Below are positions 1 through 64,000 of a DNA stretch of 64,000 nt, in pieces. Positions within the stretch are counted from its first letter, which is position 1, and every line of letters starts with the position of its first letter. Made by a program: the position numbers and the translations under genes. The notes below the pieces were generated by a model. It was not told where the DNA came from, searched no databases, and worked only from the letters and a program-made list of their open reading frames with translations. The DNA is from Hexactinellida sp. DTS-2022 (lineage: Eukaryota; Porifera; Hexactinellida), in the NCBI GenBank assembly GCA_028753945.1, contig JAPNXP010000002.1, forward strand, positions 5,704,001 through 5,768,000. Direction: 5' to 3'.

Positions 1-868
1 AGAGGGTTGGAGACTTAAACTGCCCTAACACAGAAATAATATCAGTCAAACATAGCATAAACTGTCTGTTACTATTGATACAAAATCGAGCTATACTTAA
101 GATGCTGCTGAAATTTTTGAACTATTAATATGATAATTTTACTTTGCAAACAAATAACATTATGTAACATTCTTATTAACGGGACTTTATGAGGAATAGA
201 TTAAATACACCACATAGATTTATAATTCTAAATAATTAGTCTCTTTGCGTTATAAGGCCGCGCAGTGGCTGTCAATTGAGGTGTATAGCGTCGAACCGTC
301 GCAAAGTGACCGAGACCAAAGGAATCGTTCATATATGCTTTGACAAACTACTATATAAATATAGTTATATTTAGAATTTGGGAGATAGATCTTTATATTA
401 TAAATAGGTTTTACTATGGCAACTACATACATTCGTTTATACGAACACTAAAGGAACGTCAAGATGTCTACTCAACATAATTTCGCATTAACTGTTGTCA
501 TTTGTATTGAAAAGCTTTTGAAATGCGCTAAATACATTGTGTACTAAACATAAATTCGTATATACAATGTTTGTATAAGGCTCTACAAGGGAACCCAGAC
601 CCCTCAAGGGAACCCAGACTCTTTTTGAGTTTTAACACAAACGATTCCCCATCATCGAATACTATTACATAATTTACCGACCACTAATAAAATAATATTA
701 TACGAGCGCGCTACGCTAGCTCGGTCGCTTCGCGACGTGTAACACACAGAAAATAGAAAAAATATTATTCCCTATTTTATGATAAAATGGGTATACACTT
801 CGCCTTTCGTGGTTTGTATAATTTTGTCAATTAAATTGTCAACCGCACATAGTTGGTTAAAGGATTTC
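1..868. other. No gene seen; AT-rich flank
   Basis: No supported coding region: the open frames are short and have no recognisable motif. A 14-base segment (AAGGGAACCCAGAC) occurs twice near 588-620. A short GC-rich patch at about 703-740 resembles the CG-rich subterminal parts of hAT MITEs seen elsewhere in the window, but no terminal repeat could be paired with it. Confidence 0.5.
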
Positions 869-905
869 ATTTACCTTATTATAGGAAATTAACGCGCCAT
901 GAAAT

Positions 906-3361
906 CAGTGGCGTGGCTAGGGTGGTGCGCGGTGGTGCGGCGCACCACCTCAGGTGATGCGTATTTATATATGCTACGTACCAGTACAAGTGGTGCATAT
1001 AATGTGCACAAATACATTTTATGAGATTGGCAAACAAATGGTTTAACCGTAGACTGCCTAATCGCCACACAGTTTGGCAGTGCCAAAAAACGTAGTAAAT
1101 AAACTCCAAATTTCAAAATATTTCCGATTTAAAAATGTTTTTATATTCTCTATCGATTTCAATCATAAAAAAGTTTTTTTGAAATTTCAAGATGATGACA
1201 TAGCATAAAAGTGTCATCTGCCACTTGAATGCCACCTCAATTATAAATAATAAAATGTAAACTTTGGTTGTGCAAAACATGTTTGTTATGGAATTCAATG
1301 TATAGACCCTTTTTTGAATGTTTACTCGTATATTTATGGAGTTGTGGGACATAATGGAATTTTCTTACATTTTTCATCATCCATGGTTCAAAAAAACAAA
1401 CTTTAGTAGTTTTAATATATTGATGTAGATTTAGTATTATGCGTCCGAATCGATTTAAATATGTTATCCAAAATGGAATATTATGACCCCACATGATATA
1501 GTTTTAAAGTACGACCAGGGACTTCTTTAATATAGGGACTGTAAACTTCGTTTTACGGTAAAATTAGCGTAGGCCTAAAACAGTATTGATACTTATTGAT
1601 ATCCCGTATTCCGCTAATGCTAGAGATAGGAAATGTACTATTGTCGTATAGGAAGTCATATTTTGGGAGTCCAACGGTAATATTGGTTTATCGAAAATAT
1701 TTGTGGAATGTAAGTTATGCGATTTTCTCACCCTTCCATATATGGTAATTTTGTTAAAATCTCGAGATTACTTAACTTTATACATATGAAATGTATCATT
1801 TTCGTACAGGAAATCATATTTTGGGAGTCCAACGGTAATATTGGTTTATCGAAAATATTTGTGGAATGTAAGTTATACGATTCTCACACCTTTCCATATA
1901 TGGTAATATTGTCAAAATCTCGAGATTAGTTAGTTTTATACATATGAAATATATTATTGGCGAATGGGAAATGGGAATTCATATTTAGGGACTCAGTAGA
2001 TCACATTGATTTACCTAAGGCGTTCCCATTAGCCTATATTATTATTTTGGCACTCTCCACAGGAGGATTGCCCCGACCCTGTTTTGTAGTTTAGCTAATT
2101 CTTACATTATTAAAAAATCTTGATAAGTTTCTTTCAAATCTATATTTAAATCAATGTTGTCCAATAAAATGTATTCGGTTAACCGGTTACCGTTGCTGAC
2201 ATCGGTTAACGATTAGAGATTTTATTAACCAGTTAGCCGGTCTGTTGAATAACAGTAGAGTTATTGGGAAATTAATGTATAAAGTATTAAATTTTTTTGA
2301 ATTTTATCTGAATATGTAGTCCTATCACCACTTTATACATCTCATCACCACTTAATACATTTTATTGGACAACATTGATTTAAATATAGATTTGAAAGAA
2401 ACTATCAAGATTTTTTAATAATGTAAGAATTAGCTAAACTACAAAACAGGGTCGGGGCAATCCTCCTGTGGAGAGTGCCAAAATAATAATATAGGCTAAT
2501 GGGAACGCCTTAGGTAAATCAATGTGATCTACTGAGTCCCTAAATATGAATTCCCATTTCCCATTCGCCAATAATATATTTCATATGTATAAAACTAACT
2601 AATCTCGAGATTTTGACAATATTACCATAAATGGAAAGGTGTGAGAATCGTATAACTTACATTCCACAAATATTTTCGATAAACCAATATTACCGTTGGA
2701 CTCCCAAATATGATTTCCTGTACGAAAATGATACATTTCATATGTATAAAGTTAAGTAATCTCGAGATTTTAACAAAATTACCATATATGGAAGGGTGAG
2801 AAAATCGCATAACTTACATTCCACAAATATTTTCGATAAACCAATATTACCGTTGGACTCCCAAAATATGACTTCCTATACGACAATAGTACATTTCCTA
2901 TGTCTAGCATTAGCGGATTACGGGATATCAATAAGTAACAATACTGTTTTAGGCCTACGCTAATTTTACCGTAAAACGAAGTTTACAGTCCCTATATTAA
3001 AGAAGTCCCTGGTACGACTAACTTCATTTATTCTCAGGATATATCGTTTCAAAGAAAAATTGTTTGTCGCCATTTTTGGACAAAATATTGAACAAAATTT
3101 TGCAAAAGATTTTAAATGTTGACAAAATATGAATGCCTTGATGTCTTTTGAATATAAAAGTTAATTCTTTTTATTCAAAAGAATTGTAGTGAATTAGAAA
3201 TTCATGAAAAAGCTTTCGGCAGTATTGTGTTAATATGTTTATATTAACAAAATCCTCCGAAATACGCAGGAAATAAAATTTCACATGCACTTGCGCACCA
3301 CCGCAACGTGGCCGCACACTACCAGTGCACCACCATAAGTTGTATCCTGGCTACGCCTCTG
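906..3361. mobile_element. hAT-type element, 8-bp TSD, no transposase
   Basis: It starts CAGTGGCGTGGCTAGG and ends CCTGGCTACGCCTCTG, imperfect inverted repeats of the common hAT type. An exact 8-bp duplication CATGAAAT flanks it (898-905 and 3362-3369). There is no transposase; most of its length is the foldback at 1516-3011. Part of the left interior (about 1045-1500) resembles 29251-29720, so that stretch is shared with another element. Confidence 0.85.
1516..3011. mobile_element. Large foldback element, 7-bp TSD (Galileo/P-like?), copy 1
   Basis: Two inverted arms of about 655 bp, almost identical, surround a core of about 180 bp. Each arm holds two tandem units of about 166 bp (left arm about 1636-1970). 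The termini are CAGGGACTTC and the duplication is GTACGAC, 7 bp (1509-1515 and 3012-3018). The 70-codon open frames in the arms simply reflect the repeat. Long foldback arms with internal tandem repeats plus a 7-bp duplication are features of Galileo elements of the P superfamily; the assignment is by structure only. Confidence 0.85.
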
Positions 3362-3388
3362 CATGAAATTAACGCGAATTGCTCCAAT

Positions 3389-3555
3389 TCGCGTTAATTT
3401 CCTTCGCGTTAATTTCCTTCGCGTTAATTTCCTTCGCGTTAATTTCCTTCGCGTTAATTTCCTTCGCGTTAATTTCCTTCGCGTTAATTTCCTTCGCGTT
3501 AATTTCCTTCGCGTTACTTTCCTTCGCGTTAATTTCCATCGCGTTAATTTCATGG
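3389..3555 (+). repeat. 15-bp tandem array, about 11 units
   Basis: About eleven units of GCGTTAATTTCCTTC, almost without variation, are followed by looser ATGGAGCGTTTATTTC-like units up to about 3630. Because 15 is a multiple of three, several frames stay open across the array on both strands. The resulting LRVNF or RRKLT repeat proteins are not evidence of a gene. Confidence 0.95.
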
Positions 3556-4151
3556 AGCGTTTATTTCATGGAGCGTTTATTTCCATGACCTTAATTTCAT
3601 GGAGCGTTAATTTCCATGACCTTAATTTCATGCAATATATACGTACAGTACATAATGGATATAGTGATAATGGTTGGCAACAGGGGTTTATCTAGGATTT
3701 TCTTGGACGGCACTTTATTATGGAGATAGATGTTTTACGGCACCTTAAAGGTTTTAGCCGTAATACATGATCGGTGTAATTCAATGATGCTGCATTATTT
3801 AAGGAGGTAAATTTGTACGGTACCCAAACAGAGGTTTATCCAGGAGTTTCTGGGCGAGAAAATCTTGCCATGCATCCGGCATCAATTTAAGTACCAACCC
3901 GGCACCTAAATCGAATCACACTACAAGCACCTTGTCACCTCAGCCTATCCCTGGATGGCACCTAAAAGTGCCGGCCGGGCACCTAGATAAACCCCTGGTT
4001 GGGAAACGAGGTTTTTGGCCAAGTTATCACTGTATCCAATACATATATCACTAAATCTATCATCACTATTTCCATTATGTGCTGTACATTTAGCAAATTT
4101 ATACAATGGATGGACAAACTCTCAAGTTATATATTTTTCTCTTAAAGTAAA

Positions 4152-4292
4152 TCTACTTTTCGCATGCGATATTGCTACTTTTCGCATGCTATTTTGTTAC
4201 ATTTCGCATGCGATATTGCTTCTTTTCGCATGCGATTTTACTTTTCGCATGCGATTTACTTTTTGCATGCGATTACTTTTCGCATGTAATTT
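4152..4292 (+). repeat. GCATGC-containing array
   Basis: Seven or so irregular copies of TTTTCGCATGCGA, a unit centred on the palindrome TCGCATGCGA, are spaced 13-26 bp apart. Two copies recur in the opposite orientation at about 13697-13742 in the second family member. Confidence 0.9.
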
Positions 4293-4547
4293 GCATTCGA
4301 TGACGATAACACAGCACGCAGATGAAAAAGGAACTAGTAATAAATATATAAAACTCAAATCTACAATAAGTTTTGTTTTGATTTGTTATTGTATTTGCAT
4401 TAATAAATTTATTTTTGTAATATGCCTCGGCAAATGGTCAAGAAAAATGCAAAGTTGGTACGTGCACGAACTTTAGATCAGTTTACCGAAGCCACAAGGG
4501 AGAAATTTGGTTTGGTGTTTATGTTGCAGTTTAAACGCGAGATTGGT

Positions 4548-4680
4548 GTGAACGCGTGTACACCAGTGTACACGCGTTCACACCAACTTGTCTGGTGTAC
4601 ACGCGTTCACACTGGTGTAAACGCGAGATTTTATTAAGTTTAGTTAATCTCGCGTTTACACCACTGCAAACGCGAGATTG
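4548..4680. repeat. CGCGAGATT / CGTGTACAC palindrome cluster
   Basis: AACGCGAGATT and its reverse complement alternate with AACGCGTGTACACC and its reverse complement, so the segment can fold into several hairpins. A shorter version lies at about 13470-13585. Confidence 0.85.
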
Positions 4681-5001
4681 GGGATTTATTATACTTGTGG
4701 TTCATTTATATTAAATAGCTAACGTGGTATTTGTTGACCATGCTAGGCAGGATTATTATGGGAATGGGAATCATTTTATTCACTGTGGGATTCTATTATA
4801 AGTGTGTGTACTATTTATTAATACGTAGACCCAAGTGCACTATATACACAGCTCTGATATTTGTCGGTATATACCGATATATACCCTTTGAAATCTTGTG
4901 TAATTGAATAGGTCTGAAGTATTTTCCTACAGTTACGTTACCCTGACTGTATCATTTGATAAGAAATAGTATGTATGGCATCTCGTTCTTGCCAACTGTT
5001 C

Positions 5002-5179
5002 CAGTAATTCTTTTAAGAGAATACTTATCCACCGATCATCGGCGTTTGTATTAAAAACCTCGCTACTTTCTACCGATTGTTTTTTTATGTTTATAAAAAA
5101 CATCATCGGTAGAAAGTAGCGAGGTTTTTTAATACAAACGCCGTTGATCGGTGCATTAGTATTCTCTTCTTTTAAACTG
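5002..5179. repeat. Hairpin MITE-like palindrome
   Basis: Two arms of about 75 bp are close to perfect reverse complements and are separated by about 27 bp. The arms include AACCTCGCTACTTTCTACCG. A transcript from either strand would form one long stem. No target duplication was found. It could be a tiny MITE or a hairpin RNA precursor; the sequence does not decide. Confidence 0.75.
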
Positions 5180-5182
5180 TCA

Positions 5183-7155
5183 ACGTCAAGGAATATATTA
5201 TACATACCAACTCGCTCATTAATTTCCTTATCTTAATTATTTTCATTTAGTACTAATTATAAATGTTGGTACAAGCTATAAGGGTGTTTCCTGGATCAAT
5301 AAATTTACATTTATCAATGAATAGAGATAACGAACATTTATATATCTATTACGACCAGTGGCGTATGTTGTAATTTGTGTGCGAGAAAAAGCACTCGCGT
5401 ATTCTCTTGGTAAGTTTGCTTATAATTATTGGCATAAAACCAAAATACTTATAAGCGTTAAAATCTCTTGGCATGTTCAACGTAAGCCATCGCTAATCCG
5501 AACGGGAGAAATGACAATTTTTTATTTTAAAAAGAGAATAATTTTAAATTGGAATTGGAAACATTCTAATTATACGAGTATAGTTTCGTTTGGAATAATG
5601 ATGTTCGGATTAGCTAGGGTGTATTGTACTAATATATAGGTCTGTTATATACAACACATTATCTGGCAAAGTTGTTGAGATATAAAACCCAGGACTATTT
5701 CCCAATATTGAACGAACATGATTGATATACGTTTTCTTACTTTTATTTATTATAAGTTACGCGAGGTAGCAGAACTTTGTATTACTACTTATAATAGCTA
5801 GCATACCAATGCATCAAGGAATATCAATCAATAATTTGCTTTTATTAGGAGCAATGATACACTTAACGGATAAACTTCCAACTATTATCACTACGAAATC
5901 CTACTAAGGATTAGATGCTTCAACATATTTGTTAAGACATACGTGTCCCCTATGACACTTGGTATTGCAGCTTCGACCTGACTTCTTGCTGGGACAACTC
6001 TGCACAGTGGGAATTTTCAGGGCTGAAGTGGAAATAGGAAAACTATGCTATATAGACTCTAATGAAGTATTATTGACATATAGGTTATCGGTAGCTGCAA
6101 ACTGAATGGAATTATCAAAAATGATGTACGTATTCACCTAAACGTAGTTCTAGACAATTTATGTTAATTCTATCATAAATTATACTTTAGGTTTGTTAAC
6201 AAATTTTTTATTGTTCACCCATGATTATTGATTATATTTCTTGAACAAGGTATAATTTTTTCAAAAATCCTAATATATATGGTTCAAAGTTATTAAGTAA
6301 TTTACGTCGCGCCTTTTCGCGCATTTAGAAACTATTTTATAAGAATTTTACATCACCTAGGTTTTAGAGCTAGTAGAACCTAGTTTTGACAGTATTGTTG
6401 AGATCTCAGTATGTACAAAGTAAACTTCCACTAATTTGCCGACAGTTCAGCTCCCTGCTAAACTTTAATTCATCAAATTGACACCGAAATGTTTGATATT
6501 AGTCAGATTCTAATTCATTGTAGCCCCTAACTCACTGGATTCGAGTTAAGAAATTCTGAAGCTTCCTTGTTATGCATAAAAAATAATTTTAATTGAAGGA
6601 GTATAATTTGTACTTGAATCACTTATCTTAATAAATTAATTAATAATAAAAGAAAATATCTGTGGGCAAAGTTTTGCGCATCTGGAATTTGGTTTATATT
6701 GAAGTTAAATATGTATACTTTATATTAAAAACACAAAAAAAAACGCATAAACCTGGACACGATATTTCCCATCATCTTGAAGGAGGGGGACTAAGCAAGA
6801 ATTTATTGTCCGAATCGTATATTTTCCGTTAGCCACATCACATAATCAATTTACACTGAGATGTTATTATGATATATAATATATATAATTAAATCATGTA
6901 TATCAGAATATTCAAAAGAGAAGTAATTCTGAAGAACAGTGTTCTCAAAATATGCAATGAAGCATTAGTAACTTTCTATAACCGCAAAATAGAAATTCCA
7001 ATTGTCAAAAATCTAATACTTTGAAAAGTCATAACAACCAAAATTTTTCTTAGATCAGAATGAAATTATGCATTACTTGGTTATTTGATATTCTGAATTC
7101 ACTGGTAAGCACGAATTCAAGTTTCAAGAGAATGATAATTTTATCCTATTTCCAC
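5183..7155. other. No gene seen; contains a dispersed repeat
   Basis: No coding region is supported. The stretch 6015-6270 (GTGGAAATAGGAAAA...TGACATATAGGTTAT) has a clear, diverged copy in the same orientation at 40330-40580, so at least that part is a dispersed repeat. The rest is AT-rich without recognisable structure. Confidence 0.5.
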
Positions 7156-9053
7156 CTAAATTCCCACTGTGCTCTGAGTCTTGCAATGCTTACATCTGCA
7201 AGCTGAGCTGCTAGAAATACCGAGAGAAGCACTCTGCATTGCCTCTGTCGGGGTAATCGTTACAGGAGGAACGGAATCCAAAGAGAGAATGTTAGCTGGA
7301 CATAATTCAAACTGGTTACGGCTATAATTAACTGCCAGTGTTCCTTGAGTCGTGCCGATGGAGTATGTAGATTCATCTCTACTCGTAATACATCCAAGGA
7401 TGTTGCGAGGACCCAATGAGTGCATCTTATCAGGCCGGTAGATAGGGATTAATACTGAATCTCTCACTTCAGCATCCTTGAATTTCTTCGATGCAGTATT
7501 AAGCATTCTGTCTTGTTGTTTCTCCTGACAGCGCTTGATACCAGCCCTCATCTTGTTGCACTTTTCTTTTCTTGATGAAAAGTCACATGCGGGACGCACA
7601 ACACTGCTTCCGTAGCCTTCCTCTCCCTCAGACCTTCCACATATGATGTGGATGAAGCCAAAACAGCGTGGACATGTGTGTGCACCAGAAGTTACTACTC
7701 CACAAACTACACAGTCTAGAGTGGAAATCGAACAACTAGCCTGAATAGGATCTGGTGAAGTTAACGGAGATCTTGTAGATGTGTAATAATTAGATTCAAG
7801 TAATTCATCTGAAATCTGGTTTTCGGAGACAAAGGAACTTAATAGAGGTGGTGGAGCAGTGATATTTGAATGAAAGGACATCAAATTGTCACTGACAATT
7901 GTCCCAACTGGGATAGCTGTCAAAATTTCATTCTCGTACTCGTCGATTTGAGTGGGAAATTTCGAAAGAGGAGGAGATGGAATTGACGAATACGATTGAT
8001 ACTCGCTTACTTCTAACTCTGCGTTTAGAACCTCTGCAAGACCAGGTTCTACAATGTTCCTCTGGAAGACCTCGATATCATCTTCAGTATTAATATCTGG
8101 CCAGAATTCATGGGGTATGCCAATATTCGTTAGTTCCATTGGCGGCTTCTTGTTATAAACAGCTTCATAAGGAGTCATCCGGATAGCAGTATGATAGCTG
8201 GTGTTATGATTCCACTGAACCCACCTTAGGTACTTCACCCAACAATGGTCGTTGTTGTTATCTCGCATCATTCCGAAAAGGCCGTCTTTGATATCTCTTT
8301 CCACAGCACCCTGGGACTCTGGGTGTCTGGGTTTTCCGTGGACTATTTTTATAGTTGGCCATTTCGTTGCTAGAGTAGTAGAGAGGAGATTGTTAGAGAA
8401 CTCCCTACCATTGTCTGAGTGGAGAATGTGTGGAGGTCCGGAGTCTCAAAAGATATCGAGCAAACTCTCGCATACCTCTTCAGCCGACTTACGTTTAAGC
8501 GGAACCAGGTTGATCTTCTTGGTAAAATGATCCAAATAGACCAACAGATATTTGTAGGGTGCAACCCCATCAGCGGACAAGTTGACCTCGAGATTTTGAT
8601 CGCTCATATCGATCAAGTCCATCTGTGCCCTGCTCAGGAAATGGGTGGATGTGATGGTTTCACAACTACACTCTTAAGAGACTTCTTGGCTTTCTTTAAG
8701 TGACATACATGGCAAGTTTTGACAAAAAGCCCACAAATCTTTTCTGTCACGCCATGATATTTCAGAGCAGCGTGCTTGTAGAGCTTGGTTCTACCTGTAT
8801 TAGGCCGGATCAAGAAAAGTACAATTGGTCGGATCAACTTCTACCTAAGGGAAAAGTTGCCTTTACTCCTTTCTAGGATTATAAGAAATTTAGATCCGAA
8901 AAATATATTGATTTGACCCTTGCGGTTTAATAGTTTTGCTGTGTCACTTTCACATAATTGACCTTAAATCCTCCGAATTTTCAAAATCCTTTGACTTAGC
9001 CCCTTTAAATGTATTAATTAGTAATAGTAAGTCGCCAATTTGCTGTCGAATAG

Positions 9054-9062
9054 TATATAAAG
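9054..9062 (+). promoter_or_regulatory. TATA-like box inside the left TIR
   Basis: TATATAAAG lies about 350 bp before the transposase start codon. Being inside the inverted repeat, it has a mirror copy at 11768-11776 on the minus strand, so each end may carry an inward-facing promoter. This is inferred from sequence alone. Confidence 0.4.
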
Positions 9063-9411
9063 CTAATCTCCATCTATTAGGATACTAAAGTTATGAAGAA
9101 TTTCTTTGTATTTTCGATCATACCCTAATAATATCACCCCCCCCCCCTCCTTCCCTCCTTCTTCCCCAAATTTGAAAATGCATAACACTAGCTTTATAAT
9201 TGTCAAACATAGTTGATTTCTGTGTCTAAATCTAAATTCATCATTAAATTGGTTTAAAGATATTTCATACACATTCCTTAACCCATGCATTTAACTTAGT
9301 TACCATTTATCTAATATGGAATTTATGGTTAATTATTGTATCTTCATAAATACTCTGATCAGATCAACCCTTTAGAGTATTTTTATTCCTATAATTTATT
9401 GATCTTTGAAT

Positions 9412-11577
9412 ATGGCAGAATACACGCGTGGTAAAATATTTCATCCTGTGTTCGGTTACCCTGGACCTATACCAGAAAATCAACTCCCAACAAAACTAGA
9501 TCTGTATAATCATTACAGAATGCTTAGAAATGAAAATTCGAAATTCACTAGAGACGATATTGCGAAAGAACTTACACAAATAATAGTGCGCATCTATGAA
9601 AAGTCTTCTATACCAACAATATCTGAGATCAAAATAAAACAATACATCAATTCTGGTATTATTGAGAGAGCTAAATACCACGGAAAAAGTATCCAAAACA
9701 AGCAACAACCTGACCGTGTCCAACCTATAATTTCCGAATTCAATGTTCTGTTCGACGTCTCGAGTTGTAAATGCCCGATTGAAGAAGGCAAATGTTTTTG
9801 CTCTTTCGATAAAAAGATACCAAGCCGCGAGTGGCCATTTCTCCTTGATCAGCGAAACGCTAGAAAATTATTTTTATCCAGCTTGGATCGCTCGACCACC
9901 TCCAAAAATATTGCTGCTCAAAAGAGAAAAGAGGCACAATATGAAAGAGAAGAAAGCGAACTGAAGAGACAACAACCTGATCAACCTTCGCAGGAATTTT
10001 TAGAATGTGACCTTGAAGAGTTTGAATCTTACGACCCAAATACATCGAATAATCACAAGCATACACGTAATCATAATCAATTGCGAAATTTAGCCATAAT
10101 GTGTGATAGATATCAGATAAGCGATCGCGCAGGCGCAGCTATAGCCAACGCAGTACTCCAGGATTACGGTATTATCACACCAGATGAAAATAGTCTAATT
10201 ATTGATAGAAACAAACTACGTAGATCGAGATTTTCAGAAGGAAGGGTTCTAGCTAACGAAGCTCACGAGAATATCACGGATATCACTGCGATTTATTTTG
10301 ATGGCCGTAAAGATCAAACTCGAGTGATGGTAGAGAGAGAGGATGGAAATCTGCACCAGGATACTGTGAATGAAGAACATTACACCGTCTTATCTGAACC
10401 AGGAAATCAGTATATTGCCCATGTAACACCTAGTTCTGGTAAATCAAAAGATATAGCAAGGGAATTGGTTGATCTTTGCAGGGAGCGGAATTCAGATTTA
10501 AAGGCTGTTGGAGCTGATGGAGCTCGAGTAAACACTGGAATCCATAATGGATGTATTAGACTCCTTGAACTAGAGTTCTCAAAACCACTCCACTGGTTTA
10601 TTTGCCAATTACACAGTAATGAACTTCCATTGAGGCATCTCTTTGAGAGAATAGATGGGAAAACCAGTGGACCCAATAGTTTTAAAGGAGTAATTGGAAA
10701 AGAACTTAATTCTGATTTTGCTAGCAAGCCAATCGCGGTTTATAATCCTATATGCGGTAAAAGTCAGTACATCAATTGCGAGATTCTCAACAATTTAAGT
10801 ACAGATCAGAAATATCTATATAATATATGTCATGCAGTTCAGTCTGGTAACTGCTCATCTGAACTTGCATCGATGCAACCTGGCCCTATACATCATGCTA
10901 GATGGACAACTTTAGCCAATAGGTTACTTCGATCTTACATTTCAACGATCCATCCTACACCTGAATTATCCCGAATTGTCTATTTTATCGTCAATTACTA
11001 TGCACCAGTTTGGTTTAGAATTAAGAGTAATTCTATATGCACAGATGGACCTAGAAACCTATTATATGCAATATCTTTACTGCGAGAGTTGCCGGACTAC
11101 GATCAAGAAGTAGTTTGTGATGTGCTACAGAGAAATGCATATTTTTGTCATCCAGAAAACCTTCTGTTATCGATGCTTGCAGACAATGATGTGCAAATTA
11201 GACAAAAGGCAGTCAACACTATTTTAGATATCCGCACCAACAATTCATCATTTGGACAGAATGAAATTCGCCCATTTAAGCTTCGGTTCACTGCTGAAAC
11301 ATACGTGGATATGATTGATTGGGAAACATCTCTTATCACAGAACCGCCTTTGACAAAACACCTCTCAAAAGAAGTACTACTTAATAGTGTGTATACTCCT
11401 ATAGAAATACCAGGATATCCATGCCATACACAAGCTGTTGAAAGAACTATTCAACTGGTTACAAAAGCTTCATCATCAGTAACAGGGGAAGAGGCGAGAC
11501 ATGGATTAATTCTTACAAAGCTAACCTCGAGAGAACAAATGCCTGCTTTTGAGTCAAAAAAAGATTATACATGTTAA
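9412..11577 (+). CDS. DDE transposase, hAT-like uncharacterised family, intact
   Basis: A 721-residue protein from the first in-frame ATG (9412) to TAA. A cysteine cluster CKCPIEEGKCFC (residues about 119-130) may bind zinc. A charged, probably coiled stretch spans about 165-205. The catalytic region shows YFDGRKDQT (Asp 297), VGADGARVNTG (Asp 369), a C-x2-H motif in WFICQLHSNEL (398, 401), LSTDQKYL, HARWTTLANR, a helical region with HPENLLLSML, and HTQAVERTIQLV (Glu 677) near the end. The D, D, CxxH, E order is that of hAT-like RNase H transposases. From memory, similar proteins occur unnamed in arthropods, cnidarians and molluscs. It should cut and join the ends of its own element in the nucleus. 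No BED finger or typical hAT C-terminal dimerisation motif is visible, so membership in hAT proper is uncertain. Confidence 0.88.
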   Translation: MAEYTRGKIFHPVFGYPGPIPENQLPTKLDLYNHYRMLRNENSKFTRDDIAKELTQIIVRIYEKSSIPTISEIKIKQYINSGIIERAKYHGKSIQNKQQPDRVQPIISEFNVLFDVSSCKCPIEEGKCFCSFDKKIPSREWPFLLDQRNARKLFLSSLDRSTTSKNIAAQKRKEAQYEREESELKRQQPDQPSQEFLECDLEEFESYDPNTSNNHKHTRNHNQLRNLAIMCDRYQISDRAGAAIANAVLQDYGIITPDENSLIIDRNKLRRSRFSEGRVLANEAHENITDITAIYFDGRKDQTRVMVEREDGNLHQDTVNEEHYTVLSEPGNQYIAHVTPSSGKSKDIARELVDLCRERNSDLKAVGADGARVNTGIHNGCIRLLELEFSKPLHWFICQLHSNELPLRHLFERIDGKTSGPNSFKGVIGKELNSDFASKPIAVYNPICGKSQYINCEILNNLSTDQKYLYNICHAVQSGNCSSELASMQPGPIHHARWTTLANRLLRSYISTIHPTPELSRIVYFIVNYYAPVWFRIKSNSICTDGPRNLLYAISLLRELPDYDQEVVCDVLQRNAYFCHPENLLLSMLADNDVQIRQKAVNTILDIRTNNSSFGQNEIRPFKLRFTAETYVDMIDWETSLITEPPLTKHLSKEVLLNSVYTPIEIPGYPCHTQAVERTIQLVTKASSSVTGEEARHGLILTKLTSREQMPAFESKKDYTC

Positions 11578-12416
11578 ATTAACTGCATATAATATAATTG
11601 AACCTTGCTTTATTCAACAACTGATCAAAAAGCTAGTGTTATGCATTTTCAAATTTTGGGAAAGAATGAGGGAAGGAGGGGGGGGGGGGGGGGTGATATT
11701 ATTAGGGTATGATCGAAAATACAAAGAATTTCTTCATAACTTTAGTATCCTAATAGATGGAGATTAGCTTTATATACTATTCGACAGCAAATTGGCGACT
11801 TACTATTACTAATTAATACATTTAAAGGGGCTAAGTCAAAAGATTTTGAAAATTCGGAGGATTTAAGGTCAATTATGTGAAAGTGACACATCAAAACTAT
11901 TAAACCGCAAGGGTCAAATCAATATATTTTTCGGATCTAAATTTCTTATAATCCTAGAAAGGAGTAAAGGCAACTTTTCCCTTAGGTAGAAGTTGATCCG
12001 ACCAATTGTACTTTTCTTGATCCGGCCTAACCTGTATGGTTACCTTCTAGCCTATGAAGCGAGTCCAATTTATCGTACAGCTCTTCTATTGCCAACACTC
12101 TTCTGGATATTCCATCTTTCTTGCCCTTAAGATACAGGATACTTGTTCCCTGATAAGACACCAACTCAAAACGGTCCTGAACCCTTTGCCATCTGGAAAG
12201 TTCATTCTTCTGGAGGACGGATGGTTTGGTACTTTGGAGTAAAGTTATTTTATTAGCTATATCAACTCGCGTAAAAGTAGCACTTGATGGCTCCGTCGAT
12301 ATAGTTAAGAGTGACTTGTCCAATTCACTCCTGGACATGTTCTCTTCCAGTCGATTCAAACGGTATTCACAAATAAGAGATATTTCGAATACGCCCATTG
12401 AACTATTTATAAGCAA

Positions 12417-12640
12417 CTTTGCAATTTTGTTAACAGTTACAGTTTATGCGATCACAAACCAGCGGATAACATCAAACAGATGTCATACTTCAATCTATTA
12501 GGCAACAATGCAATTGCAGGAAATACTTTGAACATTCTGATGCAATCACTATTTGTTTATGCTATCATCATACAATATTCTAAAAGTGATAATCGTCATT
12601 ATTTATAATACAGTTTAGACTGTTATTTGCTTACCTAATA
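12417..12640. other. No feature seen
   Basis: AT-rich sequence upstream of the broken integrase gene; it may contain the gene's lost 5' end, but no start or terminal repeat was recognised. Confidence 0.4.
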
Positions 12641-13204
12641 CACTGGCCAGCCAAAAGTATTTGAACATTAGAGATTTCAATGCCCACACAATACTCGTCT
12701 AGTAACTTATTAACGGCTAACTAAACTACTCTGAAATTACTATAAATAACTTATTATAGATATACATCACAAAATATTATGATTTCAATTTAATTTATAA
12801 AATATCCTTGAAGTGGCATAAGTATTTCTGCCACGTGCCACTTGTGGCATAAGTGGCACAAATTGAAATGTTACTGTATCACTGTAGAAAATATTCGGAT
12901 TGATTTGAAATTTTGCATTTAGAGTGATTTAACCATGAGGAATTCAAATCTGCTATCAGAATTAATATATTAACATTGCATCTTAATGATCATAAATTAA
13001 ATATTTAATTAGCTAATTAAATATTTAATGAGTTTAACGCCTCCATAAAAATTTAAATTCGAAAATTTTCCTGTTTTATTATACTTTACATATCTTTTCA
13101 TGTAAATAACCATTTTGTTGCATCTGCTAATGTTATTATGCTGGTATAACCTCAAATGTCTGAATACAAATTATTGCTGTTCAAATACTTTTGGCCGGTT
13201 AGTG
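12641..13204. mobile_element. Tc1/mariner-type MITE (TA TSD)
   Basis: Ends CACTGGCCAGCCAAAAGTAT and its inverted partner (ACTTTTGGCCGGTTAGTG) are flanked by TA on both sides (12639-12640, 13205-13206). About 27 bp of inverted repeat; no transposase. A related left end lies at 41238. Confidence 0.85.
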
Positions 13205-13289
13205 TACAGTCGCCGCTTAACTGGGTCTAACTACCCTCGGACCAGTGACACTATTATGCGCAGTTGGTGGTTTATAATATTATTGGACA

Positions 13290-14635
13290 CTACTAGAATA
13301 GAATATTATTAAATAGTACTGGCCAACTACAATTATAGAAAAATAAACGACACTCAATCAATAAATTGATTCCCATACCCTGATTCCCAATAATAGTCCT
13401 GCCTAGCATGGTCAACAAATACCACGCTAGGTTATTTAATATAATGAACCACAAGTATAAAAAATCCACAATCTCGCGTTTGCACTGGTGTAAACGCGAG
13501 ATTAACTAAACTTAGTAAATATCGCGTTTACACCAGTGTGAACGCGTGTACACCAGTCTCGCGTTTACACTGCAACATTTACATAGGAATGACACTTTGT
13601 AGTATCTGTGGCATACACTTCAACAAAATCATGTAGTTGATTTAACAAAAATAGACTCAAGTACTGAGAGCATGCTCATAATAGATATCATATCATATCA
13701 TATCGCATGCGAAAAGTAGCAAAATCGCATGCGAAAAGTAAAATTTAATACCTCATTTTAAGATTAGAAAATTGAATTTTTTCTACTATTTATTCGCGTT
13801 AATTTCATGTAAATATAAATGTTCTTCCCCTCAAACGCGTTAATTTCATGTATTTGAAACTGATCTGCTCCAATTCGCGTTAATTTCCATGACCTTAAGG
13901 TTCAGGTATACTCTACAAATATCGAATATTTAGATAAAATCCAATTCATTGTCTATTTCTCTTTTATTGCATTTTGGGATTGTATTGATATCAATGAGTA
14001 CTCTCAAGAGATTTCTAGGAAAGATTCCTATTATTTTTCCAGTTTGACATACTTTGGTCACCTCAATTTCGAAATAATTGCTGTAAATTCTTTTTCAAAA
14101 GCCGCTATCTCAAAACTAACATTTTCAGAATTGCGGAAGAATTCATTTTCTCAATTTTGGTCGTAGAATCAAAAACTCAACGGTTTCGGAGAGATCTCGT
14201 AAAGATACAACTTTTCAGTGCTGCGATTTACCCTAATATGAATAGTTCATCTGTTTTTTGGATTTTGGATAAGGAAAATCTTCATTTGAAAATCGACATC
14301 ACATAAAAGTATTTAAATCCAGAAAAATGTAGATATTCACAATTCCTGTATTCAAAAGTTATATTACATCCAGCTAAACACATTTTATCAATAATATTCT
14401 TTTATTGTTTTTCTTTTCTGATTGATCTATTCCGAAAAAATGCTGAAATTTAAAAAAGGTCTTTTACTCTATTAGTTAGTTTATTTGCCAATATTATTGT
14501 ATTTTTGGCATCCTGAGGATGAAGTAAATCCACAGTAAAAAAATTAATTAATTCGGGTAAATACTTATGGTAGAAGTACTCTAGAGGATACCTGAACCTT
14601 AATTTGATGGCGCGTTAATTTCCTATAATAAGGTA
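13290..14635 (+). repeat. GCGTTAATTTCC repeat family, copy 2 (split by a TTAA element)
   Basis: It is the reverse-oriented partner of 869-4850: a shared end (GGTCAACAAATACCAC near 13411), the CGCGAGATT palindromes (13470-13585), two GCATGCGA motifs (13697-13742), GCGTTAATTTC motifs and the terminal GCGCGTTAATTTCCTATAAT. It is interrupted by the element at 13899-14598. The 15-bp array is almost absent here, showing that array length varies between copies. Confidence 0.65.
13899..14598. mobile_element. TTAA MITE (GGTTCAGGTATA family), copy A
   Basis: Termini are GGTTCAGGTATACTCTAC and GGATACCTGAACC, flanked by TTAA on both sides (13895-13898, 14599-14602). TTAA duplication is typical of piggyBac and Kolobok groups. 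The matching empty site CCATGACCTTAATTT is present in the other copy of the target repeat at about 3583-3607. Relatives: 21691-22387, 25848-26722, 27937-28445, 55950-56565 and 62311-62621. Confidence 0.92.
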
Positions 14636-14689
14636 CTTAATGAATCACTAACAAACTACAATTGTGGGCAACTATACTTGTGCTGAAAC

Positions 14690-14967
14690 CATAGGCGCCA
14701 AGTTTGGGGTTATGGGGGGGTCCAACTGGGAGGATCTGGGGGGTCAATCCCCGGACTTGTCGGAGTGTCGGTGAATTTATATTTATATGAAAGTGGTCCT
14801 TTTGATCGAGCGAGGGATAATAGAGAGTGAGAATCACGTTTGTTTACTCTATATTTCCAGATTTTGTTTCTGAAGAAACAAATCTTGAAATATTAAGTGG
14901 ACCCGCCCAGGTTGGACCAGGTTGGACCCCCCAGCTTTGATTATATTCCCCAAACTTGGCGCCTGTG
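14690..14967. mobile_element. hAT MITE (CATAGGCGCCAAG family), 8-bp TSD
   Basis: Starts CATAGGCGCCAAGTTTGG, ends CCAAACTTGGCGCCTGTG, flanked by GCTGAAAC (14682-14689, 14968-14975). No coding capacity. A second copy with a different duplication is at 36947-37240. Confidence 0.92.
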
Positions 14968-15401
14968 GCTGAAACCAAACAGGATTTGGTATAACATGGT
15001 TTCAATTTGATTAGCTAATTGACTTATGGTCTATATAATTGACAGACACATGGTATCTGCTGCATCCTGGAATTGTATATATAGTGGCTGATTATTGTGG
15101 AATATTAACCAAAACACTTATTAACTAGAAGCCCAAATTTTTAGGATGGGTGTCTCATGGGTTACAGATGTGCACCTGGAGTACGATTTTTGATTAACAA
15201 ATTTTGGACAAATTTTTAACACCTTTCAAAATTTATCTGGTTCATAACTCAGAAAATGTTATACTAAAGCCACAATTTTTTGCACTATTAGATTAACGAT
15301 AAAATTCTGCGTCTGATGGGAGAATAAATTCTTTTAATAATGGGTTAAATTTTTGCTATAAATGGGTGTTGATATTTCCTTGTTTACTCACACTTCAATT
15401 T

Positions 15402-15700
15402 GAATCTGTACATTCTGATCAAATTTATTGTTGAACTTTGATCGAATTTTCAGATGTCGAACTATGATCAACTGATGAAAAATGCAAATTTCGATCAAAG
15501 TTCTACTTGAACAACCCATGTAGAATTCTGATCGAATTCATGTAGAACTTTGATCAAATATTTGAAATTGAAAGATGCGTAGAACTTTGATCGAATTTAA
15601 TCAAAATTCTACTACAATTGGAGCATGTAGAATTCTGATCGAATTCATGTAGAACTTTGATCGAATATGAAGAACTTTAATCGAGTGATCAAAAAAACTT
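15402..15700 (+). repeat. MULE left terminal inverted repeat
   Basis: Built almost entirely from a reiterated unit close to GTAGAACTTTGATCGAAT in both orientations, about ten copies. The sequence pairs with 20450-20719 over its whole length with scattered differences. Confidence 0.88.
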
Positions 15701-15918
15701 TTTCGTTCTTCTATAAATAATTAGAGCGAACTGCCCTTGCATAAGTGTACGACAAATTAGGTGGTTTGGTTTAGTTAGCCACCAAACATCTTTCTTAAGC
15801 CACCAAATTTTGCCTTTGGTGGCTTAACTAATCCACCATAAATTGTGGATTATTTGAATTTGAGTTAATTGTATTTTTTGTTGCATCATTTGTTATTAAC
15901 ATTAGTGTTGTTTTACGG

Positions 15919-17761
15919 CACGGGTGCCCAACTCAATTTTAACTGCGGGCCACATTGGTTTCCTCAAATATTTAGGTGGTCCATAAAGGCCAATTAATAA
16001 ATTTCAGATATATTAGGGGGAGATAGTTAGGGGTATTCAAGCGGAAATGGAACAGAAAAGGTTAAGGCCCCTCTCGGGTTAATTTTGAATTATTTAAATA
16101 ATTGAGTATATTTCGTTTTTATTAGTTATAATACCCGGGAAGATAATATAGGAAAATTTGGCTTAATTCTGAGGACAATTGAACTCACTAGAGCAATTTG
16201 AAATTGGGGAATGTCTGTTATATGGCCAAATTGAGAGTAATATATATTACGGCCACACAATGCTGGTCAGATAAATTGAGATTCGATTGTTTTTGGATAG
16301 TACACCAGAAAGTATAGCCACATTGAAAATTTCAGGTGAATCTGATTAATAGTTTTGCTGTAGCGACCATTATACGATTCAGGAATGTGAAGGACATCAT
16401 GGAGGGTGACTTTTTCAAATGGAATGAAAGTTTAGTAGGCTGGCACTGCCACAATTTGTTTTCAATATAGTTGTTATTCATACAAAAGTATATTTGCATA
16501 TCTACTTAGGTTGTAAACCTAAATTTTCAACATTCCAAAAATTAAGTTCCGAGTTATAGTCATTTGAAGTCATATTTGGACTGTCAAGGTGCCTAGTCTG
16601 ACTTCAAAGGGCAGTAACTCTGAAAGTTTGCATTGTAAAGTTTTGATCAAGGCTCATTCCTAAATTAAATGTATATTCAATAGTTTACACTTGGTTTCAA
16701 ACAATTTGGATAAAAACTGTGAACGCTTTAGCATTTTAAACTTTCTGACGTTTCAACTCATTGGGTGGTCCTTTTACATCTCTATATTGAATCTCAGAAA
16801 CCCGTCGTCCAATAAATAAAATTTTGGGTGCAAAATGCTCGCAATTCCCGGTTTCCTATCCCTCCATAATACATTTTATGACCCTAACTCGCACAATTTT
16901 TCCAAATGACCATATATGGGCATAAAACGTGCCCATTTTTGATGATTTATGATTTTTTTTCTCGAGAACTATAAACTCTAGAGCTTAGCTCTAAATTCCT
17001 ATCACATCAATGTAATATTGCAAACCCATTAGATTAACAATTGAAAACGAATTCGAAAAGATTGGTATCCTATATATTGACCGGAATACCCTCATAATAG
17101 TGTGAAAAGTAAATTAAAAATTTATTCATTTTTGGTTCAACTTTTGCAAATTTGGTCCAAATTGTTTGAAACCAAGTCTGAACTAATGAAGACATATGTA
17201 ATTCTAGGGGATTTTTCAAAGTAACATATAACAATCAAACTTTAAGTATTCTATATCATTGAAGTTCGACTTGGGCCGCATATTTACATAATTCGTCGAA
17301 TAATGCGAAAATTGGCAGTCAAAATGTAACTTCAAAGGGCTATAACTCCCAAAGTTTGTATGCTAGAGGTTAGTTTGAAAAATCCCCCCGAATTACATAT
17401 GTCCTCTTTAGTTTAGACTTGGTTTCAAACAATTTAGACCAAATTTGCAATAGTTGAACCAAATGTAAATATATTTTTAATTGAAAATTGACTTTTTCAT
17501 GATGATACACACATTCCTAAGCACTAAACTGGTATTATCAGCAAAAGTAGGGCTCAGATTCACTTGAAATTTTCAATGCATCTATTCTATACTGGGTACT
17601 ATACGAAAACAGTCTAATCTCAAATACTAAATTAACCAAAGAGGGGCCTTAAGAAACACATCTAAAATCATTACAGACTACATAAAATGATCAAAAATAT
17701 TAACCGGATTAAATTTACGCGGGCCGGGTCCGGCCTGCGGGCCGTATGTTGGGCACCCCTG
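15919..17761. mobile_element. hAT element inserted in the MULE, 8-bp TSD
   Basis: Ends CACGGGTGCCCAACTC and GTTGGGCACCCCTG; exact duplication TTTTACGG (15911-15918, 17762-17769). Subterminal GCGGGCCACATTGG and GCCTGCGGGCCGTATG are typical of the widespread CAGGGGTGCCCAAC hAT MITEs. Nearly all the interior is the TTAA foldback at 16066-17648; no transposase. Confidence 0.92.
16066..17648. mobile_element. TTAA foldback element inside the hAT
   Basis: Termini GGCCCCTCT... and ...AGAGGGGCC, flanked by TTAA (16062-16065, 17649-17652). The arms are diverged inverted repeats of several hundred bp (TTGAAAATTTCA near 16324; its partner near 17558). No gene. A further copy runs from 62622 to the window end. 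Confidence 0.82.
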
Positions 17762-17769
17762 TTTTACGG

Positions 17770-18175
17770 CATCATAACTTTGTTAATTAAAATCCGAGGT
17801 TGCCATTGGGTTCAAAGGTATAAAGTGAAAAATCCCATTTTCACTTTCACTTTCAATTTAAAGTGAATTAAGTAATTTTCAATTTCACATAAACATTCCT
17901 GGGCAGCTATGAGTTAATAGAAGCTGCACTAAATGTTAGATTATGTACAAAGTCAATAATAGTTTGTCCTTTGATAGCGATAGCAAAGTTCACAAAATGC
18001 AACTTATTATTTTAAAGTAAATCACTCTAATAACATATGATAAATATAACTATAGGGTGAAATTCGTTAGCTATATTTAGCTAATATAGCATCACTAAAC
18101 TATACTAAACACTAAACTATACTAATGAATCTAATTTTGGCATAAAACTGAGATGTCAAATGTTGGGTTGACTTG
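17770..18175. other. MULE 3' non-coding part
   Basis: AT-rich sequence between the hAT insertion and the end of the transposase frame. A short ACTAAACTATACTAAAC direct duplication lies near 18095-18120. No separate gene. Confidence 0.5.
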
Positions 18176-19782
18176 CTATTGGAAAATCTGTATCTTGTTC
18201 GTTATAATAGCACGACAGAAGAGGCATATATCACCGGGATTAAAATTCGATTCACAATTTCCACATACTTGTGCCTGTCCACACGGTATGAAAGCAAAGG
18301 TTGAATCTCTAGTGATCAAACAAATTGCACAAGGATTTATCACCAAAAGTTCTAGATCGCTTGTACCTTCAGAATCTTCATCATTACTTTCGTCCAATTC
18401 TGTAGATTCAGAGTAATTATGAAATTGAGGATTACCAATGGTATTTGAAATTCCTTTAATATATTCTAGTGCTGTGCATTCTTTTCTTTCAAGTTTTTCT
18501 TTACATTCAATTCTCTTTTTCTCATTATTTATTTCCTTTGTGTTCCGCTCGCCAATATCTAAACCATTCTTTAATCTCTGATATTCAAGATCTTATTTTT
18601 CAGCGTCTTTTCGAGAGATTCCATGAAAGCCCATATATTAGGCTTCTTCACACGGATGAAAGATTTCAGACCCCGATGATATACTTCAGAACAGTTATTT
18701 GTTTTCTGTATAGAATGGTATATTGATAAATCATTTCTTTTGATCCATTCTCTCTTTATGTAACTTTTAAGCTTTTGAAGATTAATAATTTCATTGTCAT
18801 TCAGATTTATTGGTGTAACATCAGATAGCAATCTGTAGACTGATGCAATTTCTTCTCCAGGTAACATGGGAAGTACCATAATAGACCTAATCCATCCATT
18901 AAATTCAGATTTCTTTGCATAATTGGAAGAAAGATGTAATTTTGTTAACTTTTTCCCAATAGCCTTTGAATAATGAAAAAGACATCCAGATAATTCTATT
19001 GAATTGAAAGCTGTACGAAATGAATTTCTTGATGCTTTTTCATAGTCACCTACTGCTAATTTTGGTTTGAAATCAGGCATCAATTCTATTACCTTTTGCA
19101 GAACAGCATCATAGAGAGATTGAGATTTTTTTGACATTAATATATGTATGGCTGGCATAGCATGATGACCTTCTTGTAGGAAAATAGTGAACAACTGGTA
19201 GAATAATTTCGGGACGACATAAAATGTTGCGTCAAAATTTATAGCATCAATATTTTTGAGAGAATCAAGTATTAGATCTGACCAGAATTGAGAAGCGAAA
19301 CCTTCTAATGAAATTACCATTGATTGAAAAAAGGGTGAAAAACGTGTTTGTTTGATCATTACTTCAAATTGTTCAGGTGTTTTAGGATTGCCTGGTAATT
19401 CAAGTCTTCTTCTTTTCACCATCGTATTGCGGACGCTTCGATAACTCAATAATGCACCTGCCTGATCTGTAGAAGTCACTTCATCAAAAATTTGCCTAAG
19501 ATTATCTGTTGACGATTCTGCAGCACGTTTGATTTTATTATTGAGAATAATTACACTGGATTTATAAGAGGCTTCTGTGTGATTATGAAATTGTTTTGAG
19601 TAGAAAAGATTGCATATGAGATCAATTCGCCCTGTACCAAGACAATTTATTCCATTACTCCTCCAAAGACTACACCTCAAATGAATGGATGTTGAGGTCG
19701 ATGAGGATTGAATATATCGAAAACTTTGACATCCATAGTTCACAGAACCAATCTTTTTACCTTCAATAATTTTATATTCCAT
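18176..19782 (-). pseudogene. MULE transposase with FLYWCH-like and RING fingers (one frameshift)
   Basis: Starting at ATG 19782, a 403-residue frame carries a FLYWCH-like Cys/Cys/His-x-His region (residues about 36-68). The MULE catalytic core follows: INFDATFYV (Asp 184), AVGDYEKA (Asp 246), GCLFHYSKA (C-x2-H, 267-270) and NNCSEVYHRGLK (Glu 366). The frame ends at 18571. Another frame picks up exactly there (EYQRLKNGLDIGERN) and continues through a charged linker into a RING-like C-terminus: CAIC, IPCGQAQVCGNC, CLFCR, ending at 18176. In that finger the usual His after PCG is Gln. A single small frameshift near 18590 therefore separates two parts of one protein of about 530 residues. The role is transposition of the 15402-20719 element. 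Confidence 0.87.
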
Positions 19783-19866
19783 CGATAGAAACTAATATAA
19801 TGTGTATGTTTTGATAAAGAAAAGTAGTTGAGAAAAATACAAACTACTGATTGAAACAAATATATA

Positions 19867-20344
19867 CAGTACCCGGACAAAAGTATTCGACCACCCAACA
19901 TTTTCCCATTGAATTAGTACTATAGTAGGCCTAATAATATTGTTCAATGTATTAAAACTTTATGACATATTGTTATTTTGAATTCAGATTCGTTTTCTAC
20001 GCAATCGAATTACCCATTGTAGATGCTTCCAATTGATTACATATTAATTCGGTTGAAAATTTTCATCAAATGACAACATGTGCCACCAGTTCCCATCTCT
20101 CCCATAGTGGAAATTTGGGAAAAGTTGTGCATAATGGCACAGGAAGATAATTTATAACCAAATCAAAAAGGATTGAATTGAAAGCTCCTACAATTGTAAA
20201 TTCGAATGTGCAGAATACGAATATGTAATCGAAATAGCAATATCTCATGTAATTTTAAAACATCATCTTCCATTGTTAACCCCACTATAGTGCTATTTTC
20301 AATGGGAAAATGTTGGGTGGTCGAATACTTTTGTCCGGGTAGTG
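19867..20344. mobile_element. TA MITE (CAGTACCCGGACAAAAG family), copy 1
   Basis: Ends CAGTACCCGGACAAAAGT and ACTTTTGTCCGGGTAGTG, TA on each side (19865-19866, 20345-20346). About 50 bp of inverted repeat. It lies between the MULE gene start and the right MULE end. A sister copy is 35369-35849. Confidence 0.92.
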
Positions 20345-20449
20345 TAAGGGAGCATCTATGCATATACGATGTTGTTTGAAAATGAACACACACGTTGAAT
20401 CCCAAAATAAATTTGCGATCGTAATAACAACAATGGTGTCTAAAAACAA

Positions 20450-20719
20450 GATCATTTTGGATCAAAGTTCTACATGAATTCGATCAAAATTCTACATGCT
20501 CCAATTGAAGTAGAACTTTGATCAAATTCGATCAAAGTTCTACGCATCTTTCAATTTTAAATATTTGATCAAAGTTCTACATGATTTCGATCAGAATTAT
20601 ACATGGGTTGTTCAAGTAGAACTTTGATCGAAATTGGCATTTTTCATCAGTTGATCATAGTTCGACATCTGAAAATTCGATCAAAGTTCTACAATAAATT
20701 CGATCAGAATGTACAGATT
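20450..20719 (-). repeat. MULE right terminal inverted repeat
   Basis: Reverse complement of 15402-15700 with about a dozen visible differences and one missing segment. It is the end proximal to the transposase start and so probably contains its promoter. Confidence 0.88.
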
Positions 20720-20728
20720 CTTCAATTT

Positions 20729-21686
20729 CAGTAAACTGTTAATAAACAAAGCATCATGTTATCAAAAATTCACCTAATGACAAAGCCACACCATAGCAAT
20801 CTATATACAAAGGCAATGGCACTCTAGTAAATTACTGGACCATGGATGGCAATTACCATGGGATTATTCTATACAATAACTTGAAATTTAAAGATGATTT
20901 GAGTATTTATGGTCAATTCACCTACTTTATGCCCCTTAGAACTTATTTTTGGAATAACTGCGAAAATATATACTTGATTTTCAGGGATATTCACTATATT
21001 AATCTAGCGGTAACATTTGTTTGAATTCATCCGTACAGAACGATTAAAATTCGTTTAGATCATATTCACGTTCAAGAAATACAAGTACTGAATGATTATA
21101 GAAGTTATAAACACTTGATTAGCTTACTAATTTCTACATTCTGCCCAATAAACGTCAGAGTAGTGAGAGTACGAATTTTACTAACCACATAATACCCACC
21201 CATAATCAATTGAAAATTGAAGAGTACGTAGATAACACTGTAAGAATACATAATAAAATGCTATCTCGATCCCATGACGAGGTATGTAGAGCAATAACGA
21301 GGTTATAACAAGATACACTAAAATTTTTGCCTATTATACTTGTAAATCCTTATTATGATTGTTAATCCAGGTATAGAGCAGCTTAACTTCACTATTAATT
21401 AACAAGATTGAAAATTTACCCAAGAAATCTAAATTTTATTAAGTTATAGTAGAACTCGATTTCTTAATTTCGTGTTGGTTAAATAATTACAAACAAAAAT
21501 CTAAACCGCACGGGTATTTAAACATGAGCAAATATATAAAATCATCCACGTATATTTATGGGGCTGCAAGTTTCTTAGGAATTTTATCGGTTAATTAAAT
21601 AAAAATAAAAGACCATTCCTTTATTTTCTACACAACACTGGGTCATCAATTTTATACCAAACAATCCTATTGTTCAGAAGACTTTG
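20729..21686. other. No gene seen
   Basis: AT-rich sequence with a 60-codon frame at 20842-21024 that shows no motif. Nothing else was recognised. Confidence 0.5.
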
Positions 21687-21690
21687 TTAA

Positions 21691-22387
21691 GGTTCAGGTA
21701 TCCTCTAGAGTACATCTACCATAAGTATTTACCCGAATTAATTAATTTTTTTAGAGCGGATTTGCTTCATCCTCAGGATGCCAAAAATACAATAATATTG
21801 GCAAATAAACTAATAGAGGAAAAAACTTTTTTTAAATTTAACCATTTTTGCGGAATAGATCAATCAGAAAAGATAAACAATACCAAGAATATTATTGATA
21901 AAATGTGTTTAGCTGGATGTAATATAACTTTTGAGTACAGGAATTGTGAATATCTACATTTTTCTGGATTTCAAATACTATAATGTTATGTCGATTTTCA
22001 AATGAAGATTTTCCTTATCCAAAATCCAAAAAACAGATGAACTATTCATATTAGGGTAAATCGCAGCACTAAAAGTTGTATCTTCACGAGATCTCTCCGA
22101 AACCGTTGAGTTTTTGATTCTACGACCAAAATTGACAAAATGACTTCTTCCGCAATTCTGAAAATGTTAGTTTTGAGATAGCGGCTTTTGAAAAAAAAAT
22201 TTACAGCAATAATTCCTAAATTCATGTGACCAAAGTGTGTCAAACTGGAAAAATAATAGGAATCTTTCTTACAAATCTCTTGAGAGTACTCATTGGTATC
22301 AATACAATCCCAAAATGCAATAAAAGAGAAATAGACAATGATTTGTATTTATCTAAATATTCGAAATTTGTAGAGTATACCTGAACC
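21691..22387. mobile_element. TTAA MITE (GGTTCAGGTATA family), copy B
   Basis: Flanked by TTAA (21687-21690, 22388-22391) with ends GGTTCAGGTATCCTCTAG and GAGTATACCTGAACC. It is in the reverse orientation to copy A and almost the same length. Confidence 0.93.
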
Positions 22388-22594
22388 TTAATAATATGTC
22401 TCTGATTAGCAAAATTGCTCATTAATTAAGTTAATATAGATAATTAATTTAATTGGAGATTCTACTACAATAATGAGATTAATATGAATATGCTAAAGAA
22501 TAGTACTACATATTCTTGTAACTTTAGGTAACTGAAAGGCATGGAGTAGAGAAAAGAGATTTGAGATCGCTAAAATGAAGATACGTGTTTATGT

Positions 22595-22936
22595 TTAGTC
22601 ATCGTCTAGCGTCGCGTCCATTTTTGGTAAAGTTTTATCATCAAGTACCGATGTTTCAGTTTCAGCTGCTCCTGGGTCTTCAAAACTATCCATCAGCTGG
22701 GAGACAATCGTTTGATTCATAATAATCTCAATTTGATTTTCTAATGCTTCCAGACGTTTTAATATTATAGATAATTGTTTTTTGATGCAGTCTAGACATT
22801 TTGAAAACGACAAGATCTTCCTTTCCATAACGATAATTGCATTTTCTTTGGATGGCTCCCGAACTGGTTCCATCAGCGCAGTTATAATATCCTGCTGTTG
22901 TTTAGCAATTGCTTTATAATTAACATTTTCAGCCAT
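22595..22936 (-). CDS. Small acidic coiled-coil protein, unrecognised
   Basis: A complete 113-codon frame from ATG to TAA. The middle (residues about 40-75, CLDCIKKQLSIILKRLEALE) has the leucine/isoleucine spacing of a coiled coil, and the last 30 residues are acidic (ending DATLDDD). There is no signal peptide or membrane segment. It sits just beside a TTAA MITE with no recognisable partner gene. It could be a single host exon, a short single-exon gene or the N-terminus of a lost element protein. Protein-like composition supports coding; the function is unknown. Confidence 0.45.
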   Translation of the reverse strand: MAENVNYKAIAKQQQDIITALMEPVREPSKENAIIVMERKILSFSKCLDCIKKQLSIILKRLEALENQIEIIMNQTIVSQLMDSFEDPGAAETETSVLDDKTLPKMDATLDDD

Positions 22937-23421
22937 AAATGTATATTATAACGATGTACAATAATAGTGTAATTTAAATCAATAATGTTAATAAATCAAA
23001 ATGTATCTTTTAATTTCTTTTTATAGTTTCCCAGCTGAAATATTCCAAACTCGGCTAGTCCTAAATTTCTAAAATTATTATAATAAGAAATTAGTGCCAA
23101 TTGCTACACTTATTATTAAATTTAGAATTTTATTGAATTATATTAATTTCAGTTAAAAATAGGTTATAAGTGTTTTTAATAGAAATGTTATCGGAATGAA
23201 GAAATATCTTTGTAGTAATTTAGAAGACTAAATAGTGTAGTTTATCTCTCAAATAATTTGGGGAAGGCGTTAGAAGAGTGCATTTTAGATTAATACAAAT
23301 TGGATTTTCATGACCGCCGTTTCATCCAGATTGGGGGGAAATGGTAAACACAGTGCTACAGTGTCATTCAGCTGTTTGTCTTTAATTATTGAGCAATAGA
23401 GAGTCAGGTCTGCTTATTGTG

Positions 23422-23746
23422 CAGTGGCGTAGGGAGGGAGGGGGTCCTGGGGGTCCTAGGACCCCCGTAATATGTCAGACTGATTTTTTCATTAGCAATA
23501 AAAAAAACAGAGGACTACTACATAATAGTACTTTATTACTGTCTGTTAATTATCATGTTTATTATTCTATAATAAACATTTGTGTTAGGGTAGAGATTAC
23601 TGCAATAAAGTTTACCGCACCGAAAATCGGTCTTTTCTTAGAGTAATTTTTACAATCGCTGGGGGCGATCGCCCCAGATCCCGTTACTGGCTCGCTTCAC
23701 TCGCTTAAGACCCCCCCCCCCAATCCAAAACCGTGGCTACGCCCCT
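23422..23746. mobile_element. hAT MITE (CAGTGGCGTAG family), 8-bp TSD
   Basis: Starts CAGTGGCGTAGGGAGG and ends GTGGCTACGCCCCT; duplication TTATTGTG (23414-23421, 23747-23754). Contains the GCTCGCTTCACTCGCTT subterminal motif and a poly-C run. Confidence 0.88.
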
Positions 23747-23754
23747 TTATTGTG

Positions 23755-24690
23755 AACAAGGGTTCGTCTGCTTAATATGAAGATTTTTACTATGAACAAG
23801 CCCTATTAACAACTTACATAGGGTTTATATTAAGTTAAGTTCGCTTATTATGAAGTCTCTCTTAACAAGTTTCGTGATCCTCGCGGGTCACAGATTTGAC
23901 ATCCTTAGTTAAAGGTAATAATGGCTGATTTAGAATAGTAGCATGGGTGGTCCCAGCTTTTGAAAAGATGTGATCTACATGTATATGTAGTGCATTTAGT
24001 TGTAAATAACATAGTTTTACCAGTTATTGTTACATTTCACTAAAAGTTGTCCGAATTACCTGGATCCTCTATTATGAACACAATCTTTGGTCCCTTGAAT
24101 GTTCATAATAAATGAACCTGACAACACTTAGATTTCGTCAAATTACATTGATTAATTAATAGCCGTTTACTTTCTATATATATATATAAATAAAATACAA
24201 ACTCTAATACACGAAGTTCTTAATCATTTGAATCAGGCAGGTCAAGTTACCATGTTTTTTTAAATTCCAATTGCCAATTTTTAGCACTGGCCGTAAGGCC
24301 AATTGAGGCAACTATTATTCGATATACTAGATTAATAATATAAATATTTAATATAAATTATATTATCAAGCTGAAAGGAAGTTTAATAAGTAATTTATAT
24401 TATAAATAAGAGATATAGGAATTTAGTATCTAATAATCTAGATCAAGACTAAATATTATGAGACTAATTGAAAGGAGTTTTATCTAAGAATAATGAATAG
24501 TCATTAGAAATTTACTCTCAAGACGATTAGATAGGAGAGCTAGACTGGGAGTAGCACGAGATAGGCGACCGTGAGCGATCGGGTGAGGACGGAGTTCGGT
24601 TTTCCCGATTGCGAAAATAAAAGGAACAACAGGTACTGCTCCATATGGGAGACAGGCTGTTCTAGGGTAGGGTACCTCTGCATTGGGCTC
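23755..24690. other. No gene seen; unassigned sequence before the minisatellite
   Basis: The first half is AT-rich. Between about 24530 and 24680 base composition rises (GATAGGCGACCGTGAGCGAT) and leads straight into the minisatellite. It could be the unique end of an element carrying the array, but no terminal structure was found. Confidence 0.4.
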
Positions 24691-24699
24691 TAGTATTAG

Positions 24700-25365
24700 G
24701 GGTGCACTGGGTACTGAAAATACTGGTGAACTGGTACCTGGTGTCTTGGGTGCTGAAAATAATGGTGCCTTGGGTGCTGAAAATAATGGTGCACTGGTTG
24801 CTGAAAATAATGATGCACTGGTTGCTGGTGCACTGGATGCTGGTGCACTGGTTACTGGTGCACTGGTTACTGGTGCACTGGCTACTGGTGCACTGGTTAC
24901 TGGTGCACTGGATGCTAGTGCACTGGCTGCTGGTGCACTGGTTACTGGGGCACTGGCTGCTGGTGCACTGGTTACTGGTGCACTGGATGCAGGTGCACTG
25001 GCTGCTGGTGCACTGGTTACTAGTGCACTGGATGCTGGTGCACTGGTTAATGGTGCACTGTTAATGGTGCACTGGTTACTGGTGCACTGGCTGCTGGTGC
25101 ACTGGTTACTGGTGCACTGGATGCTGGTGCACTGGCTGTTGGTGCACTGGTTACTGGTACACTGGATGCTGGTGCACTGGTTACTGGTTCACTGGATGCT
25201 GGTGCACTGGTTACAAGTGCACTGGTTACTAGTGCACTGGATGCTGGTGCACTTGTTAATGGTGCACTGGTTAATGGTGCACTGGATACTGGTGCACTGG
25301 CTACTGGTGCACTGGCTACTGGTGCACTGGCTACTGGTGCACTGGCTACTGGTGCACTGGGTCCT
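24700..25365 (+). repeat. 15-bp GGTGCACTGGTTACT minisatellite, about 43 units
   Basis: Units of 15 bp (GGTGCACTGG plus VTTACT-, CTGCT-, CTACT- or ATGCT-like variants) run for about 660 bp, with one 9-bp unit near 25050. The interior GTGCAC is a palindrome. Three frames on the two strands stay open throughout (TGALV, LVHWL and SAPVT repeats) because 15 is divisible by three. A 272-codon frame (24683-25501) continues 46 codons past the array. Similarity between frames and unit-level variation without codon bias argue for a satellite, not a repetitive structural protein, but coding is not excluded. Confidence 0.9.
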
Positions 25366-25797
25366 GAAAATAATGGTCCATGTGCTGCTATTGAGTCGGA
25401 AGCGTTTGGCGCCATGTAATGTTCTCGAAGAATATCTGAACCATATTCGCTACATGGAGTCACTGAATGGACTGAACCATATTCGCTCTGCGAAGTGGTA
25501 GAAAGAGGTTTTTAGTTGATTTATGTTTCCAATATTGCAGATTTCCTAAAAAATATATAAAAATATATCGACAATAACGAAAAAACTCTATATTTAATTA
25601 ACAACCGGATATTTTCTTAGATCTCTTAGTAAACCCTTTTGCTTTATATAATAACACATTTTCTTATTATTGATGTGATTATAATTTTTCACTTTCTTTT
25701 GGGAACTTCTATTGTTAGTAGAACCGTCTTGAACCTAGAAACAAATATATTATTACATGTCCCATTTGAAAAACGTCTATTTAATAAATAATTAATA
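25366..25797. other. No gene seen
   Basis: Contains a direct duplication CTGAACCATATTCGCT (about 25437 and 25472), then AT-rich sequence. Nothing coding was recognised. Confidence 0.4.
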
Positions 25798-27221
25798 CAG
25801 TGTACTCCGCTTAATTGGGACACCGGTTAATCGGGACAGCCGCTTAAGGTTCAGGTATACTCTACAAAATGCCAAAATATCGATAAACCCCATACTATGG
25901 TAAATCTCGTTTTTATTGCATTTTCGGATTGTGTGGATACCCATGTGGACTTTGACGAAAATTCAAAGAAAAATTCCAATTATTTCTCGAGTTTGACTCA
26001 TTTCGAGTTTTGAAAGAAATATTGGGGTTCTGGTGTTGGTTGCCGGTTGCAGTATACCATGGAAACTTGATAATTTCGGGACATTGCCACATATAGGTTT
26101 TATCTTATATTTGGATAGAACAGCATATATCGCATCTTAATTTCAAATATTATGGAAGAATATTGAAAACTCTCAATAATACAGACTTTTTAGTGTCCTC
26201 TACCTAAGCCACTGCGATAGGGGACACATTTTTTCAAACCTCGCTATCTCCAAACACAATTATTGCCATTGCGGAAGTCATATTATGACTCATATACCAC
26301 CTAGAAACAAAATCTCAACGGTTTTGGACAGATCTCAATTAGTTCTATCATATGAGTGCAGAGATTTCAATTGTAACTTTTATTTTTATTTTTATTTAAT
26401 TTATTGATGATGAAAAAAGTGATCTCCACATTTATTGATGAAAAATTTGACTCATAAGTGATTAAAAGAATTCTTGCACTCATATGATAGTTTAGGAGTT
26501 TCTTAATGCAATGCAACAACAATCTACTCCCAATCATTAGCAGGAAAAAACCTATCCGTTCCGCAAAATACGATTTTATAGAAAAAAATTTTTTCACTGA
26601 GTTACCTAGATCGAATATTATTGCATTTTTGCCGGTTAGAAGATGAAGTAAAACCGCTGTAAAAAATTTAATTAATTCGGGTAAATAGTTTTGGTAGAAG
26701 TGCTCTAGAGTATACCTGAACCTTAATTGGGACAACGCCCCAAGAACAGAATCCTTTCATTAGAAGCTATTACTAAATTTTCGGTTAATCGGGACAAACT
26801 CTCTTAATCGGGACAAACTAAACAAATTTGGTTCAAAATTGGGCTCGCTCAATAGAAAATTCATATTAATCAGAACAAATTCTAATAATCTTTGTCAATA
26901 ATGATGAAGGCAGGACAAAATATCTAAATATTGTCTATTTCTTATTGATTTCCGTTATATCGAAATTTACCAGAGATTATGACCTTGCGGTTCAGGGATC
27001 TATCAAACTGTCCAGATAATATTACGGCTCATACTATGGATTTGAGAAGAATCAAGGGTCCACAGGCATTGGAGGAATTGTTGTAACAGGTTTAAGACCA
27101 AGATTTGTGTAAATCACAGGTAAATGACTACTTTACAAAGGTTTTTCGGTTAATTGGGATCTCCGCTTAATCGGGACAAGAGGCCTGGAACAAACGTGTC
27201 CCAATTAAGCGGAGTAGACTG
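25798..27221. mobile_element. pogo/Tigger-like MITE (TA TSD), host of a TTAA insertion
   Basis: Ends CAGTGTACTCCGCTTAATTG and CAATTAAGCGGAGTAGACTG, flanked by TA (25796-25797, 27222-27223). The motif 'TTAATTGGGACA / TTAATCGGGACA' is reiterated inside both ends. It has no transposase and is interrupted by the TTAA element 25848-26722. A partial relative ends at 63372. Confidence 0.88.
25848..26722. mobile_element. TTAA MITE nested in the pogo-like MITE, copy C
   Basis: Ends GGTTCAGGTATACTCTAC and GAGTATACCTGAACC; TTAA on both sides (25844-25847, 26723-26726). Removing it and one TTAA restores CCGCTTAATTGGGACA, the normal terminal motif of the host element. The longest member here (875 bp), of the same subtype as 55950-56565. 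Confidence 0.94.
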
Positions 27222-27223
27222 TA

Positions 27224-27936
27224 TATACTTACAATTAGGTTTGTACATTTCACATTGTGTATTGAAAATCGTTGTTGCATTGCAGAACTTGTTGAGTAAA
27301 TTAATTAACAAAGAAAGAATTGATAGGTATTGATGTTTGTAACTTGAAAAATAATAAACCAAAAGTATATTTAATTGAATTAACTAATTTATATAACAGT
27401 AAATATTGACATCAATCTACCTATTTTTTATTAATTTCTACACCTTTTCACAGCACACGAATTTAAAATTGGACTTTGTGGCATATTTCAACTTTTAATA
27501 ATTTTATTGATTCAACTTGTGAGATCGAGTTGGCTTCGATTTTCTAATTGAAACTAAGATTTTACATTCCTTAACAACGACAGATTATGTGATTATATTT
27601 ACTACTGCGAGAATATTATTGCAATGTCAATATAGTAATGCTGACGTAATTAATTATAATTAATTCAGTCAGTATATGACTTATAGAGGAGCTGCCAATT
27701 TGTTTATTAGGGATTATCGAGTGTGCGGAATTGAAATTTGATAGCCAAATTAATTAATTAATTGTTTATGACAGAATAATTGAACTTAATAATTGTATGT
27801 TGACATTGAAATTGGTGTCATATTATAAATAATATTAATAATTATTTATAATAATTAATTAAATATCATAAATCTCCGAGATGATACAAGATAGAAACAA
27901 ACTTCCAAATTATTAATTGATCCTTATGCCACTTAA
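27224..27936. other. No gene seen
   Basis: Strongly AT-rich, with TTAATTAATTA runs near 27752 and 27855. The 70-codon frame at 27150-27362 straddles the MITE end and is not supported. Confidence 0.5.
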
Positions 27937-28445
27937 GGTCCAGGTATACTCTAGAGCACTTCTACCAAAAGTATTTACCCAATTTAACTCAATTTTTTAC
28001 AGCGTATATACTACTTCTTCAGGATGCCAAAAATACAATAATATTGGCATATATACTAAGAGAGGAAAAATATATTTTTTAATTTTACCACTATTGGGTA
28101 GAAGATCAATCAGCAAAGATTTACAAGACCAATAATATTATTGATTGAATGTGTTTAGCTGGATGTAATAAAACTAATGAGTGCAAGAATTGTGAATATC
28201 TGGATTTTTCTGGATTTCAAATACTTTTATGTGATGTCGACTTTCAAATGAAGATTTTCCTGATCCAAAATCCAAAAAGCACATGAACTATCCATAATAG
28301 AATAAATCTCTGCACTCATTAGTTTTATCTTCACGAGATCTATCCGAAACCGTTGAGCTTTTGATTCCACGACCAAAATTGACAAAATGACCTATTACAC
28401 AAAAATGAAAATGTTAGTTTTGAGATATAGGCTTTTGAAATATGA
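27937..28445. mobile_element. TTAA MITE, truncated copy D
   Basis: Left end GGTCCAGGTATACTCTAG follows TTAA (27933-27936); similarity to 21691-22220 continues to about 28445 and then stops before the right end. Confidence 0.82.
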
Positions 28446-28775
28446 ATATAAAATTTTAGGTAAAGTATAGAGGAGGTAAACTAGTAAATTCACGTTGTTC
28501 ATTCAAATTCTAACTCACTATGTGTATTGAAGTGAATTTGCCGCCGCCACAACCACTTGCACCTCCAAAGCCACTTCCGTTCTCCCTCCCAGTTTGGTAT
28601 TTATCTCTTCACCCAACACCAAGTTGACGTGACCCCACAATTGTTAGGAGCACTATTGGGATCCCAATCTAATTCTCCACCCAATAACCACGGCCCTGCG
28701 CATTCAATAGTGTTCATTTCAATTTAAATTTGAAATTATTCCTCAATTATCCCTATATTGAACACAAAATTCTAA
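28446..28775. other. No gene supported
   Basis: A short, less AT-rich patch (28540-28710) has a 33-codon proline-rich frame (NLPPPQPLAPPKPLPF). That is too little to call an exon. Confidence 0.35.
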
Positions 28776-29250
28776 ATTACACCTGTGCCGAGAGTATTTT
28801 CGTAGTAATTGCAATTATTTCCATAAAATTTCCAAATAGAACTACCAAAAGTCTAAAATTACACCTGTGCAGACAGTAATTCCCTTTGTATTTTGATTAT
28901 TCGTATATGAATCCCTATATTTACCTACCAAACCAAAATTACACCTGTGCCGACATTAAAATCCTTTATATTTGCAATTATTCCAATATAAACCTATATT
29001 GAACTACCAAAAATCAAAAATTACACCTGTGCCGACATCAATTTCCCTTATATTTGCAATTATTTCAATATAAATACTATATTGAACTACCTAAAATCAA
29101 AAATTACACCTGTACCAAAAGCAATTATATTTGTATTTGCAATTATTCCTATATAAATCCTATATTGAACTACCTAAATCAAAAATTACACCTGTACCAA
29201 AGCAATTTTATTTTATTTGCAATTATTCTAATATCAATCCTATATTTAAC
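28776..29250 (+). repeat. 82-bp satellite, about 6 units
   Basis: ATTACACCTGTGCCGAC begins units at 28776, 28858, 28938, 29020, 29103 and 29185 (spacing 80-83 bp). The remainder of each unit is AT-rich (TTGCAATTATTCCAATATAA). The open frames across it are a by-product. Confidence 0.92.
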
Positions 29251-29750
29251 TGTAGACTGCCTACTGATACACGTTGTGCCAGGAGGAAAACAGGTCGATC
29301 AAATAATTCAAATTTCAAGAAAATTGGGATTTAGACATGGTTTTGTATTCTCTATCGATTTCATTCAAAAAATCAAAATTTTCAGAAATTGTTATGATGA
29401 CGTAGCAGGAAAGTGAAATGCTCCACTTGCCCGCCACTTGCTTTTCTAAATTATAAATGTTATAATTTCACCGTAGAAATACCCGAAAGAAGATATTAGA
29501 CTAAATAATATCTATTTAGTATATTTGGTTTGACTAATACAGAGTTGTGATAGATATAACTCAAATATATGTAATTTTTCGTAATCCATGGTTCATCAAA
29601 AACAAATTTGCCGATTTTTTTAAAAAGATGAAACTTTCGTTTGGTGAATCGGATTTGTTCAATTTTTGAGATCTGATGACTGATAAGATAGTCGTCATTA
29701 TTCAAGTTTAAAAACAAAGGATTACTTACATGTTAACGGCGTTATATCGA
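29251..29750. repeat. Fragment shared with the hAT interior at 1045-1500
   Basis: TGTAGACTGCCTA, TTCTCTATCGATTTCA, GATGACGTAGCA and CCATGGTTCA blocks occur in the same order as in the left interior of the 906-3361 hAT element, at moderate divergence. No ends were recognised. Confidence 0.6.
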
Positions 29751-29755
29751 TTTAA

Positions 29756-30535
29756 TCAGAAGACTCCAATTTATATATCAACATGACTGGAAGCACATAA
29801 AAAGTCTTCAAAGAAATTTCAAGACGATTCTGAAGTATCTTCTTGTCATAATAGATTAAAAAGTCGTAAATCCAACACCTGAAGGGCCAGCAGGGGGCAG
29901 AAAATGGACTATGAGCTATAAGTTCCTCAAATTCAATCGTATTGTTTAGCAAATTTGGATTTAGACCTATTAAAATGACTCTAAACAGTTGAGAAACTAA
30001 AATTCATATTTCTGAAAATTATAATTTCTTTGACCATATATGGTCATATGGATGCGCCACTTTTGATGACGAAGCAATTAGTTATCTCACGAATGAGAAG
30101 TCGTTCCGACTAGCTCTAACCATGTAACGATGTCAATTAATCAATACAAATTCACTGGGCAAAAAATTGGGACTACATACCATGTAGTTTACATTACATG
30201 ATTTTGTTTACCATATATGGATGTGTCATGTGGCACAATTTGATGACGTAAGCAATAATACAATCTTCGTTAGAGCTTAGTTCTATATTCCGGACACTAT
30301 AAGCGGCAGATTTTAGACTTATTTACCAGGATTATAATTATATAACAAATATATTTAGACACGTTATAAATGACCGGTGCCACGTGGTTTAGTGTCCTTT
30401 TGTCCGAATTTCATACGGATTTTGGGACGTTTAGTACTATCCTGACAAGAATATACTACAGAATCTTCTAGAAATTTTTTTGATGACTTTTTATGTTCTT
30501 CCAGTCATGCTGATATAAAAATTGGAGTGTTCTGA
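29756..30535. mobile_element. TTAA foldback element (TCAGAAGACTCC family)
   Basis: Arms of about 100 bp pair (TCAGAAGACTCCAATTT with AAATTGGAGTGTTCTGA); TTAA lies on both sides (29752-29755, 30536-30539). The core contains CCATATATGG and AGAGCTTAG motifs shared with other foldbacks in the window. Confidence 0.82.
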
Positions 30536-30821
30536 TTAACTTTGTAGATACGTTCTATAGAAACTGGCCATATTTAACTTTGTGACTCCTTAAGCAAAAA
30601 CTAAGAATTTGCTTAACTTTAGGCAAATTCTTAGAATTTTCTAAAAAAATTCTTAACTCTGACTAAAACTGGAGTTATGACTTAAGTCATACCGGACGTT
30701 GACTTAACTGTTATTTTATTTCAAACTTATCACTAACTTCAACTAACGAACATATACAATGCAAACACCGGATATATAAATAACAATTTAACATTAATTA
30801 AATAATTGCATTCTTGACCAA

Positions 30822-31187
30822 ATGTCCCTCGAAGAATCCAAAACCCGTTCGAAGATTTCCACCGAAGAAATTCATTCCTTGGAGGACATAATCCAGGAAA
30901 ACAAGCCGCAGTTATTCGGCAGCTTAGGTGCTTCATCTACCTTTGAAGAGAAGACTTTGGTTTAGGAGGAAGTCGCCTCTAAGTTATCATCTCTACATGG
31001 GGTAACAGGAACTAGAGATGATATACTTAAAAAGTGGTCTAACCTATTGAGTAAATATAAACTACTAATCTCCGATAAGCTTGCTTCAATTCATAAAACT
31101 GGCGGAGGTCCTCCTGGAGCCGAGTTAACACTATTGGAGGACAGGATTAGAAGTATTAATATAATTGGGGAGTTTAGAGGTTGTTGA
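30822..31187 (+). pseudogene. Harbinger-type Myb/SANT-like DNA-binding protein, broken
   Basis: From ATG 30822 the frame reads through a NAIF1-like Myb domain: ISTEEIHSLEDIIQENKPQLFGSLG, a stop at 30963-30965, then DILKKWSNLLSKYK and the diagnostic KTGGGPPGAELTLLEDRI. In PIF/Harbinger elements this protein binds DNA beside the transposase. It ends at a TGA (31185-31187). No Harbinger transposase is visible nearby, so this is an orphan remnant or a degraded host relative. Confidence 0.72.
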
Positions 31188-33029
31188 GGTGTATCAAGTA
31201 ATCCTCCAAAAAAGAACTATTCGAATAAGAACTACTTTCATCCGGGTTGGTTTTCTTAGGCAGGGGACTAGGAAAAGCAGTATTTTATTTGTGCCTTTTT
31301 GTACATCAAGTAACATACTCAACAATAGAGGTATTCAACCCAAAATATTGTTTATATGATTCAGCAATAGTTATCAGTATTTCCTTCGCAATGGAATGCT
31401 TTTTAGTTTGCTTGGAGATACAAACAAATGGTATTTTGCTTAGTCACCATGAAAGTCTAGATTCGTGCACACAAATGTTCTTTCTTTGTCCTAAAATTAT
31501 GATAACGAATGTCAATAGTAAAAAGACAGTAAGTATTATACAATCGTTACATATTTTTTTAATTATAAACTTAAAATTAAAGATTAGTGAATAAATACAA
31601 ATTTTATATACAATTATTTATAAGTCAAACAACAGCCAGCATCATTTGTGTGATAAACAATAACGAATTCTGGACATATAAGTTTGAAATTTACAGATGT
31701 TAATAATAAAATTGTTTATTTTAAAAAATGTAATAATATAGTACATGCAGTGCTACCTCTATTAGTGGGGGAAATCGGGACGGGAAAATTTTGAATTGCC
31801 CCCCATTCCTCAGTTATAATTTTCAATGGATAGACAATGCATATGGTCATATTATTCAATGTAGACCTACTTTACATAAGGCCTTACAGTAAACAATGAG
31901 TTTGGTACCATGGATGCGGTCGTAGATGGGAATTTTAGGTAACCACAATATTCTGTCATTATTAAATTATTTACAATAAACCATAATATTTGAATATGAG
32001 TTACATTAAGAAACTACGATACCCAGTGGGCTGATTCTTGGCATGCTGGAATATTTTGGGTCTGGCTCGGAGATGTTCGAATCTTGAGCCAAAATTCATA
32101 CCTACCATGGAATTATGATGTCATTGTCACGTATAGGTAGCTAGTAAGTACTACTATATTGGCACTAAAATCGCATTGATAACTACTCAATTTTCCTGGA
32201 ATTGAAAGTGAATAGAAAATTCTCAATTAATGTTAAAATACAATGATTCGTCATTTAGTTCTATATACACATACCTTGCTGTAACTTGGAAACTATATGA
32301 GCTAGAGATTCAAACTTTGTTGTGAATATAAAGCTAATAGAATAAGCTAGTGGATTCTAATATAAAAATTTAGGCGTTCAGGAGCGTATTTCCAGAAGGT
32401 CCCATGCCTTAAGAAATGTAGGGAATTTGTCCCCTGCTATTTTATGTTTCATCTCGGGAAAAAGCAGGCCGTGTATTTTGTAAGCCATGATGTAGCATTT
32501 TTGTATTTCATAAACTAGAGACAGTAGAGCTTAGCTCTAAACGATTATTCACATCCTACATCATGCATATACCATTTGAATAAAAAATGAGATTATAATG
32601 CAAATATTTACCATGCTAAGAAGTCAAATAGGACACGCTCAAGTTCAGGTGAAGACAAGCCCCAGCGCCAGTGTACCACACTTTGGTGCCAGGAAAATTG
32701 TGGCAGTAATGTTCCTGCTTTCTTATTCATGAGGAAATTTCACTATCATGTCGATAATTCACAAGTCAACGTGCTTTGCTCTAGATTGCTGCATGCCCTC
32801 TGCCAGTTGTATGCCTCTGTTTCCAAAATTTGATTTTCGAATGAACTATATCAAATATTCACCACTATTATGATTTTGCGTTTCATATCACAGTTCTCTA
32901 CATTATCAAGTTATTGATCTCCTAACAGTACTCCTCGATTATCCCAACACTGTTTTTCCGAATTCTTAGAAACTCAGTTCCCTTTTCTTTAATATAGTGA
33001 AGTAATACATTTTCTATAGACATCTATCA
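31188..33029. other. No gene seen; one dispersed repeat
   Basis: No supported coding region (115-codon frame at 31247-31594 has no motif). The stretch 32130-32380 (CGCATTGATAACTAC, CGTCATTTAGTTC, GAGTCAAAC-like blocks) is a diverged copy of 52940-53150. TAGAGCTTAGCTCTAAA at 32525 is a motif shared with the foldback families. Confidence 0.5.
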
Positions 33030-33231
33030 CAGTGGCGTATCCAAGATTATCGTGAGGGAGGTGCTGTTGAGCGAGCGAAGCGAGCGACGTTAAGGGGGGA
33101 TCTGGGGGGCAACCCTCCCAGAAATCCTTTTGAATCTTAGGCGCTCAAACATCGATGTACAGCTATTCTTGTCACATAGTAGTAGGAGTGTAATATTGTG
33201 CAGTTGTATCAAAGATATTTATATGTTTAGG

Positions 33232-34217
33232 CAGGGATGGATCCAGCACAAAATATATGGGGGGGTGCAATGCCCAGGGTTTGGCCTTACAATTGTGGAC
33301 GCCGCCTGAAGCGCCCGCGGATCAAATGTGACAGTATTTGGACGTTATTTTTTTAAGAACTGCATTTGAGAAAGCAACTTTTAAGAAAGTTGAAATATAT
33401 TTAATATACGTCTAAGAAATCTATTCTAAATTCATACATAACTATAAATTAAAAATTAATTAATTAACTATCAATTAATCAACAATCACAATGAATCAAC
33501 AAAGAGATAACGATTACTTAACGATTTTCTTGATATTTGAAATAGAACGTTCCTAAAGTACTCACAGAAAAGATAGGGTTAGAGAACTCTCATATATTTC
33601 TCTCAACCGATTTCGGAAATTGTGCCAGTTCCTAACTATAATTTTTGTATTATATTACCATATTCTTGGGAGGGGCAGTGGCGTATCCAGGATTATCATG
33701 AGGGGGTTGCAAGGCATTATCCAGGAGCGCCAGAAGCTTCTATAGGAGTATGATTTTTTGCAAAATTATTATTAGGAGCGCGAAAATTTGGAATCTTCTC
33801 CCATACCGTTAACATTAATATGTGATTTAGGCAATGAAAATTGCATCAATCCAATATTAGGAGCGTACTTACAAATTGCTGTATATTACACTGGGGGGGT
33901 GCTCTGGAGCGAGCGAAGCGAGCAACGCTAAAAGGGCAATCCCCCCAGAATTTTTTTGAATCTTAGACGCTCAAACATCGATTTACAGCTATTCTTGTCA
34001 CATAGTAGGAGGAGTGTAATATTGTGCAGTTGTACCAAAGATGTTTAGATGTTTAGATATTATAATAACAACATTTCCCTTTTGGAAACCAGTTATGAGG
34101 GGGGTGCTTGACACCCACTCCCCCCACTGGATACGCCACTGGGGGGGTTCGCACTCCCCCTGAGCCATTATAGGGGGGGTGCAACCCCCCTGAACCCCCC
34201 CGGTGGATCCATCCCTG
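33232..34217. mobile_element. hAT element (CAGGGATGGATCC family), middle of three
   Basis: Ends CAGGGATGGATCCAGC and GGTGGATCCATCCCTG with exact duplication TGTTTAGG (33224-33231, 34218-34225). No gene; it contains 33676-34141. Confidence 0.94.
33676..34141. mobile_element. hAT element (CAGTGGCGTATCC family), innermost
   Basis: A complete short copy of the outer family (CAGTGGCGTATCCAGG to CTGGATACGCCACTG). The shared interior CATCGATTTACAGCTATTC matches the outer element at 33149. The duplication falls in a poly-G tract and cannot be defined. Confidence 0.88.
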
Positions 34218-34316
34218 TGTTTAGGTATTATAAATAACAACATATCCCTTTTGGAAACTAGTTATGAGGGGGGTGTTTGAACACCCAAATTCCCCCCTAG
34301 ATACGCCACTGTATCA

Positions 34317-35368
34317 AATGAGAAGCTAGATTATCGGTAACAAACTTATATCTCTTTGATTTGAGCAATACATCTAGTATACTGCAGAGGTAGCGAAAGT
34401 GGGTAGGGCATTCAGGCCATGGCCTGAACACTTTCTGTGTTTCATACTGGATTTGCATTTAAGCTAGCTAATCATTAAGCACTAAAGGTAATATAACTTT
34501 TCAAGTGATATTTATTCCAATCTGGAAATGAGATATTCGTAATCAGCATGGAATTTCCGTTAATTAGAGGGGTCACATGACCATATTCAGATTAAAAAGT
34601 TTCCTTGACAGCGGTGGAATGTTGAAAATTCCATTCTCAGAAATGATAGTAACCCTACCAAGTGACCCATCTTTCGACAGCGCACACTGTTCTGATAACG
34701 ACTATGCATATAATAACCTTATATGAAGTCATTTGACATCAGTTCGTGAATGCGGACTTTTGTACGAATAATATTAAAGTGGTCATTTTGAAAATGCATG
34801 ATGGAGGTCATAATGTATCCGGCGGAAGTGGATCCTACCAAAAATCGAGTGCCCAAGCAATTGTCTATATGTGGAAAAAATTTGGTGCTTTGATCCGGGA
34901 TGTCCACATCCATCAGCTAATCATCCCTACAATCTTATACTGCTAGACTCTTAAAATATTAATTCCTAATATTGATGTTGAAATACTTCTGTCAGGTCAG
35001 TGTATGTAATTCGACCATCACCCAACTAACCCTACACTGATTGATTATTATTTACTATATTACTAGCAGTGTACAATCTGATCCTCCTGGCTTTGCCCTC
35101 AAAGATAAATTACGGCAGATTCTGGCAAAAAAACACATAAATTTCGTTGTTAACTTATTTGTTTCATTTTCACACATATGATGGAAGACATTATAGCTAT
35201 ATCCAAACTGAAAACTAAATCAAATTATCTTCAATAACCTCGATTTTATTGAGGCGTGCTGTTTTATGCTAATACCAAAGTCCCGATTGGGGATTTCTTC
35301 ATACTCCACCTGATAGGTGTGTGGGTTTCAAGATCATTATTTGCTAAAGTCATATTCTCTGTGATATA
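34317..35368. other. No gene seen; first copy of a 115-bp direct repeat
   Basis: 34468-34583 (TAATATAACTTTTCAAGTGA to GAGGGGTCACATGA) is nearly identical to 38606-38720 in the same orientation. The rest has no recognisable gene; the 60-70-codon frames at 34719-34946 have no motif. Confidence 0.7.
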
Positions 35369-35849
35369 CAGTACCCGGACAAAGGTATTCGACCACCCAA
35401 AATTTTCCCATTGAAAATAGCACTATAGTAGGCCTAATAATATTGTTCAATGTATTAAAACTTTATGACATATTGTTATTTTGAATTCAGATTCGTATTC
35501 AACTCAATCGAATTAACCATTGTCGATGCTTCCAATTGGTTACATATTAATTCGGTTGAAAATTATCATCAAATGGCAACATGTGCCAACAGTTTCCCAA
35601 TCTCTCCAATTGTGGCAATTTTGGAAAAGTGGTACATAGTGGCATAGGAAGATAATTTTTAACCAAATCAAAAAGGGTTTGAATTGAAGCTCCTTCAATT
35701 GTTAATTCGAATGTGCAGAATACGAATATGAAATCGAAGTAGCAATATCTCATGTAATTTTAAAACACCATCTTCCATTATTAACCCCACTATAGTACTA
35801 TTTTCAATGGGAAAATGTTGGGTGGTCAAATACTTTTGTCCGGGTAGTG
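35369..35849. mobile_element. TA MITE (CAGTACCCGGACAAAAG family), copy 2
   Basis: Same ends as 19867-20344, TA on both sides (35367-35368, 35850-35851), 481 bp versus 478 bp. Confidence 0.93.
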
Positions 35850-35912
35850 TATCACATATATCTTCGTTGTGGGCGGTTGGTGGCCGGTTTCGAATTTTGA
35901 TTTACCTTAATA

Positions 35913-36652
35913 CAGTAATACCTGGTTTTACGCGTTTTTTTACGCGTTTTCGTTTTACGCGGAACAATTTTTTAGAACCAAAACTTTTTACGCGATCTTC
36001 AAATCGTTTTACGCGGTATATCTATGATTTTCATACAAATAATTCCCTTTTTTATGGATATTTTGATAATTTATAATATTTAGTTGTAACAAAGCGGTTC
36101 TACATTTCCAAAAATACAAAAATGATGATTTAGAGATAGTAGATAGTTAAGGATATGTATTTGTCGTAAAGTAAGTTCATCCAAATATATTATTGGTCAA
36201 ATGAATACATATTTGCTTCACTATTCACACTAGAGATACCCGGTTGTGGGAGGTACCCGAAGGTGTAGGGTTGCGGTGTGAAGGGAATTTTAATTCCCTT
36301 CACAACACAATTCCCTTTCTGTGGGAATTCCCAAAGTATTCTCACAAGTTGGTTTCTATCAGGATTCCCATAGGTTAAAATAATTTCCATTGAAAACGAT
36401 ATTGGAAATCCTATGGGAATTCCCATGGGATTAACATACACACGGAAACCTTGGCTATCTGAGAGGTCCGGAAGTTGGATTTTCTAGAGTTTAAACACTA
36501 GGTATTTAAAATTTTATTCGATGTTTATAATATTTGGAAACGCATCTATTGGTTTAATATGTGTTACTATGAAAATGAACCGTTTTTACGCGATTTCGTT
36601 TTACGCGGGCTATTCAAGGAACCCATCTACCGCGTAAAAAGAAGGATACCTG
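35913..36652. mobile_element. pogo-like MITE rich in TTTTACGCG motifs
   Basis: Left end CAGTAATACCTGGTTTTACG, right end CGCGTAAAAAGAAGGATACC; TA outside both (35911-35912, 36653-36654). TTTTACGCG is reiterated near both ends, and palindromic TTCCCATGGGATT-type motifs fill the centre. A truncated copy is at 46917-47302. Confidence 0.8.
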
Positions 36653-36946
36653 TATAATAAATTGAGATCTTTAGAACGCAAAAAATGAACAAAGGTTTAT
36701 CTTTTTATGCGATATTATATAAAATGTATGACATAATAATTCGGAGTCATTATTCAAAAATGTAAACAGTCTACAAACTCCGTACACTTATAATTTTTAA
36801 GAATTTATATGTCCCAGATTGCACCCCTTAAGAATGACAAGTGGATAATGCGCCATAAATTTATCCATCATGTCCCTTCGTTTAAATTTTCTATGTAGCC
36901 CAAATAAAATAAAGCGAACTATATTCTAATCAAGTATTTGTCCCAT

Positions 36947-37240
36947 CATAGGCGCCAAGTATAGGGTTTGGGGGCGTGGGGGCGGCCCCCCAATGATTTT
37001 AATTGGGGATGGGGGACGACTCCCGGGAATGTCGGTTGATTTATATTTTATATGAAAGTGGTCATTTTGATCAACCTAGGGATGATAGTGGGTGAGAATC
37101 ACGTTTGTTTACTCGTTATATCCAGATTTAGTTTCTGAAGAAACAAATCCGGAAATATTTAGTAAACCTTCGGTGGCCCCCCCAGACCCCCCAAGTGGCC
37201 CCCCATCTTTGATTATATTTTCCAAAACTTGATGCCTATG
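36947..37240. mobile_element. hAT MITE (CATAGGCGCCAAG family), copy 2
   Basis: Ends CATAGGCGCCAAGTATAGG and TTGATGCCTATG; duplication TGTCCCAT (36939-36946, 37241-37248). Confidence 0.92.
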
Positions 37241-37339
37241 TGTCCCATACATCATTAACCAACTATCAAACACCATAAGAGTTGATATATTATTAGTATG
37301 GGACATATACATCACCAGGAGCATCAAAGAATCTACTAG

Positions 37340-38428
37340 AAAAAAGAGAGGTAAAGGTTACGGAAAAAGGTTGCACTTATGAAATAAGCTTCCAAGAAAT
37401 TGGACAGATTTCTCACGTGATCCAACTATTAAACAAGAAATGTTTGCATTTCTTTCCAACAAAATTGTCCCGAAGGCAAGGAAATAATCATCACGACTGG
37501 TGTTACAGCTATTTTTCGAGGAAGTGATCGTTCTATGGCGCTATGTGATCATGGGGAAGCTGACACTAGACTTCTGAACCATTTACAGGATGCCATTCTC
37601 GATAACTATACTAAATGTCTAGTGCGGGCAGTTAACTTGGAAAGTTACACCACTTGATTACCATATGCAAAGATGTGAACATTTGGGTTAGCTTTGGTAC
37701 AGGAAAGAACTTTACATACTATCATATCATAGCAATCTACGAAGAACTAGGAAGGGAGAAATCTCTGGTTCTTCCTGTTTTCCATTGTTTCACGGGATGT
37801 GATACTACATCTGCATTCTTTGGGAGAGGCAAAAAGTCAGCATGGGAGGTTTGAAACTGTTATCATGATGTGACATTTGCCTTTACTTACATGCATAAGC
37901 GTCGTAAATGCAAAGCTGAATCCATCGGGCCGCCGGGAAATTCCGGGTAATGTCCGGGTAAACTCCGGGTAAACTCGGAGTATAGTGTTAGTTGCATGGG
38001 GACAATCCCTTTGGCCCGCCCGGACATTTCCGGGCACCCGGGCGGTTTACGACGCCTATGCCTACATGGCACTCAACCCTTATACAAAAGTAGAATTCGA
38101 TGCTCAGCATTTTTAGCTGCTGGAAAGCTTTACAGTTATAGTTTATGATAAAGCAATTAATTCGCAGTATGTGGATGAACGAAGAGAAGAAATGTTTTGT
38201 CAGGAGAAAACAATGGAGAGAATACCACTTACCCGGGATGCACTACTACAACAATCAAAACGAGTTGGATATCAGTCTGGGATATGGTGCACCAGTGAGC
38301 AAATTGAACAACGTGTACCTACTCCAGAATGTCGGGGCTGGACTATTGATGATAAAACCCAATCATGGGTTCCTGTATGGAACAGTTCACCTGTGGCTTC
38401 AGGAGCATGCAGTGAATTCGTAATGTAG
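37340..38428 (+). pseudogene. Decayed repeat-borne gene with CDTTSAF motif
   Basis: Several frames jointly encode a recognisable protein: LCDHGEADTRLLNHLQDAI, then DVNIWVSFGTGKNFTYYHI, VFHCFTGCDTTSAFFGRGKK and, after the MITE 37894-38060, ALNPYTKVEFDAQHF, FTVIVYDKAINSQYVDERR, TRDALLQQSKRVGYQSG and ending SGACSEFVM. From memory this matches a large, unnamed family of multi-copy proteins in cnidarian, shark and arthropod genomes, possibly with a PIN-like nuclease fold (CDHEEADTR and FTGCDTTS resemble its acidic motifs). At least two frameshifts and one in-frame stop show it is inactive. The parent element type is unknown. Confidence 0.7.
37894..38060. mobile_element. 167-bp hAT MITE inside the CDTTSAF pseudogene
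   Basis: Ends CATAAGCGTCGTAAA and TTTACGACGCCTATG; duplication CTTACATG / CCTACATG (37886-37893, 38061-38068; one mismatch). Removing it joins the codons for FTYM and ALNPYT in frame. Confidence 0.9.
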
Positions 38429-38605
38429 CTTTAAGAGTAGAAATAACTTTGGCGGTAGATGCGCGTGCGGAAAAGCGTTGGATATGCACAGAACTTTTGT
38501 AGTGGTAACTGTTGAAGCAATATTTTTAGTGACATGATAGGAACCATAATTTTAGTATACCATCACAATATTTAAACAACTGTCACTTTATTAAATTTAG
38601 TAATT

Positions 38606-38720
38606 AATCATTAAGCACTAAATGTAATATAACTTTTCAAGTGATATTCCAATCTGGAAATGAGATATTCGTAATCAGCATGGAATTTCCGTTAATTAGA
38701 GGGGTCACATGAACATATTC
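38606..38720 (+). repeat. Second copy of the 115-bp direct repeat
   Basis: Pairs with 34468-34583, differing mainly by a 6-bp deletion. The two copies bracket the 35.4-38.4 kb elements. Confidence 0.85.
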
Positions 38721-38785
38721 TGAGAAAAGTGGAACTCGCAAAAATCTTCAAAAGTAGACACAACCAAAGTGAATCCTGACAAACA

Positions 38786-39709
38786 CAGGGGCGTCGGAAG
38801 CGTGAAATCGGGTAGGGGGCAATCAGAATTTAGAGGGAGCACAGACAAAAAGCTAATTCTTAGTAGTATAAAGTTCCAGGGAATGAAAGGTTCACGAACG
38901 CGAACGAACTTATTGAACTTGAACTGAACGAACTGAACGCAGGGCTTTTAAGCAATTCACGATGAACGAACTGAACGAACGCCAACGGTTTCCGAACGGC
39001 AATTGAACGAACTGAACGAACTGAATTGAACGAATCGAACGGATTAAACGAACTGAACTTAACGAACTAAACTGAATAAAGATAAATTAGAAATATTTAT
39101 CCATTAAATATAATAGGTGACTGCAAAAGTGGTAATTCAGGACGTCTCTAGTGGACTCATGTCTGTTAGCTTAGATTCTAGCTTCTTAACCTGAACTTCA
39201 ATAAAGCTTGGAGTATCGAACAGTCTAGCATAAACGGAATAGTTCGACCCACTCACTGTACACTGAACTAACTGAACTGAACGAATTGAACGAACTAAAC
39301 GAACTGAACGAACTTAATTGAACGGATTGAACGAACGCGGGTCAGCCCATGAACGAAATGAACGAACGCTGGAGGAGCTGAAGTTAGGAGGTGAACTTGA
39401 ACGAACTGAACGTGCGTCGATTTGAGATGAACTGAATTGCATCAATTCTGTCCGTTCGTGAACCTTTCATTCCCTGTACTATAAACCCAAAGTGATTTAT
39501 GTCTTTTTTGATAGTTTCACTTCGGATAAGAGCAGTGGTATCATGACATTTGAACTCATGTGTATCATTGGTGTTGTTATTTCATCTATTTGGACAGGGG
39601 AAGGGGCTCAGGCGAGGGGATGCACAGATGAGGGGGGCACAGTGGGGGGGCACCGAGATTTTTGAGGGGGGCATGTGCCCCCCTGTGCCCCCCCCTTCTG
39701 ACGCCCCTG
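38786..39709 (+). mobile_element. Composite hAT (CAGGGGCGTCGGAAG), copy 1
   Basis: Ends CAGGGGCGTCGGAAGCG and CTTCTGACGCCCCTG; exact duplication GACAAACA (38778-38785, 39710-39717). It encloses the GAACG element 38877-39476. No transposase. Confidence 0.94.
38877..39476 (+). repeat. GAACG-rich insert, copy 1
   Basis: Bounded by CAGGGAATGAAAGGTTCACG and CGTGAACCTTTCATTCCCTG. Both halves are loose tandem arrays of GAACGAACTGAACG-like units around a unique core of about 130 bp. No clear duplication. The same insert sits at the same place in the other composite copy. Confidence 0.9.
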
Positions 39710-39717
39710 GACAAACA

Positions 39718-41237
39718 GTGTACAAACGGAGCAGTCTCCCCGGGCACCTAGGATTTGGTCCTGTTAATGAGAAGATTTAGAGAACGTCTCTAGAAGATTC
39801 AGTTTTGAAGATGAGTTGCGGGATAATTTACACGTTCACTTGCCCAGAGTGATACTGTTCTAGTTGGATTTCGTAAAATAGCAAAGCGATAGGTATTAAA
39901 TGATAAACATCCCCCAAGCTATCAAGAACCACTAATAAACTTATTCAATGATCCTACCCTCATCTACCCCTCCCCCATTCCCCTGGGCAATCTCGCTCCC
40001 CGAATCATCTCCATTTACTTAGTAATGCTTCTATTGTAACTACTAGAGGCTACCAGTTATACAGGAAGAATATAGGAGTGCGGCTCTGCATAACCTTCTA
40101 TTGTTTCCAAAGTGTGAAGTGTGTGTTACAGAGTAAATTGAAGAAAAGGCGGAGGGCGGTTACCTCCTCCCTCTTCGGTGCAGAATTGTTTTGAAGAAGA
40201 GTCCGGTAGCCATAGCATCCACTGCTACACAAGGGCAAGGGCGCGCCAATTCTCAGCTAAGGTTTTGCAACTATACAGCGTAAATTTCAAATCAAACCAA
40301 AGCATCTACAAATAACAGTGGGCATTTAGTGGTGTAAGTGGAAATAGGAAAAACTATGCTAGATATACTGTAATGAGGCATTATTGACATATAGGTTATT
40401 GTTAGCTCGAAATCATCAAAAATATTGTGTTGTAATCTCATAACAGTAGTTTTGGACTATCAATGGTAAATTCATGATTTTTACATTCGTGGTTTTGTAA
40501 CAATCATATATTAATCACACATGATTATTGATAATACTTCTTAAACCTTGGTAAAATAATTGGAATTTTAGTCTTATCCAAGGTATTCTTTATCGCATTG
40601 AATTTAAAGGGGTAGATGGGTGCTGAGTGTAACTATCGCAGGTGCAAATACTTTTAGGAAACCCTGGATAGTCTAGGTAAAATAGTTGTATAATATGGAA
40701 CATTGCCAGGGCCGCGGAGAGCCATATGTGTCCCGAGACTGTAAGATTTCGGGCCCCAATTTCTATTCACTAATTTCTACATTTTAAATTGTTAAGAGAG
40801 TAAATACGAGCGAAGTACTGAAAACACGGTTGAGTAACCTGGATTTTCACCCCAAAGGTGAACTAAATATTCGTTCTCGAGTCAATTCCAATCCGCACCC
40901 CGACAGATCGAAATGTTATCAAACTAAACTATTAATATGATTATTAGCAAACATATATTCAGCGTTCTCTCAAAAGAAGACTATTCTGGCTTTTTTCTTA
41001 GCAAATTCATCTATAACTGTCTGTTATAGATGCAGTTACTAGTAAACTACAATCTACAATAAATCGAAAAAGAAATACTCTATTACAAGCATGCTTCGTT
41101 GTTGCGCTGATCAGATGAACAACACTGCATTATTATGCAAACTGTAAGTAGAAAACCGACTCGAAATTTATGCTCTGTGAATGCTGTGGATTTATTTAAT
41201 TAAAGAATTACATATACGTATACAGCTATATCTTATA
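39718..41237. other. No gene seen; dispersed repeat 40330-40580
   Basis: 40330-40580 matches 6015-6270. A CAGGGCCGCGGAGAGCC motif near 40708 looks like a hAT end without a partner. No coding region was recognised. Confidence 0.5.
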
Positions 41238-41420
41238 CACTAACCAGCCAAAAGTATTTGAACAATTGGAGTATTAATGCAAACTGCAATAATCGTCTGG
41301 TAACTTATTAGAGGCTCTTTAACTTCAATTTAAACTGTTAACAGCTAATTTGAGCTGTTAACAACCAATTTGAACTGTTAACAGCCCAATTCTAGCTGTT
41401 AACAGCCAAATTACATAAAA
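41238..41420. repeat. Partial TA MITE end plus GCTGTTAACAGC array
   Basis: CACTAACCAGCCAAAAGTAT after TA (41236-41237) is the left end of the 12641-13204 family; no right end was found. 41328-41405 holds four or five units of about 20 bp centred on the palindrome CTGTTAACAG. Confidence 0.75.
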
Positions 41421-41919
41421 GAAATGCAATATTATCAGTTCAAATATATATAAACAATATTTCAATTATGGCATTAGTTAGCAACTAGCTGTTAATTAAC
41501 AGCTTCGATTTTCATTTGCTGATGAGGAAAACCAGTATGCAATTTCCGAATATCGAATATGAGAAATTTAAAATTAACATTAAAATACTCTACAACAAAG
41601 TAGTTTATATGCATAATATTATAAGTTAAGAATTCATATATCCTCGGTTATAGCCGAATCAAATTTGTATGCATTATGAATCCATACCAGACAATTGTCG
41701 GCAATTCACTATATAGAAATATGATTTTGAATAGTAAGCTCAATTATGAAATGTTCCTTACTCTATTTAGCGATGACTGTTTGTTTAGAATTAAATAAAT
41801 TTGGATTGAGTAATTTTGCATAAAATTATAAATATTTTGTTCTAAAAAATAGTGATGAATAGAACTTAATAATATTTGAAATTCTATCCGGACAGACATC
41901 AGTTTAGGTACTTATACGA
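41421..41919. other. No feature seen
   Basis: AT-rich sequence with no recognisable gene or repeat ends. Confidence 0.4.
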
Positions 41920-41927
41920 CTTTTTTC

Positions 41928-42866
41928 CAGGGGCGTCAGAAGGGCGGGGCACAGGGGGGCACGTGACCCCCTAAAAAATTTCGGTGCCCCCCCCCCCCCA
42001 CTGTGCCCCCCTCATCTGTGCATCCCCTCGACTGAGCCCCTTCCCCTGTCCAAATAGATGAAATAACAACACCAATGATACACATGAGTTCAAATGTCAT
42101 GACACCACTGCTCTTATCCGAAGTGAAACTATCAAAAAAGACATAAAATCACGTTGGGTTTATAGTACAGGGAATGAAAGGTTCACGAACGGACAGAATT
42201 GATGCAATTCAGTTCATCTCAAATCGACGCACGTTCAGTTCGTTCAAGTTCACCTCCTAACTTCAGCTCCTCCAGCGTTCGTTCAGTTCGTTCATGGGCT
42301 GACCCGCGTTCGTTCAATCCGTTCAATTAAGTTCGTTCAGTTCGTAGAGTTCGTTTAGTTCGTTCAATTCGTTCAGTTCAGTTAGTTCAGTGTACAGTGA
42401 GTGGGTCGAACTATTCCGTTTATGCTAGACTGTTCGATACTCCAAGCTTTATTGAAGTTCAGGTTAAGAAGCTAGAATCTAAGCTAACAGACATGAGTGC
42501 ACTAGAGACGTCCTGAATTACCACTTTTGCAGTCACCTATTATAAATAATGGATAAATATTTCTAATTTATCTTTATTCAGTTTAGTTCGTTAAGTTCAG
42601 TTTGTTTAATCCGTTCAATTCGTTCAATTCAGTTCGTTCAGTTCGTTCAATTGCCGTTCGTAAACCGTTGGCGTTCGTTCAGTTCGTTCACCGTGAATTG
42701 CTTAAAAGCCTGCGTTCAGTTCGTTCAGTTCAAGTTCAATAAGTTCGTTCGCGTTCGTGAACCCTTCATTCCCTGGAACTTTATACTACTAAGAATTAGC
42801 TTTTTGTCTGTGCACCCTCTAAATTCTGATTGCCCCCTACCCGATTTCACGCTTCCGACGCCCCTG
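41928..42866 (-). mobile_element. Composite hAT, copy 2 (inverted)
   Basis: Reverse-oriented copy of 38786-39709 with its own exact duplication CTTTTTTC (41920-41927, 42867-42874), so it inserted independently. The GAACG insert is 42168-42775. Confidence 0.94.
42168..42775 (-). repeat. GAACG-rich insert, copy 2
   Basis: Same boundaries and flanks as 38877-39476, in reverse, with small unit-level differences. It was present before the composite was copied. Confidence 0.9.
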
Positions 42867-42874
42867 CTTTTTTC

Positions 42875-44300
42875 CAATGTATTTCCGTTTAAAAAACGGA
42901 AATACATTGGAAAAAATTTCTTGCACCGTTATTAGTCATAAAGATAAATAAATATTATTACAAATTTTTGATTATTTTTCACAAAAATTCAATATGTTCA
43001 AAAACAGCATTATTTGTGCTAGAAAATATTTTTGTATAATTTATTTTTTATTTTTTTAAAAGACCAAATATTATTTTTCGTAACATTGTCACAGTATACT
43101 ATACTATAAAAAGTTGAATTTTTACTGATAGTTCAGTTATATTTCATTGAGCTTTTAGCTGTTTCTCTTCAGTTTGAAAACACTAACTTAATTTCAAGTA
43201 TTAACAAATTTTTCGTTGATTTTTGTACTAATCGAACTTTAAACATACAACACCTGCGTTAAATTTGGAAATTTATAATTCGGCTTCACAGCAGTGTTCA
43301 AATACACTTTATGAATCTGTACTAAAATTTTTAATAACTTTAACTACTATATTGGGGTCTCTGCGATCAACCCCGTATCGTCACTTTTGTAAATACAAAA
43401 TACTGAGAAACAACGTTTCAAAGTATTAATAAATTTTTTATTTCCGTATGCATAGTGATATTATCCTTATCAGTTATCTGATAGGCGTCAAAATGCATTA
43501 TTGATATGACTAGCAAGTTAGAGCTAAGCTCTAGCTACATTTATAATTTCAAGATTTATGGTCACATCACTGAAATGACACTACCATATATGGGCGTGTG
43601 AATTTATTGGATTGTGACCTTTTCGAAAATAGTCTTAATTGTTCTTTCAATGATTTGCTAATGGTGTATTGATGTGATATGATGTTTAGAGCTAAGCTCT
43701 AGGTTTTATCATTTAGGAAATAGAAATTTGCAGCGTCATCAAAGATGGGCACATAACATGCCCATATATGGATCATTTTGAAAACGGTGCTTGTTAGGGT
43801 CACGAAATGTATTATTGACGGTAATGAAATCGGGTATTGCGAGTGTTTTGAGACGTTATTTTGATCCTAGATGCTCAGCTGTCTGAGAAAGAAAATTGAC
43901 AAGATAACCTACCCTCGAATGAGATGCTAGGCCATGAAGTTGCAACTTTTCACTTTTTAGTTATTTTTTTTGTTCAAATATTGCATATTTTCATCAGAGA
44001 TCACTTAGATGGAGTAATGATATGACTAATCTTACCAATGCTGAGGAATACATACTTAGAATCGTTCGAAGAGGTGAAACCTATGGTCCGCTCTACAAAT
44101 TAGCTCATATCTTTGAAAACACGATTGGAAAATACTGAAAACTTTGTATAAACAATAAATATGGTCCTTCTGAAGTGCCTAGCATAAAAATATTATTTGT
44201 TGAGATGTGAATTCTGGGTAAATTTCCGATTATTTTCCCGCCGGGATACCGTTAAGTGCAACCTTAGATATTAGACAATGCTCTATCAGATAGACTACGT
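42875..44300. other. No gene seen; foldback-family fragment
   Basis: TTTCCGTTTAAAAAACGGAAA at about 42883 is a short palindrome. 43500-43870 shares TAGAGCTAAGCTCTAG, CCATATATGGGCGTG and GGGCACATAACATGCCCATA blocks with the TTAA foldback at 16800-17000 and 63390-63530. Confidence 0.55.
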
Positions 44301-46600
44301 TTGGGTATTTTACATGATGGTAAAAATATTTCCTATTTCCAGGGGGTGTGCCACTGTGAAATTGGTGGCCAAATCATTGAAGTATATCGTATATACGCCG
44401 AGGGGCGGTGGTCTGAATGTCCGTAACAAAAAACAAGTGAGGAGTAGTGCAGTTCTGGGGAGAGAGGGAGGCCCATTGGAATGCCACAATTGCCCAAATG
44501 GTATATCTTGTGGCCGTCCGTCGCATAATTGAATTGGAGGAGGCCGCACAGCAATTGGAAAGCCAGTCTCTTAGCAGGAAAAATAGAATAGGAAATCGCT
44601 AATACTGCGCGGTGAGGTGTCGAGGGTAGAATTGAACCAAATCTTCGGTGTATATATGATCGGATGGTCCGTACATATCTAGGCGGTCTAGAATCTCAAA
44701 TATGTTTTGGGTTAAACAGAATGCCTCCTGCAGCAGGCGAGTAATGTGTCGGCGTAGATAGAGGGAGCACAGTGAAGTCAAGCTGTGACTGTGGTTCACA
44801 ATGTGTCTTACGAGGGAAGTTAGGAGGTATAGGTTGTCATCGGATGTGGTGGCCGCGTGCGAAGATGAGGGAGTCGGTGTCTATTCTGTGGAAGAGGTGG
44901 GCTCGGGTGTGGCCGATGGTGTCGATAGTGTTGGAAGCTGCGAAAAAGTTATTGGGCGGTGGGAGCGGGGTCGATTGGAGTACCCAAAAGATGTTGGGGA
45001 GTCTGTTGGTATTAAAAGTTTTTGGAAGGTCTCTTTGTGAGCTTTGTTGTTGAAATACAACTTTCGGCACCTGTCATCACATCTAGTTCCGATGAGTACC
45101 GAGGAGGACTGTCGTATCAGGGCCACCTTGAGGGCATTGAAATGTCCCAAGTACTGCTTGGAAGAGGGAGGTTGGGCGGATATTCTGTGTAGATAGTGTT
45201 CATAGATGGTGGTCAGGAGGTGCGAGGGGAGTAGACAGGCTCCTGGGCCTCATCGGCGGGAGGTAGACTAGGTTCCCCTGGCTCAGGCGAATCCGTAGGT
45301 CAGTAAGGCGAGTATGCTCACCCTGGATAGCTGCCTGGATTTTGGGTTGGGTGGGCGTTGACTCAGTCTGGTAGATTTGATAGTGTCCTGGACGGCTGTG
45401 CGGGATCAACACGGAATGACTAACCGAATGAAATCAGCGTTTCTAGGATACGCGTCGTGTCCAGCAGCCATGCGGGAGAGTTTATGATGCGATGGGAACG
45501 AGGAGGAGGAGAAACGAGGAGCACCAGGTGGAAGCATAGGTGGTTGGGCTGCGATTAGGTGGAAGACAAATGAGGTGGACGGGTGGTAGCTCTAGATACC
45601 AGGTGAAGGGTAGTAGATGGGATTGGGTGATCTTTCGTGTCATCGGATCGGCTGGGGTGTGGGTGGAGGACAACGTGACGACATAGTCGCTGCGGTGCCT
45701 CAGGTTCGAGTGTAATTCGGTACGTGCAGTGGTGGTGGCAGCTTCTGTGCACAGATCGCAGCGGTGTGCCTCATAGGTGTCCTGGGATAGCGTTATTCTA
45801 AGCCCCAGAAATGGTGACATAGAGTTTAGCCCGGTTTGCGCATGCGAAATAAGAGACGGGATGCTTTTGAGGAGGATTGGCAGGCTGAGGCTGGGCAGGA
45901 GGGATGACTGGGATGGGGATGGTGAAGTGTGCCCAGTACATCAGTGTGCTTATCTCACCTGAGGACGGCTGCTGCTGCTGGCCCCAAAGGGAGAGTTGTT
46001 TGTGCCGCGGGTGTTTCGGGCAGGTGGTGCCCAGAGAAGGGTGCACGAGAGGCAATGGCCAGCGGTGGAGTAATCGAGAGCACTTAGGAGGAGAAGTAAT
46101 AGTAGTAGTAGTAGTAGTAGTACTACTACTACTAAGAGGAGAAGGAGGGGGAGGAGTAGTGCAATCAGGAGTTCCAATGTGTTTGGCCGGAGAGGCATCG
46201 TGTTTGGTTCGGCCACACGTATAGCAGACTTGATGCCTTACCTCGACTGCTGTTGCGACACTGTGTAGGTGAGGGGTGAGAGGATCGGAAGGCATCAGCG
46301 GGTGTTCGGGGCAGGCTGTCCAAGGGCGGTGGTCATGGAGGCTGCTATTCGCGTTGCAGCTGTAGCCAACTGGCAAAATGTCTCTCGTAGGCTTTTCGGC
46401 AGATCGTTTTTATAGGAGAGGGTAGTTTGGAAGTTGAGGCGAGTATTAATTGGCCGACGATGTTTGTGTTAGTTGGCCGAGAGGAGGGTGAGCGTGGACA
46501 AACGCTGTATACATGCGTGCGCGGGCGGGCTGCTGTTAGGCTGCTACTTGGGGAATAGTGGATTGCTATCAGGTCATGGCACGGCTCCTGCACCATTTAT
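44300..46600 (-). pseudogene. GC-rich reverse-transcriptase element, heavily decayed
   Basis: On the minus strand a zinc-finger-like CYTCGRTKH segment (near 46230) comes first. About 1 kb of Pro/Ser/Thr-rich frames follow, then RT blocks in different frames: RLPNIFWVLQS and FAASNTIDTIG (template-grip region, near 45000), IYTEDLVQFYPRHL (motif A Asp, near 44640), GIPMGLPLSPEL (motif B, near 44470) and YFNDLATNF (motif C region, near 44390). Block order and spelling resemble Penelope-like or related endonuclease-poor RTs. Frames shift repeatedly, so it is dead. Base composition is close to 50-55% GC against about a third around it. No terminal repeats were found. Confidence 0.65.
46098..46135. 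repeat. GTA/TAC trinucleotide microsatellite
   Basis: About eight GTA units switch directly into TAC units, giving a small palindrome. It explains the spurious poly-Leu/Val/Ser frames here. Confidence 0.95.
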
Positions 46601-46916
46601 TGCAGGTGGTGGTGGTGGATCCAGTGGGTCAGTACGTTTTCGGTTCGGCCGGAATTTTAGAGGGGTTGAGGAGGCCATCGGGAGCAAGGGCAAACGAAGT
46701 ATTGGGATTTGGGGAGTTTGGAGCATTAATATAAAATGTCTCTATATACTGGTCAGTAAATTCAAGAATTTCCTGCATCTATATTCCAGTAGTATTCACG
46801 AATTACTGAAATTTCAGAGAATTCATGAAGTTCCTCTAATTGAAGTAAATTCGTGAATTTATCGAATTGATAAATTTGGTATTCAAGTAAATAATACTGG
46901 GATGTACATATGTATA

Positions 46917-47302
46917 CAGTAATACCTCGTTTTACGCGGTTTTTTTTACGCGTTTTCGTTTTACGCGGAACAATTTTTAATAACCAAAACTTTTTTTACG
47001 CGATCCTCAACTCGTTTTACGCGGTTTATCTATGATTTTCATACAATTAATTATCTTTTTTATGGATATTTTCGAGAATTTTTAAGATTTAGTGGTAACA
47101 AAGCGGTTCTTCATTTCCAAAAAAACAAAAATGATGATTTAGAGATAGTAGATAGTTAGGGATATAAATTTGCCGTATAGTAAGTTCATCCAAATATTTT
47201 ATTGGTCAAATGAATACATATTTGCTTCACTATTCACACTAGAGATACCCGGTTGTGGGAGGTACCCGAAGGTGTAGGGTTGCGGTGTGAAGGGAATTTT
47301 AA
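46917..47302 (+). mobile_element. Truncated pogo-like MITE (TTTTACGCG family)
   Basis: CAGTAATACCTCGTTTTACG after TA, matching 35913-36292 to GTGTGAAGGGAATTTTAA, where similarity stops abruptly. Confidence 0.88.
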
Positions 47303-47864
47303 GGATGACGTCAGAGTCTTTATGAAGATTCATGATCTCGTCATTTCGCTTTTGAATTTCAGTTTCTGCTGATCTTGTGTGTTCGTGCTGTAGAAAACGT
47401 ATTCGGTTGTAATTAGCGCGATACTGAAGGTTGTGCGAGAGAACATTGTAGGGTCAGCTTGAGGTAACCAGCTACGTCGATAGCTTGGTAGTAGCTGGTG
47501 GTCATACAACCATCCAGCACACAGTGGCACGAAATGGCAATTTGGTGGAAATACCAATTAATATGGGAGATAGGACTAAGAAATGTATTATTGCTATATA
47601 GGTTATCGACTCAAGGAAACACTTTGGTGTGATCAGATATTATGTAGGACTTCAGGGTGACAAATTATGAAGTCATTGGAATTCGCCTAAATTTAATATT
47701 AGATACAAAAATGAAATATTTTGTAAAATTTTAGTTATTCTTCTAGGATAAGGGAATTAACCATAATATTTTGCTTACTAATTTCTTCTTTGTTAATGTT
47801 AGGGGGTAATTTCTTATTTTCTCTATACAGTAAAAGTCCTGGATCACTCTGACAGATGATACGA
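47303..47864. other. Possible fragment of the RT element; otherwise nothing
   Basis: On the minus strand 47300-47430 encodes a protein-like, charged stretch (RFLQHEHTRSAETEIQKRND) that may belong to the Gag-like part of one of the RT elements. This is weak. The remainder is AT-rich. Confidence 0.3.
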
Positions 47865-47914
47865 TTAATGGAAATTGCAAACTTCAACAGCGACACGCTG
47901 CACAGTTAAAGCGC
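47865..47914 (+). repeat. 50-bp inverted repeat at inversion junction, left
   Basis: Identical over 50 bp to the complement of 53921-53970 (begins TTAATGGAAATTGC, ends GTTAAAGCGC), with no similarity immediately outside. Confidence 0.95.
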
Positions 47915-50640
47915 AGCCAACAAACCTACCTAAACCATGATCAAGACCTCAATATAGTCTCTCAGGATGGTAAGGTCTTCGAAGCTGCAGTCCTCACTGA
48001 CGCCGGTAAACGCGACATTCCTGGCAAGAAATCTAAACGATCAGACCTTGTCACTTTTCTACTAAGTACTAACTCACATAGCCCCGCAGGAGGGGCTAGA
48101 TCATACAAAACGGCTAGTACACAGCTAAGTATTATGACACGTGCTACTTCGCACTCCACCTAAATATCAACAGCGATCTAGATCCAAGTCACCTGGTCTC
48201 GAATGACCGCGACCTAAATTAGGTCGCAATCCACTTATCTGTCACAATTCTACCGGAGAAGGACACGGCAGACGAATTGTGGACGACAACCCACTAAATG
48301 TGGTAACTGCGGAGCCGCTGGACATCAACGGCGATTCTGCATGAATAACGAGCGTCGCTCTAACAACATTGGCCGTAAAGGGCCAAACGCTCGCCGCAAA
48401 GGGAACAATGACAGTCTAAGTGCGGATCACTCTCGGTCACAAATACCTACGGATCCGCTTGCATTAAGGCCCAGCGACACGCTGCCACTCGCTGGGCCTA
48501 TTGTTCACACATGGGACACAATCTGTGATCTAACCCTCCATGGAAAATGGTACAGCGCAACACCAAGCGCTATACGAGAGATGGCATTACAAACTGCCCT
48601 TTCATACACACACACGCATATTGATGAATATCGCACAAGAGATCCAGAACATTTGCTAGAGTCAGATCTAATGCTACAACTATTATGGCTTGGCAGCGCA
48701 TGCCACTTCGATGTTGGACGTAACCAACTACCAACACGTCGCAAACTAATACCTAGCACGCTTACCTTAGGTCTTACGAAACTATTCTACTATGCTAGAC
48801 GACGTGTGGCCCACATATTCGCAAAACAGACAAAGGCACGGGCCTCGCTATCCAATCAAAAGCCTGGTTACTAACAGAACGAGCCAAGGTAATCCTAGAT
48901 TCTACTAAATACCGAATCGCCTCCTATCCATCAACCTACGATAGACACAATGCGTCTCGTATATATCTTATGCAAAAGATCCACAAAAATAAGATACCTG
49001 TACCAGGACGAATCCTCGTTCAGGGTTTCTCATTTATGGAGGCAAGCGCCAAGTTTATCAGTTTCTTTGGGTACGCAATCTTAAAAGAACTTACTACAGA
49101 GTTAAACTTTCACCAATGTCGCGCCGAATACGAATACAAAGGCTTAGACATGGCACTATCACAAATCTATGACCTTCAAGATACTACGGGATCACCGACT
49201 CTCACAGAACTAGATGTAGAGAGTTGCTACCCCTCTCTACAACACCATAATGTAGATATTACATTCTAGTTCTTCTTCGAATATGTTCCAGAACATCTTC
49301 TACCACTCTATCTCAACGTCTGGGCTAGATCACTGTATCTACTTAACCATACGCTAATACAAGTCGAGGTAATTGTCTATAAACAGACCTCATGACTGAG
49401 TCAAGGAAGTGCATCTGCACCATATCGAGCGGATTTCACGTTATTCCGACTAGACCTACTGTTTCGACGAAACAATCCGGGCTACTGGGCAGGACGATAT
49501 CTTGATGACATCTTACTAATCGTACCCGCTACTATCGATAATAACCAAATAGTTAGTAACCTACAAGAATTATATCAGGCTGACAACCTATACATCACTA
49601 TACAACATGCCGGTACACACGGACGAGCCGCCTGGCTAGGCTTCGAAATCTCTCCTACCGCCGAATATACAGTCACATAAAACCTACCTGTGTGAACTTA
49701 TTCGCTCCCTCTACGACTCTATCTCGCCACGATTACATTTTGGCTACCTCATCATTATGGCCATACGATTTGTTCTATTCACCTCTACAGCAACACTATT
49801 CCAAACTATCTGGAAAGCTTCAGTGACACTCTTCCCGCTCGAGGCTATCCATCTGAAATTACAGACATGATAATAGAAAAGATCAGTACGATAAAGGATT
49901 CGACGCACGAACTGATGCAGGACACAATCACATACGACTTCAATTTGGATACTGGCTACGCCAAACAAAAAGTTGGAGACTCATGCATAAGGCACAGTTC
50001 CCATATCGTTCCCTATGGGAGAATACTCTCAATAGCACTGAACTACTACACATCGACCAAGTTCTTTCACGAGATTTCCTAGGAACAAATCCTACTATTC
50101 GACCAAGCCCTACTTGGACAATCGCAACCGTATTTCCTACGGTACCAACGCCATTAATAGGACCCGGATCAGTACCTACAGTCCCGGTCCCATCACCAGA
50201 TCGCATAAGCAATCCTAGTACTGGTAGCATCTACTCACCTCACTCTATGGACTCGAACGAAAGCGACCTACAAGGTCCTGATTGGTGGAGAGCTGACACT
50301 CGACTCTCAATTATGCCAATAGACATGACATGGCATGATCTAATCACCACTCAATTCACCGGAAACACATGAGGCGGGGCTACCACAGACAGCCCATTAG
50401 AACATCCTCTAAGAGTCGGAGCACCTATAAGTGGTACCAGCTCTGACCTACTACTAGCTAGTCCGTTCTCTACAGTACTGAACGAAAAGAACACTTATCT
50501 ACCGTTACTTCTGGAAGAACCAGAAATGGAACAGCTCGAGGAACAAAAAGAGATTTTCCGAGCACGAATTATTCCAATTGCTGCACAATGGCACGATAGG
50601 TGGAAATATCGAATAATTGTGTAACTTAAAATCTATCTGG
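47865..50640 (+). pseudogene. Zinc knuckle + Penelope-type RT (C-terminal half of split element)
   Basis: The frame entering from the 50-bp junction continues to a stop near 48162. A perfect CX2CX4HX4C zinc knuckle (CGNCGAAGHQRRFC) lies at 48299-48340, followed by a 177-codon frame. RT blocks follow: DKGTGLAIQ, IYLMQKIHKNKIPVPGRIL (48955-49015), TELDVESCYPSL (motif A, near 49205), QGSASAPYRADF (motif B region), RYLDDILLIV (motif C, near 49497) and WLGFEIS. Next is a LPARGYPSEI helix typical of the segment after Penelope-type RTs. Stops at about 49266 and 49394 and several frameshifts make it dead. No GIY-YIG endonuclease is visible; the rest (TNPTIRPSPTW...) is Pro/Thr-rich. Confidence 0.75.
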
Positions 50641-51077
50641 AATTAGTTATAGCGTATTCTCCAGATTCGTAAACCTATAAGTAAATGCGAATTACAAAGC
50701 AACTCAAGTGATATCTCTATAATTTTGCTAATCATGGTAGACAACCACAAAATTCTTAATATGATTTTTCAAGGTTTCATATTAGTAGTTTAGGAATTCA
50801 AGCATGCATTTCAACTCTATAGTAATTAGGCATTTTGTAAGTTATGAATAGGGAGTATTTTTAGAGCTCTTTCTAATGGTAAGATTATAATTAACGTATC
50901 TTCTGAGTAATTTATGATATTCTAATTTCAAAACAATATGGAATTTCTCTATTTAGTATTGGTAGCTTTACGTGCTGAAACTGATGCAACTAATTTTGCC
51001 TGTTGTTGCCCGTTGTAAATTAAGAAGTATTTTATAGTAAATTGTATTTATAACATAATAAAACAATTCCTAGGTTA
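50641..51077. other. No gene seen
   Basis: AT-rich sequence between the RT remnant and the foldback; nothing recognised. Confidence 0.5.
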
Positions 51078-51084
51078 CCCGGAG

Positions 51085-52582
51085 CAGGGAATTCTTTAAT
51101 ATAGGGACTGTAAACTTCGTTTTACGGTAAAATTAGCGTAGGCCTAAAACAGTATTGTTACTTATTGATATCCCGTAATCCGCTAATGCTAGACATAGGA
51201 AATGTATTATTGTCTTATAGGAAGTCATATTTTGGGAGTCCAACGGTAATATTGGTTTATCGAAAATATTTGTGGAATGTAAGTTATGCGATTTTCACAC
51301 CCTTCCATATATGGTAATTTTGTTAAAATCTCGAGATTACTTAACTTTATACATATGAAATGTATGATTTTCGTACAGGAAATCATATTTTGGGAGTCCA
51401 ACGGTCATATTGGTTTATCGAAAATATTTGTGGAATGTAAGTTATACGATTCTCACACCTTTCCATATATGGTAATATTGTCAAAATCTCGAGATTAGTT
51501 AGTTTTATACATATGAAATTTATTATTGGCGAATGGGAAATGGGAATTCATATTTAGGGACTGAGTAGATCACATTGATTTACCTAAGGCGTTCCCATTA
51601 GCCTATATTATTATTTTGGCACTCTCCACAGGAGGATTGCCCCGACCCTGTTTTGTAGTTTAGCTAATACTTACATATCAGATATCTGTCATTATGTTGT
51701 TTATTAAAAAACAACAAGGCTGGATTCGGTTAACCGGTTACCGTTGCTGACATCGGTTAACGATTAGAGATTTTATTAACCAGTTAGCCGGTCTGTTGAA
51801 TAACAGTAGAGTTATTGGGAAATTAATGTATAAAGTATTAAATATTTTTGAATTTTATCTGAATATGTAGTCCTAAATCCATTTCTCATCACCACTTAAT
51901 ACATTTTATTGGACAACATTGATTTAAATATAGATTTGAAAGAAACTTATCAAGATTTTTTAATAAACAACATAATGACAGATATCTGATAGGTGGGAAT
52001 TAGCTAAACTACAAAACAGGGTCGGGGCAATCCTCCTGTGGAGAGTGCCAAAATAATAATATAGGCTAATGGGAACGCCTTAGGTAAATCAATGTGATCT
52101 ACTCAGTCCCTAAATATGAATTCCCATTTCCCATTCGCCAATAATAAATTTCATATGTATAAAACTAACTAATCTCGAGATTTTGACAATATTACCATAT
52201 ATGGAAAGGTGTGAGAATCGTATAACTTACATTCCACAAATATTTTCGATAAACCAATATGACCGTTGGACTCCCAAAATATGATTTCCTGTACGAAAAT
52301 GATACATTTCATATGTATAAAGTTAAGTAATCTCGAGATTTTAACAAAATTACCATATATGGAAGGGTGTGAAAATCGCATAACTTACATTCCACAAATA
52401 TTTTCGATAAACCAATATTACCGTTGGACTCCCAAAATATGACTTCCTATAAGACAATAATACATTTCCTATGTCTAGCATTAGCGGATTACGGGATATC
52501 AATAAGTAACAATACTGTTTTAGGCCTACGCTAATTTTACCGTAAAACGAAGTTTACAGTCCCTATATTAAGGAAGTCCCTG
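51085..52582. mobile_element. Large foldback element, 7-bp TSD, copy 2
   Basis: Same family as 1516-3011. Ends CAGGGAATTC and GAAGTCCCTG; duplication CCCGGAG (51078-51084, 52583-52589), 7 bp. Arms hold the same two 166-bp tandem units. It differs by an extra AACAACATAATGACAGATAT block in both arms. Being in both arms, that change suggests arm homogenisation or gene conversion. Confidence 0.87.
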
Positions 52583-52589
52583 CCCGGAG

Positions 52590-53920
52590 TTAGCCCAAAA
52601 AAACCTTAAATGTTTTTTTGTGAGGAGCTTAGAATTTTTAGCCATTATTTTACCCAAATCTTATTAAAATTTATATTATGATTGATTATTAGATTAGCTC
52701 TCAACGCAATTTCTACACTTTTGAACAACGGTTGGAAGCATATAACTTTTACATCTCTAATCTAGAGAAAAGTTCAAGTTTATATAGTGTTTACTTTTCG
52801 CACTACTGGAGTGACTATTCGGAATTTTCCTGAAATATTGAACATTCCAGAATTACTGACTTGTCACTCGAGTATGTGTGAAATGTAAACATGAGATCAG
52901 AAATCGAACTTCATCGCCCCTAACTAGATAGTTAGTACTAACTTAATATGCATTAACATCGCATTGATAACTACCCAATTCTCTCGGAAATCCTTTATAT
53001 AGTCAATTACGATCAATTTTCAAAAAATATTGAATAATAATAGCACGTCATTTAGTTCCAGATTCACATATTTGGCTGTAACTCCGTAAGTATACGAGTT
53101 AGAGAGTCAAACTTTTATTTGAATAATAGCTGATAGAATAGGCTGGAGGCTGGGATTAATGTAACAATTTAAATTTTGGTTTTAAATTGCAGGTGACCGG
53201 AGGCCTTAAGGCTCTCCAGCCCTACTGAGCAAACTCGTTTTTAAGTGTTATTCTATGACTACATCGTATAATGAATCTATGAATATTCTCACCTCAACTT
53301 GCGAATGCATACCTTTCCCATAGCATCAATTACAAAAATAGCACTATATGGAATCAATACAAATATCCATATAGTTATTTATACAGGTTACTTTGCGATT
53401 ATTCTGCTATGGTTATATATTAAGTCGATATGCCTATTGATCAATTGTATAAAGTATCCAGGTAGGGAGCTATGAAGCCAGATTCACAAAAATGATTATA
53501 ACTTCTTTTAAAACACGTCATCCCTTCTGAATTTTCGATAATTTGGCTATCAAACATTTATGATGTGCCTATTTTATTAGTGTTACACAAGTTTATGTTT
53601 TATTTTTGGAAATAACTCTCCATTGCTCCCTACCTAATACATTTATCTATTGATTACACTAAAGTTCATAGCTCCACTATAGACACAGTTCTTAGCAAAT
53701 TTTATGAATTGGGGTCAGGTTTTGCTGATCCCCGGGATTTTTCTAATGAGATTTCTTCATTATGTAAACTTTGGCTGCCCATAATTTGTTTTTTATCGAA
53801 TAGAATTTGCTCAAACATTGCAGAAGCATTTACCCATATATTCTATGCAACATTCAGGAAAAACCTCGATTTTTCGAAAAATTGGGGGATTTCAGGGTTC
53901 AGTAGGGCTGAAGGGCCTTA
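52590..53920. other. No gene seen; dispersed repeats
   Basis: 52940-53150 is a diverged copy of 32130-32380. CTTAAGGCTCTCCAGCCCTA (53203) and its near complement at 53896-53920 bracket about 700 bp without a gene. The 70-codon frame at 53709-53921 has no motif. Confidence 0.5.
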
Positions 53921-53970
53921 GCGCTTTAACTGTGCAGCGTGTCGCTGTTGAAGTTTGCAATTTCCATTAA
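53921..53970 (-). repeat. 50-bp inverted repeat at inversion junction, right
   Basis: Complement of 47865-47914, identical at all 50 positions. Confidence 0.95.
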
Positions 53971-55330
53971 GGTGAATGTTGGCACCTGGAATTTTGGAAA
54001 CTGTACCTTCGGTTTCATTGCAAAGCTCATAGTATTTCCAGCTATGTAGGTAGCAGGGAGAGTACTTGCAGTGAATGTTTTTATAATAATTACCATCTGC
54101 AAGTCGATGATAGGAGCATATCCGCTCCTTATTGCCCAATTGGATATTAATTTCCTGGAAGATATATGAGCATTCACGTCGTTCATCCTTTTGACAGCTT
54201 TTTGTAGGTAAGATCTTTCCCACGCTTGGCTGACTTTCTCTTGTATACTCGCGAGTGTATTATGGAGTTCGGTATAGGAGAAGATGATGATGGTCCACTC
54301 TCGCTGGCTTAGGGCGGAACCATCACGCATCCTTACTTCGTCTCGCTGGACTCGAAGAATATCAATGACCTCTCTGTTCATAAGCCAAGGTTGTTGGCAA
54401 GCGGGTGCAAAGCGGAAGGTAGCGCATCGTATTTTATCTCTCTGTAGGCGTAGATATTTTGGTAGGTCAACGTCAAGTACTCTAGCATATGTGGCTGTGC
54501 TAATGGCTTTTGTGTTGGTCAATGCTTGTACCGTAATATCTCGTAGTTTTGTTATAACGCGCTTTGCTTCTGCATTAGCTAAAACATCTCCGTTGTTCAT
54601 GACGTGAATATTGTGTACGTCGTTAGTGAGAGTATAGCGCGAGATTGCGTCTGAAGCTTTAGTAAAGTACTCTAAATCGAGAGATTTTTCTTCGGGGAAT
54701 GCATTAATTTCTTCGAAGATTTCAGTGAACCACTGTCTCTGTATTCCACTAATCAGTGTAGCCATCTGGCTACATATGAACACCGAGTGAGCAGTTTCGT
54801 TCTCTGAGTTGGCGGACATTGACTAGCAGTTTCGCGGCTACCTCTTTTCTATATTCATCTCGGTTCTTAGTAGGATAGCGACGATTTAATGTTTCTCTTT
54901 CTGCGTCATTTATCCAGCTTTTTGGTATTATGGCCCGCATTTGATTGTATTTAGACGCGTCTACGGTAGGGTCTATTCCTACTGCAGTAGTCCATTTCAC
55001 AATGTATTTGATAGATCGATCGATTCGGTCGATTTTGTGTGCGATGGAGAATATCTCATAGTGCTTCGTCTTTAGCTTCTCTTCTGCCCGTCTGAGTATC
55101 CGTATGTTTGTACTCTTTGACCGTCTGTTTAGGAATGAGAGGAAGGTGGTAGGCCCACGGTCAGCAGTTCTTCGTAGAGTGAACTGGTCGCGAAGGATCT
55201 TCCTAATAAAGCCAGTGTCAAATCCGTATCTCTTGGTGTATTCATTGTAGTTGATAAAGTCAGCTCCCTCCAGTTCTGTAACATTAGGTTGTGAGTGTTA
55301 ATTACTAATATATCCCTCACCAAAAATGAC
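53921..55330 (-). pseudogene. Gag-like N-terminal half of the split RT element
   Basis: The minus-strand frame is open from about 55315 (TELEGADFINYNEYTKRYGF) to 54770, then shifts by one base near 54800 into a 297-codon frame (SENETAHSVFICSQMATLIS to FTLMEIANFNSDTLHS) ending at 53926. A second frame through the junction (GNCKLQQRHAAQLKR) is the one that continues at 47865-48160 on the plus strand. The protein is helical and rich in Arg, Lys and Glu, with no enzyme motif; position before a zinc knuckle and RT suggests a Gag-like nucleic-acid-binding protein. There is no family name I can give. Confidence 0.6.
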
Positions 55331-55675
55331 GAATATGCTTACACATTGTCAGATATTACGTCTTAAGTATAATACAAAATTTTATAAATAAAGAAACTAA
55401 TTCCTTTCAACTTATCAATGTCCTTGACATTCAATGCAAATGTCGATTATTTAAATATATACGATGCATTGAGAATAAATTTCGAGGAGAGAAATTAGAG
55501 CAAAATAAGGCAGGCTGCACAAACAGAATTTTTTGTTGATGTATTTAAAGGAACATTGTTAATAAGACGCTAAGATGACATAAGTCCTAAGCTAAACGAT
55601 TGTGGTAGTGCCAAAAACTTCATAAATATAATAATTAATTAATTACGTACACTATAATCTATACTGCGATAGACC
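55331..55675. other. No feature seen
   Basis: AT-rich sequence upstream of the Gag-like frame; it may include the element's 5' untranslated part, but no end was recognised. Confidence 0.4.
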
Positions 55676-55930
55676 CAGTAGGGTACAAATCATTGAAATC
55701 AACCCTAACAAAATCATTCTGAAATTTCCCCAGTGGGACGTGGGGTACAAAACGACCCCAACAAAATCAATCTGAATTTGCCCCAGTGGGGTACAAAACG
55801 ACCCCAACAAAGTCAATCTGAATTTGCCCCAGTGGGGTACAAAGCTACTCCAACAAAATCAATCTGAATTTGCAACAGTGGGGTTTAAAACGATTATTTT
55901 ACCCAACATTTTCCAGGGGTACAAATGTAC
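55676..55930 (+). repeat. 46-bp tandem repeat, about 5 units
   Basis: TGGGGTACAAAACGACCCCA begins units at 55741, 55787, 55833 and 55879, with a diverged, longer unit before them. Each unit contains GGGGT...ACCCC, a potential small stem. Confidence 0.92.
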
Positions 55931-55949
55931 CCCAGGGATGCCACGAAGG

Positions 55950-56565
55950 GTTAATCACTTAGGAGTTAAATTTTTCATCAATAAATGTGGACATCACTTT
56001 TTTCATCTTCAATAAATTAAATATAAAGAAAAACAAAAGTCACAAATGAAATCGCTGCACTCAAATGATCGAACTAAATGAGAGCGGTCCAAAACCGTTG
56101 AGATTTTGTTTCTAGGTTGTATATGAGTCATAATATGACTCCCGCAATTGCAATAATTGTGTTTGGAGATAGCGGGGTTTGAAAAAAAGTGTCCCCTATG
56201 GCAGTGGCTTAGGTGGACGACACTAAAAAGTCTGTATCATTGAAAGTTTATAATATTTTTCTATAAGATTTGAAAATAAGATGCGATATATGCTGTTCTA
56301 TCCAAATATATGATAAAACCTATATGTGGCTATGTCCCAAAATTATCACTTTCTAGGGTATACTGCAACCGGCAACCAACATCAGAACCCCTGTATTTTT
56401 TCAAAGCTCGAGGTGAGTCAAACTGGAAAAATAATTGGAATATTTCTCAGAAATTTCGTGAGAGTCCACATGGGTATCCACACAATCCGAAAACGCAATA
56501 AAAACGAGATTTACAATAGTTTGAGATTTTATCGAATTTGGGATTTTGTAGAGTATACCTGAACC
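55950..56565 (-). mobile_element. TTAA MITE, truncated copy E
   Basis: Right end GAGTATACCTGAACC precedes TTAA (56566-56569). The body is the reverse complement of 25848-26430 (TTGAGATTTTGTTTCTAGG, GTGTCCCCTATGGCAGTGG) and stops near the 46-bp array. Confidence 0.85.
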
Positions 56566-56589
56566 TTAAGTGCTTCAACACATATAAAA

Positions 56590-57310
56590 AAACAATCTTT
56601 AGTGCAATGACTGTCAATATTCTACCAAATTAACAAATTCGGAGTTGAAGCACGATTCCGGTTGATTATTATGATATATAAATTATAAATTGTCACAGGT
56701 ATACAGAGAGTACTAAAGAGAAATGCACTTCGTTTATTTAAATTCATTTAAGAAGTGGAAATCAAGAAAAAACCTTTTTGGTGCAATGACGGTCAAGATT
56801 CTCCCAAATTAACAAATTTGGATTTGAAGCCCGATGCCGGTGGATTATTAAGATATATAAATTATATATCGTCAAAGGTGTACATACAGTACACCAAGAA
56901 ATGCTCTTCGTTCATTAACATTAATTTAAGAAGTTCAAATCTAGAGAAAACCTTTTTGGTGCAATGAATGTCAATATTCTCCCAAATGAATCATTTCGGA
57001 GTAGAAGCACGATCTTGGTTGATTCTTAAGATAATAAAATACATATTGTCAAAATTGGACAGAATGTACACCTAGAATTGCACTTCTTCCATTCACAATC
57101 ATTTAAGAGGTTCAAATCTCATAGAAAACATTCTGTGGTTCAATGACTCTCAAGATTCTCCCAAATTAACAAATTCGGAGTTGAAGCACGATGCCGGTTG
57201 ATTCTTATGATAATATAAATTCAGTATAGTCAAAGTGTACAGAAACCAGCCCTAGAATTGCACTTTGTTCATTTACAATCATTTAACTCCGATATTGTTA
57301 ATTTGGGAGT
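56590..57310 (+). repeat. 179-bp satellite, four units
   Basis: Units begin GTGCAATGAC at about 56602, 56781, 56959 and 57138 (spacing 178-179 bp). Shared blocks are CCCAAATTAACAAATT, GAAGCACGAT and TTCATTTAAGAAGTT. From 57284 to about 57400 a further partial unit runs in the opposite direction. Confidence 0.9.
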
Positions 57311-57400
57311 TCTTTGACTATCATTGCACCAAAAACAATTGTTTCTTGTATTTTAAGCACTTAAACTATTGTAAATGAACGAAGTGTAATTCTAAGGGGT

Positions 57401-57780
57401 ACTCTAAGTGCTCTTTTAACGAAATTTTATTTTTAGACTCCTAGCAGACCTAGACGGGGTTCTAGCAAGGTGAGAAATAGAGAAGATACACCCAGCCTTG
57501 TATTTTAAATTTAGAATGTATAAGAAGAGTAAGGTATATTGCAGATACAAACGAAATCCTAGCAAATTGAAATTCTTGATATTTTGAAACCGCAATTTAA
57601 GGAATTTTGATAAATACATTCTTTCATCTTTAACAATTGCTAGTTATAGCTATATATACTCCATCAAGTTAATTTTTTAAATACTTAGTAATTACACAAT
57701 TATACATCTATTTATTCCATAATTTAGCAATTTCTATACCTCGAAATTTTAAACTATTCCGTGCCCCAAACCACTGTGTA
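57401..57780. other. No gene seen
   Basis: AT-rich; the 67-codon minus-strand frame (57416-57619) shows no motif. Confidence 0.5.
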
Positions 57781-58388
57781 TTGTCATGGAATAAATTAAA
57801 CTTAGGTTTTCAAATACGCTGGAAACATCTAAAATACTTTTGAGAATGATTTCTCATCGGATTTAACCACAATGACGTAATCAAATATACATACCCAAAT
57901 ATGGTAATTAATACTAATTATGAAGTAGAGATTTGAAGTAGAGATTGAAGGAGAGATTTTGTGAACATTAGCAAAACAAGTCCCAAGAACGGTCATTAAA
58001 CTGACTGGGCATCATGTACGTCGTCAAACAGCAATTTTAAGACTCAGATTAAAATCTAAATATACATTTCAAAAAATACAAAACATATGGTTTGAAAACA
58101 ATAGCATAATTTTACTTACATTGACGTTGAAAAGAATTTGAGTGAAAGGAATGACATAATTTGTTACTGAAGTTTGTTTTTTTACAAGAAAAATGCATTA
58201 GGATAAAAACGGCAAAGTTAGATTCTCAAATAATCTAAAAAATTAACATTAATTTAACATCATTACCATATATGGGTATGTAATTTGATTACGTCATTAT
58301 GGTTAAATCTGATGAGAAATCTTTCACAAAAGTATTTTAGATGTTTCCAGCACATTTGCAAACCTAAGTTTAGTTTATTCCATGACAA
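57781..58388. mobile_element. Foldback MITE with TA flanks
   Basis: Arms of about 140 bp pair (TTGTCATGGAATAAATTAAA with its complement ending CCATGACAA) and TA lies outside both (57779-57780, 58389-58390). The right arm carries CCATATATGG; the left arm has CCAAATATGG. Confidence 0.78.
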
Positions 58389-58632
58389 TAGGTGATTTAT
58401 TTACGAGCAATTAGAAAGTAAACATTGGCCTGGAAATAAAATGGCAAATACTTGACTTATCTAGCCGTATTATATAGTAGGCCATGCTCGAGCGAATATT
58501 ACTCGAAATCAATTCTGATGGTGGATTTGTTATCAGTGTTGTGTAGGCCTAAACTCATATTTCTATGCATGGTATCGTAAATAATTTCTGATAGTGCGGT
58601 TCGAGTCTTTTTATTATTCACCTCTACATCAG

Positions 58633-58781
58633 AAAAATCTATAATTTATTATCCAATATTTTCCTTCAAATATAACCCAATCGATGAGAACCTGGAGGAA
58701 CCCAATCGAAACAAAATTCTGCTAGCGATAATCGTTGTTGTCTCGATTGTATTGGTATTGTATTTCTATTTCAATCGATGA
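58633..58781 (+). CDS. Possible terminal exon encoding a membrane tail
   Basis: After a polypyrimidine stretch and CAG (58630-58632) an open frame runs to TGA at 58779-58781. It encodes a short polar part (YNPIDENLEEPNRNK) and a clean membrane segment (ILLAIIVVVSIVLVLYFYF) with NR at the end. That looks like the last exon of a tail-anchored or single-pass protein. There is no initiating Met, and no upstream exon was found. Chance is possible in AT-rich DNA. Confidence 0.3.
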
Positions 58782-58937
58782 AATGTATTTTATAGACGAA
58801 ACAGTGAGTGATATACCTCAAGGCTTCACGACTAGCCCTTGATCTTGTCGCTCTCTTCGTTCATCTCGTTCTCCCAGAACTCCCCGAGTAATCCTGCACA
58901 TGGTGCAACAGAGAAGAGACAGGTGCTTTGTCTATAT

Positions 58938-61110
58938 CAGTGGTTCTCAAACTGGGGTCCGCGACCCAAAAGGGGTCCGCAGATGATTTTAAGGGGTCCG
59001 CTGTGTATTAGGGGGTCCGCGGGCTCCATGATGTTTCTCCAAAATCACTATTTTATTAGCATAGATTATGTATATAATACTTATTTAAATTGCATAAACT
59101 TATACCTAAATTATTAAAAGTATTCTAATTGAATCTAACATAACACCTTCCTTTGATAATTTTATCTATTGTTTTTTTTTGAATTATACTTTATGTTATT
59201 CAAATATGTAAGCTCGATTATTTCACTTGGATAATTATATGTTTTCCCAAAGTGTTGAACTAATTCATCTGGCTATATTTCTATGTTTCTGAGTGCTAAT
59301 TAGTTCGGAATACAAAGCCATTGTCAGTTAGAAGAATGTCGTCAAATAAATATTAATTTCTGAACTATCATCAGTTTGCATTTTCGTGTGATTAATAAAT
59401 AAAACTGATCGTATTTGGTAATCTTTACGATATATGTAGGATACACGTTCTTTACCAAAGTATAATATTATTTTCATTATACTAGTACAAACTATTACTG
59501 TTGTTAACAAGTATTTAATATGGCAAAACGATCTAATAACGGTGAGATAAAGCAGCGAACTTCTAATGAGAGCTATCTTATGTTGGGATTTCTCCCTTCC
59601 GAAACTCTTCCAATAAAACCAATTTGCTTCTTGTGCGGGGAGATGCTGAGTAACGAGTCAATGAAACCTTCTAAACTGAAACGCCACCAAACACAAAACA
59701 TGCTCAGACTATTTATCTCGATCTTTCTTTCTTTTTGAGAGAAAGGAGCTATATCTCTCAAACCAATCATCAAATATAGTTAATCTCTTCACAAAGAAAG
59801 CACGAGACGTGGATAATGCAGTTATTGCATCATTCAATGTAAGCCTGGCTATTGCGAAGGCCAAGAAACCTCATACTATAGCAGAATAATTAATAAAGCC
59901 ATGTTGCATTGATATTGTTGCAACAATGTTAAGTGAAAGCTCTGCACAAAAGATTAAATCAATTCCTCTATCGAACGATACAGTGAAGAGAAGAATTGAT
60001 GTAATGGCTGTGGACTGCGAGAATCAACTTATTCAGGAAGTCCGTAATTCTCCGTATTTTGCTATCCAGCTGGATGAAAGTACTACTGTTGCAAGTGAGG
60101 CTTTGCTACTCGTGTTTGTTCGTTACATAAACGCTAATGATAATAGTTTAATTTCAGATCGATTGCATTCTGTTAATTTATCAACAACAACGCGAGGAGA
60201 AGATATCCATTGTCAAATTTTGGATTTCTTAAATCTTAATGAAATGGATTTTCAAAAACTCGTCGGTTGCTGTTCCGATGGTGCACATTCCATGATGGGT
60301 GTTCACAAATGATTTGTAGCCAGGATGAGATCAATTGCCCCAAATTGCAAATTTATACATTGTTTTTTTGCACCGACAAGCACTGGCAGCAAAGAAGCTT
60401 TCCCCAATACTAAATGATGTGCTATCAGTCTGAATAAAACTCTTTAAATTTAATAAGATAAGGCCATTGAATAATAGGTTATTTAGCTTATTGTGCATTG
60501 ATGAAGAACACAAAACACTCTTGCTTCAAACAAAAGTACGTTGTCTATCGCGAGTTCGCGTATTAGGGAGATTATTTGAACTACACAAACCGGTAATAGA
60601 ATTCTTCAAAGACCATGATGCTAAAAATTATTTGCAGTGTTTTGAAAGCGGTGATAGTAATTTTATCATTTATCTTGCTTATCTTGCAGATATTTTTGCC
60701 ATATATAATACATATAGTCTGAGTCTCTAGGGAGAAAATATAACAATAATTGAAACAGTTAACTCAATGAAAGCACTCAGGGCTTGCTTGGTCCACTGGA
60801 TTAGCAAGGTTGGGAAAAATGATTTTTCCATGTTTTCCTCTACTTAGCGAAATTGTTACAGATTCTGATCTTTCACTACCACGAGATTGTCTTAAAACTA
60901 TCCTTGCTCATATGCATAATTTGGAAGCTGAAATTCGCAACGATTTGATGAGATTAAATACCCCAGCTCATAGCATGGGTTATTGATCCTTTTCTAGCAA
61001 GACCAGCAGATGTTTCATACATATCAAACGCAGCAAAAGAGGAATTAATACAACTACAAACAAATATCTCCTTAAATACTGGATATCAAGTTAAATCCTT
61101 TTCTCTCGTA
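58938..61110 (+). mobile_element. ZBED-type hAT element, 3'-truncated
   Basis: The left end CAGTGGTTCTCAAACTGGGG with reiterated GGGGTCCGC motifs is typical of the ZBED5-like hAT group. The transposase remnant follows at 59520. No matching right end (GAACCACTG after GGACCCC) was found in the window; similarity ends near 61110. Confidence 0.8.
59520..61110 (+). pseudogene. hAT transposase (ZBED5-like), broken
   Basis: ATG 59520 opens a BED zinc finger: IKPICFLCGEMLSNESMKPS then LKRHQT. After a frameshift near 59735, AKKPHTIAE meets a stop (59888). The next part carries AIQLDESTTV (catalytic Asp region) and CCSDGAHSMMG (second Asp motif), ending at a stop near 60310. Further pieces are LLLQTKVRCLSRVRVLGRLF (Trp of the usual VRWLSRG replaced by Cys), NDFSMFPLLSEIV and VIDPFLARPADVSYIS. 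The C-terminal dimerisation region with the catalytic Glu is missing. At least three stops or frameshifts: inactive. Order and motifs are those of ZBED5/FAM200-type hAT transposases. Confidence 0.85.
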
Positions 61111-61320
61111 TAGTTTATGAGTAGATCTGTGATTTGTCGTGTTGTATAAGCTTTTCGATGCATTTTTCACATTTAATGACCTAATCGTGACGGAATTCCG
61201 GGAAAATCCTAGAAAACTGAGGGTTTCTGACCGGAAAAACTTTTGAAATAAAAAAATATATATATAAATTGATAAAGCTTATACAGCCAGATGAATCACA
61301 GATCTATTCATGAACTATAC

Positions 61321-62203
61321 CAATGGTTCCCAACCTTTTCCAACAAATGTCACGATATTACCCCCTAACATATATTTTTGCTATAATTCTTCCCCAGCAC
61401 TACAATGTACTATTTTGGTATTGAAATACTGTTACTCAAGGCCGCATTAAGGGTCGTCTGGGCCCTGGTACTGTCCAAATTTCAGGGCCCCTATTTGTCT
61501 TATACTGTCTGGAGGCACGCTACGCGGGCCCTCTAATGGGCCCCTCAGGCACTGGGCCCTGGTGCTGCAGTACCCATAGCCCCCCCCCCTTAATGCGGCC
61601 TTGCGGATACTGAAAAACTAAGTGAAAATATAAATAATACTGTTAATGAGAACAGTCAATATTATCAATACTAAGTATTTTTAATTACCCAGTGATTAAA
61701 TCATTCAGTGAGACAAAGTGATCCAGAAATTTTCATAATACGAGCCCTTCGATTTCGGTCACTTTCGACAGATCGGTGCTAGACAATACAAGTTAACGGC
61801 CGCTACGCGGCCTTACTCCTCGCTAAACGATTGATTACCTTATTAGTAATATTTGTCATAGTTATATACTTATAATACCGGTTGAAAGCCAACTTCTAGG
61901 TATATTATGAATTTTCACTAATTTGTTTACCTATTTGTGTAAATAACAACAACAAAACTCGTATTATAAATTTATAAACGCGAAATTCGTGTTCAGGATA
62001 CTTGGAAGTTAGTTTCAATCAAAATTATAAATGCGGTTTCTTTCCCCCCATCATTTTATTACAATCCGGATTAAGGTCTTAACGCACAAACAAACACAAC
62101 AAACGAGATTTAATAATATAGATATCTAAGTAGGTGGAATTCCTCCCCGAGGATGGCCAAATTCCTCCCCAGGGAGGAATTCCTCCCAGGTTGGGAACCA
62201 CTG
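61321..62203. mobile_element. hAT element (CAGTGGTTCCCAACC family), 8-bp TSD
   Basis: Ends CAATGGTTCCCAACC and GGTTGGGAACCACTG; exact duplication AACTATAC (61313-61320, 62204-62211). No transposase. It contains the MITE 61437-61603. An internal segment (CGAGCCCTTCGATTTCGGTC, 61740) is repeated outside the element at 62249, so the flank carries a related sequence. Confidence 0.93.
61437..61603. mobile_element. Small MITE (CAAGGCCGCATTAAGGG)
   Basis: Ends CAAGGCCGCATTAAGGG and CCCTTAATGCGGCCTTG. The flanking 8-mers CTGTTACT and CGGATACT agree at six positions, suggesting an old hAT-type duplication. The interior has GGGCCCTGGTACTG blocks. Confidence 0.75.
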
Positions 62204-62310
62204 AACTATACGATAGAAAAAGATTCAATTTGATATCTGATAATTACGAGTCCTTCGATCTGGGTCGATTTGCTACGGATCGATGCTACGCACTCATGTT
62301 AACGGCCGAT

Positions 62311-62621
62311 GTGACTCTCAAGAGATTTCTAAGAGAAATTCCTAATAACTTTCCAGTTTGACTCACTTTAGTCACCTCATTCTAGGAAAAAAAAAATCAA
62401 AAAGATTTTTTCAAAACCCTCTATCTCAAAACAAACAATTTCAGACTTGCGGGGGAGGTGATTTTGTCAATTTTGCTCGTGGAATCAAAAACTCAACGGT
62501 TTCGGATAGATCTCGTAAAGATACAACTTATGACTGCAGCGATTTATTCTATTATGGATAGTTCATGTGTTTTCAGGATTTTAGATCAGTAAATATTCAT
62601 TTGAAAGTCGACATCACATAA
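62311..62621. mobile_element. TTAA MITE fragment F
   Basis: Matches the interior of copy A (about 14000-14310: CTCAAGAGATTTCTA, CTCAACGGTTTCGGA) with both ends missing. Confidence 0.8.
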
Positions 62622-64000
62622 GGCCACACTATACTCAAGAATGAGATTGTGATTATGATCTTTTTGGACAGTACCCTATAAAATTAACCAGCATTGAAAA
62701 TTTCAGCTGTTTCTGACTCATACTTTCGAAGTTGCGACCTTTTTAGAGCTTAGGAATGTATGCATCATCATCAATAGGTCAGTTTTCAAATGGACGATCA
62801 TAACCTTTGGTCTAGATTTCACAGATTTGGTTCCATATGCTTGAAACCAAGTTTAAATGAATGAATACATATGTTCCTTAATAGAAATACGTTTTTTAAC
62901 ACTTCCGACAAAACCTTTCAGAGTTACAGCACTTTGAAGTCAGATTTCTACCGCCAACCTATGTATAACATTTCGATGTTTGGCAGTCGAAGACTGACTT
63001 CAATGGGCTGTTACTCTCCTTTATTATACACAACCCCATAGTATGAGACTTTTTATTCTGTGGAACATTTGAATCTTCGCCAGAACCACACGGAAATAAA
63101 AGGAAAATACACCCTAATTAGATATTTTGTTATGCCTTTATCAGAATTGACCAAGATTATTAGAATTTGTACCGTTTAATCAGAATTTTTTATTGTCCGA
63201 GTACCAATTTTGAACATAATTTGTTGAGTTTGTCCCGATTAAGCGGAGTTTGTCCCGATTAACCGAAAATATTTAGTATTAGTTACTATGGAAAGGATTT
63301 GGTTCATGGGGAGTTGTCCCAATTAAGCGGTTGTCCCGATTAACCGGTGTCCCAATTAAGCGGAGTACACTGTAGTTCATAGATGTGAATACTAATTTAG
63401 TGCTAAGCTCTAGAGTTTATAGTTTTCGAGAAAAATATTGCTAAATCATCAAAAATGGGCACACTTTATGCCCTTATATGGCCATTTGGAAAAATTGTGC
63501 GAGTTAGGGTCTCAAAATGTATTATTGAGGGAGATTAAACCGGGTATTGGGAGCATTTTCCACTCAAAATTTTATTTATTGGTCTACGGGTTACTGAGAT
63601 TCAAAATATAAAAGTGAAAGGACCACCCAATGAGTTGAAAGGTCAGAATGTTTTAATTGCTTGAGCGTTCACAGTTTTTATCCTAATTGTTTGAAACCAA
63701 GTGTAAACTAATGAATATATATTCAATTTGGGAATGACCCTTGATCTAAACTCTACAATGCGAACTTTCAAAGTTCCAGCCCTTTGAAGTTTGACTTGGC
63801 ACATTGACAATCCAAATCTGACTTTAAATGACTATAACTCAGAATTTTTTGATTAGAATGTTGAAAATTTTGGTTTAGATCCTAAGTATATATGCAAGGA
63901 TACAATTGGATGAATAACAACGAATTTGATAGTAAATTATGGCAGTGCGAGCCTACAAACTTTTTAACCCATTTGAAAAAGTCACCCTCCATGATGTCCA
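62622..64000 (-). mobile_element. Second copy of the GGCCCCTCT-type foldback, open at window end
   Basis: 62622-63050 resembles the right arm of 16066-17648 and 63390-64000 is the complement of about 16390-16990 (GGACATCATGGAGGGTGAC). The copy continues past the window. Between the two parts lies a partial pogo-like MITE, whose right end is at 63372. Confidence 0.75.
63085..63372 (-). mobile_element. Partial pogo-like MITE (GTCCCAATTAAGCGGAGT)
   Basis: Ends TTAAGCGGAGTACACTG followed by TA (63373-63374), with reiterated GTCCCGATTAA motifs, as in 25798-27221. The left boundary could not be placed. Confidence 0.75.

Follow-up and report, generated by a model that had tools for sequence, protein, structure and literature searches.

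What kind of DNA transposon ends in two near-identical mirror images of some 395 bp and encodes a transposase that no profile recognises? The question is raised by a 64,000-nucleotide stretch of the genome of the sponge Hexactinellida sp. DTS-2022 (assembly GCA_028753945.1, contig JAPNXP010000002.1, positions 5,704,001 to 5,768,000; hereafter the window), in which an initial annotation, made from the letters alone, had pointed to an intact and probably young hAT-like transposon. We find that this element is probably an autonomous cut-and-paste DNA transposon whose hAT-like DDE transposase would carry a Hermes-like helical insertion.

The element is complete and stems from a recent burst

The complete element, delimited by its ends, duplications and copies, occupies positions 8801-12029 (forward strand; 3,229 bp), begins with TAGGCCGG and ends with CCGGCCTA, and is bordered on the left (8793-8800) and on the right (12030-12037) by an exact 8-bp target-site duplication, ACCTGTAT. 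Arm comparison placed the left terminal inverted repeat (TIR; ~395 bp) at 8801-9195 on the forward strand and the right TIR (~400 bp) at 11629-12029 on the reverse strand. The arms match without gaps over 351 nt at 99%, and their alignment has 3 mismatches and no gaps in its first 330 columns and 5 mismatches plus 12 gap columns over the 400-bp arms, both of which are broken up by a homopolymer run (C near 9137-9147, the matching G near 11680-11693). Within the element lies a single-exon, ATG-started transposase frame of 721 codons (9412-11577, forward strand) that is open throughout, as is the frame of a sister element, L040 (751 codons, counted stop to stop). The coordinates, the 8-bp duplication, the ~395-bp near-identical TIRs with about 3 differences in 337 bp and the open 721-codon frame had all been read correctly in the initial annotation, and its term "intact" is upheld.

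Searching the same genome with the element gave 68 matching rows, many of them arms pairing with arms, and revealed 12 near-complete copies that differ at 2-36 positions, hence not a single ancient copy but a recent burst, in keeping with the proposed youth of the element. Perfect 8-bp duplications, all different from one another, flank 10 of these 12 young copies (9 as called and L009 after a one-base boundary shift) and are absent from the other two. No match at E 1e-5 was found when the flanks of the 12 copies were compared with each other, and because the flanks are dissimilar, segmental duplication is ruled out as the source of the copies. The window copy interrupts a multi-copy host sequence on the reverse strand, the left part of which (8601-8800) appears integrase-like by eye, not by profile, and the right part of which (12038-12240) was likewise used in the search for empty sites. 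With the joined flanks as a 403-bp query, we obtained 21 other matching rows in the genome. Twelve of them cover 390 bases of the query or more and represent element-free paralogous sites. The element is therefore not a product of chance, because of its 68 genome rows, the differing duplications, the unlike flanks and the element-free sites. A domesticated gene or an assembly artefact, for which nothing speaks beyond the missing profile match described below, has a negligible probability given the many copies with differing flanks, the duplications and the paralogous empty sites, and is already refuted for the window copy.

As to the suggestion that the element is possibly still active, the young copies have accumulated, since the burst, 22, 21 and 25 private changes at codon positions 1, 2 and 3, respectively, an even spread as in drift, although a frame of 721-724 codons is kept in 4 of the 12. 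Private changes amount to 34 in ~796 bp of arms and 68 in 2,163 bp of frame; the arms thus carry no fewer changes per base than the frame, and no ongoing homogenisation is seen.

Sister families share the long inverted ends

Three sister families with the same architecture and 37-41% protein identity to the window transposase were found in the genome. They are represented by four elements (L040, L041, L043 and L047, the last two being one family at 99% DNA identity) with inverted ends of 337-410 bp; these are 4 of the 13 sister loci examined, the rest being fragments or cut too short for ends to be seen. Duplications of 8 bp flank two of the four elements and are lacking in the other two. All four begin with TAGGG, and the TAGGC terminus, which had been put forward as a mark of the group, does not distinguish it, because these sisters of the same architecture do not have it: TAGGC is limited to the window family. 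TAGGG is a hAT-like terminus.

The sisters also bear on the idea that the host, through gene conversion or foldback formation, produces the long inverted ends, which would then be uninformative on the transposon group. In its favour, the same 64 kb contains other elements with long inverted arms, of two kinds or more (1507-3022 paired with 51077-52591, and 38778-42874), but arms of 337-410 bp recur in the four sisters and the changes in the arms of the young copies give no sign of homogenisation, so that we consider it unlikely.

The transposase has a conserved D-D-CxxH-W-E series

The order D/D/CxxH/E noted at the outset stands, as the motifs are invariant in the four rows of our alignment A2. 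On the forward strand, these are the first catalytic Asp (D297, in YFDGR; 10300-10302), conserved in 9 of the 10 A4 rows that cover it and aligned with the first hAT Asp; the second catalytic Asp (D369, in ADG; 10516-10518; 11 of 12 covering A4 rows), aligned with the second hAT Asp; the CxxH motif (C398-H401; 10603-10614), aligned with the hAT CxxH and missing in some damaged A4 rows; an RW motif (R497-W498; 10900-10905), the putative equivalent of Hermes W319; and a presumptive catalytic Glu (E677, in QAVER; 11440-11442; 11 of 12 covering A4 rows). A need for W498 in catalysis is less certain than for the other residues, as the W576A mutant of Kat1 retains cleavage (PMC4763223). The rows of A4 and of a further alignment, A3, are HSPs of more than 65 residues with E up to 1e-6, leaving aside L050 and L053, which coincide with L047 and L049, as well as the near-identical young copies and any locus with too-short matches. 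The second Asp and the Glu are 308 residues apart, and the CxxH His and the Trp 97. Upstream of this series, a CxC...CxC cluster (residues 119-130; 9766-9801, forward strand), which had also been recognised early on, is conserved in L040, L041, L043 and L047 and may form a metal-binding part of an N-terminal DNA-binding region.

Profile searches place the protein in no known family

Searches of Pfam, NCBIfam and PDB sequences with the window protein gave nothing useful, and no Pfam family matched it at E up to 10. The 39 A3 rows, compared with Pfam at E up to 1, hit 15 unrelated families weakly, the commonest being HEAT (3 of 39) and the best E of all 0.0038. The hAT C-terminal dimer profile PF05699 matched neither the window protein (E up to 10) nor the 39 rows (E up to 1), and finds at least 150 scored places elsewhere in the same genome. 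No profile match to an N-terminal BED finger or other known finger domain was obtained in the window protein or the 39 rows, as the initial annotation had supposed, and the CxC...CxC cluster is found there instead; a recognisable BED finger is not carried by all hATs. At the same threshold of E up to 10, the window protein was not matched by the P-type RNase H profile PF21787 (which scores at 150 or more other places in this genome), by the KDZ transposase profile PF18758 (7 matches elsewhere) or by cysteine-cluster profiles, a domain type that occurs with KDZ, so that the profile checks proposed earlier produced no hAT, P or KDZ match.

A weak link to hAT emerged from profile-profile comparison with ten hATs (picked for long open frames from the 150 PF05699 rows listed), which taken together gave a probability of 27.5% and E 6.5e-4 and put both Asp residues and CxxH in register. 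Against two hAT subgroups taken apart, E was 0.13 and 0.015, whereas subgroup versus subgroup reached 98%. Single-sequence comparisons with the ten hATs, one hAT fragment, one MULE (Mutator-like element) and one P-like fragment were uninformative, and the P and MULE controls of the profile test are weak for this reason. No relative was found in viral contigs scanned with the protein and the four-row alignment or in prokaryote genome contigs scanned with the latter, and neither the Rfam scan nor the tRNA scan of the window gave a hit. Similar unannotated proteins may occur in arthropod and cnidarian genomes. An animal host is suggested by 135 matches to a collagen-repeat profile, which also responds in 3 of 14 prokaryote control genomes. 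In a literature search confined mostly to titles and abstracts, we noticed none on long-ended hATs with this protein.

VIA-align, residue spacing and target preference favour hAT over MULE

Two predicted models (mean pLDDT 62.4 and 71.2, below 50 just after D297 and around E677), which draw on the same family alignment and cannot count as independent, suggest a hAT-type DDE core with CxxH, W and a helical insertion of the Hermes kind. In VIA-align, Hermes was the best alignment, leading by ~3 Z units with the core model and 1.6 with the full model, a ranking to be read in the light of middling Z values, up to ~13 for helical models, that may reflect a common arrangement. Foldseek instead put the IS256-type transposase ISCth4 first, at E 1.6e-3 ahead of Hermes at E 1.1e-2 for the full model, and for the core model Hermes was not among the 50 matches listed.

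The duplications give a second line of evidence. In 13 duplications, one of them inferred, from a set of 17 sites, T at position 2 and A at position 7 fill 20 of 26 positions, and Y2 and R7 all 26, which corresponds to nTnnnnAn, the pattern reported for target sites of hAT (Ac group) in excerpts of PMC10368747 and PMC8961557. The usual hAT duplication is 8 bp, with 5, 6 and 7 bp also known (PMC12730594, in part), and most young copies and half of the sister elements here have 8 bp. Conversely, hAT TIRs are by definition short, 10-25 bp (excerpts of PMC3942097 and PMC8961557), and those of the window element and its four sisters are far longer.

Long inverted ends, duplications of 8-10 bp and a D-D-CxxH-W-E series common to hAT and MULE raise the alternative of a divergent MULE. 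Typical MULE TIRs exceed 100 bp (PMC5225508, in part, which also gives 8-9 bp duplications and the D-D-CxxH-W-E series for Muta1 and its kin), ISCth4 heads the Foldseek ranking, and the distance from His to Trp is close to the 94 residues of Muta1, compared with 51 in Hermes. However, the MULE transposase profile PF10551, which has at least 150 scored places in the genome and detects a MULE at 18571-19782 of the window itself, is silent on the protein at E up to 10, and the distance from the second Asp to the Glu far exceeds the 136 residues of Muta1 and the 107 of ISCth4 (D241, E348); the MULE range of ~110-140 is our own reading of these two alone. The Hermes distance, near 310-325, is close to that of the window protein. 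The VIA-align ranking and the hAT-type target bias also argue against a MULE, as does, weakly, a single-sequence comparison that gave nothing, and, unlike in MULEs, the arms gave no sign of subterminal binding repeats: across four elements no word rose above the 95% shuffled level, the C run of the window family excepted. We thus regard a MULE as quite improbable. The hAT-like reading of the initial annotation is favoured over MULE and P by VIA-align, the duplications and the Asp-Glu spacing, and not by the Foldseek ranking.

A hAT relative with symmetric ends

The element resembles Hermes and hobo (Ac group of hAT) in its ~3-kb size, 8-bp nTnnnnAn duplications, D-D-CxxH-W-E series and predicted helical insertion. 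Hermes differs in lacking mirror-image ends, having two dissimilar ~450-bp ends with 17-bp TIRs, and in BED domains that bind DNA asymmetrically (PMC10368747, in part); the window protein differs in matching neither BED nor hAT dimer profiles. Unusually long TIRs in an otherwise shorter-TIR superfamily are known from Galileo of the P superfamily, whose TIRs hold several demonstrated transposase-binding sites (excerpts of PMC3688188), and 8-bp duplications are shared with Zisupton/KDZ (PMC12730594, in part), from which the missing KDZ and cysteine-cluster matches set the window protein apart.

A credible if minority reading is that the group forms a superfamily-level lineage of its own among helical-insertion transposases, as a sister of hAT and outside it: the protein is distant from all ten hATs compared, overlaps them weakly in alignment and is without hAT dimer or BED match, the ends are unlike those of hAT, and three sister families repeat the architecture. 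Yet the VIA-align ranking, the target preference and the hAT-like TAGGG termini of the sisters point to hAT, and fast divergence alone could hide a dimer domain. More tentatively still, we propose an unnamed superfamily-level branch beside hAT in which the CxC-CxC module might read two symmetric ~400-bp ends, rather than BED fingers reading dissimilar ones.

If the element follows the chemistry of hATs, binding to both ends would fall to the N-terminal, CxC-bearing region, and the ends, being ~395-bp mirror images, should present the same binding surface. An RNase H-like core (D297, D369, E677), split after CxxH by a long Hermes-like helical insertion bearing RW, would then nick at the TAGG termini and release the element, leaving flanking hairpins, and the ends would be joined to the target with an 8-bp stagger at nTnnnnAn-like sites. 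What the genome itself shows is that the element inserts with an 8-bp duplication, that occupied sites exist alongside empty paralogous ones and that a burst took place recently.

As no Pfam model fits the group, profile-based annotation pipelines would miss its copies. Helical-insertion transposases include Hermes, Transib, the P element and RAG1, the V(D)J recombinase (excerpts of PMC7780238). If the symmetric-end proposal is true, these families would constitute a natural experiment on the need for end asymmetry in hAT-type transposition, and a recently mobile Hermes relative with mirror-image ends would allow a test of how essential that asymmetry is.

Insertion into a repeated sequence

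The complete element lies at positions 8801-12029 of the window, with termini TAGGCCGG...CCGGCCTA, the 8-bp target-site duplication ACCTGTAT on both flanks and a transposase frame of 721 codons at 9412-11577; termini, duplication, long inverted arms and frame are all as the initial annotation had described them. The arms differ at 3 positions over their first 330 columns; a C/G run breaks them up beyond that, and aligning arms of 400 bp leaves 5 mismatches and 12 gap columns. Apart from the C run, no words repeated above chance were found in the arms.

Searching with the joined flanks of this copy (403 bases) returned 21 matching rows beyond the two from the window locus itself, and 12 of the 21 span at least 390 bases within 390-416 bp of genome, that is, without the element. 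These element-free places are paralogous sites, not the same locus from another individual, and the window copy has therefore inserted into one member of a repeated sequence, contributing one additional ACCTGTAT. The interrupted multi-copy element (window 7156-8445 and 12027-12443, minus strand) encodes a SCAND3-type zinc finger (PF23663, E 3.4e-8) and an integrase-like stretch, the latter recognized by eye only; copies related to it are among the matches of the joined-flank search.

A recent burst after at least one earlier wave

A DNA search of the element's own genome (112 Mb, 18 contigs) gave 68 rows, many of them arms pairing with other arms. We read 12 copies that are nearly complete (L001-L012) and a broken one (L013). 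Pairs of the 12 near-complete copies differ by 2-36 substitutions over ~3,230 bp, in a star-like pattern; the two differing at only 2 positions, L001 and L002, share a contig and lie ~26 kb from each other. Perfect and mutually different 8-bp duplications flank 10 of the 12 (L009 with its boundary shifted by one base) and are absent at L002 and L004, and flank-to-flank comparison found no similarity among the copies' flanks. An ATG-started frame of 721-724 codons is open in four of the 12 (L001, L005, L006 and L007), the others reaching 717 codons (L010), 688 (L003) and 237-562 (remaining six). Private changes within the frame are spread evenly over codon positions 1, 2 and 3 (22, 21 and 25), so the young copies have drifted after a burst, with no visible selection. 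The family also has older members, at 80-88% DNA identity, which show that this burst was preceded by at least one earlier wave.

One contig, C11, carries 8 of the 13 young copies (L013 included) on 13.8% of the genome (binomial P ~9e-5), an excess that could reflect local hopping or a repeat-rich chromosome. Young copy L012 is interrupted at positions 2028-2727 by a nested insert of 700 bp whose ends are inverted (GGTTCAGGTATACTC...).

Sister families and target-site preference

A protein search with the window transposase gave 64 rows, among which L040, L041 and the pair L043/L047, which form one family, show 37-41% identity to the window protein; L040, with a single complete copy, keeps 751 codons open from one stop to the next. 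The 13 sister loci that were examined include these four elements, whose arms measure 337-410 bp; the remainder are fragments or too short. All four begin with TAGGG, and perfect 8-bp duplications are present at L040 and L041 and absent at L043 and L047. The architecture is therefore old, and TAGGC, which the initial annotation had taken as a mark of the group, is a local variant.

Within the window, long inverted arms are also present in at least two further kinds of element, and long ends may thus be in part a trait of the genome itself. A foldback-like element of ~1.5 kb is present in two copies (window 1507-3022 and 51077-52591), with inverted arms of ~635-669 bp that are 98-99% alike and consist partly of 158-bp tandem units. 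A probable ~4.1-kb element at 38778-42874 has long inverted arms, in pieces 96-99% alike, containing short repeats of GAACTGAAC type. Elsewhere, C11 opens in a tandem repeat with a ~210-bp unit, judged by eye, and no telomere-type repeat was seen at this start (C11:1-600).

Of 17 sites examined for duplications, made up of the 12 young copies, the four sister elements and a split copy (L013/L019), 13 yielded one. Ten of these duplications belong to young copies and one each to L040 and L041; the last is inferred from the split copy. In the 13 duplications, 20 of 26 places have the T expected at position 2 or the A expected at position 7, and all 26 have a pyrimidine or purine, respectively. 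Not one of 20,000 random sets (65% A+T) reached either value. The ten young copies alone give 14/20 (p ~0.0008) and 20/20. The same preference is reported for the hAT elements Hermes and hobo (PMC10368747 and PMC8961557). Two element ends on C11, at L013 position 5637 and L019 position 369 and ~17 kb apart, are followed by one and the same 8-bp sequence in opposite orientations (GTCTCCAT / ATGGAGAC), and L013 is itself rearranged; transposon-induced rearrangement, misassembly and chance are possible explanations.

A probably hAT-related element with mirror-image ends

With hAT elements the family shares the duplication length, the target bias, the core motifs and the best alignment by the structure alignment tool VIA; short TIRs and matches to the hAT dimer and BED profiles were not found. 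Given this mixture, the element is judged to work like a hAT and to be probably hAT-related, without being filed as a member. It has long ends in common with MULEs, but neither their profile nor their spacing between the second catalytic Asp and the catalytic Glu. The KDZ, P and MULE profiles gave no match to the window protein, though each matches other places of the same genome. This 112-Mb genome is very rich in DNA transposons, as the P-type RNase H, MULE and hAT dimer profiles each score at least 150 places.

The sequence data show insertion with an 8-bp duplication, paralogous element-free sites and recent multiplication. The encoded enzyme would act by cut-and-paste transposition, presumably with flanking-hairpin chemistry, and its N-terminal region may read the ends. 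Hermes has two dissimilar ends of ~450 bp and BED domains that bind DNA asymmetrically (PMC10368747). The ends here are similar in length but, unlike those of Hermes, are mirror images of each other, and the simplest reading is that both are bound alike.
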